Shown: positions 1 through 34,129 of the stretch, in pieces
How positions within the stretch are numbered: position 1 is the stretch's first letter
How the letters are laid out: the number at the start of each line of letters is the position of its first letter
Assembly: GCA_947476045.1 (NCBI GenBank)
Contig: CANJNZ010000049.1
Location: forward strand, 1 to 34,129
DNA: 34,129 nucleotides
DNA from: Chthoniobacteraceae bacterium
GTDB lineage: Bacteria > Verrucomicrobiota > Verrucomicrobiia > Chthoniobacterales > Chthoniobacteraceae
Direction: 5' to 3'
Program-made: the position numbers and the translations under genes
The notes under the pieces: generated by a model
What the model saw: only the letters and a program-made list of their open reading frames with translations
Told to the model about the DNA's origin: nothing
The model's database searches: none

Positions 1-251
1 AAAGAATGTAGCGGCCGGAGTTCATGGGCCGGCATCGTCCACGGAGCCACTCCGAAATTCAAATGCGTGACATCCATTTTCATGCGCAACTCACGCAAAC
101 TTCGCTGCTAACAAAACACCGACCGCGCATCAACCGGACACCCGTGCAGTCGGATGTGAAACCGTGACGGGTTTCATTGGTGAATTGGATGTCTGCGCAG
201 AGCCCGTCGGTGCTCGTTCTCAATCAACCTCAACAAACTCATTCCATTCTC
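1..251. other. left-edge stretch without a confident gene
   Basis: No gene can be supported here. Two short open frames run off the window edge. On the forward strand one is open from base 1 to a TAA at 109-111. On the reverse strand one could start at an ATG at 83-81 and read out through base 1. They are antisense to each other and neither product resembles a family I recognise, so one could be a real gene end or start and the other its shadow. The rest is presumably the upstream region of the SUMF1-like gene; I see no convincing promoter. Confidence 0.4.
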
Positions 252-1241
252 ATGAAAACCAAAACAACGAAACTCGGAATCACGCTAGCCGGAGTGCTCG
301 CGCTCATCGTCACCTCTGCCCATGCCGATACTTTTGGCAGCGGGGGCAATGCCTTCACCATTGATTTTGTGACTATTGGCGATCCCGGCAATGCGAACGA
401 CAGCGGGACGACAGGGAGCTATTTCACGCCGTATGGCGGGGTGGGCTACACGTTTCAGATGGGCAAGTATGAGATCAGCGAGGACATGATCAACAAGGCG
501 AACACAGCGGGCGGGCTATTCATCACGAAGGACACGCGCGGGGTGAACAAGGCGGCGACGAGTGTGAGCTGGAACGAGGCGGCGCGGTTTGTGAACTGGC
601 TGAACGTGAGCCAAAGCTATGCACCCGCCTACCAGTTCACGTTGAATCCCGGTGATGGCGGCTACACGAGCAATACCCAAGCGAACGCGAATCTGGTGCT
701 GTGGACGGTGAGCGACGCTGGGTATGATGCGAGCAATCCGTATCGCAACAGCAATGCGCACTACTTCCTACCGAGCGAGAATGAGTGGTATAAAGCGGCA
801 TTTTACAGTGGGAGTGGGACGACGTATTTTGACTATGCGACTGGGAGCGACGTGATCCCGACGCCTGTGGCGAGCGGGACGGGTGCTGGGACGGCGGTGT
901 ATAACGGAGGAGGAGCGACGGCGCCTGCGGACATCACGCAAGCTGGAGGCCTGAGTCCCTACGGGACGATGGGGCAGGATGGGAATGTGTGGGAGTGGAA
1001 CGAAAGTGCCTTCACTGCGCCCAATGACTCATCGTCCGTGGGTCGCGCGTTCCGCGGTGGCAGCTGGTCCTTCCCCGTGAGCAGCCTGCGCGCCTCGGCC
1101 CGCAGCAACGGCTCGCCGACGGACTCGCTCTACAACATCGGATTCCGTGTTGCGAGTGTCCCTGAACCCTCGTGTGCGATATTGATGCTCGGGTCGGGGT
1201 TGGTGTTCTTAGCGCGGAGACGTCGCGCTCGATCCCTTTGA
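252..1241 (+). CDS. secreted SUMF1-fold protein with PEP-CTERM anchor
   Basis: A 329-residue exported protein. Residues 1-25 form a signal peptide (basic MKTKTTK, then a hydrophobic stretch ending AHA). The body is a formylglycine-generating-enzyme/SUMF1 fold, recognised by FQMGKYEIS, the SENEWYKAAFY segment, GNVWEWNE, FRGGSW and the terminal GFRVA. The C-terminus is a PEP-CTERM sorting signal: VPEPS, a hydrophobic helix, then RRRRAR, which is known to be processed by an exosortase. The upstream in-frame ATG at 177 would add 25 residues ahead of the signal peptide, so the start at 252 is preferred. The mature region has no cysteine, whereas true aerobic FGEs need an active-site cysteine pair near the RGGS motif. 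It is therefore probably a structural or ligand-binding member, not an enzyme. No exosortase gene is in the window. Confidence 0.88.
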   Translation: MKTKTTKLGITLAGVLALIVTSAHADTFGSGGNAFTIDFVTIGDPGNANDSGTTGSYFTPYGGVGYTFQMGKYEISEDMINKANTAGGLFITKDTRGVNKAATSVSWNEAARFVNWLNVSQSYAPAYQFTLNPGDGGYTSNTQANANLVLWTVSDAGYDASNPYRNSNAHYFLPSENEWYKAAFYSGSGTTYFDYATGSDVIPTPVASGTGAGTAVYNGGGATAPADITQAGGLSPYGTMGQDGNVWEWNESAFTAPNDSSSVGRAFRGGSWSFPVSSLRASARSNGSPTDSLYNIGFRVASVPEPSCAILMLGSGLVFLARRRRARSL

Positions 1242-1302
1242 TCTTTAGCCCTTTTCCCTTTTTCTTTTCAGCGGGACTTGGGGCCGGGGCTGTAAGGTAA
1301 GC

Positions 1303-1779
1303 TCAGTCGGGCTTGCTGTTCGTTTTCAAAACGACCTTCACCTTTTTCCCCGCGTCGGCGGGGGCGGCGAAGCTGTCAACGAGCGTGGGGGCTTGGGCGG
1401 GTGTGGGCGCTTCGGCTTTCACGACGGGCGGGGCGCCGAGAGCCTGACGGAGGGCGCTTTCGACGAGCTGGGCGCAGTGGATTTTCATCGGGGGCAGCGG
1501 GCCGAGCGGGGCGCTGAGTGCGGCTCCGTCCATGGCGAGGGCTTCCTCGGGGGTCTTGCCGCGGATGAGTTCGGTGGCGAGGCTGGCGACGGCGATGGCG
1601 GTTTCGCAGCCGAAGGTCTGGAAGGTGGCGCGATCGATGACTTTCTTGCCGCCCTCGTCGCGGAATTTCACCCACATGCGCAGCATATCGCCGCAGTCCA
1701 CGCTGCCGACGGTGCCGATGGCGTCGGCGTCGGTCATAGCGCCGAGGTTTGCGGGGGGCGTTGGTGTTGAATCGCTCAT
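1303..1779 (-). CDS. NifU/IscU-like iron-sulfur cluster scaffold protein
   Basis: A 158-residue cytoplasmic protein with a NifU N-terminal (IscU) domain at about residues 15-118. The cluster ligands of the family are in place: Cys29 and Asp31 in VDCGDM, Cys58 in TFGCETA, and His101-Cys102 in MKIHCAQL; GKTPEEA is also typical. These residues hold a transient [2Fe-2S] cluster built from sulfide and iron before transfer to apoproteins. A low-complexity Ala/Pro tail (about 115-158) replaces the C-terminal domains of full NifU. It begins 12 bp downstream of the rhodanese gene on the same strand, so the two are probably one transcript. No cysteine desulfurase lies nearby. Confidence 0.88.
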   Translation of the reverse strand: MSDSTPTPPANLGAMTDADAIGTVGSVDCGDMLRMWVKFRDEGGKKVIDRATFQTFGCETAIAVASLATELIRGKTPEEALAMDGAALSAPLGPLPPMKIHCAQLVESALRQALGAPPVVKAEAPTPAQAPTLVDSFAAPADAGKKVKVVLKTNSKPD

Positions 1780-1791
1780 GGTGTTGTTGGG

Positions 1792-2316
1792 TTATTCGAG
1801 TTCGTAACGGGCGACGCTGACATCCACGTCGCAGCTCCACGCATCAATGCCGCCGCGCAGGGTGCGCACATTTTCCAGCCCGTGGCCGGCGAAGTAGGCG
1901 GCGGCGTCGAGGCTGCGGGTGCCGTGGTGGCAGACGAAGATGATGAGTTGCTCGCGCGGCCAGCCGCCGAGTTCGTGCATGAGTTCCTGAGTGAAAAAGG
2001 TGCTGCCTTCGATGTGGGCGGCGTCCCATTCCTCACGCGAGCGGATGTCCACAAGCCGTGCGGTGCCCGCTTTCACCAACGCGGCGGCCTCGGCGGGCAC
2101 GACCTGGATGCGGGCGTCGGTCTCCTGCGCGGTGCGTAGGCTGGCGATGACTTCCTCGACGGGGAGGTTGCCGTTGCGCGCGCAGACTTCGGCAAGCGTC
2201 TCGCCCGGCTGGAAGCCGCAGCTCGCGCATCCGCCGATGTGGTAGGCACGGAAGAGCGCCCGCTGCGCGCCGGGAAATTGCGCGGTGAGTTCGCCCATGG
2301 TGATGGCTGGTGTCAT
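1792..2316 (-). CDS. DUF1858-like domain fused to rhodanese
   Basis: A 174-residue protein. Residues 1-62 resemble DUF1858 (MGELTAQFPGAQRALF, a CASC pair at Cys30/Cys33, GETLAEVCARNG). Residues 70-165 are a rhodanese domain with LVDIRSREEWDAAHIEGS and the active-site loop starting at Cys129 (CHHGTRS), which carries the persulfide in the family. The open frame extends upstream to 2565, but the extra sequence has no protein-like features and crosses a repeat, so the ATG at 2316 is chosen; a second ATG six codons in (2298) is possible. It is followed at 12 bp by the NifU-like gene, which suggests sulfur delivery to Fe-S assembly (inference). Confidence 0.86.
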   Translation of the reverse strand: MTPAITMGELTAQFPGAQRALFRAYHIGGCASCGFQPGETLAEVCARNGNLPVEEVIASLRTAQETDARIQVVPAEAAALVKAGTARLVDIRSREEWDAAHIEGSTFFTQELMHELGGWPREQLIIFVCHHGTRSLDAAAYFAGHGLENVRTLRGGIDAWSCDVDVSVARYELE

Positions 2317-2377
2317 GCGCGTGAACGTAGCGGTGTGTAAGGGTGTAGGCAATGGCGGGAGTGGGGCCATTGTAGCG

Positions 2378-2516
2378 AGGCGGGTGGCGAGTGGCGGGTG
2401 ACGTGTCTGCCCGGTGTGCGGAGGCTGAATGAAGACCGCGCGTTTTTTAAAATTACACATGCACGCCGACTCCCACTCGTCGGGCAGGCACGACACTCGC
2501 CTCCCGCCACTCGTCA
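2378..2516. repeat. inverted pair of degenerate heptamer arrays
   Basis: About five 7-bp units of the type TGGCGAG/TGGCGGG/TGACGTG run from 2378 to 2412. A matching set lies in opposite orientation at 2482-2516. Both sets end, facing inwards, in a YCTGCCC-like unit. The arms could form an imperfect hairpin with a spacer of about 69 bp. The element sits between the rhodanese start and the psd start. The long open frames that cross it on both strands are by-products of the repeat. Confidence 0.7.
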
Positions 2517-2563
2517 CTCGCGCGTGCTTGACGCCCCGCGCTGGGTGGAAAGGATGCGCGGCC

Positions 2564-3247
2564 ATGCGATTTCAGACTCTCTTCGAAGGCCGGCATTTTC
2601 TCGTGCCCTCGTTTCTTGCGGCGATGTTCTTTGGCTGGCTGTCCGGGGACTGGTGCGGCTGGCTGTGGCTCGCGGTGCCTGCGGCGCTCGTGTTTATTTT
2701 CTGTGCGAATTTTTTCCGCGATCCGGATCGTCCGATTCCGGATGGGGATCAAATCGTGGTGGCCGCCGCCGACGGCGTGGTGGATGCCATTGAGATCGTG
2801 GAAGAGAAAGAGGTGCTCCACCGCGAGTGCATCCGCGTGAGCATTTTTCTGAATGTATTCGATGTCCACGTGAACCGCGCCCCCATCGCGGGGCGGATCA
2901 CTTACCAGAAGCACCATCCCGGCACGTATCTCGATGCGCGCCACCCCTACTGCCACCAAAAGAACGAGGCGCTGACGTGGGCGTTTAAGGGCGAACTGGC
3001 AACGCTCGTCGTGCGGCAAATCACCGGGGCCATCGCTCGCCGCATCGTGCCGTGGAGCAGGGCGGGGGAGGCGGTGGAAAAAGGGCATCGCTTCGGCATG
3101 ATCCGCTTCGGTTCGCGCACGGATATTTTTTTCCCGCTCGATACCACGTTGCTCGTGAAAATCGGGGACCGGGTCGAGGGCGGTTCCACGGTGTTTGCGC
3201 GGCTGGCGAATGGTTACATCTCCATCCCGGCTCAGATTCTCCTTTAA
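2564..3247 (+). CDS. psd: phosphatidylserine decarboxylase, short (archaeal-type) form
   Basis: A 227-residue protein that decarboxylates phosphatidylserine to phosphatidylethanolamine at the inner membrane. Residues 12-48 contain two close hydrophobic segments. Family motifs are VAAADGVVDAIE (Asp70), the FLNVFDVHVNRAPIAG block with His102, and RFGSRTDIFFP near the C-terminus. In that last block the Gly183-Ser184 bond is the expected self-cleavage site, with Ser184 becoming the pyruvoyl group. The length fits the short PSD-A class. The start at 2564 has a purine-rich GGAAAGGA about 10 bases upstream; the longer frame from 2429 begins inside the heptamer repeat. pssA, encoding the preceding pathway step, follows after 12 bp. 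Confidence 0.93.
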   Translation: MRFQTLFEGRHFLVPSFLAAMFFGWLSGDWCGWLWLAVPAALVFIFCANFFRDPDRPIPDGDQIVVAAADGVVDAIEIVEEKEVLHRECIRVSIFLNVFDVHVNRAPIAGRITYQKHHPGTYLDARHPYCHQKNEALTWAFKGELATLVVRQITGAIARRIVPWSRAGEAVEKGHRFGMIRFGSRTDIFFPLDTTLLVKIGDRVEGGSTVFARLANGYISIPAQILL

Positions 3248-3259
3248 GCCTCACACACT

Positions 3260-4117
3260 ATGAGCAAACCCGACGACGGCTCGCCGAAAATCTATCTCCT
3301 CCCCAATTTGATGACCGCCGGGAATCTCTTCTGCGGATTCCTCGCTGCGTTGAAAATTGTTCAGGGCGCGCTTGAGGTGAACATGAAGATGAACATCTCC
3401 GGTCTTGTCGGTGCGGCGGCGCTCGATGTGGGCGAGCCTTATTTCAAAACTGCGATCTGGTGCATCCTCGCAGCGTGCATTTTCGACGCGCTCGACGGTC
3501 GCCTCGCCCGCCTCGGCGGAACGGATTCAGATTTTGGCCGCGAGTTTGATTCGCTCGCCGATGTCGTCAGCTTTGGCGTCGCTCCAGCGCTTCTCGTCTC
3601 ACGCGTGCTCCTGCGCGACTACGAAAAACTCGGCTGGCTCGTCGCCAGTCTTTACCTCATCTGCGGCGCGTTGCGGCTCGCACGTTTCAACTGCATCGCC
3701 GCCTCGGGCGTGCCTGGCGCTGGCAAGGATTTCAAAGGAATGCCCATCCCCGCAGCCGCCGGCCTCATTGCGAGCACCACGCTCTTTGTCACGTGGCTTA
3801 CGAATGACCGCATCGAGCACTGGATGATGAAATGGGTGCTGCCTCCGCTTTTCGTGTTCCTGTCGTGGATGATGTTCAGTTCGTTCAAATACCCGAGCTT
3901 CAAAAACATCAACTGGCGCACCACACGCAGCCTGCCGAAATTTCTCATCATCGTCTTCGTCGTTGCGCTCACGGTGATGTATTACCAGTGGATGCTGGCG
4001 GCGATTTTTCTCGCCTATCTGCTCTACGGTTTTTTGCGACCGTTCCTTTCGCGCAGCATGAAAGAGAGCATCGAGGAGGAAGTCGAAGACGAGGAGCCCG
4101 AGGCCGACAGCCCGTAG
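3260..4117 (+). CDS. pssA: CDP-diacylglycerol-serine O-phosphatidyltransferase
   Basis: A 285-residue integral membrane enzyme that condenses CDP-diacylglycerol with serine to give phosphatidylserine, the substrate of the decarboxylase encoded just upstream. The CDP-alcohol phosphatidyltransferase signature is complete: Asp76, Asp79-Gly80, Ala83-Arg84, Gly93, Asp97 and Asp101 (DALDGRLAR ... GREFDSLAD). IYLLPNLMTAGNLFCGF at residues 11-27 is typical of bacterial type II PssA. Several hydrophobic helices follow, and the C-terminus is a strongly acidic tail (about 267-285). The 12-bp gap to psd supports a two-gene operon. It converges with the next gene, with only 9 bp between the stop codons. 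Confidence 0.95.
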   Translation: MSKPDDGSPKIYLLPNLMTAGNLFCGFLAALKIVQGALEVNMKMNISGLVGAAALDVGEPYFKTAIWCILAACIFDALDGRLARLGGTDSDFGREFDSLADVVSFGVAPALLVSRVLLRDYEKLGWLVASLYLICGALRLARFNCIAASGVPGAGKDFKGMPIPAAAGLIASTTLFVTWLTNDRIEHWMMKWVLPPLFVFLSWMMFSSFKYPSFKNINWRTTRSLPKFLIIVFVVALTVMYYQWMLAAIFLAYLLYGFLRPFLSRSMKESIEEEVEDEEPEADSP

Positions 4118-4126
4118 TGGTGTCGG

Positions 4127-5599
4127 CTATTTTGACTCTGCGGCAACGATGGTGATTTGACCGTTGCGCCCACGGATCACATCGCGCACGGCAAACGGGC
4201 GTGATGCATCGCGGCTAAAGGTCGCATCCTTCGCGGGAGGTGTCGTGCCTGCCGGGAAATCCACCACGATCAGCGCGGCGCTCGTTCCGGGCTGGGTTGG
4301 GTCGGCGCTCGCATCGCGGAGGGATTCCGTGGTTCGCAGCGCGACGCGCTGTCCGAGCACGCCGGTCACTACGAAATCACCACTCAGTAATACGCTTTCG
4401 CTGGCGCTGAAATTTTCCACCATCCGGCTCGCCTCGCTTGTGCTCACGACCCGGCGGAAAGGTTTCAACGGCGAGGCGGGAACGGGCGTCAGTATCGGTG
4501 CGGCGACCACGGCGGGTGCTGGTGTAGGCGCGGTGATTAAAGCGGGAGGTGTCGGCGGTGTCACCGGCCTCGGCGTTCCGCGCACGACTGGTCGCGGAGG
4601 CAACGGCACCGCAGGCGCCGGTGTCGGCACAACGCGCAATGGCGCGGGAGTTGGCGGAGTATTGACGCTCGGATTTTGCGAAGGTGCGCGAACCACGCGC
4701 GGCGTAGCGGCGTCGTCTGTTTCGCTGCGGGTCGGATCAAAACGCACCAGTTCTGGCCCCGCGAGCGCGACCTCGTCGTCCTTGGCATTTGCGAGCGTCT
4801 TGCGGCGGAACGTCACGTAAGCCGCGACTCCCTGCTGCAATCGTTCGCCGCGCACGATGGGCAGTCCGGCTGCGATGTTCAGCGTATTCTTCGGATTCGC
4901 TTTTTCCAAATCCTCCGGCGAACTGAGCTGGAATCCGCCGCTCCCGCGCTTCACCTGCCAAGCCCCGTAGTCAATCGGCACTGCGGTGAATTGCATCCGT
5001 CCATCCTCAAGTCGTGCAATGTGGATCAACGCAAACAAATCATGCGAACGTTGCAGCGGAATGTCGCCGCCCGTCGGTAGTGCCGAGCGAATCGCCGGCA
5101 CCATCGCCGCCGGCGCAGTGAACACGCTTTCCAGCAACACCTGCGGCAAATCCAGCGACTGCGCCACCACCGCCACGCCGCTCGGAAAAAGATCCGTCGC
5201 TCCCAGCGGAAACGTCTGCACCACATCGTATTTGCCAACCACGTAAGTCACCCGCCGCTTTGATTCGCGGTAGTTCATCAAATAAGCGCGCAGCAATTCC
5301 GCATTATCGCGCGCCAGTTCCGCCGGGCCGAGCTTGCCGTAGCGCTCCAGCAGTTTGGTCGCCGATAGAAAATCGCCACGCGGTGCCTGTGTCGTCGGGA
5401 AACTTTTTGGCGCATCCATCCGCTTGAGTTTTTTCAGAATGCGATAGCAGCGCGGCTGCTCCGGATGACTCACCACGTAAAAACTTCCAATCCAGCTCGC
5501 AAGACACGCTCCTGTGAGCAGCAGCAGCACCACCGACCACCAAAAGAACACACTGCCCCGGTTCTTCACCGGTTTGTCTTCGTAGTGGAAAAGGTCCAT
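4127..5599 (-). CDS. uncharacterised membrane-anchored protein with Pro-rich linker
   Basis: A 490-residue protein of no family I recognise. A cytoplasmic N-terminus of about 15 residues precedes one transmembrane helix at about 17-41 (VFFWWSVVLLLLTGACLASW). The remainder is probably outside the inner membrane. Residues 45-290 look globular. About 295-375 are a Pro/Ala/Thr-rich linker with repeated PTPAP and APAV motifs, and a second compact region follows (about 380-490). A single N-terminal anchor with a Pro-rich spacer suggests a cell-envelope protein, but no activity can be assigned. The Fe-S carrier gene lies upstream on the same strand with a 60-bp gap. Confidence 0.8.
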   Translation of the reverse strand: MDLFHYEDKPVKNRGSVFFWWSVVLLLLTGACLASWIGSFYVVSHPEQPRCYRILKKLKRMDAPKSFPTTQAPRGDFLSATKLLERYGKLGPAELARDNAELLRAYLMNYRESKRRVTYVVGKYDVVQTFPLGATDLFPSGVAVVAQSLDLPQVLLESVFTAPAAMVPAIRSALPTGGDIPLQRSHDLFALIHIARLEDGRMQFTAVPIDYGAWQVKRGSGGFQLSSPEDLEKANPKNTLNIAAGLPIVRGERLQQGVAAYVTFRRKTLANAKDDEVALAGPELVRFDPTRSETDDAATPRVVRAPSQNPSVNTPPTPAPLRVVPTPAPAVPLPPRPVVRGTPRPVTPPTPPALITAPTPAPAVVAAPILTPVPASPLKPFRRVVSTSEASRMVENFSASESVLLSGDFVVTGVLGQRVALRTTESLRDASADPTQPGTSAALIVVDFPAGTTPPAKDATFSRDASRPFAVRDVIRGRNGQITIVAAESK

Positions 5600-5629
5600 T
5601 GTTCGCGGTTGCCAGTTGATACGTGCGAT

Positions 5630-5652
5630 GCGCGCCGAAACTTTCAGCGCGC
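5630..5652. other. hairpin downstream of the Fe-S carrier gene
   Basis: GCGCGC at 5630-5635 can pair with GCGCGC at 5647-5652, and GA/TC pairs inside extend the stem past one mismatch. It begins a few bases after the stop of the reverse-strand Fe-S carrier gene. A T-rich run (TGTTTTT) lies only on the forward-strand side, where no gene ends, so a classical terminator for the reverse gene is not supported. GCGCGC is self-complementary and may arise by chance in GC-rich DNA. Confidence 0.3.
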
Positions 5653-5659
5653 TGTTTTT

Positions 5660-5992
5660 CTACGACTCCGGCGCGGGTTCAAATGACGTGCCGCATCCGC
5701 ACGATCTCGCCGCCTTTGGGTTCTGAATGCGAAAGCCAGTCCCCGCCAAATCATCGCAATAATCCACAGTCGATCCGGTGAGATATTCCAGACTGTTCGG
5801 GTCCACGATCACCTTCACGCCGTCGCGCTCCGCTGTGAAATCCACCGCCTGCGGATCGTCGAGCGACATGCCGTAGCTCATGCCCGCGCAGCCGCCTTTT
5901 TCGATGAAAATACGCAGCGCCTTTCCGGGCTCCCCTTTTTCCTCGATGAGAGCGCGCAAATGTTTCACCGCATTGTCTGTCAGCGTTAGCAT
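5660..5992 (-). CDS. A-type iron-sulfur carrier (HesB/IscA/ErpA family)
   Basis: A 110-residue protein of usual family length. The three conserved cysteines that bind iron or an Fe-S cluster are present: Cys35 in GGCAGMSYGM, and Cys98 and Cys100 in ARSCGCGTSF. LTLTDNAVKHLRAL and VDPNSLEYLTGSTVDY are also typical. It should carry clusters from a scaffold to target enzymes. The ATG at 5992 matches the usual family start; an in-frame ATG about 17 codons upstream (AHSQLV...) is possible but atypical, and the open frame back to 6490 overlaps mutL and is spurious. Divergent from mutL. The exact subfamily (ErpA or IscA) cannot be settled by reading. Confidence 0.92.
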   Translation of the reverse strand: MLTLTDNAVKHLRALIEEKGEPGKALRIFIEKGGCAGMSYGMSLDDPQAVDFTAERDGVKVIVDPNSLEYLTGSTVDYCDDLAGTGFRIQNPKAARSCGCGTSFEPAPES

Positions 5993-6098
5993 GTCGGCAC
6001 TGTCGTCCACCCGCAACGCGCTGACAAGTTGCGAGTGGGCCATTGTTCGCAGCGTCCGCGCTCGACTTTCACCGTGGCAGTCGGCAACTCGTCTGGAA

Positions 6099-7928
6099 AT
6101 GAGTCGCATCGCCCTATTACCGGAAGCTGTTGCCTGCCAAGTGGCAGCAGGCGAGGTCGTGGAGCGGCCTGCCAGTGTGGTGAAGGAACTGGTGGAAAAT
6201 TCGCTGGATGCCAGTGCGACGCGCGTCGAAGTGCTCATTCGTCGTGGTGGCAACAGCTCCATTCGCGTGGTGGATAATGGCTGTGGGATGGATCGCGATG
6301 ACGCGCTGCTGTGCCTCGAACGCCATGCGACGAGCAAAATCAGGACGGGCGCGGATTTGATGGCGATCCACACACTCGGATTTCGTGGAGAGGCGCTGCC
6401 GAGCATCGCGAGTGTGTCGCGTTTCCGTCTTACCACGCGTGAGCATGGTGCGCTGGCGGGAACCGAGGTGCTAGTGAATGGCGGGCGCATGGAGACCGTT
6501 CGCGATTGCGGCGAGCCGGAGGGGACGCAGATCGAGGTGAGATCGCTATTTTACAATCTGCCTGCGCGGCGCAAATTTTTACGCACGGAAAATACCGAGG
6601 CCAGCCACGTGGAGCACGTCTTACATCTCCAGGCGGTCGGGCATCCGCTGGTCGGTTTCACTTTTCTCAACGACGAACGGCTCGTGATGCAGCTCCCGCC
6701 GGGGCAGAGCTTGCGCGAGCGTATCCATGGACTTTGCGGTTCGGCGCTCGTGGCGGAATTGCTGGAGATAACGGAGTGCGAATTTAGCGGGGTGAAATTG
6801 CGCGGGTTCATCGGCAAGGCAGGAGTCAGTCGCAGCACGCGCCAGCAGCAAATTGTTTTTCTAAACGGGCGTCCCATCGAAAACACGACGCTCAATTACG
6901 CGCTGCGCGAGGGCTATCACACTGCGCTGATGAAGGGGCAGCATCCGGTGACGTTTCTATTCATCGAAATGGATCCCGCTGCGGTGGATGTGAACGTCCA
7001 TCCCGCGAAACGCGAAGTGCGCTTCCGAGATCCGGCGCACATCCGTGAAGTAGTCGTCGAGGTCACTCGCCGTGCGCTGGAGAGTGATCGCGCTTCGTGG
7101 ACGAAAACTTTCTCCGCGCCCCAGCGCATCGAAACGTCCATCGTGACGCCCGACGAAACGTTGCCGCTCATCCCGATGGCCGAGCAGACCGCTCTGCGAA
7201 GCGATTGGGCCGACAGCTCTTTTCAGCGCCCCGCAGCGCCGAGCACTTCAGTTTTTTCCAGCAGCACGCCACAGCCAGTCGCACCACAGCAAGTTCCGCC
7301 TACGCTGCCACCGCCGGCTAACATCGCGCAGGCCGCGCCACCGCCAGCGAAGGATTTCAAACTGCTCGGCGTTCTCGGGAAACTTTACATCCTCATGGAA
7401 AACGCTGCGGGCCTCGTGCTCGTGGATCAGCACGCCGCGCACGAGCGGATTCTTTTCGAGGAAATGAAACGCCGCATGGAAGGTCAGGGCGTCCCGACGC
7501 AGCGATTACTGCTCCCCATCACACTCGAAGTCGGACCGAAAGACGCCGACTGGCTCGTGCAGCATCTCGACGCACTTTCGCGCGCCGGCATCGGCCTTGA
7601 GCCGTTTGGCTCCGGCACTTTCAAGATTGATGCGCTGCCGCAATTTCTCCGCGCCGATGATCCGCCGCAGCTCCTGCGCGACATCATTGACGAACTCCGC
7701 GAAACCTCCGCGCAAACCTCCAAGCTCCGCCTCGGCGAAGACATGATCGCCAAGACCGTCTGCCGCCACGCCGTGAAAGCCAACGATGTCCTCCGCGAGC
7801 CCGAGTGCCTCCGCTTGATTCAGGATCTACTCGCCTGCGAGCTGCCCTACTGCTGTCCGCACGGTCGCCCGACGATGATCCAGATGAGCTATTCGGAGCT
7901 GGAGAAAAAATTCGGCCGCAAAGTCTAG
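6099..7928 (+). CDS. mutL: DNA mismatch repair protein MutL, endonuclease type
   Basis: A 609-residue protein. The N-terminal GHKL ATPase has KELVENSLDAS, VVDNGCGMDRDD, RHATSKI and TLGFRGEALPSIASVS in order within the first about 110 residues, and NVHPAKREVRF closes the second domain at about 310. A Pro/Gln/Ala-rich linker (about 370-415) leads to the C-terminal dimerisation domain. That domain contains DQHAAHERILFE, which fits the DQHA-x2-E-x4-E metal-binding endonuclease motif, plus VCRHAVKAND and CCPHGRP. Such MutL proteins nick DNA themselves and occur where MutH is absent. The start at 6099 places MSRIALLPE at the family N-terminus; the frame back to 5880 overlaps the Fe-S carrier gene. 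No mutS is in the window. Confidence 0.96.
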   Translation: MSRIALLPEAVACQVAAGEVVERPASVVKELVENSLDASATRVEVLIRRGGNSSIRVVDNGCGMDRDDALLCLERHATSKIRTGADLMAIHTLGFRGEALPSIASVSRFRLTTREHGALAGTEVLVNGGRMETVRDCGEPEGTQIEVRSLFYNLPARRKFLRTENTEASHVEHVLHLQAVGHPLVGFTFLNDERLVMQLPPGQSLRERIHGLCGSALVAELLEITECEFSGVKLRGFIGKAGVSRSTRQQQIVFLNGRPIENTTLNYALREGYHTALMKGQHPVTFLFIEMDPAAVDVNVHPAKREVRFRDPAHIREVVVEVTRRALESDRASWTKTFSAPQRIETSIVTPDETLPLIPMAEQTALRSDWADSSFQRPAAPSTSVFSSSTPQPVAPQQVPPTLPPPANIAQAAPPPAKDFKLLGVLGKLYILMENAAGLVLVDQHAAHERILFEEMKRRMEGQGVPTQRLLLPITLEVGPKDADWLVQHLDALSRAGIGLEPFGSGTFKIDALPQFLRADDPPQLLRDIIDELRETSAQTSKLRLGEDMIAKTVCRHAVKANDVLREPECLRLIQDLLACELPYCCPHGRPTMIQMSYSELEKKFGRKV

Positions 7929-7950
7929 AAACTAGCAACGGCGCTTGCGC

Positions 7951-8072
7951 AAGGAGCGGCGACATTCTTATCGCCGTCGATAATCGCGCGCAGCGCCTCA
8001 CTTTTCATTGTTACGCATGGAAAGAATGGCGCTTCGCGCGCGAGGTCGGCGACAGGAATGTCGCCGCTCCTT
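7951..8072. repeat. REPIN-like nested palindrome
   Basis: A 26-base arm at 7951-7976 is repeated in inverted orientation at 8047-8072 with about two mismatches. Each arm is itself a small hairpin, with CGGCGA pairing to TCGCCG. The interior continues to pair, GCGCGCAGCGC near 7985-7996 against GCGCTTCGCGCGC near 8030-8042, giving a long imperfect stem with an AT-richer loop. The architecture matches REPINs, paired REP units moved by RAYT transposases. It fills the gap between the converging mutL and PolX genes, where it may also act as a bidirectional transcription end. Confidence 0.75.
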
Positions 8073-8136
8073 GATGCTCACGCTCCATTTTTCCGATCTC
8101 CATGTGTAAATGGTATTAGTCAACATCAGCGGTTTC

Positions 8137-9873
8137 CTAGGCGCGCTTCGCCGCGAGCACGCTTTCGATTTCTCCAAGCGGCAGACAGTTTACTACGTCG
8201 CCGCGCTCCAGCCAGCCCTTGCGTGCTGTGCCCACGCCGAAGCGCAGGAATTGCAACTGCGAAGTGTGATGCGCGTCGGGATTGATCGCGCACTTCACTC
8301 CTTTTTCCTTCGCAAGCGGCCACCAGCGCCAGTCCATGTCGAGCCTGCGCGGATTCGCATTCAGCTCGATGATTGTTCCGGTTGCCGCCGCCGCTTCGAT
8401 GACTGCCGGGATGTCCACTGCATACGCATCGCGCTGGAGCAACAGTCGCCCGGTGAGGTGCCCGAGCATGGTCACATATTTGTTCTCCATCGCGCGGATG
8501 ATGCGCTTCGTCATCTCGGCCTCCGACATTGAAAACGCATTGTGCACGCTCACCACGACGTAATCGAGCTGAGCGAGAATTTCGTCCGAAAAATCCAGCG
8601 AACCGTCCTTCAGCACATCCACCTCGCTGCCCGCGAACAAACGAAATGATGATTCTTTGTTCATCGCGCGAATCTCCGCCACCTGCGCGAGCAATCGTGT
8701 TTCATCCAGCCCGTGCGCCTGCACCGACGACTTCGAGTGGTCTGCGATGCCGAGATATTGCAGTCCCAATTCCTCCGCCGCATCCGCCATTTCCCGCAGC
8801 GTATTACGTCCGTCGCTCGCCGTTGTGTGGTTGTGAAATGTCCCGCGCAAATTCGATACCTCGACCAATCGCGGCAACGTGTGTTTCTCCGCTGCGATGA
8901 ATTCCCCGCGATCTTCACGCAACTCAGGCTCGATGAAATCCAGCCCCAGCGCTCGATACAAATCCGCCTCTTCGCGGATGGCGGGAACTTCAGCGCTCCC
9001 GCCGTCCACGTCGCCGAGCCGGTATTCATTGAGCGTCCAGCCACGAGCCAGCGCGCGCTGACGCATCACGATGTTGTGCTCTTTCGATCCGGTGAAGTAG
9101 TTCAGCGCAAACGCAAATTCCGTATCCTTCACCACGCGCAGGTCCGCTTGAATCCCGCTCTTCCATCGCACCGAGGACTTCGTTGCGCCGTGCGCTATCA
9201 CGCTTTCCACCATCTCGTGCTTTACAAAAAACTCGCTCACGGAATCGGGCGAGTTCGTCGAGACGAGGAAATCCAAATCGCCGCAAGTCTCGCGGCACCG
9301 CCGATAGCTTCCGCACGCCGCCACCCGCGTCACATCCGGCAGTGAGCGAAGGTCGTCGAGCATCTGCTCCGCATCCCCCGCGATTTCTCCCATGCGGAAA
9401 CACCCCGCGTGTTTCTTCCGATCCTCGACCGCCTTTAATATATTCGTGGCAGTCTTTTCGCCAAAGCCTCGCAGCCCGGCCACGCGCCCGTCCTTGCATC
9501 CGGCCTCCAACTCAGCGACCGACGTAATTTTCAGCTTTTCCCAAACCGCTGCGATCTTCTTCGGCCCCATTCCCATCACGCCGAACATATCGAAAATCCC
9601 CGGCGGAAACTCGGCCTTGAGAATGTTGTAGTAGGACAAATTTCCCGTCACCACGAGTTCCGTCACCTTTTCCGCAATCGCCTTTCCGATGCCCGGCACC
9701 TCTGCCAGCTTTCCCTCGCCGACAACTTGCGCGAGATTTCCCGAAAATGTCTCCATCGCTCGCGCCGCGTTTTGATACGCGCGGATTTTGAAAACGTTCT
9801 CGCCCTTCAATTCGAGCATCGTCGCGATCTGTGTCAAAATTTCCGCAACACTGTCTTTGTTCATTTCAGCCAT
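8137..9873 (-). CDS. polX: DNA polymerase X with C-terminal PHP domain
   Basis: A 578-residue family-X polymerase/PHP fusion, a gap-filling enzyme of base excision repair in characterised bacteria. In order: helix-hairpin-helix motifs (VPGIGKAIAEKV at 59-70, LRGFGEKTATNIL at 134-146); the nucleotidyltransferase palm with GSYRRCRETCGDLDF, giving catalytic Asp199 and Asp201, and the third acidic residue Asp244 in IQADLRVV; then the PHP domain from about 343 with FHNHTTASDG (His347, His349), GIADHSKS and NPDAHH. The PHP domain typically gives 3'-5' exonuclease activity. The start may be MAEMNKD (9873) or MNKD (9864); the frame to 9927 runs into repeat DNA. Confidence 0.95.
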   Translation of the reverse strand: MAEMNKDSVAEILTQIATMLELKGENVFKIRAYQNAARAMETFSGNLAQVVGEGKLAEVPGIGKAIAEKVTELVVTGNLSYYNILKAEFPPGIFDMFGVMGMGPKKIAAVWEKLKITSVAELEAGCKDGRVAGLRGFGEKTATNILKAVEDRKKHAGCFRMGEIAGDAEQMLDDLRSLPDVTRVAACGSYRRCRETCGDLDFLVSTNSPDSVSEFFVKHEMVESVIAHGATKSSVRWKSGIQADLRVVKDTEFAFALNYFTGSKEHNIVMRQRALARGWTLNEYRLGDVDGGSAEVPAIREEADLYRALGLDFIEPELREDRGEFIAAEKHTLPRLVEVSNLRGTFHNHTTASDGRNTLREMADAAEELGLQYLGIADHSKSSVQAHGLDETRLLAQVAEIRAMNKESSFRLFAGSEVDVLKDGSLDFSDEILAQLDYVVVSVHNAFSMSEAEMTKRIIRAMENKYVTMLGHLTGRLLLQRDAYAVDIPAVIEAAAATGTIIELNANPRRLDMDWRWWPLAKEKGVKCAINPDAHHTSQLQFLRFGVGTARKGWLERGDVVNCLPLGEIESVLAAKRA

Positions 9874-9897
9874 GCGCAGCAGCCTAAGGGCTGGAAT

Positions 9898-9925
9898 CGG
9901 AAATTCGAAACTCGAAATCTGAAAC
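9898..9925. repeat. A-rich degenerate heptamer array
   Basis: Four consecutive 7-bp units (consensus TCGAAAY; columns 3-6 always GAAA) with a weaker fifth unit beyond. It lies between the PolX start and the following forward gene, a divergent promoter region. The composition is strikingly AT-rich compared with its surroundings. Confidence 0.6.
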
Positions 9926-9993
9926 AAATGAAATTTTGAGACAGCGCAGAATTTCCGACTTCATATTTTGTGCGCCCAATGCACACTGCGCAG

Positions 9994-10791
9994 ATGTTTC
10001 GCCTCCTGCTCGTCCTGCTATTTTTCACAGTCGCCTGTTTTGCACAGGACTCCTCCGTAGTCCTCATCCAGCCGGTTCGCGATGCGGTAGAAATCCGGCT
10101 CCCGCTCACGGCTGTCACGAGCAAGGTGCGCATGAGGCAGCGCAACGAAGACGGCTATGGCGAGGTCGTCGCGCCGAAGCAGACCGTGCTCGACAAAACC
10201 TGCTACCTCGAATGGCAAATCGGCTACGACACGCCTGACAAAACCGCGCCCACCGTCGCCGAGGGCGTCGTCTTTCAGCGAAAGGGCGAAACTAAATACG
10301 GCTACGAACTCGCCGAGATATTGCAGGAGGCACTCAAGCTGAAACTGATCATGCCAGAGGCCATCCGCGAGCTTAGAAAAAGCATCGCAGCCCAACGCAA
10401 TTCCACACTGGAGGGAAAGAAAGGTTCCGCAGTGCAAAAAGCTTCCTCGCTCGACGTGCCGCTGCCTGCGGGCTTCGAGAAACTCGTCGAGGAAACGCCG
10501 ATGTATCGCCAGGACACACCGCATGGCAGCATCGAACTTCAAATCAAACAAAAGCAGCACGCCGTCGGCACCCAGGTGATGATCTACGTTTGCATCCCCA
10601 TGGACAAAGTCCTGCGTCCAAACGGAACGCCCCGTCCTCCCGGAAAAGCAAAAACGCGCGAAACCGTGCTCTATCGTTTCGATGCCGAGCGCATCACATT
10701 TCTCACCGACATCGTCCGTGCCTTCGGCATCGCCTCGCGCCAGCACAATGACGACATCACGCGTATCCTCGACCTGCTCATCGGCGAGTGA
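9994..10791 (+). CDS. exported protein of unknown function
   Basis: A 265-residue protein with an N-terminal signal peptide (MFRLLLVLLFFTVACFA, cleavage probably before QDSS). The TVAC segment is a poor lipobox, so lipidation is unlikely but not excluded. The mature part is soluble, mixed alpha/beta in appearance, with a charged helical stretch at about 110-135. No family is recognised. The open frame begins with a GTG at 9970 and an ATG at 9979; the ATG at 9994 puts the signal peptide at the very N-terminus and is preferred, although no ribosome-binding site decides it. It converges with the release-factor gene, 6 bp between stops. Confidence 0.75.
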   Translation: MFRLLLVLLFFTVACFAQDSSVVLIQPVRDAVEIRLPLTAVTSKVRMRQRNEDGYGEVVAPKQTVLDKTCYLEWQIGYDTPDKTAPTVAEGVVFQRKGETKYGYELAEILQEALKLKLIMPEAIRELRKSIAAQRNSTLEGKKGSAVQKASSLDVPLPAGFEKLVEETPMYRQDTPHGSIELQIKQKQHAVGTQVMIYVCIPMDKVLRPNGTPRPPGKAKTRETVLYRFDAERITFLTDIVRAFGIASRQHNDDITRILDLLIGE

Positions 10792-10797
10792 ATGTGA

Positions 10798-11196
10798 TCA
10801 CCAGTCTTTTCCTCGGAGCTTCTTCACGGCGCTGCGCTTTTTCTTTGAGTCGAGGATGCGCTGTTTGAGCCCCCAGGGGCGCTTGCGCGTCTGCCTGCGC
10901 ACTTTTTCACGTTCGTGTTTGCGTGCGGCGCGCTCTTCAGTGCGTGCATTGGCGATGGCGGCGAAAATTCGCTCCCATGCGAGCTGCCGGTTTTGCGCCT
11001 GACTGCGCGTGTCCTGTGCAGTCACGCTGCGTCCGGTTGGTGCGTGCTGCACGGTCACTGCGGTGGAGACCTTGTTCACATTTTGTCCGCCCGGGCCTCC
11101 GCTGCGGTGAAACATTTCCTCGAAATCCTCCAGTCGCAGACCGAGCGCACGCAATCGATCTGCGCGCATGGTTTGGAAATCGGCTGGTGACTGCAT
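10798..11196 (-). CDS. RF-1 domain, ArfB-like peptidyl-tRNA hydrolase
   Basis: A 132-residue protein. Residues 22-78 hold the release-factor catalytic domain with SGGPGGQNVNKVST; the GGQ is at 36-38. The codon-recognition domains of RF1 and RF2 are absent. The C-terminal 50 residues are strongly basic (KHEREKVRRQTRKRP, SKKKRSAVKK). In ArfB (YaeJ) a basic tail of this kind enters the empty mRNA channel of stalled ribosomes, so rescue of non-stop complexes is the likely role. An alternative is one of the uncharacterised small RF-like families. The ATG at 11169 could also serve as start. Same strand as the DUF2851 gene, which ends 44 bp upstream. Confidence 0.88.
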   Translation of the reverse strand: MQSPADFQTMRADRLRALGLRLEDFEEMFHRSGGPGGQNVNKVSTAVTVQHAPTGRSVTAQDTRSQAQNRQLAWERIFAAIANARTEERAARKHEREKVRRQTRKRPWGLKQRILDSKKKRSAVKKLRGKDW

Positions 11197-11240
11197 GACT
11201 CATCACAGCACACACAGGTGCGTGCTGACAACGCCGCGCT

Positions 11241-12596
11241 TCACCACTTCGCGACCTGCGAGGGGAAGAGGCATTGCTGGCAGTCACTCGCATCGCGCTG
11301 GCAGAAGTCTTCGTAGATTTGCAGAAGCCCCTGCTGTGCCGCCGCGCTTTTGAGGAGTGTCGCGGCGATTTCGCTCCCACCAAAAAGACGGAGTGCCGCG
11401 ATTTCCACGCGGCGATTGCTGAGCGTTGCGGGGAGGTTCTTGAAAGTGATCCACTTTGCTGGGTCGGTGTTGATCGCGATAGGGAGGAAGACGTTTGCCA
11501 GCATTTCTGTCACACGCGATTCGCCGATGAGCGCCATCCGTTTTGCTGAGGGCTTCGAGGTCACGGTGTAGTGGTAATCCCAGTATTCATCGCGCAGTCC
11601 GGCGCAAAATTTCGTGATGTCATCAGCCACGCAGTCGTCGCGTAGCGAGCGGACGCTCGGCCAATGTCGCACGAGTTGGGCGAGTGCGGCGAGTCTGCGC
11701 TGGGGATGATTCGCCGGACGCTGTCCGCTCATTTTCCAAAGCTCGCGCGGGATGGTGAGTCGCTCGAACTCCGCACGACGCGGCCACCATCGTTCCCACA
11801 GCGAGCGCAGATAGACACGTGTCGGCGTGTCAAATTCACCCAGGTCGTTCTGATTCAGAAAGCCCGCGACGCCGAAAAGCAGCGCCTCAACGTCGTCCTT
11901 TGCAGCGCGCAATAATTTCAGTGGCAGCCGTTGCGCGAGCAGGGTGAATGGAAGTTTGTTCGACTTGTAGCCCAGCGTCCCGGCGAGCGATTGGAAAAGC
12001 GCCTCGTCTGCTCCGTGCAAATCCGATGTGCGCGCCAATGCAGCCCCTTTTCGCCGCAGGCGAAATTGCGCAGCACCATGCAAAACTTCGCGCACGCGCT
12101 CCTCGGGCATTGCGCGCAGCGGAGCGACACAACGCCCCGGCTTCGCTTCGGGCTGGGGTGTGGGTGGTTCGTCGAGCATCGAGGGATCGAGCAGCACTTG
12201 CGGGATGCGGCGATGCTCTGTGGTGCGCGTGAAAAATTCCGCATCACCGCGGTCGAGAAAAACGTGGAGCACCACGCCGTTGTAACTCTCATTCGTCGCG
12301 TGCCCGTGGCGCTCCCAGTCACGAGCATCCGGATCGAGTTCGATGTGTCCGCGCTCCGCTGTGCCGTCGTCGAAGCTCACTGCGGCCTCTGCGAAATCAG
12401 GCCCCGCTTCGTGATTCCAGACGCCAAATTGCACGATGCGCACTTTTCGTCCGTCGGTCGTGGTAAAGTCGCGCCCGAACGCCCCGGCGAACCACGCCGC
12501 CTGCAATTCCTTCTCCGGCCAGTCTCGCGGGTCGCGCGCACTTTCGCGCACGATGGCACGTTCGCGTAGCTGGTTGTAACGGTCAGCGGGAGACAT
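11241..12596 (-). CDS. DUF2851 family protein
   Basis: A 451-residue protein assigned to DUF2851 from its N-terminal region: EKELQAAWFAGAF, then GRKVRIVQFGVWNHEAGPDFAEAAVSF, GHIELDPDARDWERHGH and YNGVVLHVFLD. These GPDF, HIEL and LHV blocks are the family hallmarks. The function is unknown; the acidic and histidine residues in a compact core suggest a metal-dependent enzyme, possibly nuclease-like, but this is only inference. The C-terminus carries cysteines (FCQRDASDCQQC). The start at 12596 (MSPADRYN) is chosen because the frame upstream to 12722 crosses a heptamer repeat and overlaps the nitroreductase start. Confidence 0.82.
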   Translation of the reverse strand: MSPADRYNQLRERAIVRESARDPRDWPEKELQAAWFAGAFGRDFTTTDGRKVRIVQFGVWNHEAGPDFAEAAVSFDDGTAERGHIELDPDARDWERHGHATNESYNGVVLHVFLDRGDAEFFTRTTEHRRIPQVLLDPSMLDEPPTPQPEAKPGRCVAPLRAMPEERVREVLHGAAQFRLRRKGAALARTSDLHGADEALFQSLAGTLGYKSNKLPFTLLAQRLPLKLLRAAKDDVEALLFGVAGFLNQNDLGEFDTPTRVYLRSLWERWWPRRAEFERLTIPRELWKMSGQRPANHPQRRLAALAQLVRHWPSVRSLRDDCVADDITKFCAGLRDEYWDYHYTVTSKPSAKRMALIGESRVTEMLANVFLPIAINTDPAKWITFKNLPATLSNRRVEIAALRLFGGSEIAATLLKSAAAQQGLLQIYEDFCQRDASDCQQCLFPSQVAKW

Positions 12597-12610
12597 GGGG
12601 TTTTTGTAAA

Positions 12611-12638
12611 TGACGAATGCGGGATGTCGAATGACGAT
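12611..12638. repeat. degenerate heptamer array, TGACGAA type
   Basis: Four 7-bp units: TGACGAA, then variants TGCGGGA, TGTCGAA and TGACGAT. It sits in the divergent region between the DUF2851 gene and the nitroreductase, close to both start codons. Confidence 0.6.
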
Positions 12639-12708
12639 TTTCACGGGCGCGCAATTTCGGCTGAATTTCCTCTCGTCCCCGCTGCGCACACCGCATACAG
12701 GCACGCGC

Positions 12709-13359
12709 ATGAACACACTCACACCCGACGCACTGGTCGGACAACTTCGCTGGCGCTACGCCACCAAACAATTCGACTCTTCGCGCAAAATACCCACTGA
12801 CGTGTGGGCCGCGCTGGAGCAGACGCTCGTGCTGAGCCCTTCATCATTCGGCTTGCAGCCTTGGAAGTTCATCATCGTCACGAGCCAGGCGGTGAAACAG
12901 TCGTTCGTTCCCGTTTCGTGGAATCAAACGCAGCCCGCCGATTGCTCGCATCATGTTGTTTTTACGGTGCGGAAAAATCTCACCGAGGCGGATGTGGACC
13001 GTTTTATTCAAAGCATCGCCGACACGCGCGGCGTGGCGGTCGAGTCGCAGAAGGGTTATCGCGATGTGATGGTTGGTTTCGCCGCCAATCTGGCGAAGCA
13101 GGGGCAAGTGAGGGAATGGGCAACGCGGCAGGTGTATATCGCGCTCGGAAATTTCATGACGTGCTGTGCTACGCTCGGCGTGGATACGTGCCCGATGGAG
13201 GGCATCGTCCCTGCGGAATACGATAAACTGCTCGGACTCGAAGGCGGGGATTTTACCACGGTCGTCGCCTGCGCTGCCGGCTATCGTGCAGCGAGTGACA
13301 AATACGCATCGCTCCCCAAAGTGCGCTTTTCAGCCAGCGAAGTCATCCAACGCGCATGA
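12709..13359 (+). CDS. nitroreductase-family NAD(P)H-dependent oxidoreductase
   Basis: A 216-residue flavoprotein of the nitroreductase fold, NfsB-like in length and N-terminus. RWRYATKQFDSSRKI and LSPSSFGLQPWKFIIV (residues about 37-52) form the FMN phosphate- and ring-binding region, and GVDTCPMEGIVPAEYDKLLGL near 159-180 is a family block. Such enzymes pass two electrons from NAD(P)H to nitroaromatics, quinones or flavins; the natural substrate here is unknown. The start at 12709 begins the conserved region, and the frame back to 12610 runs through repeat DNA. Its stop codon overlaps the ATG of yhbY. Confidence 0.92.
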   Translation: MNTLTPDALVGQLRWRYATKQFDSSRKIPTDVWAALEQTLVLSPSSFGLQPWKFIIVTSQAVKQSFVPVSWNQTQPADCSHHVVFTVRKNLTEADVDRFIQSIADTRGVAVESQKGYRDVMVGFAANLAKQGQVREWATRQVYIALGNFMTCCATLGVDTCPMEGIVPAEYDKLLGLEGGDFTTVVACAAGYRAASDKYASLPKVRFSASEVIQRA

Positions 13360-13637
13360 GTCTGAACAACGCCGAAAAGCGCGAGTTGAAATCGCGCGCG
13401 CAATTGCTCGAACCAGTCGTGAAACTCGGCCTCGCCGGGATGTCGGAAGGTTTTCTCCGCAGCCTCGACGCTGCACTCACACTGCACGGACTCGTGAAAA
13501 TGAAGTTCGCTGCGTTCAAGGATGAGAAGCACGACCTCGCTCCGCAAATCGCCGAGAAGACCGCCAGCGAAATCGTGATGCAAGTGGGGAACGTCGCCGT
13601 CTTCTATCGCAAAAAGCCGGAGTCAGCGAAGGAGTGA
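13356..13637 (+). CDS. yhbY: YhbY/CRM-domain RNA-binding protein
   Basis: A 93-residue single CRM domain. AEKRELKSRAQLLEPVVKLGLAGMSEGFLRSLDAAL is the typical first half, GLVKMKFAA the central strand, and GNVAVFYRK the end. In E. coli YhbY binds pre-50S ribosomal particles. Note that the usual GxxG loop between the first helix and strand reads VVKLGLAG here. The ATG overlaps the nitroreductase stop (ATGA), implying translational coupling, although no functional link is known. Its stop codon directly abuts that of the converging protease gene, with no base between. Confidence 0.92.
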   Translation: MSLNNAEKRELKSRAQLLEPVVKLGLAGMSEGFLRSLDAALTLHGLVKMKFAAFKDEKHDLAPQIAEKTASEIVMQVGNVAVFYRKKPESAKE

Positions 13638-14528
13638 CTATTGTTTCGCGGGCTCGGCCTTCACGGCCAGCTTCGCGATTTCCTCCGCAGTGACGCACGC
13701 TCGCAGGGGCATCCCGTAACTTGCTGCGACAGGCTTTCCCTTTTCCATCGGCTCGCTCTCCCAACTCGCGGTGATGCTTTCAACCTGCCCGACGACGTTG
13801 GCGCATTCGTCCACGATTGGCGCACCACTGCTGCCGGGCGAGTATTCCGCAGTGACGTTGATGTAGAGCGACGGTTTCACTTTCTTTCCGGTCTCAGCTT
13901 CTTCGCGGTTGATGAAATAGCGCGACAGCAATCCCTCGGTGAACATCCAGTGGTTGCCATCGGGGTGACCGAGGCAAAAGACGCGCTCGCCGACTTCAGC
14001 GGCTGGATTTAGTGCGAGAGGTTTTAGTGCGAGGTCTGCGACGCGCAGCAGACAGGTGTCCGCATCGGCGCTGGCGGCGAGCACTTCGGTGACGGGATAC
14101 ACGTGCCCCGCTGCATCGGCGACGACGAGGTAGCCTTCGCGCATCCGCTTGTCCTCAAATTGCACGACGTGGTGGCAGGTGCTCACCACGCCATCCGCTA
14201 CGACGAAACCCGACGAACTGTCGAAGTGCCACGCTTTGCATTTCGTGCATTTGAAAAAAGTGCCGACGACGACCGTGCTTTCCCGCACCGTGCGATACAC
14301 CTCTTGCGGAGAAAGTTTTTCCTTTCGCGGTGCAGGGAGCTGCAACTCGCAGGATGCGCGGTTCAGTTGCGTGCGGAGTGTTTTGAAAGAAACGAGCTTG
14401 CCGGCTTTTTGCAGTTCCTCCGTGGCGGCTGTGTATCTGGCGATGAGCACCTGGTCGTCCACGACGAGCCGGTCACTAGCGCGCAGCGAGGCGAGGAGCA
14501 GTGCGAGTGCGAGGAAAGTTCTGAGCAT
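13638..14528 (-). CDS. exported trypsin-like serine protease
   Basis: A 296-residue protein with a signal peptide (MLRTFLALALLLASLRAS). A helical segment (about 20-85) precedes a chymotrypsin-fold protease with the triad His120 (STCHHVV), Asp157 (ADADTCLLRV) and Ser234 (SPGSSGAPIV). A CTKC pair (Cys94, Cys97) near the start of the domain could bind metal or form a disulfide. No PDZ domain follows, unlike DegP/HtrA. The Ala after SSG, where Gly is usual, is a common variant. The protease probably works in the periplasm; substrate unknown. The ATG at 14528 begins the signal peptide; the open frame back to 14615 does not look coding. Confidence 0.87.
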   Translation of the reverse strand: MLRTFLALALLLASLRASDRLVVDDQVLIARYTAATEELQKAGKLVSFKTLRTQLNRASCELQLPAPRKEKLSPQEVYRTVRESTVVVGTFFKCTKCKAWHFDSSSGFVVADGVVSTCHHVVQFEDKRMREGYLVVADAAGHVYPVTEVLAASADADTCLLRVADLALKPLALNPAAEVGERVFCLGHPDGNHWMFTEGLLSRYFINREEAETGKKVKPSLYINVTAEYSPGSSGAPIVDECANVVGQVESITASWESEPMEKGKPVAASYGMPLRACVTAEEIAKLAVKAEPAKQ

Positions 14529-14653
14529 GGTGGGTGATTTGTTCGCGGCGCGGCTTCTTGTCGAGTTCCCAACTTCCCGTTTGATCTCCGCGCCGCGCGA
14601 GATCATACACGCCACCCGCGCCGCACAGTGCGCCGCATAAAATCACGCCGCCC

Positions 14654-15874
14654 ATGTCACATTCAGAAATTCCCGGAGGTATCACCGCTCCACACGGCTT
14701 CGTCGCCGGCAGCGCTTATTGCGGCGTCAAGGCCGCGAACAAGGACGCACCCGACATCGCGCTCATCTTTTCACAGCACAAGACCGTCGCAGCGGGGACA
14801 TTCACCACGAACAAAGTGAAAGCCGCGCCAGTCCGCGTCTCCCGCACGCACCTCGCCACGGCGGATGTGCGCGCCATCGTCGCCAATTCCGGCAACGCGA
14901 ACGCCTGCACCGGCGTGCCCGGTCTCCGCGATGCAAAGCGCATGTGCCGCGCCACTGCGAAAACACTCGGCCTTCGTGAAAAACAGGTGCTCGTCTGCTC
15001 CACCGGTCGCATTGGAGTCGCGCTACCCATCGAGAAAATGGAAGCCACCATCGGCAAAATGGAAAACTGTCTCGGTCGCAACGGCAGCATCGCCGTCGCG
15101 CGGGCGGTGATGACGAGCGACACGTTCCCCAAGGAGTTTGCTGTCGAATTTTCCGCAGGCGGAAAGACCGTGCGAGTCGGCGGTGTCGCAAAGGGTGCCG
15201 GGATGATCGATCCCAACATGGCCACGATGCTTTGCTTCATCACCACCGATGCCGCGATTGGAAAAAGCACGCTGCAAAAAGCCGTGAGCGTCGCCGTCGA
15301 GCAATCGTTCAACCGCATCACCATTGATGGCGACATGAGCACCAACGACACCGTGCTTGTGCTCGCCAACGGAGCTGCCGGCAACAAGCCGCTCAAATAC
15401 GGCACGAAGGAATTCAAAGCGTTTCAGGTCGCGCTCGATCACGTGATGACCGAACTCGCATGGATGATCGTGAAGGACGGCGAGGGCGTGAGCAAATTCG
15501 TGGAAGTCCGCGTCGCCGGTGCCGCTTCGCTCGCCGACGCCCGCCGCGCCGCCGAGGCCATCGCCAACAGCACGCTCGTGAAATGCGCGTGGTTTGGCGA
15601 GGACCCGAACTGGGGCCGCATCATGGACGCGCTCGGCTACTGCGGCGCAAAGATGCGCGAGGAACTCGTGGACATTTTCTACGACGGCGTCATCGCCGTG
15701 AAAGGCGGGATGCAAAGCAAAACCCCGCTCGAAAAAATCGGCCCCATCGTGAAGCAAAAGCGTTTCACCATCTGCGTGGACTTAAACTTGGGCCGCGCCG
15801 AATACGTTGTTTACACGACCGATTTCACCACCGACTACGTAAAGCTCAACATGGGCGACGGCATCGGCGGGTGA
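14654..15874 (+). CDS. argJ: ornithine acetyltransferase / N-acetylglutamate synthase
   Basis: A 406-residue ArgJ. It transfers the acetyl group from N-acetylornithine to glutamate, closing the acetyl cycle of arginine synthesis; bifunctional members also use acetyl-CoA. The precursor cleaves itself within KGAGMIDPNMATML, between Ala190 and Thr191, with Thr191 becoming the nucleophile. VANSGNANACTG, STGRIGV and GEDPNWGRI are further hallmarks. Feedback-sensitive monofunctional and bifunctional forms cannot be told apart by reading. argB follows after 36 bp on the same strand. Divergent from the protease gene. Confidence 0.96.
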   Translation: MSHSEIPGGITAPHGFVAGSAYCGVKAANKDAPDIALIFSQHKTVAAGTFTTNKVKAAPVRVSRTHLATADVRAIVANSGNANACTGVPGLRDAKRMCRATAKTLGLREKQVLVCSTGRIGVALPIEKMEATIGKMENCLGRNGSIAVARAVMTSDTFPKEFAVEFSAGGKTVRVGGVAKGAGMIDPNMATMLCFITTDAAIGKSTLQKAVSVAVEQSFNRITIDGDMSTNDTVLVLANGAAGNKPLKYGTKEFKAFQVALDHVMTELAWMIVKDGEGVSKFVEVRVAGAASLADARRAAEAIANSTLVKCAWFGEDPNWGRIMDALGYCGAKMREELVDIFYDGVIAVKGGMQSKTPLEKIGPIVKQKRFTICVDLNLGRAEYVVYTTDFTTDYVKLNMGDGIGG

Positions 15875-15910
15875 GTTAAAAACCAAGATCGACTTTTACT
15901 TTCTCCATCC

Positions 15911-16783
15911 ATGTCCGTCTCCGCTACTGCCCGTGCTGAAGCTCTCATCGAAGCGCTGCCTTATATTCAGAAATTTCGTGGCCAGCTTTTTGTGATCAAA
16001 TACGGGGGCAGTGCTATGGAGGACGAGCAGGCGGTGGATCGTTTGCTGCGCGATATCGTTTTTCTCGAAGCGGTGGGGATCAACCCCGTCGTCATCCACG
16101 GCGGCGGCAAGGCTATCACGAGCCGGATGCGCGAGGCGGGGCAGAAGGCGCGATTTGTAAAAGGGCTGCGCTGCACGGATGCGGAGGCCATCGGCATCGT
16201 CGAGGAAGTGCTCGATAATGCGATCAACCCGGACATCGCGAATCGCATCACGCGTTTCGGCGGATGTGCGGTAGGTATTCACGGCAAGACGGTGCTCGTC
16301 GGCCAGAAGCTCCCGCTGCAGGAGGAAGGTGGGGAGATGGTGGATTTGGGTTTCGTCGGCGAAGTCGTGGATGTGCGCACGGCGGAAATCGAAGAGGCGG
16401 TCGCGCGTGAAATCGTCCCGGTGATCAGTCCGCTCGCGCGCGATGCAGCGGGTGTGGTTTACAATATCAATGCCGACATCGCGGCGGGGAGCATCGCCGG
16501 GCGGCTGAAGGCGGCGAAGATGATCTATGTGAGCGACGTGCCCGGCCTCATGCGCGATCCGAGCGACAAAGGTTCGCTCATCCCGAGCGTCACGCGTGCG
16601 CAGATCGAGAAGCTCGTCGCCGATGAAATCATCACCGGCGGGATGATCCCGAAAGTCGAGAGCGCCACGCACGCGCTACGTGCAGGAGTGCAAAAAGTTC
16701 ACTTCATTGACGGACGCACGCCGCACGCGCTGCTCGTGGAAGTTTTCAGCAACGCCGGAATCGGCACGGAGATTTTGCCGTAG
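15911..16783 (+). CDS. argB: acetylglutamate kinase
   Basis: A 290-residue amino-acid-kinase-family enzyme that phosphorylates N-acetylglutamate in arginine synthesis. FVIKYGGSAM (Lys30) and VVIHGGGKAI (about 60-69) form the nucleotide and substrate loops, VYNINADIAAG and VSDVPGLMRDP lie in the C-lobe, and GGMIPKVE closes the site. The N-terminal extension of about 20 residues (SVSATARAEALIEALPYIQKF) resembles the helix that builds the arginine-sensitive hexamer, so feedback inhibition by arginine is likely (inference). Downstream of argJ; argC and argD are not in the window. It converges with the TIGR03790 gene, 2 bp apart. Confidence 0.96.
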   Translation: MSVSATARAEALIEALPYIQKFRGQLFVIKYGGSAMEDEQAVDRLLRDIVFLEAVGINPVVIHGGGKAITSRMREAGQKARFVKGLRCTDAEAIGIVEEVLDNAINPDIANRITRFGGCAVGIHGKTVLVGQKLPLQEEGGEMVDLGFVGEVVDVRTAEIEEAVAREIVPVISPLARDAAGVVYNINADIAAGSIAGRLKAAKMIYVSDVPGLMRDPSDKGSLIPSVTRAQIEKLVADEIITGGMIPKVESATHALRAGVQKVHFIDGRTPHALLVEVFSNAGIGTEILP

Positions 16784-16785
16784 AC

Positions 16786-18405
16786 TCAGCGGGCTTTGGG
16801 TTTTGCCGGCGTGGTAGTTTTTGCGGGCTTTGCTGGTTGCGGGGCAGGGGACATCAAGAGTTTTAGCAGTTCGGCTTTGTCGCTCGATGAATTTGCTTCG
16901 GCCTGCTGCTTGAGGAATGCGTCTGCGGCGGCGTCGCCTTTCGCTGCGCGGATGGCGCTGGATTCGTGGATGGAGACGCGGATGCGGTCGTCGGCGTCGC
17001 TGTAGGTCGCGCGCGATTGTTGGAATGCGGTGATGGCGGCGTTGTTGTCGCCGCCGCTCATTTCGAGCAGGCCCATGCCCTCGCTGATGACGCCGCTTTT
17101 CAACTGCGCGGCGGAATCGCGCAGCGCAGTTTCGCCAGCAGGGCGTCCTTTTCCGATCCACACTGCGACGCCGGCACGGTAGGCGTCCCACTCGTTGCCG
17201 GGTTTTGGCGGCGCGGCATTCGAGTTGAGGAAAGGGCGGTAGAGCGGGTCGCCGATGAAGGTGGTCATCCACGAAAGATACGGTTGCGACATGTAGGCGG
17301 CTTCGGCGAACGTGAAACCTTCGCGGATGCGCTGTGAAAAATAATCCAGTCGCGGGGTGATGCCGAGATAGGGCTCATAGACGTTGCCGAGAGTGCAGGC
17401 TGCGCCGACTTCGAGCAGCGGCGCACACCACAAACGCTTTGGATCGCGCAGGCTCAGCGCGCTGAACGAGTGGATGTGGACGGCGACCGCGCCGGGCGTG
17501 AAACGAAAGCCGGGCTGCGTGAAAGGCCCGAGGACGTGGTCGCTATACCAACCGAGATAGAGCGCGCAGTTTTTCATGGGGTATTGCGGTGGAAAAAGCG
17601 CGGGGCCGTTATCGTAAGCGACGGGTATGCCGTGTTCGCGGGCGTCGCGGGCGGCATCCTTGAGCCAGCGGTCGCCCTCGGCGAGACCGCCGGTTTTGAT
17701 TCCCTGCGCATCAATATACGCGAGACCGCGCAGGCCGGTTTTCTCGGTGGCGATGGAATCCTCGATCATCCGGCGGACGGTTTCGGGCGTCGCTGCATCG
17801 AGACGGCAGACGAGGAGCTGGCTGGTGAGCTCGGTCTCCGCGATGTTTTTGCCTTCGCGGAAATAGGGATTCACCAGCACTCCGGAAATACGGCGCGACC
17901 ACAGGCCGAGGATGGAAAGTTCGGAGTCCACCGCCGCTTCGTTGCGGCCAAAAACCTCGGCGGGTGCGCCGCCAGTCTCGTCGCCTTGATAGGCACCGGT
18001 GCCGGAAATTTTCAGCGGCACGCCACGCATGAGCACGACGAAACGGATGTTCGTCTTTTCCACTTTGCCCGCATCACCGGGCTCCTTGAGAAGTTTCCAC
18101 CATCCACGTTCGGCGAATACTTTCCGCAGCGGCTCGGCGATGGTGCGGTCGTAGGTATCACGTGTGATTTCTTCGAGCTTGGTGCAGTCGAGACCGACGA
18201 GATTTTTGTTCGGGATGCCGCGTTTTTCCGCGTAAAGCCCGGCGAGCGCGGTCGAGTCGAGGTCGTTTTGATTAAAAACCACGACGGTTTGCGCGGCGAG
18301 TTCCTCGGCGGTGCGTGGATTGGGAGTGGCGGCGGGGAGGCGTTCCGGTTCCTGCGCGTGGGCGGCGGAGAATGCGATGAGGAGTGCGAGGGCGCGGGTT
18401 TTCAT
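16786..18405 (-). CDS. TIGR03790 family protein, exported
   Basis: A 539-residue protein of TIGR03790, a family of unknown function. A signal peptide (MKTRALALLIAFSAAHA) is followed by ELAAQTVVVFNQNDLDSTALAGLYAEKRGIPNKNLVGL and FVVLMRGVPLKI, both typical. LVCRLDAATPETVRRMIEDS and GLAYIDAQG also fit. The C-terminal part is helical and ends in a Pro/Lys/Ala-rich tail (about 510-539). Its ATG overlaps the stop codon of the MBL hydrolase (ATGA at 18405-18402), so the two are translationally coupled. The open frame continues upstream to 19041 only as a shadow of the MBL gene. Confidence 0.88.
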   Translation of the reverse strand: MKTRALALLIAFSAAHAQEPERLPAATPNPRTAEELAAQTVVVFNQNDLDSTALAGLYAEKRGIPNKNLVGLDCTKLEEITRDTYDRTIAEPLRKVFAERGWWKLLKEPGDAGKVEKTNIRFVVLMRGVPLKISGTGAYQGDETGGAPAEVFGRNEAAVDSELSILGLWSRRISGVLVNPYFREGKNIAETELTSQLLVCRLDAATPETVRRMIEDSIATEKTGLRGLAYIDAQGIKTGGLAEGDRWLKDAARDAREHGIPVAYDNGPALFPPQYPMKNCALYLGWYSDHVLGPFTQPGFRFTPGAVAVHIHSFSALSLRDPKRLWCAPLLEVGAACTLGNVYEPYLGITPRLDYFSQRIREGFTFAEAAYMSQPYLSWMTTFIGDPLYRPFLNSNAAPPKPGNEWDAYRAGVAVWIGKGRPAGETALRDSAAQLKSGVISEGMGLLEMSGGDNNAAITAFQQSRATYSDADDRIRVSIHESSAIRAAKGDAAADAFLKQQAEANSSSDKAELLKLLMSPAPQPAKPAKTTTPAKPKAR

Positions 18406-19181
18406 AGGTCCAACTTGAGTCCGTCGTAGGCGATTCGCACGCCAGTGGGAAGCGTCGGTTCCAATTCCGCGTGCCCGAGGTCGTGGCAGAGATGCGTGAA
18501 CCACGTCTCGTGCGCCTTCACATCGGCGGCGACTTCGAGCGCCTCGGTCACGTTCATGTGCGTGGGATGTTCGCGGTGGCGGAGCGCGTCGAGGATGAGC
18601 ACGCGCACTCCCGCGATATGCGCGCGCACTTCGGGTGAGAGAGATTTGCAGTCGCTGAAATACGCCACCAATTTCTCTCCGCGACGGATGAACAAAAACC
18701 CGAACGTCGCCACGCGACCGTGCGGCACTGGCAGTGGCACGAGTTCCGTTTCGCCGAGGCGAAAGGGCGCGCTTACTTCGTGCGACACGGGGTTGATGTA
18801 GCCGGGAAAACGATTCTTTCCATCGAACGCAAAAGCGAACACGCGCTTGAGCACACTGATGGTTTCCTCCGAGCCATACACCGGCATCTCGCGTCCGCCG
18901 TGGCAAAACGCCCTCACATCGTCGAACCCCATGATGTGATCCGTGTGCGGATGTGTGAGCACGACCGCGTCCACGCGGCGGATACGTTCGCGCAGCGCCT
19001 GTATGCGAAAGTCCGGCCCGGTATCCACGACGAACGCGCACTCGGGCGTCTCGATGTAAAGCGACGAGCGGGTGCGTTTGTCACGCGGGTCTGAGGAAGT
19101 GCAAACGGGACAGTCGCAAGTGAGCATGGGCACGCCTTGCGAAGTGCCTGTGCCGAGGAAAGTGAGTGTGAAATCCGCCAT
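18402..19181 (-). CDS. MBL-fold metal-dependent hydrolase, PhnP-like
   Basis: A 259-residue metallo-beta-lactamase-fold hydrolase. FLGTGTSQGVPMLTCDCPVC begins it; the CDCPVC cysteines (22, 24, 27) resemble the structural zinc site of PhnP-type phosphodiesterases. The active-site motif is THPHTDHIMG (His77, His79, Asp81, His82), with further ligands expected in VPHGRVAT, YFSDCKS and HLCHDLGH. Family members cleave cyclic phosphodiesters; the substrate here is unknown, and no phn genes are nearby. The start at 19181 matches the family N-terminus. The frame extends to 20171 only as the complement of the DUF3500 gene. It is followed by the coupled TIGR03790 gene. Confidence 0.9.
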   Translation of the reverse strand: MADFTLTFLGTGTSQGVPMLTCDCPVCTSSDPRDKRTRSSLYIETPECAFVVDTGPDFRIQALRERIRRVDAVVLTHPHTDHIMGFDDVRAFCHGGREMPVYGSEETISVLKRVFAFAFDGKNRFPGYINPVSHEVSAPFRLGETELVPLPVPHGRVATFGFLFIRRGEKLVAYFSDCKSLSPEVRAHIAGVRVLILDALRHREHPTHMNVTEALEVAADVKAHETWFTHLCHDLGHAELEPTLPTGVRIAYDGLKLDL

Positions 19182-19201
19182 GTGCGAGCGCACGCTAGCA
19201 A

Positions 19202-19236
19202 TGACGAATGCCGGATGACGAGTGACGAATGCACGC
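19202..19236. repeat. degenerate heptamer array, TGACGAA type
   Basis: Five 7-bp units. The first and fourth are TGACGAA, the third TGACGAG, and the second and fifth are diverged. It lies between the divergent MBL hydrolase and DUF3500 genes. Confidence 0.65.
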
Positions 19237-19280
19237 CTTCGTCCTTGCGTGTGAGCCGGGGAGTGAAAGACTGACGCGCC

Positions 19281-20309
19281 ATGAATACCACACCTCGCCC
19301 GAACCAGTGCCCTGATTGTGAAACGCCGCGCATCGTCGTTGTCCGTGAGTCGCTTCCGATGCTGGAGCGGCGCGGCTTTTTGAAGACCACGCTCGCGGCT
19401 GCGGCGGGCGCGGCACTTGCGCCTTGGGCACGGGCGGCGGCGAAACCGAGCAGCGAGACTCTCGTGCAGCAGCTCTACAAGTCGCTCAATGAAGAGCAGA
19501 CGAAGGCGATTTGTTTTCCTTTCAACGATCGCCGCCGCACGCTCGTGGACAACAACTGGCAGATTGTGGATCAGACGGTGGCCGGATTTTTCGACAGGGA
19601 TCAGCAGGCGCTCATCGGCGATATTTTCAAGGGACTCCACTCGCCCGAGTATGCGGAGAAAGTGATGGAGCAAGTCGCGCATGACAGCGGGAAGGCCGGC
19701 TTTGGTGGTTCGAGTGTTGCGCTTTTTGGCCAGCCGGGCAGCGGGAAGTTCGAGTTCGTTCTCACCGGGCGGCATTGCACGCGGCGTTGCGATGGCGATA
19801 GCGTGGAAGGTGCGGCTTTTGGCGGGCCGATTTTTTACGGACACGCGGCGAAAGGTTTCAATGAAGGGGCCGACCACGAGGGCAACGTCTATTGGTATCA
19901 GGCGAAGCGCGCCAACGAGGTTTTCCAAATGCTCGACGGCAAGCAGCGCGAAAAAGCCCTCCTCGACCGAGGCCGCGAGGAAGCCTCCAACGAAACCGTG
20001 ACGCTCAGCGGAAAGAAGCAGGGACTCGAAGGTTTCGCCGTTGCCGACATGACGAAAGATCAGCAGGCCGGAGTGCGCGCCGTGCTGCGCGATTTGCTCG
20101 CGCCTTTCCGCAAACAGGACGCCGACGAGGCGATGAAATACATCGAGGCCGATGGCTTCGAAAATCTCCACATGGCGTTTTTCAAAGCGGGCGACATCGG
20201 CAAGGACGGTGTGTGGGACGTGTGGCAGCTCGAAGGGCCGAACATGGTCTGGTATTTCCGGGGTTCACCGCACGTTCACGTGTGGGTGAATATCAAAGCG
20301 AAGGCGTAA
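19281..20309 (+). CDS. DUF3500 protein with Tat signal
   Basis: A 342-residue protein of DUF3500, function unknown. The N-terminus has a CPDC pair (QCPDCETP, residues 9-16), then a twin-arginine signal (ERRGFLKTT at 29-37, hydrophobic stretch, cleavage near ARAAA). Typical of the family are LNEEQTKAICFPF, FEFVLTGRHCTRRCD and the closing MVWYFRGSPHVHVWVNI. A Tat signal implies export of a folded protein, often one that carries a cofactor. An alternative start at 19359 (MLERRGF) would give a normal short Tat leader and drop the CPDC part; the start at 19281 has a GGGGAG about 20 bases upstream, so I keep it with reservation. Confidence 0.85.
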   Translation: MNTTPRPNQCPDCETPRIVVVRESLPMLERRGFLKTTLAAAAGAALAPWARAAAKPSSETLVQQLYKSLNEEQTKAICFPFNDRRRTLVDNNWQIVDQTVAGFFDRDQQALIGDIFKGLHSPEYAEKVMEQVAHDSGKAGFGGSSVALFGQPGSGKFEFVLTGRHCTRRCDGDSVEGAAFGGPIFYGHAAKGFNEGADHEGNVYWYQAKRANEVFQMLDGKQREKALLDRGREEASNETVTLSGKKQGLEGFAVADMTKDQQAGVRAVLRDLLAPFRKQDADEAMKYIEADGFENLHMAFFKAGDIGKDGVWDVWQLEGPNMVWYFRGSPHVHVWVNIKAKA

Positions 20310-20315
20310 GCCGCA

Positions 20316-21752
20316 TCACCACGCGCGCTCGATGGAGCGGCGTTTCCACAGAAACTCGAACATGTTTCCCTCGTGCGGTTGATCCCACGAGATCGCCATC
20401 GTGGAGACGGGGCCGATGTTCAGTCGTTCGATTTCCGGGAAAGCCATGAGCGTCTCGATGAATGCTGCGTCCTTCGTGATCGCGGACACTGCGAGCGAAT
20501 AGCCGATTTGGTGCAGCATCTCCGATTGCGGGCACTGCACCACGCTTGCGTAGGGACACAGGAATTCCTTGTTCGCCAGCGGATGCGCGAACGACTCGCA
20601 GTGCACAATCGTCGGGCGCAAGAAAATGCCGCCTTCGTGTTCGGCCTTGCGCGGGCCTCCACGATACTTTGCGGTCACGTCGGTTGCGCCGGGTGTCTTC
20701 AGTTCCTCCTCGATGCTCGCATCAATGAAGTCCGCCATCTTCGGATTCGCAAAGCCGCTCAGTCGCGCATTCGGGTCGTCATTTCGCGTCGGTAAAATCG
20801 GGCCGAGTCTCTGTGCGAGCGCGTCCGCGATTTCGGCGGCATATTTCGGCACCACGATGGCGCTGGCGTTGATGCACGAGCGTCCGCCGTTGTCCGCGAT
20901 GCTTGCGGCCATCACGTCGAGGTAGTCGCGCCAGTTTTCGATCTGGTCGTCGCCGATGAGGATTTTGCTCCAGCCCGGCCCGTGGACTTGGATCGCGGGG
21001 TTGTTCGCATACTGCTCCGTCGTCGCCTTGTCGCCGAAGATGAGCGCGCGTCCGCACGACTTCAAAATCTCGCCCGCGCCCTCGTGATCCGTTGGATAAA
21101 AACCGAACGCCTCCGCAGGCACACCCGCCGCGATGAATGCTTGAATCAAACGAAACGGAGTCCACGGCTCCTCGCGCCCCGGCTTGATGACCACCGGCGT
21201 TTTCAGCGCGATGGCTGGGAGCCACAGCGAATTCACCGCCGGCGAATTGCTCGGCATCACCAGCCCTAGCGCCTGGCACGTGGGGAAAAACGCGAGCTTC
21301 GTCCCGAATTGCTCGCCGAGTCCCGTGTCTAGGATGCGCATATCCAGCCCGCGCGAGAGACCATTCAGCACTTCGCCGAGATGCGTGAGCGCGTGGTGAA
21401 TCTTCGTCATGTTGCGTCGCACCATCACGTGGGGCAGCCCGCTCGTGGCGCTCAGCGTCGCCACGTATTCGTCCGCAGACTGCGTGTGACCACGGTCGCC
21501 GAGCGGCAGCGTGCCATTGAGAAAAAACTCCCCCGCTTTCGCCGAGAGCGCGATGAGATCAGCGACGGAAAATTTCCGCAACGCCGCGCGCGCCTCACCG
21601 AGCCGCTTGAAATCCTTGCGCAAAATCCCCGCGTTTATCGCCGAGACGACCGCCTTCACCTCGCCGGTGCGGTGGTCTTTGATCTCCAGCTTGTCGAGGC
21701 TCTCATAGCTGCGCCCAAGCCGAAGCACGGGAAGATGCGGGACGTTACTCAT
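20316..21752 (-). CDS. aldehyde dehydrogenase superfamily protein, unusual active site
   Basis: A 478-residue protein of the ALDH superfamily. NAD(P)-binding elements include VMPSNSPAVNSLWLPAIAL and TPVVIKPG (Lys190); the catalytic cysteine is Cys293 in NGGRSCINAS. The ELGGK segment that carries the general-base glutamate in hydrolytic ALDHs is replaced by HGPGWSK (257-263), which recalls the GPG segment of CoA-acylating ALDHs. An acyl-CoA reductase or acylating role is therefore possible but unproven. It lies 66 bp downstream of the three-gene exported-protein operon on the same strand and converges with the DUF3500 gene, 6 bp apart. Confidence 0.85.
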   Translation of the reverse strand: MSNVPHLPVLRLGRSYESLDKLEIKDHRTGEVKAVVSAINAGILRKDFKRLGEARAALRKFSVADLIALSAKAGEFFLNGTLPLGDRGHTQSADEYVATLSATSGLPHVMVRRNMTKIHHALTHLGEVLNGLSRGLDMRILDTGLGEQFGTKLAFFPTCQALGLVMPSNSPAVNSLWLPAIALKTPVVIKPGREEPWTPFRLIQAFIAAGVPAEAFGFYPTDHEGAGEILKSCGRALIFGDKATTEQYANNPAIQVHGPGWSKILIGDDQIENWRDYLDVMAASIADNGGRSCINASAIVVPKYAAEIADALAQRLGPILPTRNDDPNARLSGFANPKMADFIDASIEEELKTPGATDVTAKYRGGPRKAEHEGGIFLRPTIVHCESFAHPLANKEFLCPYASVVQCPQSEMLHQIGYSLAVSAITKDAAFIETLMAFPEIERLNIGPVSTMAISWDQPHEGNMFEFLWKRRSIERAW

Positions 21753-21760
21753 GCGGACGG

Positions 21761-21782
21761 GATACTACGTGAGCGTAGTATC
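21761..21782. repeat. perfect 9-bp inverted repeat
   Basis: GATACTACG at 21761-21769 pairs perfectly with CGTAGTATC at 21774-21782 across a TGAG loop. It ends 9 bases from the aldehyde dehydrogenase start codon. No T-run follows it on either strand, so it looks more like an operator or RNA stem-loop in the leader than a terminator. Confidence 0.6.
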
Positions 21783-21792
21783 TGGCAAAGGC

Positions 21793-21817
21793 TTTCTCCA
21801 CAGACTTGGCGGAGAAA
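21793..21817. other. stem-loop just after the third exported paralogue
   Basis: TTTCTCC at 21793-21799 pairs with GGAGAAA at 21811-21817 (7 bp, 11-base loop). It starts one base past the stop codon of the reverse-strand gene ending at 21819. There is no clear U-tract after the stem on that strand, so it may attenuate read-through or protect the 3' end instead of terminating fully. Confidence 0.4.
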
Positions 21818-21818
21818 A

Positions 21819-22685
21819 TTATTTCACCATCTTTGCAGTGAGCTTGAGGATGTGCAGTTCCATCCAGCTCTCCGGCTGCGCCGTCCGGTAGGTGCCCAGC
21901 AGCACGGACTGGCCGCTGTGCACGGTGAGATTGGTGGTTGATTTGCTCGTGTGAAAACGCGGTTGCTCCACGGTGGTCTTTTTTCCGTCGGTTTCGACCG
22001 TGTATTTATCGAAACCGGTGAGTGTTGTATTTGTGGCTTGCAACTGCATGTCCAGGCGCATCGTTTGTGTGTCAAGGGTCGGCTCGATTTCCAGCGTCAC
22101 ACCACAGTTGCGAGTGTCGAAGGCGGTTGGCGTTGCATCGGTCGCGGGAGCGACATCTGGCTTCGGTTGTTCTTCACCCCCGGCGGGAGCGGCGGGCTTT
22201 TCCACCGTCTCGGCCGCCTCGTCTGTGGTTACAGGCTCTGGCGGATTTATTACTTCGTGACCGGGGATTCCCGGCGGCCCGGGCTTTTTATTCGCATTGC
22301 CGACTGCAGCGGCAAACTCGGCCGGGTATCTGACTTCGTTGTAGTTTTCCACGACTGCGCGCTGTCCGCTCTTCGTGACAAGCATCGGCCAGTCAACGAG
22401 CCTGGCTTTCTTTTTGGCGATCATCTCGTGAAGTGCCATCACGGCTTTTTCGATTCGCTTCTCGTCTTTCAGCGATTCGATCAATGGCATTGCGTCCTCG
22501 ACTGGCAGTGCGATGACCTGTATCTCGACATGGATATTGTAGTCGTCGGCATCGGGCGGCAGGGACTCGAAGCCCTCGAGTTTTTGCAATTCCTCGCGGG
22601 TAGGTTCATTTGCCACGAGCAGCAAATCGTCTGCGTGGAGAATGGGCGTGAAGACGAGCGATATGAAAAAGAGAATGCGTTTCAT
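21819..22685 (-). CDS. exported secretin-core-like protein, paralogue A
   Basis: A 288-residue protein with a signal peptide (MKRILFFISLVFTPILHA). Residues 50-125 include IHVEIQVIAL and KSGQRAVVENYNEVRYPAEF. After a Pro/Glu-rich insert (about 130-183) comes TPTAFDTRNCGVTLEIEP (185-202) and then PRFHTSKSTTNLTVHSGQSVLLGTYR (242-267). The order SGQRA, YPxEF, AFxTRxxGxxLEVEP, strand pairs, then SxxxxxLTVxxGQxVLLG follows the core of verrucomicrobial type II/III secretins, but there are no N-domains and the protein is too short for a pore of the usual kind. Its ATG overlaps the stop of paralogue B (ATGA). It is the last of three genes; the ALDH gene follows after 66 bp. Confidence 0.8.
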   Translation of the reverse strand: MKRILFFISLVFTPILHADDLLLVANEPTREELQKLEGFESLPPDADDYNIHVEIQVIALPVEDAMPLIESLKDEKRIEKAVMALHEMIAKKKARLVDWPMLVTKSGQRAVVENYNEVRYPAEFAAAVGNANKKPGPPGIPGHEVINPPEPVTTDEAAETVEKPAAPAGGEEQPKPDVAPATDATPTAFDTRNCGVTLEIEPTLDTQTMRLDMQLQATNTTLTGFDKYTVETDGKKTTVEQPRFHTSKSTTNLTVHSGQSVLLGTYRTAQPESWMELHILKLTAKMVK

Positions 22686-23392
22686 GGCCTGGATGTTTTC
22701 TGTGGTTTGATGTCTGGATTTCGCGCTGTGACGCGGATGAGTGATAAGTCGAAACCTTCGGCGGGTGCGGGCTGTTTATACACGGAGAGCAGCATCCAAC
22801 GGCCATTCGGCGCAGTCAGGTTGACGGTGCTTTTAGAGGTGTGGAAATCCGGCTGGTTGTGCCGCACCCTTACACCAGCCTTGTTTATCAGCGATTCGAA
22901 ACGTCTGAAGCCAAGCAGACGAACCGATTGAAGACAAAGTTGCAAAGAAATGGTTCGTCCGTCTGGTGAGGCCATCGGTTCGACCTCCAGAGTGAAACCC
23001 GTGGTGCGTGTTTCGAAAGCTGGTGGCACGATTGAATCGGGAGGGTTTACGATGGCCATCGGAATGGCACCCGGTTGCTGGAACTCCGTGGGATAATGCT
23101 GTTCGACGACCGTTTCCGAAACAGATCGTTCACCGTTCACCGTGCAGGTTTTTTGCCAGGCGACCAGTTCCACCCGCCCTGCGGAGACTTCCTTTTGAAT
23201 AGTGCGCACGGTCTCCTCACTGCGCTGTTCGTCATTGAGCGCAGGCACGAATTGCAATGCAGATTCTGCGGATGCCAATATGGCCATATGCTCGATGGTG
23301 ATGCTCCAGACGCCCTGCGGTGCCGGCTCAGCCGCCTTTGCTGCCAACGCGCAGAAACAAATCGCGAGGATGTGCAGGCGGCGGATGTTCAT
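22682..23392 (-). CDS. exported secretin-core-like protein, paralogue B
   Basis: A 236-residue protein with a signal peptide (MNIRRLHILAICFCALAAKAA). It is paralogous to its two neighbours: NGERSVSETVVEQHYPTEF, PPAFETRTTGFTLEVEP, LLGFRRFESL and PDFHTSKSTVNLTAPNGRWMLLSVY align block by block with paralogue A, with the long Pro-rich insert missing. The conserved order resembles the C-terminal core of secretins. The ATG at 23392 overlaps the stop of paralogue C and begins the signal peptide; an ATG at 23425 lies inside gene C and is less likely. Its stop overlaps the start of A. Confidence 0.8.
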   Translation of the reverse strand: MNIRRLHILAICFCALAAKAAEPAPQGVWSITIEHMAILASAESALQFVPALNDEQRSEETVRTIQKEVSAGRVELVAWQKTCTVNGERSVSETVVEQHYPTEFQQPGAIPMAIVNPPDSIVPPAFETRTTGFTLEVEPMASPDGRTISLQLCLQSVRLLGFRRFESLINKAGVRVRHNQPDFHTSKSTVNLTAPNGRWMLLSVYKQPAPAEGFDLSLIRVTARNPDIKPQKTSRP

Positions 23393-24123
23393 TTCGCACC
23401 ATCCTTTGATTCCGTGGTTGTCCATGCCCGGATAAAAAACAGCTCAAACGTCTTCGGCTGGTCGGGGAGCTTGTGGATGCCTGCGAGCGCACGCCCGCCG
23501 ACGCGCAGTGAGATGGTGGAGTTGTTTTTTGCGCTGAAAAATCTCGGCTGTTTCGCTACAATCCGAACCCCTTGCGGCGTGATGCCTGCGTCGAATTCAT
23601 CCCAGCCGAGAAAGCGGACGTGCTGTGCCGCCATCAAAAATTTCAAGTGCTGCCAGTCCTTCGCAAACTCAACCTGACTGACTTCAAGTGACATCCCCAC
23701 GTTGCGCGTCTCAAACGCCGTCGGTGTCAGCGCGATTGATTTCACGTCCTTTGGTAAAGATGCCAGATCCTTCTTTGAATCGAGATTGGGATATTTGGGT
23801 GCTTCAAACTCCGTCGCGTATTTCACCTCCTCGCAAGTCTCCGAGGATAGAATCCGCCATGGCTCGCCTTGTGCGAAAACCGTCGCGGCGACTGTTGCCT
23901 CACCCCGCCCGATGGCCGCCTGCACCTTGGCAAATGCCGCGTTCATCTTCGTTTCGTCGTTGAAATCGTCGAGCAATGGAAAGACGAGTTTTTCCGGCGC
24001 GATGATGGCACTCAGTTCGATGTGGAGTATCCTGATCTTTTCAGCGGGCGGCACGGGCGGCTCTGCTGCAATGGCATTGAGAACAATGCAGAGGATGGAG
24101 AGGAATGTGCCGACAGTTCGCAT
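23389..24123 (-). CDS. exported secretin-core-like protein, paralogue C
   Basis: A 244-residue protein and the first gene of the overlapping trio. It has a signal peptide (MRTVGTFLSILCIVLNAIAA), then a helical region with FNDETKMNAAFAKVQAAI. SSETCEEVKYATEF matches the YPTEF block of the paralogues, TPTAFETRNVGMSLEVSQ the central block, VRFLGWDEFD the GF block, and QPRFFSAKNNSTISLRVGGRALAG the last strand pair. The final block is the most diverged of the three. The larE stop is 72 bp upstream on the same strand, so the trio may have its own promoter there; I see no clear one. Confidence 0.8.
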   Translation of the reverse strand: MRTVGTFLSILCIVLNAIAAEPPVPPAEKIRILHIELSAIIAPEKLVFPLLDDFNDETKMNAAFAKVQAAIGRGEATVAATVFAQGEPWRILSSETCEEVKYATEFEAPKYPNLDSKKDLASLPKDVKSIALTPTAFETRNVGMSLEVSQVEFAKDWQHLKFLMAAQHVRFLGWDEFDAGITPQGVRIVAKQPRFFSAKNNSTISLRVGGRALAGIHKLPDQPKTFELFFIRAWTTTESKDGAK

Positions 24124-24195
24124 GGCCGGTATGTGACGTGAGCGAAGGACGTTTATTCGAGTTCTCCAGTCGAAAAGAAAGAAGTAACGCGACTG

Positions 24196-24990
24196 TCACG
24201 CCGACGGGCCGCGATAGCCTTCGGGGTCAATTTCCATGGCGCTGTAACCCGCAGCGAGGATTTCGCGTTCGATGTGGTGTTGCGTTTCGGTGAGGCGGGG
24301 CATTTCGGCGGGGGCGATCAGGACGCGGGCGCGGGGAGGACGGCCGTTTTCTACGATGTGGCGGACGCGGAAGACGCGGAAGCCGAGGGCGCGCAGGGCA
24401 CTTTCACCGAGTTCGATCATGGCGAGGGCGTCGGGCGTGACGGGTGTGCCCCATGGGATGCGCGAACTGAGGCACGGCTGCGCGGGAGCGTCGGCGGTGG
24501 GGAGATTGAGTTCGCGGGAGAGGGCGCGGATTTCCGCCTTCCTGAGCGCGGCGTCGCGCAGCGGGGCGAGGATGTGAAAGCGATCGGCTGCGTTGCGACC
24601 GGGGCGTTCGTGGGCGAGGTCATCGGCATTTTCGCCGTAGGCGATGGCGTGGAAGCCGCGCGCCTTTGCGAGTGCGTCGAGGCGCTGGAAGAGTTCGGCT
24701 TTGCAAAAATAGCAGCGGTTCGGCGGGTTCGCGGCGTAGTCGGGGTTGTCGAGTTCGAGAGTTTTTACGACTTCCACCTGCGCGCCAAAGGTGCGTGCGG
24801 CGGCGAGTGCTTCTTCGAGCGCGGCGCGCGGGAGGCTGGGGCTGTCGGCGATGACTCCAAGCACGCGGTCGCCGAGGACGGCGTGGGCCTCCGCGAGGAG
24901 AAACGTGCTGTCCACCCCGCCGCTGTAGGCGACGACGAGCGGCGCGTTTGCGGAGAGGATTTCGCGTAGCTTGGAGCGTTTTTCGTTCAC
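24196..24990 (-). CDS. larE: LarE-family sulfur transferase (NPN cofactor synthesis)
   Basis: A 264-residue PP-loop protein. VVAYSGGVDSTFLLAEA (19-35) is the ATP-binding loop. NRCYFCKAELF holds Cys93 and Cys96, and QPCLSSRIPWGTPVT holds Cys173, which corresponds to the sacrificial Cys176 of Lactobacillus LarE. LarE adenylates the nicotinate-derived precursor and inserts sulfur while making the nickel-pincer cofactor of lactate racemase. Three cysteines in this pattern are also what [4Fe-4S]-binding LarE proteins carry. The start codon is GTG at 24990, overlapping the hemQ stop (GTGA). No larA, larB or larC is in the window. Confidence 0.9.
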   Translation of the reverse strand: MNEKRSKLREILSANAPLVVAYSGGVDSTFLLAEAHAVLGDRVLGVIADSPSLPRAALEEALAAARTFGAQVEVVKTLELDNPDYAANPPNRCYFCKAELFQRLDALAKARGFHAIAYGENADDLAHERPGRNAADRFHILAPLRDAALRKAEIRALSRELNLPTADAPAQPCLSSRIPWGTPVTPDALAMIELGESALRALGFRVFRVRHIVENGRPPRARVLIAPAEMPRLTETQHHIEREILAAGYSAMEIDPEGYRGPSA

Positions 24991-25811
24991 AGCATGAGGC
25001 GGCGGAAAATTTCATCCATCGGCAACTGGAGGCCGACGTAGAACTCGCCAAATTCGCCGAAGCGGTGCGTCACTTCGTCGAAGCGCATTTCATACACGAT
25101 GCCCTTGAGGTCCATCGGGTCGTGCGCGAGCAGCGTCACGCCCCATTCCCAATCATCGAGGCCGGTGCAGCCCGTGATGAGCTGGAGAATTTTTCCCGCC
25201 CACTTGCGGCCCACGCGCGCGTGACCGCCCATGAGTTCCTTGCGCTGCTCGTGCGAGAGGCCATACCAGTTCTGGTTGTCGGTGCCGCGACGTTTGCTCA
25301 TCGGGTAAAAACACATCGCCTCCCAAGGCGGGAGCACGGGGTAGAGCCGGTGCTTGAGGTAATGGTCCATGCGCGTGCGCCATTCGCCGAGCGCCTTGTC
25401 GAAATCGGGCGTGCCCTCGTTGAGACCCTTGCCTTTCAGCTCGGCGACATACTCTTCTTCGGTCGAGGTGTATTCGCTGCGCTCGGTCATCGAGTAAAAA
25501 CTATACGCCGGTGTGAGCACATCCGGCCCGAGTGAAAGGGTGAGGCGTTTCTCCAGCGCGTTGGCGAGCTGGAGGTCGGCGCAGAGCAGCATGAAACCGA
25601 TGTCGGCCTTCGGGCTCACCATCGAGAAAGTGAGAATCTGCGCGCCATCCGTGGCGCGGATTTCCTGGATGAGGTCGCTGAGTTTTGTGCGCGCGACCAT
25701 CTTGTCCTCGGAGTCGAGCATCGCCCACTGGCCGTGTTCGACTTTGTAAAAAAGATGGAGGACGTGCCAGCCTTCGGCGGAGATGAGTTTCGGGATTTCA
25801 GTCATGGTCAT
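24987..25811 (-). CDS. hemQ: coproheme decarboxylase (chlorite dismutase family)
   Basis: A 274-residue HemQ/ChdC, the last step of the coproporphyrin-dependent haem pathway: two propionates of coproheme are oxidatively decarboxylated to give haem b. The residues known from Gram-positive HemQ are present with near-identical spacing: Tyr169, Met171 and Lys173 in YPMSKRR, proximal His197 in GGHARVGRKWAGK, Gln210 in ILQLITG, and Arg243 in VYEMRFDE. The start at 25811 (MTMTEIPK) is preferred; an ATG two codons on (25805) is also possible. The frame to 25856 adds only non-conserved residues. glmS lies 66 bp upstream on the same strand; larE overlaps the stop. Confidence 0.94.
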   Translation of the reverse strand: MTMTEIPKLISAEGWHVLHLFYKVEHGQWAMLDSEDKMVARTKLSDLIQEIRATDGAQILTFSMVSPKADIGFMLLCADLQLANALEKRLTLSLGPDVLTPAYSFYSMTERSEYTSTEEEYVAELKGKGLNEGTPDFDKALGEWRTRMDHYLKHRLYPVLPPWEAMCFYPMSKRRGTDNQNWYGLSHEQRKELMGGHARVGRKWAGKILQLITGCTGLDDWEWGVTLLAHDPMDLKGIVYEMRFDEVTHRFGEFGEFYVGLQLPMDEIFRRLML

Positions 25812-25877
25812 AAAATGGTGCAGCGCTCTTTTTTCACCAACCCCGCGCGCCAGCAATCTCTTATGCGCAGGATCGCG

Positions 25878-27728
25878 TTATTCGACGGTCACGCTCTTCG
25901 CGAGGTTGCGCGGCTTGTCCACGTCGCAGCCGAGGTGGACGGCTGTGTAGTAGGCGAGCAGTTGAAGCGGGATGCTGGCGAGGATGGGAGAGAGATAATC
26001 GGGGCATTCGGGAATCCACAGCACGTCGTCGGCGACTTTCGCGATGCGGTCGCAGCCTTCGGTGCCGACGGCGATGATGGGGCCTTTGCGCGCCTTCACT
26101 TCCTCGATGTTGCTGACGTTTTTCTCAAAGACCGAATCCTCCGGGGCGATGAACACGCTGGGGACTTCCGGTGTGATTAAAGCGATGACGCCGTGTTTTA
26201 ACTCGGCGCTCGGGTAGCCGCTCGCGTGGATGTAGCTGATCTCTTTCATCTTCAGCGCGCCTTCGAGGGCGGCGGGGTAATTGAACTGCCGACCGAGGAA
26301 CATCATCGCTTTCGCGTGGGCGTATTTTTCCGCGACGGCGCGGATGTGGTCGCTTTGCGCGAGGATGCGCGCGACTTTGCCGGGGAGGGCTTCGAGTTCA
26401 TCGAGGATGCGCAAGCCCTCGGTGGTGCTGAGGTGGCGGATGCGCCCGAGCATGAGGCCGAGCAGGGCCATGATGGTGACTTGGCTGGTGAAGGATTTCG
26501 TGGCGGCCACGCCGATCTCCGGGCCAGCGTGCATATACACGCCACCGTCGCTCTCGCGGGCGATGGTGCTGGCGACGTTGTTGCAGATACCAAGCACGCG
26601 GAGTCCTTTCCTTTTCCCCTCGCGGAGCGCGGCGAGTGTGTCGGCGGTCTCGCCGCTCTGGCTGATGCAAAAGACGAGCGTGTCCTTTGGCAGCGGGAGA
26701 TTGCGGTAGCGAAATTCACTGGCGAACTCGACCTCGACGGGAACGTGTGCGAGCGCCTCGATGATGTATTCGCCGCACATCGCCGCGTGCGAAGCGGTGC
26801 CGCAGCCAGTGAGGATGATGCGGTCCACTTCGCGGAGTTGCTGCGGAGTCATGCCGAGACCACCGAGCTTGGCGGTGGCTTCTTCGCGGACAAGCCGCCC
26901 GCGCATCGCGTCGCGGATCGTCTCGGGCTGTTCGTGGATTTCCTTGAGCATGTAATGCGCGTAGCTGCCTTTGCTCACATCATCGGCGGAAAACTCCACC
27001 TTGCTCACTTCGTAACCACTCGCGCCGCCGAGCAGGCTGGTGATTTCAAAGTCATCCGCACCGAGCACGGCGATGTCGAAGTCCTTCAAATAAACCGCCT
27101 CGCGGGTGTGCGCGACGATGGCGCTCACGTCGCTCGCGAAGAAATTTTCACCGCTGCCGAGTCCGAGCACGAGCGGACTGCCGCGACGCGCGCCGACGAT
27201 GACGCCCGGAGCATCGGCGTGCATGAGGATGATGCCGTAGGTGCCGACGACCTGGGTGAGCGCGGTGCGCAATGCCTCGACGAGACGCGCTGTGCCCGGC
27301 GCACTCGCAAGCGCGTCGTATTCTTTCCCGATGAGATGAGCGAGCACCTTGGTGTCGGTCTGGCTTTTGAAAGTATGCCCCTCGCCGATGAGCTGCTCTT
27401 TGATGGTGGCGTAGTTTTCGATCACGCCGTTGTGGCAGATGAAGAGCCGCCCGCTTTGATCGGAATGAGGGTGTGCGTTTGCGTCGGTGACGCCACCGTG
27501 CGTGGCCCATCGGGTGTGCGCAATGCCGACATGGCCTGTGACGGGTGACTGGGCGATCAACTCGGCGAGGTTTGCAATGCGTCCGGTTTTCTTGCGCACG
27601 GAAATTTTTCCATCCGCGAGTATGGCGACGCCCGCCGAGTCGTAACCGCGATATTCCAGACGCCTGAGCCCGTCGAGAAGGACGGGGACTGCGTCATGTT
27701 TGCCGATGTAACCAACGATGCCGCACAT
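25878..27728 (-). CDS. glmS: glutamine-fructose-6-phosphate aminotransferase
   Basis: A 616-residue GlmS, which makes glucosamine-6-phosphate for peptidoglycan and LPS. After Met removal Cys2 (MCGIVGYIG) is the N-terminal amidase nucleophile; HTRWATHGG and CHNGVIENY follow in the glutaminase domain. The isomerase half has two SIS domains with GCGTASHAA, FCISQSGETADTLAAL, and SYIHASGYPSAELKHG, and ends in the near-universal KPRNLAKSVTVE. The start at 27728 is fixed by the need for Cys at position 2; the open frame to 27842 is non-coding. No ribozyme-like leader was recognised. Divergent from the DnaJ-like gene with 108 bp between. Confidence 0.97.
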   Translation of the reverse strand: MCGIVGYIGKHDAVPVLLDGLRRLEYRGYDSAGVAILADGKISVRKKTGRIANLAELIAQSPVTGHVGIAHTRWATHGGVTDANAHPHSDQSGRLFICHNGVIENYATIKEQLIGEGHTFKSQTDTKVLAHLIGKEYDALASAPGTARLVEALRTALTQVVGTYGIILMHADAPGVIVGARRGSPLVLGLGSGENFFASDVSAIVAHTREAVYLKDFDIAVLGADDFEITSLLGGASGYEVSKVEFSADDVSKGSYAHYMLKEIHEQPETIRDAMRGRLVREEATAKLGGLGMTPQQLREVDRIILTGCGTASHAAMCGEYIIEALAHVPVEVEFASEFRYRNLPLPKDTLVFCISQSGETADTLAALREGKRKGLRVLGICNNVASTIARESDGGVYMHAGPEIGVAATKSFTSQVTIMALLGLMLGRIRHLSTTEGLRILDELEALPGKVARILAQSDHIRAVAEKYAHAKAMMFLGRQFNYPAALEGALKMKEISYIHASGYPSAELKHGVIALITPEVPSVFIAPEDSVFEKNVSNIEEVKARKGPIIAVGTEGCDRIAKVADDVLWIPECPDYLSPILASIPLQLLAYYTAVHLGCDVDKPRNLAKSVTVE

Positions 27729-27836
27729 AGAGGTGCGGAAGTAAGCAGGCACCGGGAGTGCGCGCAAATGGCTTTCGTGAGGGGCTAGCGCGTTTGTGGT
27801 GTTGATGCGCGGCGCGCTTTCGCTTTCATCCGCCTC

Positions 27837-28712
27837 GTGCAATTCAAGGACTACTACGCAACTCTCGGTGTCACAAAGACGGCGTCACAAGACGACATCC
27901 GCAAAGCCTTCCGCAAACTCGCGCGGCTGCATCACCCCGACGTGGCGAAGGACAAGAAAACTGCGGAGGCAAAATTCAAGGAAATCAACGAGGCGAATGA
28001 GGTGCTCGGCGATCCCGAAAAACGCAAACGCTACGACGAACTCGGCGCGGATTGGAACCAACCCGGCAGACAGGGACCGCCGCCCGGCTGGCAGCATTCC
28101 GCTGGAAATGGCGGTTTTGATTTTGGCGGCGGCGAAGGAGCAGGCGACTTTTTCGAGATGTTCTTTGGCGGGCGTGGAAAGAAGCGCCGCAATGCTGCGC
28201 GACGCGGCGAGGATGTGGAATTCGATCTGCCCGTCACCATCGAGGAGGTGCTGCATGGCGGGAAGAAAGGGTTCGGCATAGACCGTGGCGGGCGTGTGGA
28301 GACGATCAATGTGACAGTGCCGAAGAGCGTTCGTGCGGGGCAAAAAATCCGTCTCACGGGGCAGGGGGGCGAGGGCTTTGGAGGTGGCGAGCGCGGCGAT
28401 TTGTATTTGAACGTGACGCTCACTCCGCACGCCGACTACCGCGTGGATGGCAGCGATTTGATCCGCCCGGTGCCTGTGCCCGTCGCGGTCGCGGTGCTCG
28501 GTGGCGAGGTAGAGGTCGTCACGCTGGATGGATCGGTGAAATTGAAAATCCCCGCCGGGACGCAGCCGGGTCAGAAATTCCGACTCAAAGGGCGCGGGCT
28601 GCCGATCACGAAGGACACGCGCGGCGACTTTTTCGCCGAGGCAAAAGTGCTCCTGCCCACCACGCTCAACGCAGAGCAGCGCGAGCTATGGGAGAAACTG
28701 AAGACTGTCTGA
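27837..28712 (+). CDS. DnaJ-class co-chaperone without zinc finger (CbpA-like)
   Basis: A 291-residue type II J-protein. Residues 4-66 form the J domain (DYYATLGVTKTASQDDIRKAFRKLAR, HPD at 33-35, YDELGADW). A Gly/Phe-rich region (about 70-112) follows. The two C-terminal substrate-binding domains start at about 120 (GEDVEFDLPVTIEEVLHGGKK) with no CxxCxGxG zinc repeats, which separates it from DnaJ itself. It stimulates the ATPase of DnaK and delivers clients. The start is a GTG at 27837, immediately before the J domain, and no ATG lies closer; there is no clear Shine-Dalgarno site. It converges with the porin gene, 9 bp between stops. Confidence 0.92.
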   Translation: MQFKDYYATLGVTKTASQDDIRKAFRKLARLHHPDVAKDKKTAEAKFKEINEANEVLGDPEKRKRYDELGADWNQPGRQGPPPGWQHSAGNGGFDFGGGEGAGDFFEMFFGGRGKKRRNAARRGEDVEFDLPVTIEEVLHGGKKGFGIDRGGRVETINVTVPKSVRAGQKIRLTGQGGEGFGGGERGDLYLNVTLTPHADYRVDGSDLIRPVPVPVAVAVLGGEVEVVTLDGSVKLKIPAGTQPGQKFRLKGRGLPITKDTRGDFFAEAKVLLPTTLNAEQRELWEKLKTV

Positions 28713-28721
28713 TCAGTCGGA

Positions 28722-29837
28722 CTAAAACTGCAGCCGGACGCCGCTGAACCATGTCCAGCCGTCGAAGCTACCGCCGTCGCCGCCGCCTTCCATCCGTGAC
28801 CATTCCACGCCGGTCGTGAATTTGAGGCGGTCGCGTTTCACGTGGTAGGTGAGGCCGACGTAGGCACTTTGGTAGAGGTCGCCGCGACCTTTGTCGGTGA
28901 TGCCTTCGCCCACGCGACGCTCGAAATTTTTCTGCAACCGGAGCGAATCGCCGGAGCTGCTGGCGAAATGATAGCGTCCGTTGAGTTCGAGTTTCTTCGT
29001 GAGAAAGTAGCTGGGGATGACTGTAACGCCGATGGCGCTGTCCGCATCGCCGCTGACATACTGCAACTCCGTCACGAGACTCCAGCGCTTCTCGCGCAAT
29101 TCCAGACTCAGTGCGAAGTTGTCTTTCCACGGACCGATGCCGGTGGAGTTTTCGTTATGGTCGGCGTGGAGATAGTCGAGGCGGAGTTCAGCGCGCTTTA
29201 GTCCAAACACCTTGTCCAGATCATAGCCGATGCTCGCGTTGTAAACGATCCCGCCGCCGAAATCACCGAACTCCTGCGCTTGTTCGCCGGAAAAAATACC
29301 GAGTTCATAGCTCCAATTCCCGATTTCGCCGGAGACCGCAGCGCCGGTGAGATTGCTCGGGCGCGCTGTGCTCACGAGCATCGAGCGCTCGAAAGTGGGG
29401 AGGTAAAACGAGCTGTCGCCGCCTTCCCACGACCACTGCGGGCGGAATTTTCCGAGCGTGAGGTGAAACGCTTTGAGCGGTTCCCATGACACGGTCGCAT
29501 TCCAAAGCTGGGAGTAAACTTCGCCGGCCTCCGGGTCGCTCGCGACTTCCGCACGGACGTAAAAATCATGCAGGACGCGGGCACGCAGGCCCCATCTCAG
29601 ACGGCTGTGCTCCCAGCCGTCGTCGTTTCCGCGATTGGAACTGACGGCGTAGTATTCGCCTCCGTAGTAGCCGCTGAGTGAAAGTTCCTGAAGGAACGAG
29701 CTGTCGGGATTCGAGTAAAGATTTGCGAGCGCCCAGAGCCGATCCAACTCGTCCTGCGGCTCTTCTTTCGCAGTGCGATGGCCTGCGAAAACAGAGCATG
29801 TGGTAAGTAGGATGGCGGTGGTAAGTGCGCGTAGCAT
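28722..29837 (-). CDS. outer-membrane porin, OprO/OprP-like
   Basis: A 371-residue predicted outer-membrane beta-barrel. A signal peptide (MLRALTTAILLTTCSVFA) is followed by a short helical segment, then many alternating amphipathic strands with aromatic girdle residues (LSLSGYYGGEYYAV, FHLTLGKFRPQW, AELRLDYLHADHNE, LELNGRYHFAS). The chain ends in GVRLQF; a terminal phenylalanine is the signature recognised by the BAM complex. LGKFRPQWSWEG resembles phosphate-selective porins OprP/OprO, but the ion preference cannot be read from sequence. The start at 29837 begins the signal peptide; the open frame to 30077 overlaps der. Shows that the organism is diderm. Confidence 0.82.
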   Translation of the reverse strand: MLRALTTAILLTTCSVFAGHRTAKEEPQDELDRLWALANLYSNPDSSFLQELSLSGYYGGEYYAVSSNRGNDDGWEHSRLRWGLRARVLHDFYVRAEVASDPEAGEVYSQLWNATVSWEPLKAFHLTLGKFRPQWSWEGGDSSFYLPTFERSMLVSTARPSNLTGAAVSGEIGNWSYELGIFSGEQAQEFGDFGGGIVYNASIGYDLDKVFGLKRAELRLDYLHADHNENSTGIGPWKDNFALSLELREKRWSLVTELQYVSGDADSAIGVTVIPSYFLTKKLELNGRYHFASSSGDSLRLQKNFERRVGEGITDKGRGDLYQSAYVGLTYHVKRDRLKFTTGVEWSRMEGGGDGGSFDGWTWFSGVRLQF

Positions 29838-29984
29838 GACGGTGAAAATGAACCATGCCTCTGCAACGAACGTGTGATCCCAATGTGAAATCTGTGTAAA
29901 CCCGTCAGGCGGCGGAATGGGCCATTGCACGATTGTCGAAAGTGGCGTTCGACACGAGGGCACTTCATTTGCCATTGATGGTTC

Positions 29985-31343
29985 ATGTCCCGAACTGTTG
30001 CCATCGTCGGTCGCCCGAATGTCGGGAAGTCCGCGCTCTTTAACCGCCTTGCCGGCAAAAAAATTGCCATCGTCCACGACCAGCCCGGCGTGACGCGCGA
30101 CCGCATTCCTGCGGAGTGCAGGCTGGGCGAAACGCCGTTCACGATTTTCGATACGGGCGGCATCGGCGAGGGCGTGGATGCGGAGTTCAGCGTGCAGGTG
30201 CGCACGGAAGTGGACATCGCTTTGACGATGAGTGACGTGCTACTTTTTGTCGTGGACGGGCAGGACGGTCTCACAAACGTGGACGAGGATCTCGCGCGGG
30301 TGCTGCGACGCGCGAAGAAGCCGATCATCTTAGTCGTGAACAAAATTGATCACGCCAAGCACGGCTCCTACGCGAACGAGTTTGCAAAGCTGGGATTTGA
30401 TCGTGTGGTGACGACGAGCGCGGAGCACGGGCTCGGCATCGGCAAGCTCGTGGAAAACATGGAGGAGCTGCTTCCGCCCTACGTTCCGCCCACCGAGCGC
30501 GCTCCGGAGCGTCCGCTGCACATCGCCATCGTCGGGCGTCCGAATGTCGGCAAGTCCTCGCTCACGAATGCCATTCTCGGCGACACGCGCACACTCGTCT
30601 CGCCCATCTCGGGCACGACGCGCGATGCCGTGGACGTGCAGTATCGGCGCGGCGACGACTACTACGTGCTCATTGACACGGCGGGGATTCGTCCGCGTGG
30701 GAAGGTGGACAATTCCGTCGAGGTTTTCAGCGTGATGCGGAGTGAATCGAACATCAAACGCGCCGACCTCTGCTGCCTCGTCATTGACGCCACGATGGGC
30801 GTGACGGCGCAGGACAAAAAAATCGCGGGCAAGATTCAGGAGGCGCGCAAGCCGTGCATCATCGCGGTGAACAAAAGCGACCTCATCAAGGATCGCACCG
30901 GCAATAAGGATGCGCTGAAGGAAGTGCTTCAAAGCATCGTGAGCGAATTATTTTTCCTCAGCTACGCCCCCGTGCTGCTCGTGAGTGCGAAGACCGGCGA
31001 GGACATGAAGCGGCTCTTTCTCGAGATCGAAAGAATCCGCAACGGCGCGAAGAAACGCATCGGCACCGGCGTTCTGAATCGTCTCATCGCCACCGCATTC
31101 AGCAAGCAGCCCACGGCGAACCGTGGCGGCAAGCGTTTCAAGATCGTCTATGCCACCATTCCCTCCACATCGCACGACTCGCCCATCGTCGTGCCGGAGT
31201 TTGTCTTTTTCTGCAACGACGAGAAGCTGCTCGACGATCACTACCGCCGTTTCATCGAGGCACAGATTCGCGAAGTGGTGCCGTATCCCGGCCTGCCGCT
31301 GCTGTTCCGATTCCGGGGGCGGGAAAAGCGCGGGGCAAAATAG
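29985..31343 (+). CDS. der: ribosome assembly GTPase Der (EngA)
   Basis: A 452-residue tandem GTPase needed for 50S subunit maturation. The first G domain has VGRPNVGKSALFNR (8-21), DTGG and VVNKID; the second has VGRPNVGKSSLTNA (from about 183), DTAGIR and AVNKSD. A C-terminal KH-like domain follows (about 350-445), with KRFKIVYAT and FFCNDEKLLDDHYRRFIEAQIREVVPYPGLPLLFRFRGR. The linker between the G domains is short. The VWA membrane protein begins 6 bp downstream, so the two are likely co-transcribed. Confidence 0.97.
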   Translation: MSRTVAIVGRPNVGKSALFNRLAGKKIAIVHDQPGVTRDRIPAECRLGETPFTIFDTGGIGEGVDAEFSVQVRTEVDIALTMSDVLLFVVDGQDGLTNVDEDLARVLRRAKKPIILVVNKIDHAKHGSYANEFAKLGFDRVVTTSAEHGLGIGKLVENMEELLPPYVPPTERAPERPLHIAIVGRPNVGKSSLTNAILGDTRTLVSPISGTTRDAVDVQYRRGDDYYVLIDTAGIRPRGKVDNSVEVFSVMRSESNIKRADLCCLVIDATMGVTAQDKKIAGKIQEARKPCIIAVNKSDLIKDRTGNKDALKEVLQSIVSELFFLSYAPVLLVSAKTGEDMKRLFLEIERIRNGAKKRIGTGVLNRLIATAFSKQPTANRGGKRFKIVYATIPSTSHDSPIVVPEFVFFCNDEKLLDDHYRRFIEAQIREVVPYPGLPLLFRFRGREKRGAK

Positions 31344-31349
31344 AAAACG

Positions 31350-33842
31350 ATGACGGAGTTTCTCCTCAAACTTTGCGGAGTGAAAGTGGAGAGCGCCTCG
31401 CATGTGTCAGGTGCGGAGTTTGTGTTGCGCAACAAGGCGTGGATGGGCTGGGTCATCACGCTCGCCATCGTGCTTTCGGTGCTCACGTGGTTTTCCTACC
31501 GCGACACGCGCGACATGACGAAGCACTGGAAGCGCCGCATTCTCATCGCGCTGCGGATGCTCCTTTTCGCCCTACTGCTGTTGCTACTGCTCAGGCCGGT
31601 GCTCGCTTTCACCATCGAATCAGCCATCCGCCGCACACTGCTCACGCTCGTGGATGCGACCGGCAGCATGAAAATCCAGGACCCGCGTTTTGATCCGAGC
31701 GACCTGAAACGCGCCGCCATCGCGAAGGGCCTGCTCGATCCGAAGAAGGGTCTGGAGCAGACGCTCGACGCGAATCAGGCCGCCGGCGTGAAACTTCTCC
31801 CGCGCGTGGACGTGATGCGCGCGATGCTGAAAAACGAGCAGCTCAATCTCTGGCCGCAACTCGTCAAGGAACTCGATCTCGGCACATTCACCTTCGGCCA
31901 GGCGCTCAGCGAATTCGGCGGCGAGGCCGTCGCGCCGATGCCCCAGCCCGGCGCACCGCAGCAGGGCGCAAAGCCCATTGATCCCGCGATGCTCTCCGCG
32001 ACGTGGCTCGACAAAATTGACCCGAAAGCCACCGCCACCGCCGTCGGCGACGCCCTGCGCGAACTCCTCAACCGCAAGCGCGGCCAGGCGCTCGCCGGCA
32101 TCTTTCTCGTCACCGATGGCGCGAGCAACTTCGGCGCACCGCCGCTCGAATCCGCACGCCTCGCCAAGCAGGAAGGCGTCCCGCTTTTCATCTACGGCGT
32201 CGGCATCACCTCGCCGCGCGATCTCATCGTCGGCAGCCTGCTCACGCAGGAAGTCGCGTTTGTAAAAGACGAACTGCCCGTGACCGTGCGCGTGCGCGGG
32301 CAGGGGCTGAAAGGCGAGAGCGCGAAGCTCGTGATGACGCTCATCCCCACGAAGGGCGGCGATGGCGAGGTCGTCGTGACGAAGGACATCACTTTCACCG
32401 ACGACGAAGACCTCGTGCTGCCCGTCCCTTTCACGCCGAAGGAAATCGGTGAATACGAACTGCGCGCGAGCATTGACCCGCGCAACGACGAAGCCTCCAA
32501 GGACAACAACTCCATCTCGCAGCGCCTTCGCGTCATAGACTCGAAAGTCAAAGTCCTCTACGTCGAGAGCACGCCGCGCTGGGAATTCCGCTATCTCCAA
32601 AACACCCTCCTGCGCGACCGTCGGCTCGACATCAAATACGTCCTCCTGCAAGGCGACCCCGCCATCGCCGAGGGCGCGAACACTCCTTTCCTCGCCAAGA
32701 TTCCCGCCACGAAGGACGAGCTTTTCAAATTCGACCTCATCATCCTCGGCGACGTCGCCGCAAAGGACTTCACGCCCGAGCAGCTCGCCGCGTTCGATGA
32801 GTTCCTGCAAAAATTCGGCGGCTCCATGCTTTTCATCGCCGGGCCGCGCGGCAACCCCTCCACGTTCGCGGGCACCACGCTCGAAAAACTCCTCCCCGTC
32901 GAACTCGAACCCGCCGCCGTCGCACAGCAGCCCGTCGCACCCGGCGTCGGCATCATCGCCGAGCTGACCCCGCAGGGCCGCGCCAACCCGATGTTCAAGC
33001 TCAGCTCCAGCGACGAGGAAAACGCCGCCATCTGGAAAAAATTCGGCAAGCTCTACTGGAACGCCCGCGTCCTCCGCGCCAAGGCCGCCGCGCAAGTCCT
33101 GCTCGTGGACGCCGACCCCACCCACGCCAACCGCCACGGCAAAAACGTCCTCGCCGCCTTTCACCAATACGGACTCGGCCAGGCCCTCTACATCGGCACC
33201 GACAACACCTGGCGCTGGCGGCGCAACACCGGCGACCGCTACCACACTCTCCTCTGGGGCCAAATCGCGCAGAAACTCGGCCTCCACCACCTCCTCGGCG
33301 GCAGCAAACGCACCCAGTTCACCGTGGACAAACAAAGCTACACCACCGGCGAGCGCGTCACCGTCTATGCTCGCCTTTACAGCGCCGACTTCACACCCGT
33401 CCGCGACCAGACCATCGAGGCCGGCTACACCGTCCGCGTCGCAGGCACGCCGGGACCGAAGCAGGACATCCTCCTCCGCGCCGTGCCCGATCAAGCCGGG
33501 ATGTTCCGCGCCGATTTCGTCGCCCTTTCCCCCGGCCTCCATCAGTTCGCCGTGAAAAGCGATCCCACCACGCTGATCGAATTCAACGTCACCGAACCCA
33601 AATACGAAAGCGGCGAAACCGCCATGAACGAAGCCCTGCTCAAACAAATGGCCGAAGCCAGCGGCGGGGCCTACTTCCGCGAAGAAAACCTCTGGAAACT
33701 CCCCGAAGCCATCTCCGCCAAAGCCGAGCGCATCCAAAGCAGCATCGACGGCGAACTCTGGTCATCCCCGCTCTTCTTCGCCCTCATCCTCATCGTCGCC
33801 AGCATCGAGTGGTTCCTGCGCAAGCGCTGGCAGCTCAAGTGA
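31350..33842 (+). CDS. VWA / glutamine-amidotransferase-like membrane protein
   Basis: An 830-residue protein. Two transmembrane helices (about 33-49 and 64-88) lead into a von Willebrand A domain with VDATGSMKI (Asp102, Thr104, Ser106: a MIDAS with Thr in the middle position) and FLVTDGASN at about 252-260. Next come a beta-sandwich region (about 290-395) and a class I glutamine-amidotransferase-like domain (about 400-520: KVLYVESTPRWEFRYLQNTL, DLIILGDVAAKDFTPEQLAAFDEFLQKFGGSMLFIAG) with no obvious catalytic cysteine. A third helix lies near 806-822. Large proteins of this plan are common in Planctomycetota and Verrucomicrobiota, often beside MoxR/Bat genes, which are not seen here. Likely envelope function; unknown in detail. 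Follows der by 6 bp. Confidence 0.88.
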   Translation: MTEFLLKLCGVKVESASHVSGAEFVLRNKAWMGWVITLAIVLSVLTWFSYRDTRDMTKHWKRRILIALRMLLFALLLLLLLRPVLAFTIESAIRRTLLTLVDATGSMKIQDPRFDPSDLKRAAIAKGLLDPKKGLEQTLDANQAAGVKLLPRVDVMRAMLKNEQLNLWPQLVKELDLGTFTFGQALSEFGGEAVAPMPQPGAPQQGAKPIDPAMLSATWLDKIDPKATATAVGDALRELLNRKRGQALAGIFLVTDGASNFGAPPLESARLAKQEGVPLFIYGVGITSPRDLIVGSLLTQEVAFVKDELPVTVRVRGQGLKGESAKLVMTLIPTKGGDGEVVVTKDITFTDDEDLVLPVPFTPKEIGEYELRASIDPRNDEASKDNNSISQRLRVIDSKVKVLYVESTPRWEFRYLQNTLLRDRRLDIKYVLLQGDPAIAEGANTPFLAKIPATKDELFKFDLIILGDVAAKDFTPEQLAAFDEFLQKFGGSMLFIAGPRGNPSTFAGTTLEKLLPVELEPAAVAQQPVAPGVGIIAELTPQGRANPMFKLSSSDEENAAIWKKFGKLYWNARVLRAKAAAQVLLVDADPTHANRHGKNVLAAFHQYGLGQALYIGTDNTWRWRRNTGDRYHTLLWGQIAQKLGLHHLLGGSKRTQFTVDKQSYTTGERVTVYARLYSADFTPVRDQTIEAGYTVRVAGTPGPKQDILLRAVPDQAGMFRADFVALSPGLHQFAVKSDPTTLIEFNVTEPKYESGETAMNEALLKQMAEASGGAYFREENLWKLPEAISAKAERIQSSIDGELWSSPLFFALILIVASIEWFLRKRWQLK

Positions 33843-33881
33843 TGGTCGCCGCTGTAGTTTTCATTTAAAAATATACCAACG

Positions 33882-34004
33882 ATGCAGCATGTTTTGATCA
33901 TTCACGAAGTGGCGGACTACCCAGCATGGAAGAAAGTTTTCGATGCCGCTGCGGGCATTCGGAAGGAAGCGGGCGAGCGGTCTTATACCATCTGCTCAAA
34001 TTAA
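33882..34004 (+). pseudogene. truncated antibiotic-biosynthesis-monooxygenase-like gene
   Basis: Forty codons from an ATG at 33882 to a TAA at 34002-34004. The first 35 residues (MQHVLIIHEVADYPAWKKVF, then DAAAGIRKEAGERSY) match the start of small ferredoxin-like alpha/beta-barrel proteins of the ABM family, normally about 95 residues. After GERSY the sequence changes to TICSN and stops, and nothing resembling the remaining strands follows. The gene therefore seems cut off at about 33985-33995, where a reverse-strand partial gene begins to take over. Insertion of a mobile element, or a rearrangement, is the simplest reading. Confidence 0.6.
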
Positions 34005-34129
34005 ACAGACATTCGAGTTTTCCGCATAGCGTTTAGTTGAACCAGCAGCCAGTCGCGACCGATGAGTTGGAGGACGGATTTGGCGTCCTCCCAGTAACGT
34101 TGCAGGGTGTCCCTCATTCGATGCCGGAG
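34001..34129 (-). CDS. C-terminal end of a gene entering from the right edge
   Basis: An open reverse-strand frame covers 42 codons from the window edge to a TAA at 34003-34001. It reads like a real protein end: a helical, Arg/Trp/Leu-rich segment (RYWEDAKSVLQLIGRDWLLV) followed by NAMRKTRMSV. I cannot name the family from this piece. Its position against a truncated gene suggests the transposase of an insertion sequence, but no terminal inverted repeat could be confirmed because the other end is outside the window. Confidence 0.45.
   Translation of the reverse strand, partial: LRHRMRDTLQRYWEDAKSVLQLIGRDWLLVQLNAMRKTRMSV

Follow-up and report, generated by a model that had tools for sequence, protein, structure and literature searches.

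Secretins are outer-membrane pores, and the locus described here raises the question of what three short, exported proteins that are encoded side by side and resemble the secretin core might do for the cell. The locus belongs to a Chthoniobacteraceae bacterium (phylum Verrucomicrobiota, GenBank assembly GCA_947476045.1), and positions 1 to 34,129 of contig CANJNZ010000049.1 were analyzed as one stretch of 34,129 nucleotides, hereafter called the window. Three consecutive reverse-strand genes, here named A, B, and C, overlap by ATGA at both junctions, as a preliminary description of this DNA had stated and as the sequence bears out (Table 1). The start of gene B was placed at the ATG inside the overlap; the mechanically called ORF begins 11 codons earlier. 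A signal peptide had also been claimed for each protein, and a hydrophobic, signal-peptide-like segment does open A, B, and C alike when judged by a simple hydropathy score (not SignalP). The three proteins are mutual homologues far above chance, with BLASTP E values of 4e-20 for A and B, 3e-31 for B and C, and 1e-14 for A and C. The order of conserved blocks that they were said to share is real, but the blocks are looser than claimed. Gene A deviates in three of them, with GEPWR for G-E-R, an LEV block that ends in SQ and not xP, and FLGWDEF for LxGFxxF. The trio is flanked by a chlorite-dismutase/HemQ-like gene and a presumed LarE-like gene on one side, the latter assignment being our own for a neighbor without a Pfam match, and by a same-strand aldehyde dehydrogenase gene on the other.

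Table 1 Features of the three-gene locus, in window coordinates
Feature	Position	Strand	Evidence
Gene A, first of the trio, exported mini-secretin, 244 aa	23389..24123	-	ORF; NF042912 E 8e-8
Gene B, second of the trio, exported mini-secretin, 236 aa	22682..23392	-	ORF; NF042912 E 1.6e-8
Gene C, third of the trio, exported mini-secretin, 288 aa	21819..22685	-	ORF; PF00263 E 1.7e-10; NF042912 E 1.1e-19
ATGA overlap, stop of A and start of B	23389..23392	-	Sequence; 4-base overlaps in arrays of relatives
ATGA overlap, stop of B and start of C	22682..22685	-	Sequence; 4-base overlaps in arrays of relatives
Pro/Glu-rich insert of C, residues 126-184, predicted disordered, at the place of the gate-1 loop	22134..22310	-	Low pLDDT; alignment
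Gate-1-like loop of A, residues 108-132, between two predicted strands	23728..23802	-	Secondary structure of the model; alignment

A, B, and C derive from the core of an Amuc_1098-type pilus secretin. Kinship to the secretin core had been proposed from the order of the blocks, and it held up in profile searches and in predicted structures. C passes the curated cut-off of the Pfam secretin profile PF00263 (41.2 bits against 27.5), B reaches 14.2 bits (E 0.034), and A has no match; at E 0.001 this profile is matched by 21 of 32 proteins of this short type, hereafter called minis. The C-domain of NF042912, the Amuc_1098 family, is matched by all three members of the trio (C 70.0, B 33.1, and A 30.8 bits, none reaching the equivalog cut-off of 750 bits) and by 32 out of 32 minis. 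Structures of A and C were predicted with AlphaFold2 as monomers from a shallow alignment of 32 rows. The model of C has a mean pLDDT of 80, with core blocks mostly at 90-98, and that of A a pLDDT of 87 and a pTM of 0.77; the AlphaFold training set included secretins. Compared with solved structures (VIA), the predicted fold of C gave Z scores of 14.2 for the phage secretin pIV (PDB 7OFH; 3.0 Å over 128 residues) and 14.0 for GspD (2.2 Å, 126 residues), and that of A gave 12.3 for InvG (5.5 Å, 135 residues), 12.1 for pIV (3.3 Å, 128 residues), and 12.1 for GspD. The 28 top entries had Z scores of 10.0-14.2 for C and 8.3-12.3 for A, and the next entry, the best unrelated fold, had 5.5 for both predicted models. 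The best 36 Foldseek matches of the C model were secretion-system or pilus entries holding secretins. Sequence searches of the PDB with C, with a profile of the minis, and with a serpin-like neighbor of some minis gave no lead. An artefact or a chance resemblance is ruled out by the pairwise and profile scores and by the conservation described below.

Which parts of the secretin are kept and which are lost was read from an alignment that set the 32 minis against the C-domains of 21 full-length Amuc_1098-type secretins. The beta-lip span measures 21-34 residues in the minis and 106-119 in the full-length proteins, and the span holding the 'PIIGDIPLLGRLF' ('PLLG') segment, which we take to be the amphipathic lip loop, measures 7-14 against 35. 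The minis also lack the C-terminal tail and the N-domains; the absence of the latter had been noted beforehand and was borne out by the alignment. The core of A, B, and C opens with its first strand at about residue 29-49, after the signal-like segment, with no N0, N1, or N3. The preliminary description had further supposed that gate and lip were both gone. This is correct for the beta-lip, but gate-sized loops are kept, with a gate-1 span of similar size (23-66 residues in the minis, 28-44 in the full-length secretins) and a gate-2 span that is merely shorter (30-38 against 39-54), so that loss of the gate was rejected. The Pro/Glu-rich insert once thought peculiar to one copy is the longest of the trio (pLDDT mostly 45-54 in the model of C), but loops of variable length occur at this place in other minis too. 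Shared with the Amuc_1098 family are the first strand, the helix, the gate-1 base (E..YxTEF), the PTAFETRNxGxxLEVxP block, the gate-2 hairpin, and the last strand, and nearly all minis retain the ETRN..G motif as well as Glu and Tyr at the gate base; beside the lack of the N-domains, the 'PIIGDIPLLGRLF' segment, and the tail, what sets the minis apart from that family is a beta-lip span shorter by some 80-90 residues.

These shortened spans bear on the possibility that the trio forms small outer-membrane secretin pores. The predicted secretin fold and the signal-peptide-like starts would fit such pores, but beta-lip and 'PLLG' spans are short in all 32 aligned minis, and this explanation is considered very improbable. 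An aromatic residue regarded for a time as the counterpart of the pIV membrane girdle was dropped, as it proved misaligned with that pIV residue.

The wall of the barrel was considered through two further positions, the assignment of mini residues to pIV E185 and R337 being our own. Arg occupies the R337 position in all 21 full-length secretins and in one of 32 minis; the E185 position holds Glu in all 21 full-length secretins, in 15 of 32 minis, and in none of the 15 Chthoniobacteraceae minis. Neither residue of the pair is kept in the window trio. The terms barrel, gate, and lip, the salt bridge between E185 and R337 that joins inner and outer barrel, and the description of pIV as an outer-membrane pore of 15 subunits that has a lip and the domains N0 and N3 follow a study of pIV (PMC8563730). 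Since the Arg of this bridge is lost in all but one of the minis, and the Glu in all of those from Chthoniobacteraceae, a two-walled ring may not form. The same loss would favor an alternative in which no ring is made at all, each protein being a monomeric exported beta-sandwich that reuses the secretin core to bind a ligand such as a polysaccharide or a protease. Against such a monomer stands the near invariance of the gate-base residues (E, Y..E, ETRN..G).

Whether other Verrucomicrobiota conserve the order of the three genes had been named as a check, and the order is kept in relatives. Judged by frame lengths, clear minis occur in 13 of 40 Chthoniobacteraceae genomes, seven of which carry arrays of at least three domains; by the same measure, with partial rows not counted, the other 27 have no clear mini, and most of these have a full-length secretin. 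Six of the seven arrays follow the plain A-B-C plan (the window, L038, L039, L040, L043, and L044), with 4-base overlaps at all twelve joints, the start of C in L039 being the analyst's choice. In three of the six the middle gene encodes a double-domain protein of 466-472 aa. The window and L038 are close relatives, as are L043 and L044, so that among the six arrays the independent cases number about four. In the seventh array (L045), which comprises five genes or more, including a broken one, a single 4-base overlap occurs. Double-domain minis of about 450-510 aa were seen in several lineages (L039, L043, L044, L156, L177, L178, L181, L183, L184, and L186). A hetero-oligomer would be expected to show tandem unequal paralogues that are translationally coupled and repeatedly fused, and these features speak against an exported monomer.

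In a careful tree the first-position genes form one clade (support 96/89), and orthology of the B and C positions across genera was not supported. Akkermansiaceae have arrays of their own, of two to six genes; in one of them positions 1 and 3 and positions 2 and 4 pair (100/95 and 99/97), as if a two-gene unit had been copied as a unit. A quick unrooted tree split 36 minis from 34 full-length secretins by a single branch with support 100. This tree gave a long-branch warning, which included the joining of A of the window with A of genome G033, and it was built without L114, a misread frame (with L114 two changes are needed, and the one-clade AU test gives p 0.376). No mini fell among the full-length proteins, which rules out recent truncation of a local secretin. 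In a phylum-wide draw of 240 genomes, searched at E 1e-20, one clear mini was met outside the class (G412). Genomes of genus g29, probably Akkermansia, yielded in that draw and at that threshold no mini but only long frames (848-959 aa), at one or two in each genome except three, which yielded none.

Selection on the trio was gauged against the nearest relative, with which the window shares the gene order from DnaJ to aldehyde dehydrogenase. In genome G033 as well, an aldehyde dehydrogenase gene (84% identical) lies about 6 kb from the array on the same contig. Values of dN/dS were 0.12 for A, 0.29 for B, and 0.25 for C, compared with 0.04-0.10 for five neighboring genes, and protein identities were 93, 85, and 82% for A, B, and C, compared with 96-98.5% for the five neighbors. 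The trio thus consists of real, constrained genes that change faster than their neighbors, and this faster change would again suit an exported monomer. The purifying selection also bears on whether the genes are decaying, functionless secretin copies. A relative of the trio with internal stops exists on contig 4 of the same genome, but the dN/dS values of 0.12-0.29, the order and overlaps kept over genera, and the separate branch on the tree all argue against decay, which is regarded as extremely improbable. The contig 4 relative has a lipoprotein-like start. Lipobox-like starts were seen by eye in minis at L002:1372-2034 and in L048, L049, and L054; the one in the window genome, with its internal stops, adjoins recF- and hisS-like genes (by eye), and the nearest relative's copies are open.

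Descent from a pilus secretin suggests another role, in which the trio would assist the secretin of the type IV pilus as accessory subunits, such as a plug, a collar, or an assembly factor on the Amuc_1098 ring. The fold is the same, the closest family is that of the pilus secretin, whose profile is matched by all 32 minis, and the window genome (4.37 Mb in 123 contigs) encodes a full-length Amuc_1098-type secretin on contig 9. The surroundings of the genes point elsewhere. Eight window proteins were scanned, giving chlorite-dismutase/HemQ-like, aldehyde dehydrogenase, DUF3500, GlmS-like, DnaJ, and porin matches and two proteins without a match at 1e-5; no pilus gene was among these eight, which gives no sign of a type IV pilus cluster around the trio. 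Nor was a pilus family found among the 25 commonest of 114 families in a tally of 115 neighbors from 32 loci, and the 27 of 40 Chthoniobacteraceae genomes without a clear mini mostly have the full-length secretin. An accessory role at the pilus is accordingly rated improbable.

The neighbor tally brought out a different association. It covered 32 of 34 loci, with proteins of at least 1100 aa and seven short ORFs of 122 excluded; neighboring genes were called by length. Among the 25 commonest of the 114 families the leading ones were HATPase_c (6) and Response_reg, Trans_reg_C, and HisKA (5 each). Five loci (L102, L139, L142, L144, and L154) have a common layout on one strand: a mini or a pair of minis, then a sensor kinase with two hydrophobic spans, then an OmpR-type regulator, the regulator having been checked at these five. 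A profile built from the N-terminal 285 residues of the five kinases gave 27 matches in 23 of 117 Akkermansiaceae genomes and three matches in three of 40 Chthoniobacteraceae genomes. Immediately upstream of the kinase there is a mini gene in the same orientation at 27 of these 30 matches (L157-L175, L177-L179, L181, and L183-L186), or at 23 of 26 when the four matches that seeded the profile are left out. The count includes two weak cases, L185, where the upstream double domain scores 16 and 6 bits, and L168, where the mini is cut by the contig end. A seeming kinase-mini fusion in L173 (949-aa frame) was rejected, the parts being joined by an assembly gap of N, and was counted as a pair of neighbors. 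Two of the three misses (L176 and L182, genome G506) are contig-end pieces of apparently one kinase. At the third (G532; L180 / L187:5012-6118) the upstream gene is exported and has a secretin N-domain-like stretch, as seen by eye. The kinase-linked mini of Chthoniobacter flavus is a double-domain protein in a 510-aa frame, and that of G004 likewise, in a 497-aa frame. On another tree, which included six kinase-linked minis, five of them form one clade (98) and that of L102 stands elsewhere. With few minis among thousands of genes, chance adjacency would be expected to be rare, and the linkage indicates that some minis are probably periplasmic partners of kinases. No kinase of this type was matched in the window genome (profile, E 1e-5), and none was among the eight window proteins scanned, so a sensing role for the trio is carried over from its relatives.

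Other neighbors recur beside the minis. A serpin-like exported family adjoins them in 11 of 22 cases (including L190, L191, L140, L143, and L111); five of six scanned members match Pfam Serpin at E 0.001-0.07, below the cut-off. Long VIT-domain proteins, in frames of more than 900 aa, adjoin minis in 10 of 28 cases, by position. A general VIT link was rejected, as the 17 examined of the other 18 long frames (all but that of G560) have no adjacent mini in the stretches covered, one of them lying at a contig start, and the shorter VIT frames examined had no adjacent mini. Exported proteins of about 1040-1130 aa lie directly downstream of minis at L137, L138, L145, L071, and L133. Four of these five were scanned and hold a VIT domain, three with SLBB as well, and L133 was judged by eye. 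An oxoprolinase-like neighbor was seen by eye at L118 and L127 and, by size, probably at L132, the minis there being near copies. For arrays of the window type no constant partner was seen among the neighbors examined. The serpin-like and VIT-domain neighbors would suit monomers that bind a ligand; weighed with the evidence from arrays and gate-base residues, an exported monomer is held to be unlikely.

Descent from the secretin core, loss of the membrane part, export-type starts, conserved coupled arrays, and the kinase linkage of some relatives are borne out by the data and held with high confidence. From these we infer, tentatively and at somewhat less than even confidence, the location, assembly, and function of the trio: a soluble periplasmic hetero-oligomer built on the secretin gate and acting as a sensing or adaptor module. 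In this view the C-domain of an Amuc_1098-type secretin would have given rise to A, B, and C as soluble proteins of the periplasm, which supports, as one option, the periplasmic subunits derived from a secretin that had been suggested for this locus. Of the secretin they would retain the inner-barrel region, both gate loops included, and the outer barrel's periplasmic half; the N-domains, the beta-lip, and the lip segment with 'PLLG' would have been shed. Translational coupling most likely leads to their co-production, and they would then assemble together as a ring or an arc, the gate-like loops of which would bind a partner. Given that some relatives are encoded with a two-component sensor kinase, the family as a whole probably serves for sensing in the periplasm or as an adaptor there. 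A bolder and rather doubtful extension is that Verrucomicrobiia have made a soluble periplasmic signaling module out of their pilus secretin's gate. Tandem unequal mini-secretins would form a gated hetero-ring that signals a ligand or the condition of some envelope machine; this ring would feed a dedicated sensor kinase in certain lineages and, in that of the window, would work without a kinase or with a distant partner.

Two-component systems with a periplasmic accessory protein offer a further parallel. The five kinase-linked relatives resemble these in having an exported protein, a two-span kinase, and an OmpR-type regulator; the window trio differs in having no adjoining kinase. To our knowledge, a secretin core serves as the accessory protein in no described two-component system. 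Literature searches for mini, orphan, truncated, or soluble secretins, for secretins of Verrucomicrobia, and for secretin-kinase links returned nothing on such proteins at the level of titles and abstracts, subscription papers lying mostly outside these searches, and such proteins are not described in the accessible parts of PMC3422733 and PMC2739507.

A class-wide family that has the gate but lacks the membrane part, that is encoded in ordered arrays, and that frequently neighbors a kinase would suggest that the secretin gate can work without a pore. For annotation this is a caution that not all 'secretin' matches in Verrucomicrobia are pores. Cultured species such as Chthoniobacter flavus and Haloferula rosea make the use of a secretin core as the periplasmic input of a two-component system directly testable, and the formation of hetero-rings from unequal secretin subunits would be testable there as well.
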